Assembly: GCA_017505585.1 (NCBI GenBank)
Contig: JAFVOZ010000054.1
Coordinates: 1 to 39,609, forward strand
Reading direction: 5' to 3'
Length of the DNA stretch: 39,609 bases
Source of the DNA: a bacterium
Lineage (GTDB): Bacteria > Cyanobacteriota > Vampirovibrionia > Gastranaerophilales > Gastranaerophilaceae
The translations under genes were made by a program, and so were the position numbers. The stretch's first letter is position 1; each line of letters opens with the position of its first letter. The notes beneath the pieces were generated by a model that saw only the letters and a list, made by a program, of their open reading frames with translations, was not told the DNA's origin and did not search any database. Shown one piece after another: positions 1 to 39,609 of this stretch.

Positions 1-187
1 ACCGTACCCCAAACGTAGCCCGCAGGTCAAACAATGCCTAACATAACCCCTACCCCAAAAGCATTATTTCTGATGTTTTTGTTTAGCTTGTTTCAAATAA
101 TGCCGAAAAAACCAGTATCGACATTAATTAGTCACCACTATTAGATAACCGTATCAAGTACTTCCAAAACCACTAATAGTGTATTAA
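1..187. other. Non-coding leader region before the flagellin gene
   Basis: No reading frame here looks like a protein. The first 60 bases are unusually C-rich on the plus strand compared with the rest of the window. A GCCGAAAA element at 102-109 resembles the -10 of a sigma-28 (flagellar) promoter, GCCGATAA, but no good TAAA-type -35 sits at the right distance, so it is only a weak candidate. The right end holds an inverted repeat, listed separately. Confidence 0.4.
136..181 (+). promoter_or_regulatory. Inverted repeat / possible hairpin just upstream of the flagellin start
   Basis: CACTATTAG at 136-144 is exactly complementary to CTAATAGTG at 173-181, giving a 9-bp stem with a 28-nt loop. 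The stem ends 6 nt before the flagellin ATG at 188. The gene has no recognisable Shine-Dalgarno sequence, so the hairpin covers the place where ribosome loading would be controlled. A translational control role, or an operator, is inference. Confidence 0.4.
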
Positions 188-2548
188 ATGACAATTAAGG
201 TTCATTCGGAAAACTTAATACTCATAAATAACCTGACAAAAACAAGTGACAGGCTGGCAACGGCTATGGGGAGATTATCAACAGGTTATAGAATAAATTC
301 AGCTTCAGACGGTGCTGCGGAATTAATGTTATCCAAAGGTTTAGAAAAACAAATTTCAGGTCTTAGTGTTTGCAATGATAATGCAAATATGGCAAAGAGT
401 TTATTAACTGTTGCAGACGGTTCATTATCTGAAATAACATCAATGGCTCAAAGAATAAGAGATATAGCACTATCATCTGCAAACGGAATATATAGTGAAG
501 ATGAAAGAAGAGCATATCAAACAGAAGTTGATGCACTTGTGAGTGAAATAAAAAGACAAACAGATGAAGCTAGGTATAATGATTATAAATTATTCAACAA
601 TGCAAAATCGCCTACAATTAAAACAGGTGCAGGAACAACAGGAAGCACGGGTGCGCATAGTGTTAAGAAAATATCACAAGCCCAAGCCGAAGCTCAAGGC
701 TATACTTGTGTCACTACTGCTCAAGAATTAAAAGATGCTCTTGTTGCAGGAGATTCTTCTTGCAAAGTTATGCTTATGGCAGATATTAACCTTGATGATC
801 TGGGTCTTGATGCAACAGGTTCTAACTGGAGCGCTGTTGGAGATGCTACAACAAGATTCCAAGGAACACTTGATGGCAATGGGTATACAATTCATAATCT
901 TAAGATTAATGCAACAAGTGATTATCAGGGGCTAATTGGTGATGCCGCTACAAGTAGCACAATAAAAAACTTAAAAATTAATAATGCGAACATTGAAAAC
1001 ACAGGAACTTATACAGGAATACTTACGGGTGCGAATTCAGGAACAATTGAAAATTGTTCAATTACAAATTCAGATATCAAAAGCGAAGGCGAAAGAACAG
1101 GAGGACTTGTTGGGCAAAACTTAGGCAAAGTAGATAGTTGCAAAATCGAAGCAAATGTCAAAGGGAAAGCAAACACCGGTGGCCTCGTTGGAATTAATTC
1201 CAATCTGATAATATCTTGTATTGTCACAGGAAGTGTTGTTGGAAGTGAAACTAACACAGGCGGCTTTGTAGGACAAAACAACACATCAGGTAGTTACAAC
1301 GGCAAAATTGAAAATTGTTACTCAAGAGCCGATGTCACAGGAACAACTATAACAGGCGGGTTTGTAGGCGAAAGCAAAGGAAATAGTACAATTATTTCTT
1401 CATACGCAACAGGAAATATTACGGGAAGCAATGATTATACAGGTGGTTTCGCAGGTTTCATACGCAACAGAGGCTCAATTACATCTTGTTATGCAAAAGG
1501 AGATGCCAGGGGCAACGGAGATGGCGTCGGTGGTTTTATTGGTAGAATAGAAAATTTAGGCACCATCAATTCTTGTTACGCTAAAGGGAACGTATCAGGA
1601 AACGGAGAAAGTACTGGTGGTTTTGTGGGTACAAGTGCAGAAGATAGCACAATACTTAAATCGTACTCAACAGGAAATGTCACAAACAATGGAATATATA
1701 CTGGTGGTTTTGTAGGATTAGCCTACAATAACACTTCCATTACCTCTTGTTATTCGACAGGGGATACTGAGAGCAGCGGAAATTACACAGGCGGATTTGC
1801 TGGAAGAATTTATTTAAATTCGTCATCCGTTGTTTCTTGCTATTCGACAGGAAGTGCAGTAGGTAAAAATTACACGGGTGGCTTTGCTGGTAGCATAGAG
1901 CAAGGCTTGATAAGCAATTCGTATTCTACAGGAAATGCAACTGGAACAACTGGTTCAACAGGTGATTTCTTGGGGCAGGCTTCCACACAAGCTATCCTTG
2001 ATAATTATAGTTTTGATGGCGCTTTAAGCAACGGCATAGGGACTGGTACAAATAATGCAATTGGTGCAGATGATACAGCAGGTAAAAATACAGATTGGTT
2101 TAAAGAGAAAAATAATTTAATAAATATTCTCGGAGATGGCTGGGATTATTCAAATAGTGACTTAACTTTCCAAGTGGGAACAAATGCAGGTTTAAATCAC
2201 ACATTAAGCATTGACTTAAACTTTGGTGTTGATGATTTTGAAATTGATGTAATGTCACAAGATTCAGCAAGAGATAGCTTAAGCGCAATTGATGAATTAA
2301 TTGAATATGTAACTCAAATGCAAGGTAAAATTGGAAGTGCAACAAATGTTATGGATTCAGTTCTTGGAAATAACACTCAAACACAAATCAATTTGGTTGA
2401 TAGTAATGCAAGATTAATTGATGCAGACATTGCAAGAGAAAGTGCTGAAGTTGTTAAAACACAGATAAGACAAAATATGACAGCATCACTTCTTGCCCAA
2501 ACTGGCACAAACATGAGCCAGATTGTGCTTGCGTTATATGGACTTTGA
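188..2548 (+). CDS. fliC: Flagellin with a large GLUG-repeat beta-helix insertion
   Basis: Filament protein of the flagellum, exported through the flagellar type III system. Residues 1-138 are a typical flagellin N-terminal D0/D1 region (RLSTGYRINSASDGAA, then ADGSLSEI and RDIALSSANG). Residues from about 690 to 786 are the matching C-terminal D1/D0 region (ARLIDADIARESAE, QTGTNMSQIVLALYGL). Between them, where flagellins carry the exposed D2/D3 domain, lies a WSAVG...FQGTLDGNGYTI segment and then about 12-13 repeats of the form TGGFVG...ITSCYSTGNVTG (roughly residues 246-615), the GLUG motif known from IgA-protease-like and adhesin proteins. Eight repeats carry Cys at the same place, which is unusual because most flagellins have none. 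At 786 residues it is well above the usual 270-500. No SD precedes the ATG, but the start gives the normal flagellin N-terminus. No other flagellar gene is in the window. Confidence 0.9.
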   Translation: MTIKVHSENLILINNLTKTSDRLATAMGRLSTGYRINSASDGAAELMLSKGLEKQISGLSVCNDNANMAKSLLTVADGSLSEITSMAQRIRDIALSSANGIYSEDERRAYQTEVDALVSEIKRQTDEARYNDYKLFNNAKSPTIKTGAGTTGSTGAHSVKKISQAQAEAQGYTCVTTAQELKDALVAGDSSCKVMLMADINLDDLGLDATGSNWSAVGDATTRFQGTLDGNGYTIHNLKINATSDYQGLIGDAATSSTIKNLKINNANIENTGTYTGILTGANSGTIENCSITNSDIKSEGERTGGLVGQNLGKVDSCKIEANVKGKANTGGLVGINSNLIISCIVTGSVVGSETNTGGFVGQNNTSGSYNGKIENCYSRADVTGTTITGGFVGESKGNSTIISSYATGNITGSNDYTGGFAGFIRNRGSITSCYAKGDARGNGDGVGGFIGRIENLGTINSCYAKGNVSGNGESTGGFVGTSAEDSTILKSYSTGNVTNNGIYTGGFVGLAYNNTSITSCYSTGDTESSGNYTGGFAGRIYLNSSSVVSCYSTGSAVGKNYTGGFAGSIEQGLISNSYSTGNATGTTGSTGDFLGQASTQAILDNYSFDGALSNGIGTGTNNAIGADDTAGKNTDWFKEKNNLINILGDGWDYSNSDLTFQVGTNAGLNHTLSIDLNFGVDDFEIDVMSQDSARDSLSAIDELIEYVTQMQGKIGSATNVMDSVLGNNTQTQINLVDSNARLIDADIARESAEVVKTQIRQNMTASLLAQTGTNMSQIVLALYGL

Positions 2549-2556
2549 TAAATAAT

Positions 2557-2733
2557 TTACCTCGCCCTAAAAAACCTTTGATTTGTTCCGCCTTTTCCGA
2601 TTCTTAGACTCACTCTTTTTAAACATTTAGGGCAAAAGCCAACATAGTGCGTGCCTGCTGCATTTTTATACACTCTTGTGTAAACATTGCAACACTCAAA
2701 TAAAATACCTAAATATTTTCTTTTCTCAACCAT
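2557..2733 (-). CDS. Small zinc-ribbon protein (58 aa)
   Basis: This frame encodes 58 residues from ATG at 2733 to TAA at 2557. It has two cysteine pairs: CC at 14-15, and CPKC at 34-37 inside VGFCPKCLKRVSLRIGKGG, followed by a basic aromatic tail (GGTNQRFFRAR). This looks like a small treble-clef or zinc-ribbon protein. The middle resembles short uncharacterised proteins I recall from planctomycetes and cyanobacteria (pattern AGT.Y.G.CP.C...V...IG.GGT.QRFF), but I could not search for it. It starts 3 nt after the stop of the prepilin peptidase gene, so it is probably translated by coupling as the last gene of that operon. It converges on the flagellin gene with 8 nt between stops. Function unknown; nucleic-acid or protein binding is possible. 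Confidence 0.7.
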   Translation of the reverse strand: MVEKRKYLGILFECCNVYTRVYKNAAGTHYVGFCPKCLKRVSLRIGKGGTNQRFFRAR

Positions 2734-2736
2734 TGC

Positions 2737-3735
2737 TTACCCAAATATTCCAGAGACTATTTGTTGCCAATCTAAAAACACAGAAACCATTGAAGCAAGA
2801 GCAAGAATTGGCCCAAGCGGCAACATTGAAGCTTCAATTTGTTCTTGATTTTTCAATGAGGTTAAAATATTCCATAAAGCATACGCAACACCGATTAATA
2901 TTACACCTAGCAAAATGTATAATAAAATCGGATTAGTTTCTTTTAAATCAGAATACGCCAACACACATAACACGACGCAAGCCAAAATTGCACCTACAAG
3001 AGAATAAAAAAGCTTATAATTTTTCGCTTTAAAATATTTAGTAAGCAAAACAGGCACATAATATAAAATTGCGACAACAGCTGTTAAAGCAATAAACAGC
3101 AACATTGTATACAAGAATTTTTCAGCACCGAAGAAGGCACCCATTGCCATTGCAATTATCGTATCTCCTTCGCCAAAAAATCTGTGTTTGATGAAAAGAT
3201 AACCCGCATTTGCAAAAACTTCAAAAATTACAAATGCTATGAATATCCCTAAAATCGTGTCATAAGGACTGCAATTAAAATAAAAAATATTGTACAAAAC
3301 ACCAAGCCCAAGCAAAATATAGCCATGGCTTTCCAAAATAACCTGTTCTTTTATGTCTTCAATTGAAAGTAAAATGAAAAACGTGAAAATCAACATGAGC
3401 AATACGGTTTTCAAATTAAGCCCGTAAGCCCAATATATCAGCAAATATGAAGCCCCTGTAACAAGCTCTGCAAGCGGATATTGCCAAGATATCGGCGCAG
3501 CGCAAAACTGGCATTTACCTCTTTGAAATATAAAAGATAAAAGAGGAATATTGTTATACCAACGAAGTTGCTCATTACACTTAGGACACTTTGAACGACT
3601 CATCACAAAATCTTCGCCTGCCAAACTGCGAAGCGCAACAACATTTATAAAACTACCCATACACAGCCCGATAATAAAAACATAAAAAGCCGTGAACCAA
3701 TAAAATAAATCCGCAGAAGTAATATTTTCAAACAT
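2737..3735 (-). CDS. pilD: Prepilin peptidase (type IV leader peptidase, A24 family)
   Basis: Integral membrane aspartyl protease that removes leader peptides from type IV pilins and pseudopilins and usually methylates the new N-terminus. The N-terminal GSFINVV motif (residues 27-33) is followed by the cytoplasmic zinc-binding domain with C50-x2-C53 and C75-x2-C78. The two catalytic aspartates fit Asp127 (SIEDIKEQ) and Asp191 (FFGEGDTI, the GxGD motif). Several hydrophobic segments follow, and at 332 residues it is somewhat longer than most family members because of extra C-terminal membrane helices. It starts 1 nt after the sigF stop, so the two are probably co-translated. With comEC in the same window it suggests a type IV pilus or DNA-uptake pilus; no pilin gene is visible here. 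Confidence 0.9.
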   Translation of the reverse strand: MFENITSADLFYWFTAFYVFIIGLCMGSFINVVALRSLAGEDFVMSRSKCPKCNEQLRWYNNIPLLSFIFQRGKCQFCAAPISWQYPLAELVTGASYLLIYWAYGLNLKTVLLMLIFTFFILLSIEDIKEQVILESHGYILLGLGVLYNIFYFNCSPYDTILGIFIAFVIFEVFANAGYLFIKHRFFGEGDTIIAMAMGAFFGAEKFLYTMLLFIALTAVVAILYYVPVLLTKYFKAKNYKLFYSLVGAILACVVLCVLAYSDLKETNPILLYILLGVILIGVAYALWNILTSLKNQEQIEASMLPLGPILALASMVSVFLDWQQIVSGIFG

Positions 3736-3736
3736 A

Positions 3737-4537
3737 TTATGACTCTTTTTCCGTTATATAATCAAACATTTTTTTAAGGGCTTTTTTAACAGTCCTTGAA
3801 ACTTGCATTTTAGACATTTTAAGCTCTCTTGAAATTTCAGCTTGTGATAGTCCTTCAAAGAAATTAAGATTAATTATTTGCGATTCAAGAGGTGTCAAAA
3901 CTTTAAACGCTTCCTTCAGCATAATTCTATTCAAGAAATTATCAAAAGCTTCTTCATAATCTTCAACAGGAATTTTTTCTTCAAGAGAAATGGGAATGTC
4001 GCTATCATCACTCATTATGCTGTCTGAAGAAATAGGCGTTGTTCTGCGCTCGACTGTTCTTGCTTCTTGCACTTGCATTGGTGTAAGATTCATCTCGGCC
4101 GCAATTTCTTCTTCGGTTGGCGGATTTCCGAGTTTTTCCGTTAAATCTTTAATAAAAGAATTAACTCTGTATGAAAGTTCATAAACTTCTCTTGGGACAC
4201 GAACAAGCTTTGCTTTATCTCTTAAATAATGTCTAATTTCGCCAACAATAAAATATGTTGCATAAGTTTTAAAACTTGCACCGTATTCAGGACGATAATT
4301 GTTTATTGCTTTCATAAGCCCGATTGAGCCCACTTGCATAATGTCTTCCACAGGGTCATTCGACCTTCTTGCAAGCGAATAAGCAATTTGTTTTGTAAGA
4401 GGCATATAAGCAAGCACAATTAAATCTTTGATTTTACTTTTTGTTTTGGTTGTTTCTTCTGTCGGAATATTCCAAAGTTCACTAAACCATTTCGAAGTAT
4501 CAGGAAGATTAAAATTTATAATTTCGTTCAGGCCCAA
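3737..4537 (-). CDS. sigF: Alternative sigma factor, SigF/SigB type (group 3)
   Basis: RNA polymerase sigma factor lacking region 1. Region 2 is clear (DIMQVGSIGLMKAINNY and FKTYATYFIVGEIRHYLRD), followed by region 3 (VPREVYELSYRVN...LGNPPTEEEIAAEMNL) and region 4 with a helix-turn-helix (LTPLESQIINLNFFEGLSQAEISREL.MSKMQVSR). These are hallmarks of the SigB/SigF/SigG class; in cyanobacteria SigF controls pilin genes and phototactic motility. The start is TTG at 4537, preceded by a good AGAGGTG ribosome site that overlaps the stop region of the upstream phosphorylase gene. The prepilin peptidase follows directly, fitting a role in pilus or surface-structure expression. No anti-sigma factor or anti-anti-sigma factor is adjacent. 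Confidence 0.88.
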   Translation of the reverse strand: MGLNEIINFNLPDTSKWFSELWNIPTEETTKTKSKIKDLIVLAYMPLTKQIAYSLARRSNDPVEDIMQVGSIGLMKAINNYRPEYGASFKTYATYFIVGEIRHYLRDKAKLVRVPREVYELSYRVNSFIKDLTEKLGNPPTEEEIAAEMNLTPMQVQEARTVERRTTPISSDSIMSDDSDIPISLEEKIPVEDYEEAFDNFLNRIMLKEAFKVLTPLESQIINLNFFEGLSQAEISRELKMSKMQVSRTVKKALKKMFDYITEKES

Positions 4538-4546
4538 TTTACACCT

Positions 4547-5347
4547 CTATATTCTCTCTATAATCTTTTTCACTATTGAAGTGAATTTTACACCGGCTAA
4601 TCTTCCTGCTTCAACCACTTCTTCATGAGATAATTTTACATCTGAAATACCTGCTGCAAGGTTTGTCACAAGACTTATTGCCAAAACATTAAGCCCCATA
4701 TAATTCGCAACAATTGCATCTGGAACCGTGCTCATGCCAACTAAATCAGCACCCCAAATTTTGAACATTTGGATTTCTGTCGGTGTTTCGTAGCTTGGCC
4801 CTGTTGTTGCAAGGTAAACACCTTCTTTTAAAACCACATCTTCGCTTTTTGCAACCTCAAGCGCAAGTTCGCGCAACTTTTTAGAATAAACTTCCGACAT
4901 ATCGGGAAATCTCGGACCAAGTTCGTCATCATTTTTCCCGATTAAAGGATTTGTACCAAGGAAATTGATATGATCTTTTATTAAAACCAAATCCCCTGAT
5001 TTATATGTTGAATTAATGCCGCCTGCAGCATTTGATAAAATTACATTTTTAACACCCAACTTAGCAAGAACTTTAAGCGGAAAAGTGGTTTCTTTAAGCG
5101 TGTGACCTTCATAAAAATGCAACCTGCCTTGCATTACGGCAAGCTTTTTCCCATGTAATTCGCAAAAAAACAATTTTGACTTGTGGCCCACAACAGAAGA
5201 TGTTTTGAAATTAGGAATATCTTTATAATCAACTGAAATTCCTTCTAAACCTTCCGCAAATCCGCCAAGACCCGAACCCAAGACAACTAAAATTTCAGGG
5301 GCAAAATCACCTAAAATATCTTTCAAATATTTAATACTTTCTTGCAT
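4547..5347 (-). CDS. punA: Purine-nucleoside phosphorylase
   Basis: Cleaves purine (deoxy)nucleosides with phosphate to free base and (deoxy)ribose-1-phosphate in purine salvage. The 266-residue protein has the trimeric PNP signatures: GSGLGG at 24-29, GRLHFYEG at 74-81, SNAAGG at 105-110, GPSYETP at 183-189 and VGMSTVPD at 203-210. Length is normal for the low-molecular-mass class. An AAGGG ribosome site precedes the ATG. It is the second gene of the rpoZ-led operon, with 15 nt to rpoZ upstream and 9 nt to sigF downstream. MTAP-type specificity cannot be excluded from motifs alone, but the sequence looks like inosine/guanosine PNP. Confidence 0.92.
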   Translation of the reverse strand: MQESIKYLKDILGDFAPEILVVLGSGLGGFAEGLEGISVDYKDIPNFKTSSVVGHKSKLFFCELHGKKLAVMQGRLHFYEGHTLKETTFPLKVLAKLGVKNVILSNAAGGINSTYKSGDLVLIKDHINFLGTNPLIGKNDDELGPRFPDMSEVYSKKLRELALEVAKSEDVVLKEGVYLATTGPSYETPTEIQMFKIWGADLVGMSTVPDAIVANYMGLNVLAISLVTNLAAGISDVKLSHEEVVEAGRLAGVKFTSIVKKIIERI

Positions 5348-5362
5348 TAAATAGCCCTTATA

Positions 5363-5608
5363 TTAGCCAACAAGACCTGAATCATCAGATTCAGAAGCTT
5401 TCACCATAATTGCATGTTGCACAGGTTTTTCTTTTTTAATTGCTGGGTCAAAAGATTGGTCAAAATCATAACCAAAATCATCTTTAGATTTTTTTACTTG
5501 AGATTCATCAACAAGTCTTTTTGCAAGCTCGATTAATTCATATACTAATTGATATCTGTTTTCGCAATTATCGTTTAAATCCCAAGCTGTTTTAGTTATT
5601 TGACTCAT
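5363..5608 (-). CDS. rpoZ: RNA polymerase omega subunit (cyanobacterial-like)
   Basis: Small RNA polymerase subunit that helps fold and assemble beta prime. The 81-residue product has the core pattern ENRYQLVYELIELAKRL (residues 16-32), followed by an acidic linker with DDFGYDF and a KPVQHAIMVKASE block, which parallels cyanobacterial omega (NRY...A.RAKRRRYEDF...KPV.RAI.EMSDE). The N-terminal part is short and divergent, so this call is less certain than its neighbours. It has a good ribosome site (AGGAG, 9 nt before the ATG) and a strong promoter at 5638-5666, making it the lead gene of the operon rpoZ - punA - sigF - pilD - zinc ribbon. Confidence 0.65.
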   Translation of the reverse strand: MSQITKTAWDLNDNCENRYQLVYELIELAKRLVDESQVKKSKDDFGYDFDQSFDPAIKKEKPVQHAIMVKASESDDSGLVG

Positions 5609-5637
5609 GTTATGCTCCTAAAGTTATTCTTATAAAT

Positions 5638-5666
5638 ATCATACTATGCTAATTGAATTTTCGCAA
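5638..5666 (-). promoter_or_regulatory. Sigma-70-type promoter for the rpoZ-punA-sigF-pilD operon
   Basis: On the minus strand, TTGCGA (5661-5666) is followed after 17 nt by TATGAT (5638-5643). Transcription would begin near 5631, leaving a short leader containing the AGGAG ribosome site of rpoZ. Confidence 0.6.
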
Positions 5667-5685
5667 ATGAAAATTAAAAACAAAT

Positions 5686-6444
5686 CTAGTTTTCAGCCGT
5701 GTTTTTCTTCGCCAATTGCCAAAGTTCGTCCCACTCTGAAAGCGTGAGTTCAGTGAGTTCCTTTATGGCATTTTTTTCCATATCGCGAAATCTTTTATCA
5801 AACTTTGTATTCGAGCGAATAAGAGCTTGCTCAGGGTCAATTTTATTCCACCTTGCAACATTTACCAAAGCAAACAAAATATCTCCGAATTCTTCTTCTT
5901 TGTCTTCAAAATTTTTAGCGTTTTTAAATTCTTTAATTTCGCTTTCAAGACATGACCAAACATCATCTTCACATGCCCATTCGAATCCTGCTTTCACAGC
6001 TTTTTTAGATAATTTTGCAGCTGTCATAAGTGCTGATTGAGATTTTGAAATACCATCCAAAACACTTTTTCTGTGCGTTTTTTCTTGTTTTTTAATCTCT
6101 TCCCAATTCTCTAAAATTTCATCCACTGAATGAACTTCAACCCCGCTAAATACATGCGGATGTCTGCGAATTAATTTTTCGTTTATCTCACCTGCAACAT
6201 CTTCAATGTTAAATTCACCTTCATCTTCTGCAATTTGCGCATGGAGGACAACTTGCAAGAGAACATCCCCAAGTTCTTCTTTTAAATGTTTCACATCTCC
6301 TGAATTTATGGCATCTACCGCCTCATACGCTTCTTCCAGCATATTTTGCCTTATTGTTTTATGAGTTTGCGCCTTATCCCAATCACAGCCATTTGGCGAG
6401 CGCAAAATTTTAATAGTTTCAACCAATTTTTCTAAATTTGACAT
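5686..6444 (-). CDS. mazG: Nucleoside triphosphate pyrophosphohydrolase MazG
   Basis: Hydrolyses (d)NTPs to NMP and pyrophosphate, clearing damaged nucleotides and affecting ppGpp signalling. The start is ATG at 6444, giving MSNLEKLVETIKILRSPNGC and 252 residues, close to the usual 260. It has an AAAGGA ribosome site. The open frame runs 54 codons further upstream, but that would cross the start of the divergent gene. The first MazG domain shows CDWDKAQTH, EEAYE and KEELGDVLLQ; the second, C-terminal domain shows KKAVKAGFEW and KEEEFGDILFALVN. Both carry the EExx(E/D) metal-binding style residues. It is divergent from the activase gene at 6492 with a 47-nt spacer. Confidence 0.95.
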   Translation of the reverse strand: MSNLEKLVETIKILRSPNGCDWDKAQTHKTIRQNMLEEAYEAVDAINSGDVKHLKEELGDVLLQVVLHAQIAEDEGEFNIEDVAGEINEKLIRRHPHVFSGVEVHSVDEILENWEEIKKQEKTHRKSVLDGISKSQSALMTAAKLSKKAVKAGFEWACEDDVWSCLESEIKEFKNAKNFEDKEEEFGDILFALVNVARWNKIDPEQALIRSNTKFDKRFRDMEKNAIKELTELTLSEWDELWQLAKKNTAEN

Positions 6445-6479
6445 AAAATTTCCTTTTTGTATTTTAAAAATTTTTATAT

Positions 6480-6485
6480 TATTAT
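6480..6485 (+). promoter_or_regulatory. -10 element implying a leaderless activase mRNA
   Basis: TATTAT lies exactly 6 nt before the ATG at 6492, and no Shine-Dalgarno sequence is present in between or upstream. This is the same layout as at zupT, recF, the amino-acid-binding lipoprotein, the 27045 gene and the helicase gene. The surroundings are very AT-rich, so this example is the weakest of the set. Confidence 0.35.
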
Positions 6486-6491
6486 TAAACC

Positions 6492-7499
6492 ATGAAAGTT
6501 TTTTTAGGAATTGATGTTGGTTCAGTAACCACAAAATTAGCTCTCGTTGACGAGCACGGTAAATATGTAGACGGCTATATGCTAAGAACTGCTGGGCAAC
6601 CCACAAAAGCTGTTCAAAAAGGCTTAAGCGAACTTTATGCTAAAAAACAAGAGGATTGGGACGTAACCTCTGTCGGCACAACAGGTTCAGGCAGAAACCT
6701 TGCGGGAGCATTAGTCGGCGCAGATATTATTAAAAACGAAATCACGGCACACGCTGTTGCGGCTTCAACTTATGTACCTGAAGTTCAAACCATTCTTGAA
6801 ATTGGCGGGCAAGATTCGAAAATTATCATCTTAAGGGACGGTATCGTTACAGATTTTGCAATGAATACTGTTTGTGCAGCGGGAACAGGAAGTTTTCTTG
6901 ACCAACAAGCAGGAAGATTAAACGTTCCGATTCAAGATTTTGGCGCAATTGCGCTTCAATCCAAATCGCCTGCAAGAATTGCCGGACGTTGCGGGGTTTT
7001 TGCTGAATCAGACTTAATTCATAAACAACAATTGGGTTATAGTGTTGAAGATTTATTATACGGTCTTTGCCAAGCACTCGTTAGAAACTATCTTGCAAAC
7101 TTGGCTCTCGGAAAAGAACTTTTGCCGACCGTCACATTCCAAGGCGGCGTTGCAACAAACGTTGGTATGGTAAAAGCATTCGAAGAAGCTTTAGGCACAA
7201 AAATTGTAGTTCCTGAAAACCACCAAATGATGGGCGCAATTGGTGCAGCACTTCTTGCAATGGAGCAATATCAATTTGAAGGCAAAGAAACAAAATTCAA
7301 AGGTTGGCAAACAAAAGATATGAGCTTTAATTCAATTACTATGACTTGTAGCGGTTGCTCAAATAACTGCGAAGTAATTACAATTGTTGAAGGCGAATAC
7401 ACAGCACCAAGTGCCGCAGATGGCGGTAAAATTTCAGATATCAAAGGAAATATTATTGCTCGTTGGGGCGGAACTTGCGGAAAATGGGATATGGCTTAA
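6492..7499 (+). CDS. 2-hydroxyacyl-CoA dehydratase activase-like ATPase (BcrAD/BadFG family)
   Basis: ASKHA-fold ATPase of the HgdC/BadF family, which uses ATP to drive an electron from a [4Fe-4S] cluster into a dehydratase or reductase partner. It shows the nucleotide-binding GIDVGSVTTK at the N-terminus, EIGGQDSK, and the two cluster-cysteine motifs NTVCAAGTGSFLDQQ and GRCGVFAESD. Unlike the basic 260-residue activator it has about 60 extra C-terminal residues with a CSGCSNNC motif and a final RWGGTCGKWD, reminiscent of a second Fe-S site in long activase-related proteins. No dehydratase subunits (HgdA/HgdB) are nearby, so its partner is unknown. No SD precedes the ATG. Confidence 0.85.
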   Translation: MKVFLGIDVGSVTTKLALVDEHGKYVDGYMLRTAGQPTKAVQKGLSELYAKKQEDWDVTSVGTTGSGRNLAGALVGADIIKNEITAHAVAASTYVPEVQTILEIGGQDSKIIILRDGIVTDFAMNTVCAAGTGSFLDQQAGRLNVPIQDFGAIALQSKSPARIAGRCGVFAESDLIHKQQLGYSVEDLLYGLCQALVRNYLANLALGKELLPTVTFQGGVATNVGMVKAFEEALGTKIVVPENHQMMGAIGAALLAMEQYQFEGKETKFKGWQTKDMSFNSITMTCSGCSNNCEVITIVEGEYTAPSAADGGKISDIKGNIIARWGGTCGKWDMA

Positions 7500-7509
7500 T
7501 TAAAAAGCC

Positions 7510-8352
7510 TCAGCATTTCACGTATTCAATATCTTCCCTTGACCTAAACCAAGTAATTTGCCTTTTTGCAAAGTTTCTTGTGTGTTGTTTTATTTTATCA
7601 ATTGCAAATTCTTTATTCGGATAAATCCCGTTATCTAATTTTATAAATTCCTGATAACCGATTGTCGCTTCAAACAACGGTAAAATACCATGTTTTTCAA
7701 CATTTCTTCTATATTCCGCCTCAAGCCCCATATCTATCATCAAATCTACTCTTTTGTTTATTCTTTCATATAAATTTTCACGGGTTATATCAGGAGCTAT
7801 CATTTTATATGGTAATTTTTGAGATTTTTTATTTTGCACGTCATCAGCGAGAGCTATCTCTATTGCTCTAATCACTCGTTCTCTGTTTTCAGGTGCAATT
7901 TCTCTGGCTCTTTTTTCATTCAAATCAAGCAACATATCATATAAAACAAGGGATGATTTTTCGCTCAAGCTTTCCCTTAATTCATAATTCGGCTCGACTT
8001 CGGGAATATCCACAAGCCCAAGCAAAGAAGAAATATAAAACCAAGTGCCGCCTGCAACAATAACATTCTTACCTCTTGATTGAATATCTGAAATAATATC
8101 AAGCGCACGGTTTTTAAATTCCCCTGCAGAAAAATCCTCGGTTGGAGATAAAATATCTAACATGTGGTGTTTCACACCTTCTGTTTCATCAGGCATAACT
8201 TTTGCTGAAACTATATCTAAATCTCTATATACACTTCTTGAATCGGCGCAGATTATCTCAGCGTTATTCGCACTCGCCATCTTGATTGCAAGTTTTGTCT
8301 TCCCTGAGGCAGTCGCCCCTGTTATCACCAATATTTCCGAAATTTCTTGCAT
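7510..8352 (-). CDS. miaA: tRNA dimethylallyltransferase
   Basis: Transfers dimethylallyl from DMAPP to A37 of tRNAs that read codons starting with U. The 280-residue protein has the P-loop GATASGKT (12-19), the DSRSVYRDLDI block at 37-47, HHMLDI, AGGTWFYISSLL and the C-terminal RQITWFR tail. Two family motifs are slightly altered: the usual DSRQVY is DSRSVY, and GGTGLY is GGTWFY. The fold and order are otherwise complete. Its first 89 nt overlap, out of frame, the end of the upstream membrane-protein gene (8264-9160); the start cannot be moved downstream without losing the P-loop. Confidence 0.92.
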   Translation of the reverse strand: MQEISEILVITGATASGKTKLAIKMASANNAEIICADSRSVYRDLDIVSAKVMPDETEGVKHHMLDILSPTEDFSAGEFKNRALDIISDIQSRGKNVIVAGGTWFYISSLLGLVDIPEVEPNYELRESLSEKSSLVLYDMLLDLNEKRAREIAPENRERVIRAIEIALADDVQNKKSQKLPYKMIAPDITRENLYERINKRVDLMIDMGLEAEYRRNVEKHGILPLFEATIGYQEFIKLDNGIYPNKEFAIDKIKQHTRNFAKRQITWFRSREDIEYVKC

Positions 8353-9160
8353 AATAATTAAATATTAACACAGTTAAAAACACAAAGAAATAAATGCCTG
8401 CAACCATATATAAAAAGGATAAAATTGGATTTAAAACGGTTAGCGGCGCAATTTGTGTGTAAAGAAACAGCATTGAAGCAATTATCACATTAAACAAAAT
8501 AACGCCAAAGGGTTTTTTAAACAATGCTTCAAATGAATAAGCATAAGACATAAAAGGGTTTTTTGACTCTTTTTTATTGAAATAAAGAGCTGAAATCCAA
8601 AATAAAGTAAGGATACTATATATCCCGCTTGTAATCAAAAAGAGCATTTCCCAAGAAAATAATTTTAAAAGTTTTTCATTTGGGAGTGCTTTAAAATAAG
8701 CAACCATAGCTTCATTTGATTGGGTTATTATTTTCAAATCATTCGCCAAAAAATCAATTTTTCCAAAAAACTTTTCCGCAACAATAATATCAAGATAAAT
8801 TATTATAAAAAACACTACGTAATAGATTAAAATTCCACCTGCAACCGGAAAAATATATTTTGTTATGCCTTCAAGAAAATTTTTCCTGAGTGCAATTGAG
8901 GATTTAATTCTTTCAACTTCATTTTCAAATTTTTTATCGTTATTTATAATGGCTTGTTTCACCATTTCAAACCAACCCGCAAAAAATGCGGCAGAAAAAA
9001 GAAAAAGTCCGCAAAATGTGATGTTTGTCATTATAACATTTGAAGAAGGCAGAGTTTTTTGCAAAATCAGAGAAAAAATTATCATATACACCACAAAAAA
9101 CAAAGGAATAATATGATTTGAAGATGTTACTAACCAAGACCTCTTGAAAATGTTAAACAT
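8264..9160 (-). CDS. Uncharacterised polytopic membrane protein
   Basis: I do not recognise the family. The 298-residue product has about six hydrophobic segments (roughly residues 15-34, 46-66, 105-128, 165-190, 215-235 and 240-268), separated by basic and polar loops such as KKFENEVERIKSSIALRKNF. The general look is that of DUF-type membrane proteins with an F/I/Y-rich core and no catalytic motif. A GGAG ribosome site 6 nt before the ATG supports the start. The last 29 codons, which encode a hydrophilic tail with two Cys, are read from DNA that also encodes the start and P-loop of MiaA in another frame. It is probably co-transcribed with miaA. Transporter or stress-membrane roles are possible but unsupported. 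Confidence 0.75.
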   Translation of the reverse strand: MFNIFKRSWLVTSSNHIIPLFFVVYMIIFSLILQKTLPSSNVIMTNITFCGLFLFSAAFFAGWFEMVKQAIINNDKKFENEVERIKSSIALRKNFLEGITKYIFPVAGGILIYYVVFFIIIYLDIIVAEKFFGKIDFLANDLKIITQSNEAMVAYFKALPNEKLLKLFSWEMLFLITSGIYSILTLFWISALYFNKKESKNPFMSYAYSFEALFKKPFGVILFNVIIASMLFLYTQIAPLTVLNPILSFLYMVAGIYFFVFLTVLIFNYYARNFGNIGDNRGDCLREDKTCNQDGECE

Positions 9161-9187
9161 TTCTGCTCCATATAAAAAATAAATTTA

Positions 9188-9196
9188 TGCTATTAT
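9188..9196 (+). promoter_or_regulatory. Extended -10 promoter for the kinase-pdxJ pair
   Basis: TGcTATTAT is an extended -10 element. Transcription from near 9203 would give a leader of about 29 nt before the ATG at 9232. A -35 is not obvious, as is common with extended -10 promoters. Confidence 0.4.
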
Positions 9197-9231
9197 ATTA
9201 GATGTAAAATAAGTAGTTTACAAGAGACAAA

Positions 9232-9909
9232 ATGTTAAGATTTAATACACCTCACAACATGACAGGAACGCTTATTTGCGTTGAAGGAATTGACGGCTCA
9301 GGGAAAAGCACACAGCTTGATTTGCTATACACTTGGCTAAAATCCAAAAAACTTGATGTAATTTTAACTCAATGGAACTCATCTGACCTTATATCAGACA
9401 CAACAAAACGTGCAAAAAAGAAAAATCTTCTCTCGGGGCGCACATTCAGCTTACTTCACGCTGTTGATTTTGCGGATAGACACGAAAAAATCATTATGCC
9501 GGCACTTCGTGCAGGTTTTATCGTTCTTGCTGATAGATATGTCTATACTGCATTTGCAAGAGATGTTGCAAGAAATGTTGATAAAAAATGGGTAAGAAAT
9601 ATGTATTCTTTTGCCGTAAAACCTGATATGGCACTTTATTTTGATGTCAGCGCAAAAGTTTCATTAAACAGAATTTGTACAAACAGACAACCAAAATTCT
9701 ATGAAGCAGGTATGGATATGCAACTTTCAAACAACCCATACAAAAGCTATTTGCTTTTCCAAAACAGGGTTATTGAACAATATAAAGATATGGTTGAAGA
9801 ATATGGACTTGTGAAAATTGATGCTCTTGAATCAATCCACAACCAACAAAAATATGTAAGGCAAATTACAACAGAATTGCTTGCAAAAAAAGGAATTAAT
9901 TTAGAATAG
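9232..9909 (+). CDS. Thymidylate kinase-like P-loop kinase
   Basis: Probably phosphorylates dTMP to dTDP. Residues 18-26 hold the P-loop in VEGIDGSGKST, and LADRYVYTAFARD matches the DR(Y/F) nucleotide-base motif of Tmk. The canonical TREPGGT segment after the P-loop is missing; it is replaced by a TQWNSSDL stretch, and the lid region (NRQPKFYEAGMD) is unusual. It may therefore be a Tmk paralogue with altered substrate rather than the main thymidylate kinase. The ATG at 9232 has a weak site (AGAG); an alternative ATG 9 codons in gives MTGTLICVEG, the usual family start. The stop is 8 nt before pdxJ, so the two form an operon. Confidence 0.7.
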   Translation: MLRFNTPHNMTGTLICVEGIDGSGKSTQLDLLYTWLKSKKLDVILTQWNSSDLISDTTKRAKKKNLLSGRTFSLLHAVDFADRHEKIIMPALRAGFIVLADRYVYTAFARDVARNVDKKWVRNMYSFAVKPDMALYFDVSAKVSLNRICTNRQPKFYEAGMDMQLSNNPYKSYLLFQNRVIEQYKDMVEEYGLVKIDALESIHNQQKYVRQITTELLAKKGINLE

Positions 9910-9917
9910 GAGTTTTA

Positions 9918-10625
9918 ATGAAACTTGGAGTAAATATAGACCACGTTGCAACACTTAGAAACGCAAGGGGCGGAGTTGAACCAAACGTTCTTGAAGCAGG
10001 TTTTATATGCGATAAATTAAATGTTGCAGAAATTACAATACATTTGAGAGAAGACAGACGCCACATTAAAGACGAAGACGTTTATGCTCTTAAAAAACAA
10101 GCAAAAACTCCGATTAATTTAGAAATGGCAACAACCGAAGAAATACAAAAAATTGCTTTAGATGTTGTGCCACACAGCGTTTGTCTTGTTCCTGAAAAAA
10201 GACAAGAAGTCACAACCGAAGGCGGGCTTGATATCGCGGGCCAAAAAGAAAAATTGAGAAAATTTATAAAGCCATTGCAAGAAAAAGGAATTATCGTAAG
10301 CCTATTTATTGACCCAGATGAGGCACAAGTGCGCGCAAGTGCTGAAATTGGTGCAGATTATGTTGAACTCCACACGGGTTCATTTTCTGAAGCCAAAGGG
10401 GAAGAGGTTGAAGTTGAATTTGAAAAATTAAAAAACGCGGCAGAACTTGCCCAAACCTTGGGTTTAAAGGTGAATGCAGGGCATGGTTTGAACTATCAAA
10501 ATGTTCATTACATGCATAAAATCAAAGGCATAGACGAGCTTAACATCGGGCACAGCATTATCTCTCGTGCCGTGTTTGTCGGTTTAGAAACTGCTATAGC
10601 TGAGATGAAAAGTTTAATTGAATAA
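9918..10625 (+). CDS. pdxJ: Pyridoxine 5'-phosphate synthase
   Basis: Condenses 1-deoxy-D-xylulose 5-phosphate with 3-amino-2-oxopropyl phosphate to form pyridoxine 5'-phosphate in the DXP-dependent vitamin B6 route. The 235-residue TIM barrel shows all family blocks: LGVNIDHVATLRNARGG at the N-terminus, HLREDRRHI, NLEMA, CLVPEKR, FIDPD, ELHTG, NAGHGLNY and ELNIGHSIISRA. The length is normal. A TAGGAG ribosome site 6 nt upstream supports the start. It follows the kinase gene closely. pdxA and pdxH partners are not in this window. Confidence 0.97.
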   Translation: MKLGVNIDHVATLRNARGGVEPNVLEAGFICDKLNVAEITIHLREDRRHIKDEDVYALKKQAKTPINLEMATTEEIQKIALDVVPHSVCLVPEKRQEVTTEGGLDIAGQKEKLRKFIKPLQEKGIIVSLFIDPDEAQVRASAEIGADYVELHTGSFSEAKGEEVEVEFEKLKNAAELAQTLGLKVNAGHGLNYQNVHYMHKIKGIDELNIGHSIISRAVFVGLETAIAEMKSLIE

Positions 10626-11075
10626 TTAATTTTCATACTCTAAATGCCTTTCATTTTTTCTTTTATAAAATTCATACACATCGGGTGCGTAAAGCTTCAT
10701 TAAACCATCAAAAATTCCGACATCGTCACTTTGTTTAATCGTGATTTTATTATTCTTCATTTTTTTTCTTGAAATTCCGGTGCCTGCGGGAATTGAAACT
10801 CCTTGTAACATTTTTTGCTGACTTGCAATTTTTAGTCTTTCAATTCTTTTTGAAAGCGAATAATCCACGTTTATTGTGCCAAATAAATAATCTTCAAGAG
10901 CCTCTATCCTATACATTATATCTTCATTTTCGTGTTTATTTTGAAAGTGCCTCACTTCCATAACTCTGATTGCCCGCATAGTTTTTTTATCTATTTGGAA
11001 ATCTTCAGACCAAACAGGGAGAAAAAGAGGGATTAAAAATAAAACAAGAAAAAATTTAAACTTTTTAAAATGCAT
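10626..11075 (-). CDS. Secreted protein with cyanobacterial-type LE..FG repeat
   Basis: Function unknown. The 149-residue product begins with KKFKFFLVLFLIPLFLP, a Sec signal peptide with likely cleavage near residue 23 (VWS-ED). The mature part contains YRIEALEDYLFGTINVDYSL followed by SKRIERLK, which resembles the short repeat (RIE.LE...FG......L..R...LE) common in secreted proteins of cyanobacteria. The rest is basic and polar. It ends immediately after the pdxJ stop, convergent with it. The ATG has no strong ribosome site. Envelope or periplasmic location is inferred from the signal peptide only. Confidence 0.65.
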   Translation of the reverse strand: MHFKKFKFFLVLFLIPLFLPVWSEDFQIDKKTMRAIRVMEVRHFQNKHENEDIMYRIEALEDYLFGTINVDYSLSKRIERLKIASQQKMLQGVSIPAGTGISRKKMKNNKITIKQSDDVGIFDGLMKLYAPDVYEFYKRKNERHLEYEN

Positions 11076-11229
11076 TTTTTAAAGTCTAAGTTCAATTGTT
11101 AAGAAATTTATCGGACAGAAGAATTTTTTAAAGAATATATTAACTAATGTAACAATTTAATTTAAAACCATAAAGAAAATCGAAAAAATGTCGACTCATG
11201 AACCATAAGATAAGGATTGGACAATAATC

Positions 11230-11802
11230 GTGAAAAAATTAGTATATATGGTTTTAATTATGGCGATGTTTGCGATTGGGCAAGCTATGGTTTGCGCCGA
11301 TAATTATGAAGCTATAACAACAAATGCTAAAATCACTTCATCTATCCAAGCTTTAGAATCAATTAACAGATTTGATGTAATTTCAATTTTAAAAGGCAAT
11401 AACGCAACAAAAAAACCAATCAGAGTAATGTTCCGTGAATTAGAAGTTTACGGACTTGCAAACTGCGAAGCCGTTACAATGAAAACAAAATCAGGCGGAC
11501 TTGTGATTTATATCAACAAAAAACACCAAAATGCTCCAACGGAAGCTATTGCGTGCTTAATTGCGCATGAAAGTCAACACCACACTCAAACAGGCACAAA
11601 ACAAGAAGAAATCAGAGCTTGGGTTAAAGAAACTTCAACTTGGAACGCGTTTGTGAGAAGAAATCCTACAATTGCCCAATCAAATTCACCTCTTGTTAAA
11701 AGAGAAAACTACATTAATAAAGTATATCTTGCAGATAACCAAGGCTCAAAAGGCATTGAAAAAGTTGTATCAGGAATTTCTATGTATAAAGGATTGAATT
11801 AA
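11230..11802 (+). CDS. Secreted putative zinc metallopeptidase (HExxH)
   Basis: Begins with GTG at 11230, giving MKKLVYMVLIMAMFAIGQAM, a signal peptide probably cut after VCA at residue 23. The only recognisable motif is H113-E114-S-Q-H117 (CLIAHESQHHTQTGTKQEE), the HExxH zinc-protease signature; a Glu at 126 or 127 could be the third ligand. No family is certain and the protein is small (190 residues). It may be a peptidase or a degenerate relative acting outside the cytoplasm. An AAGGATTGG stretch 9-17 nt upstream is the likely ribosome site. Its 3' end overlaps the convergent dciA end by 4 nt. A short hairpin at 11821-11842 (AAAGCCT/AGGCTTT) just past the stop could act as a weak terminator. 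Confidence 0.65.
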   Translation: MKKLVYMVLIMAMFAIGQAMVCADNYEAITTNAKITSSIQALESINRFDVISILKGNNATKKPIRVMFRELEVYGLANCEAVTMKTKSGGLVIYINKKHQNAPTEAIACLIAHESQHHTQTGTKQEEIRAWVKETSTWNAFVRRNPTIAQSNSPLVKRENYINKVYLADNQGSKGIEKVVSGISMYKGLN

Positions 11803-12326
11803 TTCCCGTGTTTTTTGCGCAAAGCCTCAGCTTTTAGGCTTTTAATTATATCCATATAATATTTTTCTTTTAGTTCAGGAGGCAAAAACTCCATTTTTTC
11901 AACGCTTTCAAAAACAATTTTTTCATCTTCTTTCGAAAGTTCTTGGGCTAAAATTTCTTCTTCTGTATATTCCACGAAATTGGTGTCTTCGTTTTCATCA
12001 AAAAAAGCTTCTTCCGTTTTCCAGTTTTTATAAGAAAAAACAATATCAGAAACTTTGATGCCCAAAGGTGCCGCATAGACTGAAATTTTTTCAATTATTT
12101 TTTTTGAAAACATTGTAAGTTCTTGAGTTATAGCAGAATTTTTGCACTCAACGTATAGTTTTTCAAATTTTATTGAGGTTGGGCGGGTAAATTTTGCAAA
12201 TTTAAAACCTACGATTTCTTCCCAAAAAGAAAACAATGTTGAACATTTAAGCGCAAACTTATATTTTGGGTTTGCGCTTAAATCATTTTCTAAAATATCT
12301 TTAATTGTTGAAAAATTTTCTGTCAT
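11799..12326 (-). CDS. dciA: DciA-like helicase-loader protein (DUF721)
   Basis: Residues 30-75 match the DUF721/DciA core: FWEEIVGFKFAKFTRPTSI, then KLYVECKNSAITQEL and KIIEKI. In bacteria without DnaC, DciA helps load the replicative helicase DnaB. The C-terminal half is acidic (EDTNFVEYTEEE, KEDEKIVFE) and has no recognised domain, making this 175-residue protein longer than minimal DUF721 proteins. The ATG overlaps the metK stop by one base (TAATG), so it is co-translated with metK. No dnaB or dnaA is in the window. Confidence 0.75.
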   Translation of the reverse strand: MTENFSTIKDILENDLSANPKYKFALKCSTLFSFWEEIVGFKFAKFTRPTSIKFEKLYVECKNSAITQELTMFSKKIIEKISVYAAPLGIKVSDIVFSYKNWKTEEAFFDENEDTNFVEYTEEEILAQELSKEDEKIVFESVEKMEFLPPELKEKYYMDIIKSLKAEALRKKHGN

Positions 12327-13591
12327 TATGCTTTTAATGCAAGTGCTTGCTCTTTTAGTTTAGAAGCAACTGAAGTATCTTCCCAAGGAACATAGAAATC
12401 AGTTCTTCCAACGTGACCGTAAGCAGCAAGTTTTTGATAGAACTTACCACCGTTTTTCGCAGGTAGGTTTCTCATATCAAAAGTGTTAATAATTGCGATT
12501 GGTCTTAAGTCAAAATTATCTGAAACAAGCTTAGAAATTTCTTCGTCAGAAATTTTGCCTGTGCCAAATGTGTCAACTAAAACTGAAACAGGGCGAGCAA
12601 CGCCGATTGCGTATGCAAGTTCTACTTCACATTTTTCAGCAAGACCTGCTGCAACAATGTTTTTTGCAACCCAACGAGCAGCATATGCAGCTGAGCGGTC
12701 AACTTTTGTCGGGTCTTTTCCTGAAAATGCACCGCCGCCGTGACGAGAATATCCGCCATATGTATCAACGATGATTTTTCTTCCGGTAACACCTGCATCA
12801 CCTTGAGGTCCGCCGATTACAAATCTTCCTGATGGGTTGATTAAGTAACGAGTATCTGCATCCGGTTTAATTGTTTCGTCTTTGAAAACATAATCGATAA
12901 CGTGTTTAATTAAGTCTTCTCTGATGATTTCTTGGCATTTTTGATTGTCTGAAATGCCATTTATTTCAGGGTCGTGTTGAGTTGATAAAACGATAGTATT
13001 GATTTTATATGGTCTGCCGTCTTTATATTCAACCGTAACTTGAGATTTACCATCCGGACGAAGGTAATCAACAATTCTTTGTTTTCTCACTTCTGCAAGT
13101 CTGTATGCTAATCTGTGCGCAAGTGAAATTGGAAGTGGCATTAATTCAGGAGTTTCATCGCATGCGAAACCAAACATAATACCTTGGTCACCTGCACCAA
13201 CTTCCATAGTTTCTTCGGTTGATGTATTAGCATTGTCATCACGAGTTTCTAATGCTTTGTTTACACCGCCTGCAATATCTGTTGATTGCTCATCAATTGA
13301 AGTGAGCACAGCGCAAGTTTTATAGTCAAAACCGCCGCCTTCTTCGCCTTTGTAGCCAATTGATTTAATTGTGTTTCTGATAATTCTTGGGATATCAACA
13401 TAGCAATCTGCTGTAATTTCACCACACACAAGTGCCATACCTGTTGTAACGGTTGTTTCTGCAGCAACTCTTGCTTTTGAATCTTTAGTCAAAAATTCAT
13501 CTAAAATCGCGTCTGAAATTTGGTCACAAACCTTATCGGGGTGTCCTTCAGTAACGGATTCAGAAGTGAATAAAAAGTCTTTAAGAGCCAT
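12326..13591 (-). CDS. metK: S-adenosylmethionine synthetase
   Basis: Makes S-adenosylmethionine from methionine and ATP. The 421-residue protein contains [13 protein letters not shown] at the N-terminus, [12 protein letters not shown], and the phosphate-binding [22 protein letters not shown], in the usual order. It is about 25-35 residues longer than E. coli MetK. An AAGGAG site at 13598-13603 and a promoter at 13619-13646 support the start. The short 5' leader has no room for a SAM riboswitch. It forms an operon with dciA. Confidence 0.97.
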
Positions 13592-13618
13592 TTCTTTCTC
13601 CTTATGTTAGCTAATAAA

Positions 13619-13646
13619 ATGATATATTAAAAATAAAATAGGTCAA
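13619..13646 (-). promoter_or_regulatory. Sigma-70-type promoter for metK-dciA
   Basis: Minus strand: TTGACC (13641-13646), 16-nt spacer, TATCAT (13619-13624). Transcription would start near 13612, giving a leader of about 20 nt that contains AAGGAG. Confidence 0.65.
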
Positions 13647-13672
13647 TAAAGTAAGTTGTGTTTGTTTTTTCG

Positions 13673-13681
13673 TGATAAAAT
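13673..13681 (+). promoter_or_regulatory. Extended -10 implying a leaderless zupT mRNA
   Basis: TGaTAAAAT ends 6 nt before the zupT ATG at 13688, and the intervening bases are all T, so there is no Shine-Dalgarno site. Transcription would start at or next to the ATG. Confidence 0.45.
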
Positions 13682-13687
13682 TTTTTT

Positions 13688-14503
13688 ATGAATATCTATG
13701 TTACAGCATTATTACTTTCTGCCGTTGCGGGTTTGTCCACTTTAATCGGTGGTTGCGTTGCATTTTTTACGAATAAAAATTCGATGAGAATGCTCTCAAT
13801 CGGGCTCGGTTTTTCGGCAGGAATTATGATATATCTTTCGCTTGGCGAATTACTTGGCGAAGCAAATGATATGCTAGCCAAAACTTATGCAGCAAAATCA
13901 GGTTTGATAACATTTTTATCGTTTGTTGCGGGTATAGTACTCGCAATTTTAATCGACTTTTTTATGCCTGACCACATCCAAACAAAATATGAAATAAAAG
14001 AAAATGAAGAAACCGAAGAAAAACATTTCTTCAAAACGCCCGAACAAATTAAAAAAATTAAAAAAGCCGGGCTTACAACCGCAATAGCTGTTGCAATACA
14101 CAATTTTCCCGAAGGTTTGACTACATTTTTTGCAACAACTGCTGATCTTAACTTAGGTCTTACCATTGTTATGGCAATTGCAATTCACAATATTCCGGAG
14201 GGTATGGCAATTGCATTGCCTGTTTACCATGCAACAGGTTCTAAAAGAAAAGCGTTTAAATATTGCGCATTATCAGGGCTTATGGAACCATTGGGCGGGA
14301 TTATAGGCTTCGCACTTATCCACTATCTATTCCCAAATTTCACAATTGGCGCAATGTTTGCTCTAATTGCAGGGATTATGACTTACATCGCATTCGATAC
14401 ATTACTCCCACTTTCAAGAGAATACGACACAGCGCACTATTCTATTACCGGAGTTGTGCTCGGAACATTACTTATGAGCTTCGTTACTCTTTGTGTTCAT
14501 TAA
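13688..14503 (+). CDS. zupT: ZIP family zinc transporter ZupT
   Basis: Inner-membrane divalent metal importer, mainly for zinc. The 271-residue protein has about eight hydrophobic segments and the two ZIP signature helices HNFPEGL and HNIPEGM, whose His, Asn and Glu residues line the metal site. The loop between helices 3 and 4 is charged (KENEETEEKHFF), as usual. The conserved SGLMEPLGG follows. No SD is present; a -10-like element sits 6 nt before the ATG. It is convergent with cdd (2 nt between stops). Confidence 0.93.
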   Translation: MNIYVTALLLSAVAGLSTLIGGCVAFFTNKNSMRMLSIGLGFSAGIMIYLSLGELLGEANDMLAKTYAAKSGLITFLSFVAGIVLAILIDFFMPDHIQTKYEIKENEETEEKHFFKTPEQIKKIKKAGLTTAIAVAIHNFPEGLTTFFATTADLNLGLTIVMAIAIHNIPEGMAIALPVYHATGSKRKAFKYCALSGLMEPLGGIIGFALIHYLFPNFTIGAMFALIAGIMTYIAFDTLLPLSREYDTAHYSITGVVLGTLLMSFVTLCVH

Positions 14504-14505
14504 AA

Positions 14506-14916
14506 TTATTTTTTAGCGGATTTTAAATCAAAAGTATGTGGCAATAATTCGCCAATAGTAAAAATTTTTATGTCTGAGTTTTTATCTTCAACTATAATTT
14601 TTGTGTTTTCAGATTTGGCAAATTCTGCAATCCATTGTCTGCAAGCACCGCATGGCGTGCACATTTTTTGCTTTGGCGAATATACCGCAACCGCTACAAT
14701 TTTTGTTTTTTCGCCATTTGCTATCGCATTTGAAATTGCATTGCGCTCAGCGCAAAGCGCAAGCCCATAGCTTGAATTTTCTATATTTGTTCCAGAATAC
14801 ATAACGCCACTTTCATAGAGCACGCACGCCCCAACAGGAAAATTTGAATATGGCGAATAAGAATTTTTGCTTGCCTCAATCGCACAGTTTAATAGTTCTT
14901 TAAATTTAATTTCCAT
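14506..14916 (-). CDS. cdd: Cytidine deaminase
   Basis: Deaminates cytidine and deoxycytidine to uridine forms in pyrimidine salvage. The zinc site is complete: CAERNAI (the catalytic C-A-E) and PCGACRQW (PCxxC). SPYSNFPVGA and GTNIENSSYG are the substrate-binding blocks. ATG at 14916 gives MEIKFKELLNCAIEA and 136 residues, the normal length, with GAAGAAG upstream. The open frame extends to a TTG at 14946, but the -10 at 14947-14952 makes that start impossible. Confidence 0.94.
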   Translation of the reverse strand: MEIKFKELLNCAIEASKNSYSPYSNFPVGACVLYESGVMYSGTNIENSSYGLALCAERNAISNAIANGEKTKIVAVAVYSPKQKMCTPCGACRQWIAEFAKSENTKIIVEDKNSDIKIFTIGELLPHTFDLKSAKK

Positions 14917-14946
14917 AACTTCTTCTTTTTTAAAGGGTGTATTCAA

Positions 14947-14952
14947 ATTATA
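14947..14952 (-). promoter_or_regulatory. -10 element for cdd
   Basis: A perfect TATAAT on the minus strand places the transcript start near 14940, about 24 nt before the cdd ATG. No clear -35 is seen. Confidence 0.5.
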
Positions 14953-14992
14953 ACATTTTTATTAAGTTTTTAAACCCCCAATTGGTCATAAT

Positions 14993-15022
14993 TTGCACCA
15001 AGTCTAAGATTTATCTTATAAT
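14993..15022 (+). promoter_or_regulatory. Promoter placing the recF transcript start at its ATG
   Basis: TTGCAC (14993-14998), 18-nt spacer, perfect TATAAT (15017-15022). The next 6 nt lead straight into the ATG at 15029. No ribosome site is present. Predicts a leaderless recF mRNA. Confidence 0.5.
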
Positions 15023-15028
15023 GTGGCT

Positions 15029-16126
15029 ATGAAAGTCAAAAACATTGAGCTTAAAAATTTCAGAAATTATGAAACTTTGTTTCTTGAGTTCAACGAACAA
15101 AAAAACCTTATTATAGGCGAAAATGCTCAAGGAAAAACAAATTTGCTTGAAGCTGTTTATTATCTTTCAATACTTGATTCAACAAGGATTAAAAAAGATT
15201 CTGAATTAATTAAATTTGGGGCTGAACAAGCCGCCATCAAAGCAAATGTTCTAAAAAACGACACAGATATTGATTTAAATATCACAATTGAAGCAGGAAA
15301 AAACAAGGTTTTAAAAGTTAACGGACTTAAAAAAAACAAACAAAGCGAATTTAAAAGAGTTTTGCAAGCAGTAAGTTTTTGCACAAACGACTTACTTCTT
15401 CTTCGAGGAGAACCGAGTTTTAGAAGAAAATGGTTAGATAATGCCATCTGCCAAATTTACCCTGTATACATTGAAAAACTACAAAAATATAACAAAATCA
15501 GACTTCAAAAAGCAAATCTTTTAAGCGAATATCCACCAGACCCTGATATGCTTGATGTTTTTAATATGCAACTTGCAACAAGTGGCGCAAATATAATTTT
15601 TATAAGAAATAAATTTCTTGTTGAACTAAATAAAATTGCAAACCTGAAACACAAACAAATAGCGCAAAATGAAGAATTTAAAACATACTACGAAAACGAG
15701 TTTTTAGAAGAAAATATAACCGTTAAAGAACTCGAAGAAAAATTATATGAAAAATTATGCGCAACAAAAGACGAAGAAACTCGCAAAATGCAGTGCCTTA
15801 CAGGACCCCACAGGGATGACATCGCGTTTTTTGTAAACGAAACAGATTCTAAAAAATATGCTTCTCAAGGCCAACAAAGAACGATTGTTCTCGCCTTAAA
15901 GCTTGCGGAACTTGAAATTATAAAAGAAAAAAATAATGATTACCCAATTTTACTTTTAGATGATGTGCTTGCAGAACTTGATATCACAAGGCAAAATTAT
16001 CTCCTGAACTCAATTGACAAAAACATCCAAACAATCATCACATGCACCGATACTAAAGCATTTTCGGAAGAGTTTTTAGCTGATATGAAAATAGTTGAGA
16101 TAGAAGCAGGAAAAATTAAAGGATAA
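15029..16126 (+). CDS. recF: DNA replication and repair protein RecF
   Basis: SMC-like ATPase that helps load RecA onto gapped DNA at stalled forks. Walker A is GENAQGKTN at residues 30-38. The signature motif is in ASQGQQRTIVLALKLAELE, and Walker B with the D-loop is ILLLDDVLAELD. The 365-residue length is normal. The frame opens two codons earlier at GTG 15023, but ATG 15029 matches the family start (MKVKNIELKNFRNY) and the promoter layout. It is convergent with the amino-acid-binding lipoprotein gene, with no gap. dnaA, dnaN and gyrB are not next to it, so the classic replication-origin cluster is broken here. Confidence 0.95.
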   Translation: MKVKNIELKNFRNYETLFLEFNEQKNLIIGENAQGKTNLLEAVYYLSILDSTRIKKDSELIKFGAEQAAIKANVLKNDTDIDLNITIEAGKNKVLKVNGLKKNKQSEFKRVLQAVSFCTNDLLLLRGEPSFRRKWLDNAICQIYPVYIEKLQKYNKIRLQKANLLSEYPPDPDMLDVFNMQLATSGANIIFIRNKFLVELNKIANLKHKQIAQNEEFKTYYENEFLEENITVKELEEKLYEKLCATKDEETRKMQCLTGPHRDDIAFFVNETDSKKYASQGQQRTIVLALKLAELEIIKEKNNDYPILLLDDVLAELDITRQNYLLNSIDKNIQTIITCTDTKAFSEEFLADMKIVEIEAGKIKG

Positions 16127-16897
16127 TTATTTCATCCATTTTTTCTTAAGTAAATTCAGCTCACCCGAATCACCCAAGAGTCTGACTGCCCTATCAAGCA
16201 CGTGTTGCAAGTCTTTATCTTCTTTTCGAACCGCAATTGCGTAATATTCTTGAGTGTACCTTCTTGGAAGAATTTTATATCTTTTGCTTCCGTTTATAAG
16301 CCCGTATAAGATTGTATCATCTGCAAGAAGCGCATCGATTTCACCTGTTTTTAAGAGTGAAAACGCTTCCGTATATGTCTTCGCGCCTTTAATTTTTGTA
16401 TCCGGCGCAAGGCGGATAATAGTGCTTTCACCGGTTGACGACAAAACTATTCCTGTGGTTTTGCCGTTTAAATCAGAAATATCTTTGATTTTTGATTTGC
16501 GCTTTACCATAAGAGCTTGCCCTGCAACATAATAAGGTCTTGAAAAATTAACCAAAACGTTTCTTTGAGGAGTAATACTCATGGTTGCAATCACCATATC
16601 AACTTCTCCTGAGTTAAGAGCAAAAATTCTATCATTTGAAGCAAGTTTCACAAATTCAACTTCGGGCTCTAATTTTTTAGTTATTTTTTTTGCAATAAGG
16701 TGAGCTAAATCAATATCAAATCCTTTCAATTCGCCATTTTGTTCATAGCCGAAAGGTTTCGAATCAACTTTCACACCAACCGTGATTTTACCTTCTTTTT
16801 TAATTTTTTCTAAAGTTGATAATTTTTTTTCTTGTTTTGCGCAGCCCGAAAAAAGAAAAACTGAAAAAATACATAAAAATAATACTAATCTTTTCAT
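16127..16897 (-). CDS. Amino-acid ABC transporter substrate-binding lipoprotein
   Basis: Periplasmic solute-binding protein of family 3, probably for a polar amino acid. ATG 16897 gives a signal peptide ending in a lipobox (FLFSGC, Cys19). The mature protein shows TVGVKVDSKPFGYEQNGEL.GFDIDLA at the start, then DMVIATMSITPQR and VNFSRPYY, the diagnostic blocks, and later TYTEAFSLLKTGEIDALLAD. No permease or ATPase gene adjoins it, so it works with components encoded elsewhere. The frame is open 11 codons upstream, but an extended -10 (16904-16912) lies in that stretch. Confidence 0.92.
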   Translation of the reverse strand: MKRLVLFLCIFSVFLFSGCAKQEKKLSTLEKIKKEGKITVGVKVDSKPFGYEQNGELKGFDIDLAHLIAKKITKKLEPEVEFVKLASNDRIFALNSGEVDMVIATMSITPQRNVLVNFSRPYYVAGQALMVKRKSKIKDISDLNGKTTGIVLSSTGESTIIRLAPDTKIKGAKTYTEAFSLLKTGEIDALLADDTILYGLINGSKRYKILPRRYTQEYYAIAVRKEDKDLQHVLDRAVRLLGDSGELNLLKKKWMK

Positions 16898-16903
16898 AAA
16901 ATT

Positions 16904-16912
16904 ATCATAGCA
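16904..16912 (-). promoter_or_regulatory. Extended -10 implying a leaderless lipoprotein mRNA
   Basis: Minus strand TGcTATGAT ends 6 nt before the ATG at 16897. The six bases between are AATTTT, with no ribosome site. Confidence 0.5.
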
Positions 16913-16950
16913 TAACAAGCAAGATTTCAATAATATAAATTAAAATATAC

Positions 16951-16979
16951 TTGCTTTTTAAATATCCTTTTACTATAAT
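16951..16979 (+). promoter_or_regulatory. Promoter of the ferredoxin gene
   Basis: TTGCTT (16951-16956), 17-nt spacer, TATAAT (16974-16979). The start point near 16986 gives a leader of about 23 nt with GGAG before the ATG at 17009. Confidence 0.65.
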
Positions 16980-17008
16980 CTAGCTTGTATTTAATTATAG
17001 GAGAAGAA

Positions 17009-17188
17009 ATGAAAGTTACTATCGAAGAAGGTTGCATCGGCTGTGGCGCTTGTGAAGCTATTTGTGAAGCAGTTTTCCATGTAGAAGATCTTGTTTCTGT
17101 TGATGAAGCAAATATCGCAGGCAACGAAGACGCAGTTAAAGAAGCAGCTGAAGGTTGCCCAGTTAGCGTTATTGTTGTTGAAGAATAA
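17009..17188 (+). CDS. Single-cluster [4Fe-4S] ferredoxin
   Basis: 59-residue soluble electron carrier. Ligands are C9, C12 and C15 (GCIGCGACEAIC) and C50 (GCPVSV), the pattern of monocluster ferredoxins such as that of Thermotoga. C19 sits where those proteins form a structural disulfide, but no partner Cys is present near residue 43. ATG 17009 with a GGAG site 5 nt upstream is preferred over an ATG 8 codons earlier, which would lie at the promoter start point. A strong terminator follows, so it is a monocistronic unit. It could feed reductases or the BcrAD-type activase, but nothing here shows this. Confidence 0.93.
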   Translation: MKVTIEEGCIGCGACEAICEAVFHVEDLVSVDEANIAGNEDAVKEAAEGCPVSVIVVEE

Positions 17189-17215
17189 TTCGTTAGCAAT
17201 TTAAAAAATAACCAT

Positions 17216-17250
17216 AAAATGAACCGCTAGTCGCGGTTCATTTTGTTTTG
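17216..17250 (+). terminator. Rho-independent terminator after the ferredoxin gene
   Basis: AAAATGAACCGC (17216-17227) pairs perfectly with GCGGTTCATTTT (17233-17244) around a TAGTC loop, followed by a T-rich tail (GTTTTG). The palindromic A/T flanks mean it could work in both directions. Confidence 0.88.
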
Positions 17251-17276
17251 TTTGTACCGTAATCAACCCATTTTAA

Positions 17277-17306
17277 ATGACAAAAGCTCAAACAATATGA
17301 TATAAT
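17277..17306 (+). promoter_or_regulatory. Promoter of the PfkB kinase-rqcP operon
   Basis: ATGACA (17277-17282), 18-nt spacer, TATAAT (17301-17306) with an upstream TGa, so it is also an extended -10. The leader contains AAAGGAAG before the ATG at 17333. Confidence 0.65.
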
Positions 17307-17332
17307 TTCAATGCTTAGAAAAAGGAAGAATT

Positions 17333-18400
17333 ATGGAAAATAAAGAATTTGATGTTATAACAATAGGTTCAGCCACAATGGATGCTTTTATTGAAAGTGA
17401 TAAGGCAAGCGTTGTAAATGTGAGCACAATTGACCACAACACAGAACTTATGGCATTTCCTTACGGCTCTAAACTTGAAATTACAGATTTCACACTCTCA
17501 AGCGGTGGCGGCGGAATAAACACGGCCGTAAACTTTGCGAATTTAGGGCTTAAAACATCAACAATTATCAAGCTCGGCGAAGATAATGTAAAAGAAACAA
17601 TTTTAAAATTATTAAAAGAAAGAAATGTAGATACATCAAACGCTATTATTTCAAACAAAATCGGAAGCGGTTTTTCTGTAATTTTAGTAAGTTTCCAAGG
17701 AGATAGAACTGTTCTTGCGCACAGGGGCGCGAACTCGAAAATTGCTAAGCAAGATATCAATTTCGACGCAATTAAAAAATCAAAATGGCTATATGTTGCA
17801 CCTCTTGCAGGAGATAGCAACAAAGTTTTAGACGAAATTGCACAATTTGCAGAGGAAAACGGAACAAACCTCGCAATTAATGCAGGAACAACCGCAATCA
17901 AAAAAGGCGCAAATTATTTTTCAAAAATAATAAAAACAGCAGAAATTCTTGTTTTAAACAAAGAAGAAGCACAAATGCTTACAAAAATTTCCGTAAGACC
18001 TGACACGAAAGAAATTTTCTATTCAAAAGAAGATATACATCCTGATGTTAAAACCATGCTTCAAAAATTAAGAGAAGATTCTGAAGCAATTGTTGTTATA
18101 ACAGATGGCAAACATGGCGCATACGCATACGACGGCAAAAAAATGTATGTTTGCCCTCCATTTGACGGCCCCGTCCGATCCACGCTCGGCGCAGGCGATG
18201 CCTTCGCCTCGACTTTCACAGCTGCAATTGAGCGCACAAATTGGGATGTTGAACTTTCTCTTAAAATGGCTTCTGTAAACTCATCCAGCGTTGTTGAGCA
18301 ATTCGGCGCACAAGATGGTTTAATCACATTCGATACAATTGAAGAAAAATTGAAAAATTCTCCTGATTATAAGGTAAAAGTTATAAATGAGATTGGATAA
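17333..18400 (+). CDS. PfkB/ribokinase family sugar kinase
   Basis: Cytosolic carbohydrate or nucleoside kinase; substrate unknown. The N-terminal GSATMDAFIES and SSGGGGINTAVNFANLG (around residues 56-72) form the first PfkB signature. The second signature, with the catalytic Asp and anion hole, is RSTLGAGDAFAST. The 355-residue length is slightly above the usual 300-330 because of an insert around KISVRPDTKEIFYSKED. AAAGGAAG lies upstream of the ATG. The last 14 nt overlap rqcP in another frame, so the genes are translationally coupled. Confidence 0.9.
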   Translation: MENKEFDVITIGSATMDAFIESDKASVVNVSTIDHNTELMAFPYGSKLEITDFTLSSGGGGINTAVNFANLGLKTSTIIKLGEDNVKETILKLLKERNVDTSNAIISNKIGSGFSVILVSFQGDRTVLAHRGANSKIAKQDINFDAIKKSKWLYVAPLAGDSNKVLDEIAQFAEENGTNLAINAGTTAIKKGANYFSKIIKTAEILVLNKEEAQMLTKISVRPDTKEIFYSKEDIHPDVKTMLQKLREDSEAIVVITDGKHGAYAYDGKKMYVCPPFDGPVRSTLGAGDAFASTFTAAIERTNWDVELSLKMASVNSSSVVEQFGAQDGLITFDTIEEKLKNSPDYKVKVINEIG

Positions 18401-18641
18401 ATTCCTCAAAATTTCAAGGCTTATTAAAAGAAGAACGGTCGCAAACAAAGTTTGCGATTCCGCTCGTGTCTTTATAAATGGTAATCCTGCAAAACCCGCT
18501 AAGACGGTGCACGTTGGCGATATTTTAAAAATTGAATATTCAAATTTTGCAAAATCATACAAAATTGTGAAAATTCCTGAAAAAAATATCTTGGCTCAAG
18601 AAGCACCTGAATTATATGAGGTTATGCCTGATACTTTTTAA
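18387..18641 (+). CDS. rqcP: S4-domain RNA-binding protein, RqcP/HslR-like
   Basis: 84-residue single S4 domain: MRLDKFLKISRLIKRRTVA, then CDSARVFINGNPAKPAKTV and VGDILKIEY. This is the pattern of B. subtilis RqcP (YabO), which binds the 50S-peptidyl-tRNA complex and drives alanine tailing with RqcH in ribosome quality control. Its start lies inside the upstream kinase gene, and its last 20 nt overlap the end of convergent fabF. HslR-type heat-shock relatives share the fold, so the exact role is less certain than the domain. Confidence 0.88.
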   Translation: MRLDKFLKISRLIKRRTVANKVCDSARVFINGNPAKPAKTVHVGDILKIEYSNFAKSYKIVKIPEKNILAQEAPELYEVMPDTF

Positions 18642-19875
18642 ATACTAAACTTGCGTTGTGCCCGCCAAACCCAAAAGAATTTGAAAGAACATAATTAAGT
18701 TCAGCTTTTTGTGCTTTATTTGGAACATAGTTCAAATTTGCAACTTCTTCATCTTGGTTGTCCAAATTGATTGTTGGTGGAACTATGCCGTCTCTCATCG
18801 CCATAATACAAGCAATTGCTTCAGTTGCACCAGTTGCACCAAGAAGGTGACCGTGCATTGATTTAGTTGAGGATACTTTCAAGTTTGGGTTTGTTTCTAA
18901 ATCGCCAAAAAGTTTAGCAATTGCATGTGATTCAGCTTTGTCACCTAGCCCTGTGCTTGTACCGTGTGCATTGATATAATCAATGTCTTTTGTCTCAATT
19001 CCGGCATCTTTCACAGCAAGTTCCATAGCCTTAATCGCGCCTCTTCCTTCAGGGTCTGGAGCAACTAAATCATAAGCATCGCCTGTTTGACCGTAGCCCA
19101 CAATTTCAGCATAAATTTTAGCTCCTCGAGCTTTAGCATGTTCTAATTCTTCAAGAATTAATATTGCGCTGCCTTCGCTCATAACAAAACCATTTCTGTC
19201 TTTGTCATAAGGTCTTGAAGCAATTTCAGGCACTTCGCTTTTTGATAGTGTGTGCGCCGAAGTAAATGCACCAAGCGATAAATGAGTAATAACCGCTTCT
19301 GAACCACCCGCAACAACAACATCGGCATCACCATATTGAATTGAGCGCATAGCATCGCCTAGGCAATGGTTAGATGTAGCGCAAGCGGTAGTAACTGCTT
19401 TATTTAAACCTTTTACTTGCAACATTTTTGAAACTTCGCCTGCTGCCATGTTAGAAATAATCATTGGTACAGTATAAGGAGCGCACCTTGTCGGCCCTTT
19501 TGCAATAATTGTTAAATGTTGTTCTTCAAAAGTTTTAAAACCTCCTGCGGCAGAACCGAGAACAACACCATATCTATATGGATCTTCAAGATTTTCAAAA
19601 TCAATTCCAGAATCAGCTGCTGCCTCTCTTGCTGCAACAAGCGCGAATTGAATGTACCTATCCATTCTTTTTAATTGCTTTGGGTCGAGTCCTGAAATTT
19701 CTTCAAAGTTTTTAACTTCACCCGCAACTGAAACTTTTTGTCCTACGAGAGGTATTCTTTCAATTTTTGTAATTCCGGATTTACCTTCTTTTATGTTATC
19801 CCAGAATTTTTCATGTCCTATCCCATATGGAGAAATAAGACCGATACCAGTTACGACAACTCTTCTTTTTTCCAT
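18622..19875 (-). CDS. fabF: Beta-ketoacyl-ACP synthase II
   Basis: Elongating condensing enzyme of fatty acid synthesis. ATG 19875 gives MEKRRVVVTGIGLISPYG; it has a strong AGAGGAG site, and the 16 codons upstream in frame are not needed. The catalytic triad fits Cys165 (TTACATSNHC), His304 (NAHGTSTGLGD) and His343 (STKSMHGHLLGATG). The usual ACATGTH motif is ACATSNH here. Length 417 residues is typical. It is downstream of acpP with an 84-nt gap that contains a hairpin. Confidence 0.96.
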   Translation of the reverse strand: MEKRRVVVTGIGLISPYGIGHEKFWDNIKEGKSGITKIERIPLVGQKVSVAGEVKNFEEISGLDPKQLKRMDRYIQFALVAAREAAADSGIDFENLEDPYRYGVVLGSAAGGFKTFEEQHLTIIAKGPTRCAPYTVPMIISNMAAGEVSKMLQVKGLNKAVTTACATSNHCLGDAMRSIQYGDADVVVAGGSEAVITHLSLGAFTSAHTLSKSEVPEIASRPYDKDRNGFVMSEGSAILILEELEHAKARGAKIYAEIVGYGQTGDAYDLVAPDPEGRGAIKAMELAVKDAGIETKDIDYINAHGTSTGLGDKAESHAIAKLFGDLETNPNLKVSSTKSMHGHLLGATGATEAIACIMAMRDGIVPPTINLDNQDEEVANLNYVPNKAQKAELNYVLSNSFGFGGHNASLVFKKYQA

Positions 19876-19899
19876 AAAAACTCCTCTTTTAAAACATAA

Positions 19900-19920
19900 G
19901 CGCAAAACAAATGTTTGCGC
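19900..19920 (-). terminator. Hairpin between acpP and fabF (possible attenuator)
   Basis: GCGCAAA (19900-19906) and TTTGCGC (19914-19920) form a 7-bp stem with a 7-nt loop. Read on the minus strand it is followed by TTATGTTTT, a weak U-tract. It could reduce read-through from acpP into fabF, which would fit the cell's higher need for ACP. Confidence 0.4.
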
Positions 19921-19959
19921 CAATGTTTAAATTTAAATCTAGTTAGTGTTTCCTTTTAA

Positions 19960-20193
19960 TTAGTTTAAGTGTGCGTCGATGTAATCAACTGCATCTTGAA
20001 CTGTAGCAATTTTTTCAGCTTCTTCGTCAGGAATTTCACAACCGAATTCTTCTTCGAATGCCATAACTAATTCCACTGTATCCAAAGAATCTGCGCCAAG
20101 GTCGCCAGTGAAGCTAGCTTGTGGTGTAACTAAGCTTTCTTCAACGCTTAATTGGTCAACAACTACTTTTTTAACTCTTTCTAATGTGTTCAT
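19960..20193 (-). CDS. acpP: Acyl carrier protein
   Basis: 77-residue acidic protein that carries growing acyl chains on phosphopantetheine. The attachment serine is Ser36 in [20 protein letters not shown]. Helices and length are standard. A GAGG ribosome site and the strong promoter at 20231-20258 precede it. It is the first gene of the acpP-fabF unit. Confidence 0.97.
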
Positions 20194-20230
20194 CTTTTCC
20201 TCACATAAATAATTCTAAATTACAATAATT

Positions 20231-20258
20231 ATTATATAAGCTAAAAAAATTTTTGCAA
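20231..20258 (-). promoter_or_regulatory. Strong promoter for acpP
   Basis: Minus strand: TTGCAA (20253-20258), 16-nt spacer, perfect TATAAT (20231-20236). Confidence 0.7.
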
Positions 20259-20340
20259 ATTTGTAAAGTGAAGTTAAACAAGATGCCAACAAAAACAAAA
20301 CCCCCCATTTTACTTAAGTTGCAGAAGACGTTGTTAAGTT

Positions 20341-20368
20341 TTGTAACAGAATATATAAAATATATACT
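20341..20368 (+). promoter_or_regulatory. Candidate promoter of the ribbon-helix-helix gene
   Basis: TTGTAA (20341-20346), 16-nt spacer, TATACT (20363-20368). The region is very AT-rich, so other choices exist. It leaves a leader of about 70 nt. Confidence 0.4.
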
Positions 20369-20446
20369 TTATTTATCAATTTTTTATAACACATTTTGTT
20401 TATATAAATGTAAGACGAATACATAATAGATAAGGAGATATAAACT

Positions 20447-20635
20447 ATGGCTAGAGTACTTATTTCAATGCCCGAAAAATTTTTAGATGAAATCGACAAC
20501 GTTGCAGACAGCGAAAACCGCTCACGCTCTGAATTAATTCGTGAAGCATTAAGAACTTATATCCATAGAAATAAAGTTCGTGAAAACACATTTGCACAAA
20601 AGAACGCTTCAATTTTAGAAGCTTTACTAGACTAG
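20447..20635 (+). CDS. Ribbon-helix-helix (CopG/MetJ-fold) DNA-binding protein
   Basis: 62 residues. The pattern RVLISMPEKFLDEID (beta strand and first helix), followed by SENRSRSELIREALRTYI (second helix), is the standard RHH_1 fold, which binds DNA as a dimer. The short C-terminal tail has no metal-binding His or Cys, so it is not NikR. A strong AAGGAGATAT ribosome site precedes the ATG. No toxin gene is adjacent, so it is a free-standing regulator or an antitoxin-like orphan. It is a single-gene transcript ending at the terminator at 20708. Confidence 0.88.
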   Translation: MARVLISMPEKFLDEIDNVADSENRSRSELIREALRTYIHRNKVRENTFAQKNASILEALLD

Positions 20636-20707
20636 CGACTATTAGACTTGGGTCGTAGAGGATAGAATAAAAAGTTTAAATACGAGGACACACATTATGT
20701 AAAGGTT

Positions 20708-20731
20708 TGGGGCAAATTGCCCCATTTTTTT
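20708..20731 (+). terminator. Rho-independent terminator after the ribbon-helix-helix gene
   Basis: GGGGC (20709-20713) pairs with GCCCC (20719-20723), extended by flanking T-A pairs, and is followed by a run of seven T. Confidence 0.85.
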
Positions 20732-20793
20732 ATGCTAAATTTTAATCGAATGTTTAAATTTAGCTTTATTTAGAGATTTTTGTAACATTTTAG

Positions 20794-21880
20794 TTACTGT
20801 TTTTGTTTTAATTTTGCCTCAATAAACCCGTCGAGTCCCCCGTCCATAACAGAGTCAACGTTGCCGACCTCAAAACCCGTTCTATGGTCTTTAACCATTT
20901 TATATGGGTGAAAAACATAAGAACGAATTTGAGAACCAAAATTCACATCCATTGTTGCCCCTTTTAGGTCAGAGATTTTTTCTTCATGCTCTTTTATCTT
21001 GAGTGCCAAAAGCTTTGAAGCAAGCATCTGCATTGCAGTTTCCCTGTTTTGAAGCTGTGACCTTTGTTGTTGACACTTCACAACAATTCCTGTCGGTTTA
21101 TGGTGAAGTCTGACTGCAGTTTCCACTTTATTCACATTTTGACCGCCAGCACCGCCTGAACGCATAGTGTCAATTTCAATGTCGTCTGGGTTGATTTCAA
21201 TTTCATTTTCAAAATTCTCTAAAAGAGGGATTACCTCAAGCGAAGCAAAGCTTGTTTGTCTTTTATTATTTGCATTAAATGGCGAAAGTCGAACAAGCCT
21301 ATGCACGCCATGCTCCGCCTTTAAATAACCGTATGCATACTCACCTTCAACTTTAATAACAGCCGATTTTATGCCCGCTTCCTCACCTTCCGTGCCGTCT
21401 ATAATTTCCGCTCTGAAATCGTGTTTTTCTGCGTATCTTAAATACATTCTCTCAAGCATTTGCGCCCAATCTTGAGCGTCAACACCGCCTGCCCCTGCAG
21501 TGAGCGTAAGCATGGCACCCGATTTATCGTATTCGCCGTTTAGCATAAGCTCAAGGTCATATTTATCAAGTTCTGAAGAAATATTTTTCATCTCTTCAAC
21601 ACTTTCTGCAATCAAAGTTTCATCTTGAAGCTCAAGCGCGACGAGCGCATCATCCAAAGAATTTTTTATTCTTTTAATTTTATCTAGCTTTTGTTCAATA
21701 CTTTTTTGCTCACGAGAAAGGCGAGCCGAAAGTTCAGAATCATTCCAAATTTCAGGCTTTTGAAGCTCAGTTGATAATTTTTCAAGCTCCGCTTTTAAAT
21801 TATCCTCGTCAAAGATACCTCGCAAGGTTTTCAACTCTTTCAGAGAGTTCTGAAACATTTTGCTTTAAGATATCTTGCAT
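20794..21880 (-). CDS. prfB: Peptide chain release factor 2, with programmed +1 frameshift
   Basis: Reads UGA and UAA stop codons and releases the peptide. The gene is in two frames: ATG 21880 to codon 23 (21812-21880), then a +1 shift, then 20794-21810; one base, T21811, is skipped. The product is 361 residues. The first frame encodes [20 protein letters not shown] and then RYL, and stops at TGA (21809-21811). The second frame carries the GGQ motif ([12 protein letters not shown]), the RF2 domain and the RF2-type tripeptide SPF (LVRLSPFNA). The later in-frame ATG at 21858 gives a spurious start. Its first codon is 2 nt after the alaS stop, so it is co-transcribed with alaS. Confidence 0.96.
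21809..21821 (-). promoter_or_regulatory. RF2 autoregulatory frameshift site
   Basis: The minus strand reads AGGTATCTTTGAC. This contains the SD-like GCGAGG just upstream, the slippery CTT, the in-frame TGA stop and the following C, as in E. coli prfB. When RF2 is scarce the ribosome pauses at TGA and shifts +1 to make the full protein. Confidence 0.95.
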
Positions 21881-21882
21881 AA

Positions 21883-24522
21883 TTAAAAGCTTTCTTCTAA
21901 TTCCTTCAAGTATTTTTCAATATTTTCAGTTGTTTTAATTGTGCCTTGTGCAGCATTCGGTCTTCCGCCACCTCTTCCTTCAAGGTTTTTCACAAATTCA
22001 GATAATATTTTGCCTGAATTTATGCCGGCTTTTACCATTCCATCTGTTGCAGATGCAAAGACAATTGCACTTCCGTCTGCTTTTTTGCTCACAAGGAACA
22101 CAAAAGAATCGCCAAGTTTACTGTGAAGCAATTCAATGCCTGCTTTTATTGCATTTTGTGGGAATTCTTCAATTAGCGAAACAAACACTTTCGCGCTAAT
22201 TCCACCAAATTCAACATCACGAGCCCGAGAGAGGAATGTATTAAATTGGCTTTTAGCATTTTCTGCTTCCATTGCCCCAATTTTTTCAGTCAACTCGTGG
22301 TTTTGCGCTTGAAGGGTTGAAATTTTTTCATCAACTTCATTGAAGCGAATTTTATATTTTTTAGAAATTTTTTCAATTTCTCTATATCTTTCTGCTAAAT
22401 AATCAAAAGCGGACTTAGAGCAAACTGCCTCAATTCTTCTTGTGCCTTGAGAAATAGCACTTTCAGAAATAATTTTAACAAGCCCTAAATTTTTTGATTC
22501 ACTTGTGTGAGTTCCGCCACAAAGTTCTTTTGAAATGATTTTCCCATTTTGCTCAAAGCAAACAACTCGAACATCATCTTCATATTTTTCATCGAACAGA
22601 GCAATCGCACCAGATTTTTTAGCTTCTTCAAGCTTCATCACGTCTGTGTGTTGTGTGATTTCTTCTAAAATCCAAGAATTAATTATATCTTCAACCTTAT
22701 TGATTTCAATATCTGTCATCGCACGACCGAACGAAAAGTCATAACGACATCTGTTTTCTTCAACTTGCGAACCAGCTTGGTGAACTTCATCACCTAAAAC
22801 TTTAATAAGCGCAGCTTGTAAGAAGTGAGCAAGTGAGTGATGCTTTTCAACTAAACGTCTTCTTTTTGCATCAATTTTAGCAGTCACTTTATCACCAACT
22901 TTGAAGTTACCGTTTGCTTGGTGAACATAAGTTTTTTGAACTTTGAATGTGTTAAACACAGGATACTCGTTGTCATTTACAATAATTACACCAGTGTCAC
23001 CCACTTGTCCGCCACATTCAGCATAAAATGGGGTTTTATCTAAAATTAAATCAACGGGTTCATCGTCTTCAACTTCTGTTAATTTATTTAGACCGCGAAC
23101 AAGCCCAACAATTGTTGCATCGCATTCGTCTTCTGAATATCCGACAAAATCAGTTTCAGGATAATCAACATAAACAATATCGTTTGCAACGCTTGTTTTT
23201 TGAGCACTTGCACGAGCTCTTTCTTTTTGCTCTTGCATGCAGTTCTTAAAGCCGTCTTCGTCAACTTTTAAACCTTGCTCTTGTCCAATTTCGCGAGTAA
23301 GCTCCATTGGGAAGCCGTATGTATCATATAATTTGAAAGCTTCTTCACCAGAAATTGTGTCAGTGCCTTCTGCTTTTATTTGAGCAATAATTTCTTCAAT
23401 ATGCTTCCAACCTTTTTTTAAAGTGAGTTTAAATCTTTCTTCTTCTTCCAAGAATAAAGCTTTGATTTTTTCTTGATTTTCTTTTAATTCAGGATAGAAA
23501 TCACCATAAATTTCAACAACTTTATCAACCAAAGGCGCTAAGAATGGTAATTCTAAGCCTAAAAGATAACCATGGCGCAATGCTCTTCTTAAAATCATTC
23601 GAAGAACATATCCTCTGCCTTCATTTGAGCCTTTGATACCATCTGCCATCATAAATGAAACGCAGCGAAGATGATCGGTTATTATTCTTAAAGAAATATC
23701 TGTTTTTGGATTTTCTTTATATTTTTTTCCTGAAATTTTGCAAACTTCTTCTAAAATTGGATAAAGAAGGTCTGTTTCAAATGTTGAATTTACACCTTGA
23801 CAAACCATTTCGATACGTTCTAAACCCATACCTGTATCAACATTTTTCTTTTCTAGCGGTGATTGGTTGCCTTCTTCATCTTGGAATAATTCTGTGAAAA
23901 CTAAGTTCCAAATTTCAACCCAGCGATCACATTCGCAAGTTGCAATTGAACAGTCATCAGAGCATGCTAAGTGCTCACCAAGGTCATAATGTATCTCAGA
24001 ACATGGTCCACAAGGTCCGGACGCTCCTGGAGGACCCCAGAAATTATCTTTTTTGCCTTTTCTTAAAATTCTATCTGCACTAACGCCTGCTTTTTTCCAA
24101 ATTTCGATAGCTTCATCGTCATTTTCAAAAACAGTAATCCAAAGTCTTGATTTGTCTAAACCTAAGTAATTGGTCACAAAATCCCAAGCCCAAGGAATAA
24201 CCTCTTCTTTGTAATAATCGCCAAAGCTAAAGTTGCCCAACATTTCAAAGAATGTGTGGTGGCGAGGCGTTCTTCCAACATTTTCAATGTCAGAATCTTT
24301 ACCGCCCGCACGAGCGCATTTTTGGCAACTAACTGCTCTATGAGGGTCAAACGGAGGTGTTTCCAAACCTAAAAAATATGGAACAAATTGAACCATACCC
24401 GCAGTTGTAAGTAAAATTGTAGGATTATTCGGAATCAATGATGATGATTTAATCCTAGCAGATTGGTGCTTTTTCTCAAAAAAGTCTAAAAATAATTCTC
24501 TAATTTCAGCTGATGTTTTCAT
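21883..24522 (-). CDS. alaS: Alanyl-tRNA synthetase
   Basis: Charges tRNA-Ala and edits mischarged Ser/Gly. ATG 24522 gives MKTSAEIRELFLDFFEKK, the family start; an ATG 6 codons earlier (24540) is possible. Class II motifs are clear in the first 250 residues (FVPYFLG, GRTPRHHTFFEMLGNFSFGDY, NVDTGMGLERI). The editing domain has HHSLAHFLQ and CGGTH, whose His and Cys bind zinc. The C-terminal part ends in EGRGGGRPNAAQG, the C-Ala domain. The length of 879 residues is typical. prfB follows after 2 nt. Confidence 0.97.
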   Translation of the reverse strand: MKTSAEIRELFLDFFEKKHQSARIKSSSLIPNNPTILLTTAGMVQFVPYFLGLETPPFDPHRAVSCQKCARAGGKDSDIENVGRTPRHHTFFEMLGNFSFGDYYKEEVIPWAWDFVTNYLGLDKSRLWITVFENDDEAIEIWKKAGVSADRILRKGKKDNFWGPPGASGPCGPCSEIHYDLGEHLACSDDCSIATCECDRWVEIWNLVFTELFQDEEGNQSPLEKKNVDTGMGLERIEMVCQGVNSTFETDLLYPILEEVCKISGKKYKENPKTDISLRIITDHLRCVSFMMADGIKGSNEGRGYVLRMILRRALRHGYLLGLELPFLAPLVDKVVEIYGDFYPELKENQEKIKALFLEEEERFKLTLKKGWKHIEEIIAQIKAEGTDTISGEEAFKLYDTYGFPMELTREIGQEQGLKVDEDGFKNCMQEQKERARASAQKTSVANDIVYVDYPETDFVGYSEDECDATIVGLVRGLNKLTEVEDDEPVDLILDKTPFYAECGGQVGDTGVIIVNDNEYPVFNTFKVQKTYVHQANGNFKVGDKVTAKIDAKRRRLVEKHHSLAHFLQAALIKVLGDEVHQAGSQVEENRCRYDFSFGRAMTDIEINKVEDIINSWILEEITQHTDVMKLEEAKKSGAIALFDEKYEDDVRVVCFEQNGKIISKELCGGTHTSESKNLGLVKIISESAISQGTRRIEAVCSKSAFDYLAERYREIEKISKKYKIRFNEVDEKISTLQAQNHELTEKIGAMEAENAKSQFNTFLSRARDVEFGGISAKVFVSLIEEFPQNAIKAGIELLHSKLGDSFVFLVSKKADGSAIVFASATDGMVKAGINSGKILSEFVKNLEGRGGGRPNAAQGTIKTTENIEKYLKELEESF

Positions 24523-24544
24523 AATTATTGATTTTAACATAAAA

Positions 24545-24551
24545 TATAATA
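24545..24551. promoter_or_regulatory. Overlapping divergent -10 elements between alaS and comEC
   Basis: TATAAT (24545-24550) on the plus strand and TATTAT (24546-24551) on the minus strand overlap almost completely. This AT-rich symmetric site could start both comEC (leader about 17 nt) and alaS. No good -35 is seen in either direction. Confidence 0.4.
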
Positions 24552-24573
24552 TGTGATTAAAAAATTTTAATTT

Positions 24574-26997
24574 ATGAACAAAATTATCATTTTGACAGGC
24601 GTTTATATCTTCGGTTTAATTTCAGCTATTTTGAATGCTGAATATACGTTTGCACTTGTTTTAATTATAATTTTAGCCTTTTTAAGATACAAAAAAATTT
24701 TTAGCAAATTCTTTTCAATAGGCTTATTTTGTTTGTTTATTTTCGCAAATTTTAATTATGATTTGCATTCAAAAACAACCGATAATTTATCTGACCTTGG
24801 CTTTATTGACAATTCAAAAATCACAGGCAAAATTATCTCAATTCCTGAAAACTTAGACGAGAGAAACAAAACAAGGTTCTATTTCAGGGTTGATAAAATT
24901 GAATATGAAAAGGAAACGAAAGAAAATTTAAACTCAAAAACCTTTGTTACAATAAACAACACTCTGCATTCTCCTGAGCTAAAAATCGGAAACATAATCG
25001 AAATTAACGGTAAGTTGAGAAAACCAAGCACAGCCTCAAACCCTTCGCAATTTGATTATAGAGCCTATCTTGCACACAAAAACACATTCACAACCTTCTA
25101 TGGAGAAAATGATTGCTATAAAATTGTTCAAAACAAAGAAAATGCAAAAGAAAAAATGTTTTGGGACTTGGTCCAAACACTAGATAAAACAAGGGAAAAC
25201 ATTCTTTTAAAACACAAGAAATACATAAAAAGCCCGAATTATGAAATTTTAGGCGGTGTTGTTTTTGGAGATGACGCCGTTAATCCTCCTGAAGATATTA
25301 AAGAAAAATTTAAAAACTCAGGGTTGATGCACCTTCTTGCCGCTTCAGGGTTAAATGTTGCACTTATTTTTGGGATTTGGTGGTTTGTTGGTTCAAGAAT
25401 TTCACTCAGTTACAGAGCAACAATTATTTCAGGCATTTTACTTGTTGCTATTTACTCTGTTATGACAGGACTTCCGCCTTCAATTCTTCGGGCTTCACTT
25501 ATGCTTTTGTTTGTGCTTATCGGGAAATTATTTGATAAAGAAGCGGATAGTTTCGCTTTGGTGTTTTTTGTCGGCTTAATTTTACTTGTTTTCAACCCGC
25601 AGATGATTTTTGATGTCGGATTTCAATTATCTTTTGTTGTAACACTCGGTCTTATTTATTGTATGGATAATGTTTCCAAGCTGCTTACAAACTTAAACAA
25701 AAAATACAAAGAAGCAATAAAAGAAAATAAATTCAGAAAATATTTAAAGAAAATAACACCCGCAGGGCTCATCAGCATGTTTTGCGTACCTCTTGTTGCC
25801 CAAATCAGCGTTATCCCGCTTCAATTATATTATTTCAACACATTCACACCATATAGTTTCTTTGCAAATATTTGCATTTTGCCATTCATTGGAATTGTTA
25901 GTTTTCTTGGTTTTGTATCTTCAATTTTTGCTTTTCTTCATTTAGATTTTTGTGTCCAAATTTTAGATGAAATTATAAACCCATTTATTTCGATTATCAT
26001 CGGAATTTCAAAATATTTTTCGTCATTTGATACTTCAATTTTATTTTTCCCCTCACCTGAAATTTATCAAATAATTTTATATTACATTTTAATAGGCTTT
26101 GTTTTCAAAAGTTTAGGCGAAAAATTTGAATCTAAAAAACTCATTACATTAAGCATAATTCTTACTATCACACTTTGTTTGAGCTTTATAAAACCTGCAA
26201 ATAACAATTTAGAAATTCTTGTGTTTGATGTTGGAAACGCTGACAGTTTCTTAATCAAAACTCCTCAAAACAAACACATGTTAATTGACACGGGCAAGCT
26301 CCCATACAGAGGTAAAAGCCAAGCAGAGATGATAATCAACGAATATTTTAAAGACAAGGCGATAAGAAAACTTGATTTTCTTATTCTAACTCACTTTGAT
26401 ATAGACCACGCCGGTGGCGCATACGACATTTTAAAAAACTTTGGCATAGCGCAAACAATAATTGAACATGGAAACACTAAAAACGAAGCAAGTGAAAATT
26501 TTCTAAAACTTGCACACGAGAAAAAAATACTTGTTCAAAAGGCTAAAAATAATGAATTAATATACAGCGAAAACGAACTTAAAATCAAAACTTTTTACGA
26601 TAAATTTTCAGAAAACGCAAACGATAATTCGGTTGTAGTTCTTCTTGAATACAAAAATGAAAAAGTTTTATTTATGGGAGATATGTCTGCAAAATCTTAT
26701 AAGAAAATTTCTCACTTAATTCCTGAAATCAACATTTTAAAAATCGGGCACCACGGAGCACGTGAAAGCACAGATAATTTTATCCTCGAGAAGTTAAACC
26801 CAGAAAAAGTTATAATTTCAACTGGTTCAAACCACTATGGACACCCACACCCTGAAGCCTTGGAAATAATCAGAAATCATAAAATTCCAATTCTTTCTAC
26901 CAAAGAATTTGGCGCAATTAAATTTATTTACGATGAAGAAAAAGAAAAATTTACTCCATATAAATTTAAAAACAAGAAATTTGAAGAGATAATATAG
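24574..26997 (+). CDS. comEC: ComEC/Rec2 DNA-uptake channel
   Basis: Inner-membrane channel that takes single-stranded DNA into the cytoplasm in natural transformation. The 807-residue protein has an N-terminal membrane anchor and an OB-like DUF4131 domain, then the competence core (LMHLLAASGLNVALIFGIWW; SILRASLMLLFVLIGK; DVGFQLSFVVTLGL; ISVIPLQLYYFNTF). The C-terminal metallo-beta-lactamase-like domain shows VFDVGNADSFLI, LTHFDIDHAGG and KIGHHGARES. The usual DVGQGDA is DVGNADS here, but the HxDxDH metal motif is intact, so the nuclease-like domain looks functional. It is divergent from alaS. No SD is seen before the ATG. Confidence 0.95.
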   Translation: MNKIIILTGVYIFGLISAILNAEYTFALVLIIILAFLRYKKIFSKFFSIGLFCLFIFANFNYDLHSKTTDNLSDLGFIDNSKITGKIISIPENLDERNKTRFYFRVDKIEYEKETKENLNSKTFVTINNTLHSPELKIGNIIEINGKLRKPSTASNPSQFDYRAYLAHKNTFTTFYGENDCYKIVQNKENAKEKMFWDLVQTLDKTRENILLKHKKYIKSPNYEILGGVVFGDDAVNPPEDIKEKFKNSGLMHLLAASGLNVALIFGIWWFVGSRISLSYRATIISGILLVAIYSVMTGLPPSILRASLMLLFVLIGKLFDKEADSFALVFFVGLILLVFNPQMIFDVGFQLSFVVTLGLIYCMDNVSKLLTNLNKKYKEAIKENKFRKYLKKITPAGLISMFCVPLVAQISVIPLQLYYFNTFTPYSFFANICILPFIGIVSFLGFVSSIFAFLHLDFCVQILDEIINPFISIIIGISKYFSSFDTSILFFPSPEIYQIILYYILIGFVFKSLGEKFESKKLITLSIILTITLCLSFIKPANNNLEILVFDVGNADSFLIKTPQNKHMLIDTGKLPYRGKSQAEMIINEYFKDKAIRKLDFLILTHFDIDHAGGAYDILKNFGIAQTIIEHGNTKNEASENFLKLAHEKKILVQKAKNNELIYSENELKIKTFYDKFSENANDNSVVVLLEYKNEKVLFMGDMSAKSYKKISHLIPEINILKIGHHGARESTDNFILEKLNPEKVIISTGSNHYGHPHPEALEIIRNHKIPILSTKEFGAIKFIYDEEKEKFTPYKFKNKKFEEII

Positions 26998-27032
26998 TCT
27001 GATTTAACGATATAAAAAATTGGGTTATAGCC

Positions 27033-27038
27033 TATAAT
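27033..27038 (+). promoter_or_regulatory. -10 element implying a leaderless mRNA for the 27045 gene
   Basis: A perfect TATAAT ends 6 nt before the ATG at 27045 (spacer ACAGTT), and no ribosome site is present. Confidence 0.45.
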
Positions 27039-27044
27039 ACAGTT

Positions 27045-27413
27045 ATGTTAATGATGTTTGTAAACGTATTATTATTTGCGCTTGAACTTATTATCTGTGC
27101 CGCTTTGATTTTCTATATTTTAAAAGCAGACAGATGGGTGCTTAATATGAAACAAGTTATCAAAACAGGCTCATACGAAGCAGTTTCCGCAATTAAAGAA
27201 TTCAAGGCAAGTTTGAAAAAAGTGAACACTGCACTCAAACACATTAAAAATTTCAAACAATCACTCACAAGAAAATTAATCGCCCAAGCATTAGATTTAG
27301 TTAGCATTTTACAACTTTTTACCGCTGAAAAACAAACAAAAAAACTCTGGAAAACCGTGGGTCTTAAAATTGTCAAAGGCTTTTTACTTGGTTTTAAAAT
27401 GGTGAATGAATAA
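27045..27413 (+). CDS. Small membrane-anchored protein, unknown function
   Basis: 122 residues; not recognised. One hydrophobic helix at the N-terminus (about residues 5-27) is followed by a basic, amphipathic region (KEFKASLKKVNTALKHIKNFKQSLTRK) and a second weaker hydrophobic stretch near the end. It is likely anchored with its C-terminus in the cytoplasm. It lies between comEC (47 nt upstream) and comEB (56 nt downstream), all in the same direction, so a link to DNA uptake or pilus function can be proposed, but nothing in the sequence proves it. Confidence 0.65.
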   Translation: MLMMFVNVLLFALELIICAALIFYILKADRWVLNMKQVIKTGSYEAVSAIKEFKASLKKVNTALKHIKNFKQSLTRKLIAQALDLVSILQLFTAEKQTKKLWKTVGLKIVKGFLLGFKMVNE

Positions 27414-27469
27414 ACCTATTTGCTATTTAGCAAAATTTTTGATAATATTTCGCTTGAAAGGCGGGAATT

Positions 27470-27919
27470 ATGGATATTATCAAATGGAATGAATATTTTT
27501 TACAAATAGCTAAAACTGTTGCGCTTCGCTCTAACTGCATAAGAGCACAAGTGGGCGCAGTGATTGTTGGCGAAGATAAAAAAATTAAAGCAACAGGGTA
27601 CAATGGCACACCTTCAAAAGTTGTTTCTTGTGCTGAAATTGGCAAATGCTACAGAATTGAAAATAATATTCCGTCAGGCACCCGCTATGAAACTTGCAGA
27701 AGCATTCACGCTGAACAAAATGCCATAATCCAAGCAGGCCAAGACCGTTGCAAAGGTGGCACAATGTACATTTGGGGACACAATTTTATTTGCATTTTAT
27801 GCAAAAGATTTATCGTGCAAGCAGGAATCAGAGATATCTATCTTCAAAAAGATGAAAATTCTCCAATTGAATATGTAACTGTTGAACAGATTAAAGAAGA
27901 TCTTTCTAACGCTTTTTAG
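27470..27919 (+). CDS. comEB: Deoxycytidylate deaminase (ComEB-type)
   Basis: Converts dCMP to dUMP, feeding dTMP synthesis. The 149-residue protein has the zinc site SIHAEQNAI (His and catalytic Glu) and ICILCKR (C-x2-C; the usual PCxxC has lost Pro), plus GAVIV and ATGYNGTPS. A GGCGGG site precedes the ATG. In B. subtilis the same enzyme is encoded by comEB next to comEC; here they are separated by one small gene. Its stop overlaps the convergent dapA stop by 4 nt. Confidence 0.93.
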   Translation: MDIIKWNEYFLQIAKTVALRSNCIRAQVGAVIVGEDKKIKATGYNGTPSKVVSCAEIGKCYRIENNIPSGTRYETCRSIHAEQNAIIQAGQDRCKGGTMYIWGHNFICILCKRFIVQAGIRDIYLQKDENSPIEYVTVEQIKEDLSNAF

Positions 27920-28821
27920 TTTTCTTTAATCGCTTCGAATACTGAATTTAAAACCGATAAAAGTTCGCCTTTTTCAATACCGTCAAGTTCAACAAGCGGA
28001 CGTCTTACAAAGTCTTCGCATATTTTTAGGCTTGAAAGCGCAGCTTTGACAGGAATTGGGTTTGGTGCCATAAACAATTTTTTGAAAATTGGATAAAGCT
28101 TCAAGTGCATATTTTTCGCTGCGTTAATTTGACCTGCTTTATAGTTTCTTATCATTGATTTAATTTCAGAACCAACAACATGACTTGCAACAGAAACTAC
28201 GCCATGCGCACCTAAAGAAAGCATGGGCAAAGTCAAACTATCATCACCTGAATAAATCGCAAAATCGCTTGGGCAAAGGCTTTTAAGCTCTGTAACTAAA
28301 TCGATATTAGGGTTGCTTTGTTTAATTGCAACAATGTTTGAATATTCTTTTGCAAGGAAAGCAACTGTTTGAGGGTCAATTGCAATGCCTGTACGAGATG
28401 GAATATTGTATAGAATGATTGGCAAATCAACCGCACGAGCAATTGCACCAAAGTGTTCAATTAAACCTTTTTGATTTGGTTTGTTGTAATATGGCACAAC
28501 TGATAAAATTGCATCTGCACCAAGTTCTTGGGCTTTTTTGCTTGATTCAACGGCAGTTTTTGTTGAATTTGAACCTGCGCCTAAAATAACTTTGCAAGAA
28601 TTTCCTGCAATTGATTTTACTGTATATAAAAGTTCGTATTCCTCTTCATGAGTAAGTGTCGGGCTTTCGCCTGTTGTTCCTGCAACAAGAATTGCATCCG
28701 AACCATTTTCTGATAAATGTCTTACAAGATTATTTACTGCCGTGTAATCAATCTCTAGGTTTTTATCAAACGGCGTAATCATTGCCGTAATAACTTCACC
28801 TGCGTCATATCTGAGTGTCAT
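27916..28821 (-). CDS. dapA: 4-hydroxy-tetrahydrodipicolinate synthase
   Basis: Condenses pyruvate with aspartate semialdehyde, the first committed step of lysine/DAP synthesis. TTGES (49-53) is the pyruvate site, Tyr138 sits in LYNIPSRTG, and Lys167 in VAIKQSN forms the Schiff base. The 301-residue TIM barrel is a typical length. An AGGAG site precedes the ATG. It is the last gene of dapB-asd-dapA, 14 nt after asd. Confidence 0.97.
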   Translation of the reverse strand: MTLRYDAGEVITAMITPFDKNLEIDYTAVNNLVRHLSENGSDAILVAGTTGESPTLTHEEEYELLYTVKSIAGNSCKVILGAGSNSTKTAVESSKKAQELGADAILSVVPYYNKPNQKGLIEHFGAIARAVDLPIILYNIPSRTGIAIDPQTVAFLAKEYSNIVAIKQSNPNIDLVTELKSLCPSDFAIYSGDDSLTLPMLSLGAHGVVSVASHVVGSEIKSMIRNYKAGQINAAKNMHLKLYPIFKKLFMAPNPIPVKAALSSLKICEDFVRRPLVELDGIEKGELLSVLNSVFEAIKEN

Positions 28822-28835
28822 ACAATCTCCTATTC

Positions 28836-29855
28836 TTAATATAAGCCCATTTCAATAACTCTTTTTGCAATTCGAACTGTATTAAGTGCAGCACCAATTC
28901 TTAAATTATCTGCAACACAGAATAAATCGATACCGTTATCAAAAGCTATTGATTTTCTTATTCTACCAACATACACAGGGTCTTTTCCTGCTGTGTGTTT
29001 TGGTGTCGGATACACAAATTCTTGTGGATTATCAAGCACTTCAACACCCCAAGCAGCTTCTAAAACTTCGCGAGCACGTTCTGGTGTAATCGGTTTTTCA
29101 AATTCAATAGTTGCAGCTTCAGAGTGGCTGTTAAACACAGGAACACGAACTGCAGTACATGAAATTGGAACAGAGTCTGCTAAGTGCATAATCTTTCTTG
29201 TTTCGTTTGTAACTTTCATTTCTTCTTTTGTGTAACCGTTTTCAACAAAAGTATCAATTTGAGGGATAACATTGAATGCTATTTCATATTTGAATGCTTG
29301 ATTTTCAAATTTTTCGCCTTTAAGTGCAGCTTCGGTATTATCACGAAGCTCGTTGATTGCTTTCAAGCCTGCGCCTGAAACTGCTTGGTATGTTGAAACA
29401 ATTAATCTTTTAATTTTTGCTTCTTCGTCAAGTGGTTTGAGCACTAACATTAACTGAGAAGTTGAGCAATTTGGGTTTGCGATAATACCTTTGTGTTTTC
29501 TCAAATCTTCATCGTTTACACCAACAATTACAAGAGGAACCTCAGGGTCCATTCTGTACGCGCTTGAGTTGTCAATGAACACACAACCTCTTTTAACTGC
29601 TTCAGGTGCCATAGCAAGACTGGTAGAACCGCCTGCTGAAGCAAGAATTATATTGATGCCTTCAAATGCTTCTGGTGTTGCTTCAATAATTGTATGCTTT
29701 TCACCTTTAAACTCAATTTCTTTGCCTGCTGAGCGACTAGAAGCCAAAAATTTAATGTCTGAATACGGAACATTAAGTTCAGCCAATATTTTTAATATTT
29801 CACGGCCAACAACGCCTGTTGCACCTAAAACTCCAATTACGGGTAAATTTGTCAT
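28836..29855 (-). CDS. asd: Aspartate-semialdehyde dehydrogenase
   Basis: Reduces aspartyl phosphate to aspartate semialdehyde for lysine, threonine and methionine. GATGVVG at 11-17 binds NADP. The catalytic Cys130 is in ANPNCSTSQ, and His is in VFNSHSEA. The 339-residue length is typical of the bacterial type. Its ATG overlaps the dapB stop (ATGA), so translation is coupled. Confidence 0.97.
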   Translation of the reverse strand: MTNLPVIGVLGATGVVGREILKILAELNVPYSDIKFLASSRSAGKEIEFKGEKHTIIEATPEAFEGINIILASAGGSTSLAMAPEAVKRGCVFIDNSSAYRMDPEVPLVIVGVNDEDLRKHKGIIANPNCSTSQLMLVLKPLDEEAKIKRLIVSTYQAVSGAGLKAINELRDNTEAALKGEKFENQAFKYEIAFNVIPQIDTFVENGYTKEEMKVTNETRKIMHLADSVPISCTAVRVPVFNSHSEAATIEFEKPITPERAREVLEAAWGVEVLDNPQEFVYPTPKHTAGKDPVYVGRIRKSIAFDNGIDLFCVADNLRIGAALNTVRIAKRVIEMGLY

Positions 29856-30625
29856 AGTATATTCTCCAAACCATATATAAATTTATTATTTTCAAAAACA
29901 TTTCTAATTGCAAGTAAAACACCTGACATATAACATTTTCTATCAATTGAATCATGTCTGATTTTAAGCGTTTGACCTGATGAGCCAAAAACAACTTCTT
30001 GGCTTGCAACATAACCCGGCATTCTGATTGAATGAATTCTTATGTTGCCGTCATGGTTTGCCCCACGCGCGCCTTCCATTGTTTCTTTTTCAGGGCAATT
30101 TCCAAGTGTGAAATTATCTTTTTCGCGTCGCATAATTTCAGCTGTTTTAATCGCTGTTCCTGATGGTGCATCTTTCTTTTGATTATGGTGAAATTCTAAA
30201 ATTTCTGCATTATCAAAATATTTTGCTGCAAGCCCTGAAAACATCATCATTAAAACTGCACCGATTGAAAAATTAGGTGCAATAATAACGCCAACTTGCT
30301 TTTCTTCAGATAATTTTTCAATTTCTTTAATTTGCTCCGGCATCAAACCTGTTGTTCCAATAACAGATTTAACACCTTTTTCTATGTATGTTTTAACATT
30401 TTTATAAACATTATCAGGTTGTGTGAAATCAACAATTACATCAGGGGTTGTTTTATCAATTCCTGCTTCCAAATCTGATTCTACAAAAACCCCTTGAGAA
30501 ACTTCTGCGCCGACGCCTGCAATATCAACCGCAAGAACAAGTTCACAGTCAGCAGAAGCTTTAACTGCTTCTACCACTTCTTTTCCCATTTTGCCTAAAG
30601 CACCCGTTATTCCTACTTTTATCAA
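29852..30625 (-). CDS. dapB: 4-hydroxy-tetrahydrodipicolinate reductase
   Basis: NAD(P)H-dependent second step of DAP synthesis. The start is TTG at 30625: this gives MIKVGITGALGKMG, the family N-terminus with the nucleotide-binding GALGKMG (8-14), and has AAGGAG 6 nt upstream. Upstream ATG codons at 30652 and 30649 fall in the promoter -10 region, so they cannot be the start. The DapB active-site block EFHHNQKKDAPSGT is intact. Length is 257 residues. It is the lead gene of dapB-asd-dapA, from the promoter at 30651-30679. Confidence 0.95.
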   Translation of the reverse strand: MIKVGITGALGKMGKEVVEAVKASADCELVLAVDIAGVGAEVSQGVFVESDLEAGIDKTTPDVIVDFTQPDNVYKNVKTYIEKGVKSVIGTTGLMPEQIKEIEKLSEEKQVGVIIAPNFSIGAVLMMMFSGLAAKYFDNAEILEFHHNQKKDAPSGTAIKTAEIMRREKDNFTLGNCPEKETMEGARGANHDGNIRIHSIRMPGYVASQEVVFGSSGQTLKIRHDSIDRKCYMSGVLLAIRNVFENNKFIYGLENIL

Positions 30626-30650
30626 AGTTTTCTCCTTTTTTGCCTTCATC

Positions 30651-30679
30651 ATTCTAGCATGGCAAATATTGTTGTTCAA
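30651..30679 (-). promoter_or_regulatory. Promoter of the dapB-asd-dapA operon
   Basis: Minus strand: TTGAAC (30674-30679), 17-nt spacer ending in TGC, TAGAAT (30651-30656). It is an extended -10 promoter, with transcript start near 30644. Confidence 0.65.
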
Positions 30680-30778
30680 GGCAAAATTATGTTTTATTAA
30701 ACAAATTTTACTGGCAAATTTATTTTTTTTCATGTTTTAATAGAACAAACAAAGTTATGAAATGTTAGGAGAAGGTTA

Positions 30779-32248
30779 ATGAAAATTAATTCAATTAGTT
30801 CTTTAGGTACAACACCTAGTATTAATGCACGTAAACAAAATTTTGGCGCAAGCAAAGTTGAAACAATTTCCGTTGGTGATAAAAAATACCAATTTATCAT
30901 GAAAGATGAAAACGATATCGCTCGTGCATATAACATCTCAGACCCTAAAATCGGTGCAAAATATATTCTAAAATTAAATAATCCCGATTTTAAAGATTCA
31001 AGATTTTTAATTGATGAAACTTCAAAAATAACTTCTTTCGACGACAGCTTCTATGTGTCTTTGGAAGAAAAGAAAGACGCTGCACCAAAAAATGATGTAT
31101 CGTTCAAAGGCAAAGTTTGGGGAAGTATTCGTTCAGACGAACGTGGCGTTGACGACAACATGAAACTTGCATATAAAGAATTTTGGACATCAGGTCTTAA
31201 AAATTATGTTGAAACATCAACAAAAGACAAAGAAGATATTCCTGATGTAAAAGACGATTACAATTTCTTTATTCCATCAGACGGTGACGGCACAAGATAC
31301 AGAGATATGACATTACTTCAAGGCGATATCACCGTTGATGAAAACGACAAAGTAGTAAGAGATGAAAAAGGAGCTATAATTCCAAAACGCTCTATCACAA
31401 AACCTGCAAGCGCGATTCCTTCAAGCACACCAAACGGTCAAAATATGAAACTTGTACAAGGTATTCTTGCTAACTTCCAAAGAGCAGGTGAAGTAGAAGA
31501 TGTAAACTTCATCGAGGTAAAACCTGCACAAGGCAGTGCTTATGCGTTATTTGAAGGTTTGAAATCAGGCTCAATTCCAACAGATAAACCTCTTGTTTTC
31601 TCTTGGGGCGATAACTTCTCAGATATCAATATCAGAAAAATCATGAAAGAACATGAAGCATCTGATGCTGATTTCACAATGCTTGCTTTGCCTGTGACAC
31701 GCGACAGAATCGGTGCGTTGGGTGCTGTTCAAGTTAAATCTGAAGAAGATATGGAAGCTCTTTGGTTTATGGAAAAACCACAAACAGATGAAGAAAAAGA
31801 CAAAGCAAAACTTCCAAACAAAGATGAATACTTAGGAATTGTCGGACCTTACATTCTTTCTCCAAAAACTTTGAATTGGATTAAAGAAAGCTACACAGAA
31901 AACCCTGAAGCATTCCATAACGCAAAGGGATATGACTTCTCAAGCACAATTATTGATACTTTAGTAAACAAAAAAGACCAATTAAAAGACGATTTCAAAG
32001 TGCAAGTATACAGAAAACCTGAAGACGAAACATGGTCAGACCTTGGTGCGGTTAAAGATTTCAAAGCTGAAATGGCTAAATTAAAAGCAGGCAATTCTTA
32101 TAATGACTTACCTAAAGGCGTTAAAGGAAGCATTGAATCACATATCGACGAAAATGGCAACATCGGAATCGGAAACGGAGAAAAGGCACTTCTTTACTCA
32201 AGCCTTATTCACGGAATTAATTTCGAAAATGTAATCGCTTACGAATAA
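30779..32248 (+). CDS. Divergent sugar-nucleotidyltransferase-like protein with NFGA/SFKG motifs
   Basis: 489 residues. The core resembles the nucleotidyltransferase fold: PSDGDGTRYRDMTLLQ (167-182; the usual GGxGTRLxPLT), TKPASAIP (207-214), AQGSAYALFEGLK (250-262) and SWGDNFSDI (275-283, the GDN metal motif). A role in activating a sugar phosphate is plausible but the substrate is unknown. Before the core lies a region of about 150 residues with NFGAS (21-25) and VSFKGK (107-112), short motifs I associate with many Gastranaerophilales proteins; their role is unknown. GGAGAAGG precedes the ATG. A bidirectional terminator follows. Confidence 0.75.
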   Translation: MKINSISSLGTTPSINARKQNFGASKVETISVGDKKYQFIMKDENDIARAYNISDPKIGAKYILKLNNPDFKDSRFLIDETSKITSFDDSFYVSLEEKKDAAPKNDVSFKGKVWGSIRSDERGVDDNMKLAYKEFWTSGLKNYVETSTKDKEDIPDVKDDYNFFIPSDGDGTRYRDMTLLQGDITVDENDKVVRDEKGAIIPKRSITKPASAIPSSTPNGQNMKLVQGILANFQRAGEVEDVNFIEVKPAQGSAYALFEGLKSGSIPTDKPLVFSWGDNFSDINIRKIMKEHEASDADFTMLALPVTRDRIGALGAVQVKSEEDMEALWFMEKPQTDEEKDKAKLPNKDEYLGIVGPYILSPKTLNWIKESYTENPEAFHNAKGYDFSSTIIDTLVNKKDQLKDDFKVQVYRKPEDETWSDLGAVKDFKAEMAKLKAGNSYNDLPKGVKGSIESHIDENGNIGIGNGEKALLYSSLIHGINFENVIAYE

Positions 32249-32274
32249 TAAACACGTAAGGATAATAAGAAAAA

Positions 32275-32312
32275 GGGCTGATTAATCTATATTAATCGGC
32301 TCTTTATTTATT
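32275..32312. terminator. Bidirectional terminator between the nucleotidyltransferase and helicase genes
   Basis: A 12-bp stem (32275-32286 with 32291-32302, two G-U pairs, CTAT loop) is followed by TTTATTTATT on the plus strand and by TTTTTCTT on the minus strand. It covers the helicase stop codon. Confidence 0.8.
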
Positions 32313-34606
32313 AATGAAATCGTGTATTTCGCATTTTGCGCAAGCTCATCTGAAACATTATCAAGAACCGTGAATTGACGAAGAAGGTCTATTGTTCTTT
32401 TGAATGCTCTAACAACATCACCTTGAGAAAATTCAGAATCCACAAACAATTCTTCCCAAGCTTCCGCATGATTTACATTTTCAGCCATATTCGCAACCAC
32501 CCAATTTTCAATCATGCCACAATAATATGAATTGAGATTCATTGCATTTTCGATGTTATTATCTCTTTCTAAAACAAATATTTTTCTTTGAACATCTTTT
32601 ATTTTATTCAAAGTTTGTCTTGTTGCTTTTGACGGCGGTTTTACTCTTGCACCGTCTTGAAGCCGCATGGTTTCTGTTGAAAGCGCACAAACAACACTTG
32701 CCAAATCTTGTGGCATAAGATTGTCTAACAACCCTTGTTGAATGATTTCAGAAATATAAAGCTCGTTTTCACATCTTAGACCCATTGTCGTTTTACCTCT
32801 ATCTGTCGGGTAATCTTCTTTGATGTGTCCTGTTTGCTCTAAAATATTTTTATGCGCTAAGAATTTATTCCAATAAATATCTTTTTGAAATTCAATTTCT
32901 TTTTGCAGTTTTTTAATTCTTCTTTCATATCGAATAACAATTTCAAGTTCTTTTTTGTGCTTGGCATATCTTTTGCAATTTTCACAAGCATATTTTTCCA
33001 TTTTTGCCCTAAATTCTTTAGATTGTTCAAGAATTTTAAGTGCATCAGGGGGAAGCCCGTCTTTTTTTTGTTTTGACTGCCTTTTGAGAGTTTTGAATAA
33101 TGTTCTGTATTGAACATATAAGTTTTTATATTTCAAAAACTCCATCATATCTTCAGCATTATGTCCCGCGTGGCACGGATAATTTTCAATTTCATCAATT
33201 TTTCGCTCAAGTTCAACCATTTCATCAATATATGGCTCAATTCGCTCTGAGCTTGAAAAATACCCAAAAGTTTTTAAAATAAGTTCTTTTGCTTCATCTA
33301 AAGTAAATCTTTGCAACAAGTTCAACACCATTGAATATGTTGGTGAAAACTTACTTTCAAGCGGATTTGATTTACTCTTGACTAAGTTCCCGACTTCTTC
33401 AGGTGTCTGGAATGGTGTGCCAACAACCACAACATAGCCGATATCGTCCATTCCGCGTCGACCCGCTCTACCTGACATTTGCAAAAATTCATTTGCCGTT
33501 AACATTCTATGCCCTGCATCTGTTCTTTTTGAAACGGCACTTATAATTGTTGTTTTTGCGGGCATATTAATCCCCGCTGCAAGCGTTTCGGTTGCAAAGA
33601 CAACTTTGATTAAATGTTTTTGGAATAATCTTTCAACAAGCACCTTCCAAGCAGGAAGAAGCCCCGCATGGTGCGATGCTACACCGCATTTTAAAAGCTG
33701 AATTTGTGGATTATTTTCTAAATAAGGATTTTCTGCAATATATTCATCGATTATTTGTGTAACTTGAAAGCGCTCTTCTTTGGATAAAAGGTCAAGCCCT
33801 GAACATTTTCTGGCATTCTCATCACATTTTTTTCTTGAAAATGTGAAATAGATTGCAGGGAGCATTTCTTTTTCATCAAGAACTGAAACAATATCCACAA
33901 CAGGATTTCTTGCGCCTTTAGGATTTTTAAAATGTTTGAATTTGCTCTCTGGCTTAATGTTAGGGTTAACTTTCCCATTTTGCGTAAAAAGCGGCAAAAC
34001 CGTTTTTGGTTTTGAACTGTCATAATAGAAAAACTTGAGTGGCACAGGGCGGAAATCTGTCCAAACATGTTCTGTTTTAGAATGAACCGTGTTTATCCAA
34101 TTTGTAAGTTGCAATGAATTTGCAACCGTTGCACTAAGCGCAATAATTTGAATATCTGAAGGGCAATAAATAATGCTTTCTTCCCAAACCGTCCCGCGCT
34201 CTTCGTCGTTCATGTAATGGACTTCATCAAGAACAACATATCTCACATCTTGCAAATTGTCTTTCAAAGAACCAAAAGTTGTGCCATAGAGCATATTTCT
34301 AAATACTTCAGTTGTCATAACAACAATTTGCGCCGAACGGTTAATTGTTGTGTCACCGGTCAAAAGCCCCACATGCTCTTCGCCATATAATTTTTGAAAA
34401 TCATAAAACTTTTGATTAGATAATGCTTTCAAAGGGGTTGTATAAAAAATTCTTTTGCCGTTTTCGATTGCTAAATGAATTGCGCTTTGTGCAATGCAAG
34501 TTTTCCCTGCACCTGTCGGAGCACAAACCACAACGCTTTTACCCTCTTGAATATGATTAATTGCTTCCAGTTGAAAGTCATCTAATTTGAAATTAAAGCC
34601 AAACAT
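32282..34606 (-). CDS. Ski2/Mtr4-like DExH RNA helicase (ISE2-type)
   Basis: 774-residue superfamily 2 helicase for RNA processing or decay. The Walker A is CAPTGAGKT (28-36), the DExH box is DEVH (127-130), and motif III is SAT (158-160). The second RecA domain has the FATETLAAGINMPA and QMSGRAGRRGMD motifs. The C-terminal half includes a CENCKRYAKHKK zinc-like pair, coiled-coil charge clusters and a DSHCT-type end domain. Cyanobacteria and plastids have such helicases (plant ISE2). An extended -10 element ends 6 nt before the ATG and there is no SD. It is divergent from nothing; DUF2023 lies upstream on the same strand. Confidence 0.9.
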   Translation of the reverse strand: MFGFNFKLDDFQLEAINHIQEGKSVVVCAPTGAGKTCIAQSAIHLAIENGKRIFYTTPLKALSNQKFYDFQKLYGEEHVGLLTGDTTINRSAQIVVMTTEVFRNMLYGTTFGSLKDNLQDVRYVVLDEVHYMNDEERGTVWEESIIYCPSDIQIIALSATVANSLQLTNWINTVHSKTEHVWTDFRPVPLKFFYYDSSKPKTVLPLFTQNGKVNPNIKPESKFKHFKNPKGARNPVVDIVSVLDEKEMLPAIYFTFSRKKCDENARKCSGLDLLSKEERFQVTQIIDEYIAENPYLENNPQIQLLKCGVASHHAGLLPAWKVLVERLFQKHLIKVVFATETLAAGINMPAKTTIISAVSKRTDAGHRMLTANEFLQMSGRAGRRGMDDIGYVVVVGTPFQTPEEVGNLVKSKSNPLESKFSPTYSMVLNLLQRFTLDEAKELILKTFGYFSSSERIEPYIDEMVELERKIDEIENYPCHAGHNAEDMMEFLKYKNLYVQYRTLFKTLKRQSKQKKDGLPPDALKILEQSKEFRAKMEKYACENCKRYAKHKKELEIVIRYERRIKKLQKEIEFQKDIYWNKFLAHKNILEQTGHIKEDYPTDRGKTTMGLRCENELYISEIIQQGLLDNLMPQDLASVVCALSTETMRLQDGARVKPPSKATRQTLNKIKDVQRKIFVLERDNNIENAMNLNSYYCGMIENWVVANMAENVNHAEAWEELFVDSEFSQGDVVRAFKRTIDLLRQFTVLDNVSDELAQNAKYTISLINKEPINID

Positions 34607-34612
34607 ATTTTA

Positions 34613-34621
34613 AATATAGCA
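34613..34621 (-). promoter_or_regulatory. Extended -10 implying a leaderless helicase mRNA
   Basis: Minus strand TGcTATATT ends 6 nt before the ATG at 34606, and the sequence between has no ribosome site. Confidence 0.5.
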
Positions 34622-34645
34622 TATTTGTTTTTAAATTCATTAAAT

Positions 34646-34993
34646 TCACGCAGAAATCGGCTTTTTAGAGGTAATTTCAAGAAACCTTTCGCACTGCTTT
34701 TTAATGTCATATCCGAGAAGAATGCCAAGCATAAAATCATGCTCTCTGCAAAGCTTATTCAAATCGCAAGTAATGATTTTTTCCAAAACTTTTACTATTT
34801 CACGTTCACCAAAAAATAAATTTATTTTTTGAATTTGCGCATTGTTTTTAAGATGTTGCACAAAATAAAACAGACCTGATTTTTCAATTTTTTTAATTGC
34901 AAATTCCAGTCTGTTTTTATCTAAAGTTATTAATGCACAAGGCTTTACGCCTTTTTTAATTTCATAAATGTAAGTTGTTAAAACGCTAAACAT
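34646..34993 (-). CDS. DUF2023 family protein
   Basis: 115 residues from ATG 34993, which has a GAGAGGGG ribosome site; the open frame continues 8 codons further but without support. The sequence fits what I recall of DUF2023: TYIYEIKKGVKPCALITL at the start, INLFFGE in the middle and DFMLGILLGYDIKKQCERFLE at the end. Function is unknown. rpmB lies 57 nt upstream in the same direction. Confidence 0.75.
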   Translation of the reverse strand: MFSVLTTYIYEIKKGVKPCALITLDKNRLEFAIKKIEKSGLFYFVQHLKNNAQIQKINLFFGEREIVKVLEKIITCDLNKLCREHDFMLGILLGYDIKKQCERFLEITSKKPISA

Positions 34994-35050
34994 AAATCCC
35001 CTCTCAACAATAGTCAAGACGGGATAAATGTTAAAAAGTTCTAATGCGGC

Positions 35051-35239
35051 TTACGCTTTTTCGAATTTTCCTGCTTTAATGCAAGAAGTGCAAACTTTAA
35101 TTGTTTTCACACTACCGTTGATTTTTGCTTTAACTGTTTGTAAGTTTGGCAGTTGTCTGTGTGTATTTTGTTTGTGTGAAAAAGAAATTTTCGCTGCTTT
35201 AATTGATTTTTTACCGCATATTTCGCAAACTTGTGACAT
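35051..35239 (-). CDS. rpmB: 50S ribosomal protein L28
   Basis: 62-residue large-subunit protein. SQVCEICGKKS and later KVCTSCIKAGK supply four cysteines (C5, C8, C50, C53) for the zinc-ribbon version of L28. HKQNTHRQLPNLQ is the conserved core. AAAGG precedes the ATG. Its promoter lies inside the end of the upstream SPOR gene. Confidence 0.96.
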   Translation of the reverse strand: MSQVCEICGKKSIKAAKISFSHKQNTHRQLPNLQTVKAKINGSVKTIKVCTSCIKAGKFEKA

Positions 35240-35272
35240 GGCTAACCTTTCAATTCTTTATTATTTTACTTA

Positions 35273-35300
35273 ATCATAGAACAAAAATAAATAAAATCAA
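35273..35300 (-). promoter_or_regulatory. Promoter for rpmB
   Basis: Minus strand: TTGATT (35295-35300), 16-nt spacer, TATGAT (35273-35278). It overlaps the last codon and stop of the SPOR gene. Confidence 0.55.
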
Positions 35301-35983
35301 TCCTCTATAATTGAGACAAAGTAATTCATATTACTGTATTTAGCAGCAGTTACTCTTGCTTGCTCGGGGTCAAGGTAAGAACCCACTTGAAGAGCATAAA
35401 AACTACCCATTTTGCGAACAAATGCAATTGCACCGGTATCCGCTTTTAGCTTTGCCTGAGCTTGTTTTGCCTCATCGTATGAAGAATAATGCCCAAGAAG
35501 CACTTTTGAATAAACAACTCTATGCTCTTCGGGGGCACTTGCTTGTTTTTCAACTTGCGCTTTGGTTTCTCCCGATTTTTGAACAAAGGTTTCTGCTTCT
35601 TGTGTTTCTTCTTGCTGTGTTGTTTTTATTTCATCCGTTTGTTCTTTTTCTTTTTGGATAACGGCTCTTCCTGCACGATTTGCATCTTGCAATTCTTTTA
35701 ATCTGGTGTCGAGCCCTGAATTTATATCTTCTCTGTTTGTTAAATTTTCGTTTTGTGTTTCTTGCACGGTTTCATACGGACCTTCAGACATTTTCCCATA
35801 TTCAATGTCCACTTTTGTACCATATCTTGCAACAAAGAAAACGAAAAGCATTAAACACACAACAAAAACTGCAAACAGCATTGGAAATTGGCTTGGTTCT
35901 TTATCATTTTTTCTTAACTGCTGGGGTTCTTGTGCTTGTGCATTTAATTTTTGTTTTTTGTACGCGAGATAATCCTGCTTCAA
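35297..35983 (-). CDS. SPOR-domain membrane protein
   Basis: 228 residues: a short cytosolic N-terminus, one membrane helix (about residues 33-53), a Gln/Glu-rich linker, and a C-terminal SPOR domain (VVYSKVLLGHYSSYDEAKQA to YFVSIIED). SPOR domains bind glycan strands stripped of stem peptides, so this is probably an envelope or division-site protein. The start is TTG at 35983, preceded by AGAGGTG and overlapping the DUF366 stop (TTGA). Confidence 0.85.
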   Translation of the reverse strand: MKQDYLAYKKQKLNAQAQEPQQLRKNDKEPSQFPMLFAVFVVCLMLFVFFVARYGTKVDIEYGKMSEGPYETVQETQNENLTNREDINSGLDTRLKELQDANRAGRAVIQKEKEQTDEIKTTQQEETQEAETFVQKSGETKAQVEKQASAPEEHRVVYSKVLLGHYSSYDEAKQAQAKLKADTGAIAFVRKMGSFYALQVGSYLDPEQARVTAAKYSNMNYFVSIIED

Positions 35984-36543
35984 AATACACCTCTTACTTT
36001 TGTTGTGGCTAGTTTTATATCTTCAATTTCGTTGTTAAATTTTTCCATTATTGTTTTTGCAAAATTTTCAATGTCGGATATGCCCATGTCTTCTAACGCT
36101 GAAACTTTAATCGGCGCACCTTCTGATTTAATGTTTATACCTGTATGAATAAGTGTTGACGTAATTGATTTTGTTGCAATAGAAACAGTTAATTTTCCGT
36201 CACCAAAGAACAAATCATCGCCATTTCTTCTGATAAAAAATCCTCTGCTTTCGAGTTCTTCTTTTATCGTAGTAATTAAAAGCCTTTGCATATATACCGC
36301 TTGAGTCAGTGGAATTTCAAAAATTTCGACAATAAAATTAAGCATTTCTTTGCTATATATTGGAGAATTGTCGATAACATCTTCAATATCCACCATTTCG
36401 GTTAATTTAACTTCAACTTCGCCTAAAAAAGCACAAATTGAATCCCCCATGCGGTTAAATTTTTTATATATCCAATGGGGTGAAAGTTCTTTGCCTGTAT
36501 ATTTTATCTTTTCTTGAACAAAAATGGTATTCATAATACCCAT
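35980..36543 (-). CDS. DUF366-like protein
   Basis: 187 residues. The N-terminal half (YTGKELSPHWIYKKF, GDSICAFLGEVEVKLTEMVDIEDV, MLNFIVEIFEIPLTQAVYMQRLL) resembles DUF366 as I remember it; the C-terminal half ends in VSIATKSITSTLIHTGINI. No catalytic role is known to me. It lies directly after queC (8 nt) in the same operon, which suggests a link to 7-deazaguanine or tRNA modification, but this is inference. An internal ATG three codons later is an equally good start because neither has a clear ribosome site. Confidence 0.65.
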   Translation of the reverse strand: MGIMNTIFVQEKIKYTGKELSPHWIYKKFNRMGDSICAFLGEVEVKLTEMVDIEDVIDNSPIYSKEMLNFIVEIFEIPLTQAVYMQRLLITTIKEELESRGFFIRRNGDDLFFGDGKLTVSIATKSITSTLIHTGINIKSEGAPIKVSALEDMGISDIENFAKTIMEKFNNEIEDIKLATTKVRGVF

Positions 36544-36551
36544 ATTGTCTT

Positions 36552-37169
36552 TTAAAAAAAAGTTTTTATCAAGTTTTTATCAGAGCATTCACCAAGTGCA
36601 CCTTTAAGATACAAACAAGATGCGCAAACCCCGCAATGCTTCAGGCCAGTGTCTGTTTTTTTGTTGTAACAACTTTTAATAAACGAGAAATCAATCCCAA
36701 GCTCAAGCCCTTTGTTTATAATCTCAACTTTTGTCATATTCTGGAGCGGTGCAATAACTTTTGGTTTTGTTTGCGTTGAATATTCAAAAAATTCACCTGC
36801 ACGAGCAATAAATTCTTTGGAATTATCTGAAAATCTTCCTGCTTCTTCCTTATTTGCGCCAATAATTATTTCATTGTAACCATATTTATCCGCATAACAT
36901 GCCGCAATATTTAAAAAAAGCCCATTTCTATTTGGCACCCAGTCTGAATTTTCCAAAAGCAAATTTTTCAAAAAATCAAGCTTGATAACGTCTAATTTTA
37001 GATTATAGAGCTCTGCGATTTTTTTAGATGCCTCAAGTTCTTCCTCAAAAACCTTTTGACCATAATCAAATATAAGGGCAAGCTCCACATTTGAATTTCT
37101 AGAAGCAAGCGCAAGCGAAACATAAGAATCAAGCCCGCCTGAAAGCAATATGATGGAATTATTCTTCAT
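36552..37169 (-). CDS. queC: 7-cyano-7-deazaguanine synthase
   Basis: ATP-dependent conversion of 7-carboxy-7-deazaguanine to preQ0 in queuosine synthesis. SGGLDS at 10-15 is the PP-loop. The C-terminal zinc site is SCYNK plus KHCGVCASC. The 205-residue length is slightly shorter than usual (about 220). It overlaps the end of the HEAT gene by 11 nt. queD and queE are not in the window. Confidence 0.94.
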   Translation of the reverse strand: MKNNSIILLSGGLDSYVSLALASRNSNVELALIFDYGQKVFEEELEASKKIAELYNLKLDVIKLDFLKNLLLENSDWVPNRNGLFLNIAACYADKYGYNEIIIGANKEEAGRFSDNSKEFIARAGEFFEYSTQTKPKVIAPLQNMTKVEIINKGLELGIDFSFIKSCYNKKTDTGLKHCGVCASCLYLKGALGECSDKNLIKTFF

Positions 37170-38109
37170 CTTCTTCCTCTTCTAAATCAAGCAAATCACG
37201 TGCTTCTTGAAGAAGATGTATCGGAAAATTTTCAACTTCTCTTAAAACTCGCTCTATTCTTTGTTTTCCGCCCATATTATACAATGATATTAAAGCACCC
37301 ACAGAAACATCCGAGTCAGAATCAAAAATCATTTTTTCAATCAAGCCGTCTGCTTCATAAAAATCCGAATTTGAAAGAGATTCTATTGCATTCAAACGCA
37401 CCTGCGAAGATTCATCTTGCAAAGATTCTTCTAAAACTTCTAAAACCCTTCTATCTTGCGCACAATTGAGCTTGCCTATGGATTCAATAATTTGTTCTTT
37501 CAAAAAAGTAAACTTGCTCAAAAAACTTTTTTTAGATTGCAAAATCATAACAAAAGGCTCAATTGCTTTTAAATCACCCAACATACCAAGCGCTTTGGCA
37601 GCAGATTCACGCACATAAACCGATTTTTCTTCTTCGTTTTTGACAACCCGAATTAATGAATCAACGGCTGTTTTATCACCAATTTTGCCTAAAGCTTCCG
37701 CAACGGAGAGTCTTAGTTTATAATTTTCATTTCTTGAATTTAGACAATAAAGCAAAGCAGGTGTCGATTTTTCACTTCTAAAATTAGAAATGGCGCGAAC
37801 AATTAAAATTTTAAGTGCAACAAAATCATTTTTTGAAGATTCAGAAGTGCAAAAATCTTCTTCTTTTTTAGACATTAAAAAATCAATGAGTACATCTAAA
37901 TTTTCAGGATTTCTATTCCTATCTATTTCACGAACGGTTTGCGTTAAAAATGAAATATCGTTAACATTTTCTAAAATGTAATTATAGGCCATTGCAAGCT
38001 CATCTTCCGTTTTTTCAGAGATGATTTTGCTAAAAAATGCGGACGGTGATTCATGATATCTTGTAATATCCTCCTTCAATTCTGAAATTAAGGCTTTATC
38101 ATCCGTCAT
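37159..38109 (-). CDS. HEAT-repeat protein
   Basis: Helical repeat scaffold of about 316 residues, function unknown. Repeats of the form LRLSVAEALGKIGDKTAVDSL, VRESAAKALGMLGDLKAIEPF and VRLNAIESLSNSD are HEAT/PBS-type. The C-terminus is strongly acidic (LDLEEEEDEE). The frame opens with GTG at 38121, but ATG 38109 has GAGG 6 nt upstream and is preferred; ATG 38112 is possible. It is the lead gene of HEAT - queC - DUF366 - SPOR. Confidence 0.82.
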   Translation of the reverse strand: MTDDKALISELKEDITRYHESPSAFFSKIISEKTEDELAMAYNYILENVNDISFLTQTVREIDRNRNPENLDVLIDFLMSKKEEDFCTSESSKNDFVALKILIVRAISNFRSEKSTPALLYCLNSRNENYKLRLSVAEALGKIGDKTAVDSLIRVVKNEEEKSVYVRESAAKALGMLGDLKAIEPFVMILQSKKSFLSKFTFLKEQIIESIGKLNCAQDRRVLEVLEESLQDESSQVRLNAIESLSNSDFYEADGLIEKMIFDSDSDVSVGALISLYNMGGKQRIERVLREVENFPIHLLQEARDLLDLEEEEDEE

Positions 38110-38130
38110 CATAAACCTCACAACAATTTA

Positions 38131-38159
38131 AACATAACCAAAAAACACTCGGATTTCAA
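38131..38159 (-). promoter_or_regulatory. Promoter of the HEAT-queC-DUF366-SPOR operon
   Basis: Minus strand: TTGAAA (38154-38159), 17-nt spacer, TATGTT (38131-38136). Confidence 0.55.
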
Positions 38160-38173
38160 GTATTTCCCGACAT

Positions 38174-38203
38174 GGAACTTAAAAAATTTATTACGTCGTA
38201 ATA
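38174..38203 (+). promoter_or_regulatory. ECF-like promoter and palindrome before the sigma gene
   Basis: GGAACTT (38174-38180) resembles an ECF sigma -35. AAC to CGTC (38194-38197) is 15 nt apart, as in ECF promoters. A perfect palindrome, TATTACG-T-CGTAATA (38189-38203), overlaps the same bases and could instead be an operator. Confidence 0.4.
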
Positions 38204-38229
38204 TATAGAGTTTTTTGAGGATTGGAAGT

Positions 38230-39162
38230 ATGAACAATGAATTAAATTTCTGCGAAAATTTCGCTTTTAATAATTTCGAAACACCAAAAGAAGAATTTAC
38301 GACATTTAGCGCAATCTCTAACAAAGACGAGCTTTTGCAGATGTATCTAAAAGATATAGGGAAAATTAAATTATTAAACGCACAAGACGAAAAAGAAATC
38401 GGTAAAGGAATAAAATCTGAAGATGAAAAGAAAAAGGCAATTACAAAGAAAAAGCTTATTCAAGCAAATTTAAGGCTTGTTGTGTCTATTGCAAAAAAAT
38501 ATATCGGACAAGGAATTTCATTTCTGGATTTAATTCAAGAAGGTTCAATCGGGCTTATCAAAGCTGCAGAAAAATTTGATGTTGAAAAAGGATTTAAATT
38601 TTCAACTTATGCAACTTGGTGGATAAGGCAAACAATCATCCGAGCTGTTGCAAATAACTCTAAAACTATCAGAATTCCCGTTCATATGAGCGAAAAAATA
38701 AGAAAACTTAAAAAAGCAACCATTGAACTTAGCGCTAAGCTTGGAAGAGAACCGAACAATTCTGAACTTGCAGAAAAATTAAACATGACCGAAACAAAAG
38801 TAATTTCAATTAAAAAATCAATGATAAAAGAGCCAATAAGTCTCTACACGCCCGTTGCGGAAGACTTATGCATTCAAGATTATATTTGTGATAATAAGCG
38901 CAATAAACCAGATATAATCGCAGAGAAAAAATCTTTAAAAAAAGATGTCGAAAAACTTTTAAAACAACTGACAAGCAGAGAAAAATTTATTTTAAAAAAC
39001 AGGTTTGGCTTGAATTGCGACGGCAAAATTAAAACTTTGGATGAACTTGGAAAAGCCCTTAATTTTTCAAAAGAAAGAATAAGGCAAATTGAAGTCGAAG
39101 CACTTAAAAAATTAAGAAACTCAGAAAGTATAAGCGAAATTAAAGAATATCTAAAAGAATAA
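38230..39162 (+). CDS. Sigma-70 family sigma factor (RpoD-like, group 1/2)
   Basis: 310 residues from ATG 38230 (GGA upstream). Region 1.2 is [20 protein letters not shown]; region 2 is [18 protein letters not shown] and [16 protein letters not shown]; region 3 and region 4 follow ([32 protein letters not shown]). The long acidic region 1.1 is absent, so it is probably a group 2, non-essential paralogue rather than the main RpoD. It is divergent from the HEAT operon and convergent with the SRP RNA gene. Confidence 0.9.
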
Positions 39163-39164
39163 AA

Positions 39165-39422
39165 GCCACGACACTACCTATCGAGATAAAAACAAAAAAC
39201 CTACGATTGATGTTTCTCCTCTGCAAACACAAACACCCGCAAACCATTCCTTAGTGCTGCTATATTTCTATCCTGACACGGTTCGAAATATTTAACGTCA
39301 TCTGTGCTCGCATTATCAACAAAATATCAATTTTCGAGTTTTTCGCCCTTAACCCTCACAGTAGGCTCTGCACCCGTCATAAGCTTACGGTCAAGAGTTC
39401 GCAAAACCCCGTGGATCGTGGC
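39165..39422 (-). ncRNA. ffs: Signal recognition particle RNA, large (Alu-domain) type
   Basis: The minus strand contains the SRP domain IV hairpin at 39251-39281: GTGTCAGGATA, a GAAA tetraloop, then TATAGCAGCAC, with the conserved UCAGG and AGCAG asymmetric loop. The flanks GAACC before it and UAAGGA after it resemble B. subtilis scRNA. The ends GCCACGA (39416-39422) and TCGTGGC (39165-39171) pair perfectly and close the molecule, giving about 258 nt. This is the long form with a 5' Alu domain. It has its own -10 and a T-rich downstream region and converges on the sigma gene. Confidence 0.88.
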
Positions 39423-39429
39423 AATAGAA

Positions 39430-39435
39430 ATTATA
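39430..39435 (-). promoter_or_regulatory. -10 element of the SRP RNA gene
   Basis: Perfect TATAAT on the minus strand, with the expected start point at 39423, which matches the RNA end deduced from the closing helix. The -35 is weak. Confidence 0.65.
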
Positions 39436-39519
39436 GCATAAAAATTCAATAAACAAAAAGAAAAAGTGAACAAAATGAAATTCAGGCTTCTAAGCTTTTT
39501 ATTAATAAAACCGCAACTA

Positions 39520-39609
39520 TTACATTCTTAAATTCCCAATTGAATTATAAATACTTAAAACTGATGTGCTGTTTAAATCTCTTACTGTTGTGAGTAAGCT
39601 TGCAGATGC
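39520..39609 (-). CDS. 3' end of an unidentified gene (cut by the window edge)
   Basis: The last 90 nt are open on the minus strand, ending in TAA at 39520. The 29 visible residues (ASLLTTVRDLNSTSVLSIYN, then SIGNLRM) are too few to identify. A TolC-like helix end is one guess. It lies upstream of the SRP RNA gene in the same direction. It may also be a chance open frame. Confidence 0.35.
   Translation of the reverse strand, partial: ASASLLTTVRDLNSTSVLSIYNSIGNLRM

What the first reader, a model, noticed from the sequence alone, without database searches (positions are those of the whole stretch)
2557..2733. Unlisted 58-residue zinc-ribbon gene at the end of the sigF-pilD operon
It is shorter than usual gene-calling limits, but starts 3 nt after pilD and has a coherent Cys pair and conserved-looking GGTNQRFF tail. 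It sits between pilus and flagellar genes and may be a small regulator.
Basis: partly seen in the sequence, partly recalled or inferred. Interest (0 to 1): 0.6.

Follow-up and report, generated by a model that had tools for sequence, protein, structure and literature searches.

The report
Small zinc-ribbon gene tied to flagella
A tiny 58-residue gene that is missing from the protein-family databases searched is a real, strongly conserved zinc-ribbon protein found almost only in bacteria with flagella, in several phyla, and lost when flagella are lost, so it probably helps build or control the bacterial swimming tail.

Summary
The ORF is real: window 2733-2557, minus strand, 58 aa, starting 3 nt after pilD. 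It belongs to a broad family with no Pfam, NCBIfam or PDB match above threshold. All 108 distinct sequences collected keep four cysteines (CC...CPxC) and nine other residues; median dN/dS is 0.08. The family occurs through Gastranaerophilales (this genome's order) and in Planctomycetota, Myxococcota, a Nitrospina and a deltaproteobacterium.

Presence nevertheless tracks flagellin: 43/43 carriers in the order (4/39 non-carriers, about 3.5 expected from incomplete assemblies), 44/46 in Planctomycetota (non-carriers 62/150), 11/11 in the Myxococcota sample (non-carriers 109/274). On a tree it is lost together with flagellin, never the reverse. In several unrelated arrangements it lies beside fliF, fliN-flgI, flgG-H-I, flgF/G or fliO-P.

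Best explanation: a small, basic, cytoplasmic zinc-ribbon accessory of the flagellum, probably a regulator acting on flagellar mRNA or on assembly. The flagellar link is well supported; the mechanism is inferred.

The parts
2557..2733 (-). 58-aa single-domain C4 zinc-ribbon gene (CC...CPKC, GGTNQRFF tail)
   Evidence: ORF and translation; homologues; purifying selection; conserved columns
2737..3735 (-). pilD, prepilin peptidase (PF06750, PF01478); upstream neighbour, not a consistent partner
   Evidence: adjacency to the zinc-ribbon gene not conserved
3737..4537 (-). sigma-70-family factor ('sigF'); conserved pair with pilD across the order, independent of flagellin
188..2548 (+). flagellin with a GLUG-repeat insert, convergent, stop codon 8 nt from that of the zinc-ribbon gene
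   Evidence: PF00669, PF07581, PF00700

Best explanation
The ORF encodes a member of a widespread, uncurated family of single-domain C4 zinc-ribbon proteins (mostly 56-82 aa) that serves the bacterial flagellum. Shown here: gene reality, purifying selection, invariant cysteines, near-confinement to flagellin-bearing genomes in three groups, co-loss with flagellin, and repeated placement beside flagellar genes. Inferred: it is cytoplasmic (no evident signal or membrane segment), binds one zinc through CC + CPxC, and uses its basic surface and GGTxxRFF tail to bind RNA or an assembly partner, so tuning flagellar gene expression or assembly. It is probably not a late filament part, since no sigma-28-type site lies upstream. 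My estimates: some flagellum-serving function 0.88; regulator acting on nucleic acid 0.45; assembly or export accessory acting on protein 0.3.
For: Co-occurrence with flagellin: order 43/43 versus 4/39 (p 5e-19); Planctomycetota 44/46 versus 62/150 (p 4e-12); Myxococcota sample 11/11 versus 109/274 (p 6e-5); first eight carriers found outside the order all flagellin-positive. The control gene sigF shows no association. On a tree of 79 genomes, independent pairs go the same way 6-7 times and never the other way (p 0.016-0.03). Flagellar neighbours within about 2 kb in 4 of 12 arrangement classes of the order and separately in Planctomycetota beside flgF/G and fliO/P. Net charge +11 here, family median +7. 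All-beta model, pLDDT 79. No sigma-28-like site before 110 copies against 9 of 40 flagellins. Precedent that a zinc ribbon can bind flagellin mRNA: HP0958 (PMC5947703).
Against: Many flagellated genomes lack it, including flagellin-positive members of other orders of the same class and 62 Planctomycetota, so it is not a core part. Two Planctomycetota carriers (G435, G454) have no detected flagellin. Most copies lie away from flagellar clusters. The tree rests on one marker gene and the sign test is modest. Nothing here shows zinc, RNA or protein binding.
Confidence: 0.6

Rival explanations
1. It is an assembly or export accessory: the zinc ribbon binds a protein of the basal body or export gate (for example FliF, FliN, FliH or an export chaperone) rather than nucleic acid.
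For: Neighbours in several lineages are basal-body and export genes (fliF, fliN, fliO, fliP, flgF/G) more than regulators; no sigma-28-like site, as expected of an early-stage factor.
Against: Neighbours differ between lineages, so no single partner is indicated; the strongly basic surface also fits nucleic acid.
Confidence: 0.3
2. It serves motile life in general (chemotaxis, surface sensing, stress of motile cells) and follows flagellin only because both follow lifestyle.
For: Most copies are not beside flagellar genes; the implication is one-way, carriers have flagella but many flagellated genomes lack it.
Against: Repeated flagellar neighbourhoods; within the order it is in essentially every flagellated genome and no other, with genome sizes similar in both sets; the control sigF does not follow flagellin.
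Confidence: 0.12
3. It is a part of the sigF-pilD (type IV pilus) operon.
For: In this genome it starts 3 nt after pilD in the same direction.
Against: None of 29 other sigF loci (28 of them with pilD beside sigF) has it there; sigF-pilD occurs in genomes without flagellin and without the gene.
Confidence: 0.03
4. It is a chance open frame.
For: Short; convergent with a flagellin whose stop codon is 8 nt away.
Against: Intact homologues in several phyla and unrelated surroundings, strong purifying selection.
Confidence: 0.005

Closest known systems
HP0958 (FlgZ) of Helicobacter pylori, zf-RING_7 (PF02591) C4 zinc-ribbon proteins
   Same: A zinc ribbon involved in flagellation; in HP0958 the ribbon binds flaA mRNA and the protein contacts FliH and RpoN (PMC5947703).
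   Different: HP0958 has a long coiled-coil domain and two CXXC pairs 18-26 residues apart; here there is no coiled coil and the first pair is adjacent (CC). No member matches PF02591 and the PDB profile search does not find HP0958.
RNHCP domain (PF12647)
   Same: Weak match of 30 of 43 members around the F-x-C and CPxCL regions.
   Different: Best E 0.0003; the window protein scores 16.9 against a cut-off of 24. Not a member; at most a distant relative.
ELOF1 and ZitP zinc ribbons (solved structures)
   Same: Small all-beta zinc ribbons; ELOF1 aligns with TM-score 0.51 over 44 columns.
   Different: No Foldseek match is significant (E 2.4 and 4.3), so only the fold class is suggested.

Membership tests
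zf-RING_7 / HP0958 family | Match to PF02591 | tested here: not met
   None of 43 members matches PF02591 at E up to 0.1
zf-RING_7 / HP0958 family | Two CXXC pairs 18-26 residues apart | tested here: not met
   Invariant pattern is CC-x18-CPxC
zf-RING_7 / HP0958 family | N-terminal coiled-coil domain | tested here: not met
   58 aa, beta strands only in the model
RNHCP (PF12647) | Score above the curated cut-off | tested here: not met
   16.9 bits against 24
C4 zinc ribbon (fold class) | Four conserved zinc ligands in two close pairs | tested here: met
   C14, C15, C34, C37 invariant in 108 sequences
C4 zinc ribbon (fold class) | Significant structural match to a solved zinc ribbon | tested here: inconclusive
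   All-beta model, pLDDT 79; best zinc-ribbon match TM 0.51 but E 2.4
C4 zinc ribbon (fold class) | Bound zinc | not testable with these tools
   Needs a purified protein
Flagellum-associated gene | Presence confined to flagellated genomes, beyond shared ancestry | tested here: met
Flagellum-associated gene | Control by a sigma-28-type promoter | tested here: not met
   0 of 110 upstream regions, against 9 of 40 flagellins
Flagellum-associated gene | Motility or flagellation defect on deletion | not testable with these tools
   Needs an experiment

The most novel reading that the evidence does not exclude
A previously unrecognised class of flagellar factor: a stand-alone basic zinc ribbon that binds flagellar transcripts or the nascent export machinery and couples expression to assembly in several phyla, a minimal counterpart of HP0958.
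Probability: 0.3. Interest if true: 0.8.

Novelty: new variant of a known kind. Interest (0 to 1): 0.6.

Why it matters
The flagellum is one of the best-studied bacterial machines, so a conserved gene nearly confined to flagellated genomes in several phyla, yet with no entry in Pfam or NCBIfam, is a real gap in the parts list. It offers a small, specific, testable target in groups (Gastranaerophilales, Planctomycetota, Myxococcota) whose flagellar control is little known, and it could serve as a genomic marker of flagella in incomplete genomes.

Tried and rejected
Rejected: membership of the sigF-pilD operon; spurious ORF; phage or plasmid origin (no match in phages, plasmids or viral contigs); membership of PF12647 or PF02591. 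Led nowhere: PDB sequence searches, Foldseek, PHROGs (only weak matches to families of unknown function), a sigma-28 site upstream, a search for fusion proteins (long open frames at some Planctomycetota copies look like GC-rich read-through; not proven). An apparent fliI neighbour in L022 is atpD, judged from its sequence, and was not counted. The 44th hit (G090) has two stop codons and E 9e-4 and is taken as chance. The conserved 170-aa neighbour in Planctomycetota is core to that phylum (180 of 196 genomes), so it says nothing about flagella. Paper searches found no description of the family, among open-access papers only.

Full report
OBSERVATION. The ORF stands as described: 2733-2557 on the minus strand, 58 codons, ATG start, 3 nt after the pilD stop. 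pilD (PF06750, PF01478) and a sigma-70-family factor lie upstream in the same direction, and a flagellin with a GLUG-repeat insert ends 8 nt away on the other strand. No Pfam model reaches its cut-off, NCBIfam has none, and the PDB gives nothing significant.

REALITY. A search of 99 related genomes found intact homologues in 43 genomes of the same order, counting this one, the others at 50-70% identity. A genome-contig scan identified the order as Gastranaerophilales from record titles and gave relatives in records titled Myxococcota, Deltaproteobacteria, Nitrospina and Planctomycetota. 108 distinct sequences keep C14, C15, Y18, R20, N24, Y30, G32, C34, P35, C37, G46, G49 and R53 without exception. 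In 32 independent close pairs the differences at codon positions 1, 2 and 3 are 111, 69 and 510; over 214 pairs median dN/dS is 0.08 and none reaches 0.5.

CONTEXT. The sigF-pilD pair recurs in relatives (pilD beside sigF in 28 of the 29 other sigF loci examined), but none of them carries the zinc-ribbon gene there. Across the order the gene sits in 12 arrangement classes. Four include members with flagellar genes within about 2 kb: fliF-fliG-fliI, fliN-flgI-flgH-flgG, flgG-flgH-flgI, and the flagellin of this window. In Planctomycetota one copy precedes flgF/flgG and two lie beside fliP, with a probable fliO between. In many Planctomycetota copies a conserved gene of about 170 codons and unknown function lies directly downstream; that gene is core to the phylum (180 of 196 genomes) and so says nothing about flagella.

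CO-OCCURRENCE. Flagellin_N (PF00669) was used as the sign of a flagellum. In the order: carriers 43 of 43 positive, non-carriers 4 of 39. The summed incompleteness of the flagellin-positive assemblies predicts 3.5 missing copies; 4 were seen, and three of these four (G001, G005, G075) also lack sigF, which most of the order has. Planctomycetota: 44 of 46 against 62 of 150. Phylum sample around L090, a record titled Myxococcota: 11 of 11 against 109 of 274. The first eight carriers found outside the order all have flagellin. The control gene sigF shows no association (p 0.54).

PHYLOGENY. Related genomes are not independent, so a tree of 79 genomes was built from a FliF-like paralogue present in nearly all of them, flagellated or not. 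Supported branches force at least 7 changes of flagellin and 10 of the zinc-ribbon gene. Among independent pairs that differ in one trait, the other mostly goes the same way (6-7 cases) and never the opposite way (p 0.016-0.03). One marker gene is a modest stand-in for a species tree. As the gene is mostly unlinked from flagellar clusters, co-loss is not explained by single deletions.

MECHANISM. Shown: a small basic protein (net charge +11 here, family median +7), invariant cysteines, an all-beta model of moderate confidence (pLDDT 79). Inferred: one bound zinc, cytoplasmic location, nucleic-acid or protein binding. No sigma-28-like site lies before any of 110 copies, whereas 9 of 40 flagellins have one, so it is probably not a late filament gene. 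The nearest functional precedent is HP0958 of H. pylori, whose zinc ribbon binds flaA mRNA and which contacts FliH and RpoN (PMC5947703). By sequence and architecture this family is not a member of the HP0958 family.

KNOWN BACKGROUND. Loss of flagella within Gastranaerophilales is described: only some genomes have complete flagellar sets and the others keep a subset (PMC4040986; PMC3787301). The zinc-ribbon family itself was not found in the literature searched.

LIMITS. The family is absent from many flagellated genomes, including flagellin-positive members of other orders of the same class, so it is an accessory. Flagellin presence is a proxy for flagella. Genomes are mostly metagenome assemblies. 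The two Planctomycetota carriers without detected flagellin (G435, G454) were not resolved. Function is untested.

Noticed in passing
L193 (G000:C84:4500-11000); same locus type in L168-L246: A second FliF-like gene (about 560 aa) in a locus with FliE, FliH and a transglycosylase occurs in nearly all Gastranaerophilales, including genomes without flagellin. It may be a flagellin-less, flagellar-type secretion system retained by non-motile members.
   Followed up: partly
window 188-2548: Flagellin of 786 aa with a large GLUG-repeat and pectate-lyase-like insert between its N and C domains; the genome has 11 flagellin matches.
   Followed up: no
L066:8218-8724, L105:8239-8796, L108:4322-4840, L133:980-1489: A Planctomycetota protein family of about 170 aa with no Pfam match, present in 180 of 196 genomes of the phylum and often directly downstream of the zinc-ribbon gene.
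   Followed up: partly
L006:398-1420 and 17 further loci: A protein of about 340 aa beginning MGLAASQARFLGLTARKSN, with no convincing Pfam match, lies next to the zinc-ribbon gene in 18 loci.
   Followed up: no
L257, L260, L270, L271, L273, L275: Sigma-28-like sites (TAAAG, 14-16 bases, then YCGAY) precede some Gastranaerophilales flagellins but not others, so the many flagellins may fall into different regulatory classes.
   Followed up: partly
window 2737-4537: The sigma factor-pilD gene pair is conserved across the order irrespective of flagella; its function in these bacteria is open.
   Followed up: no
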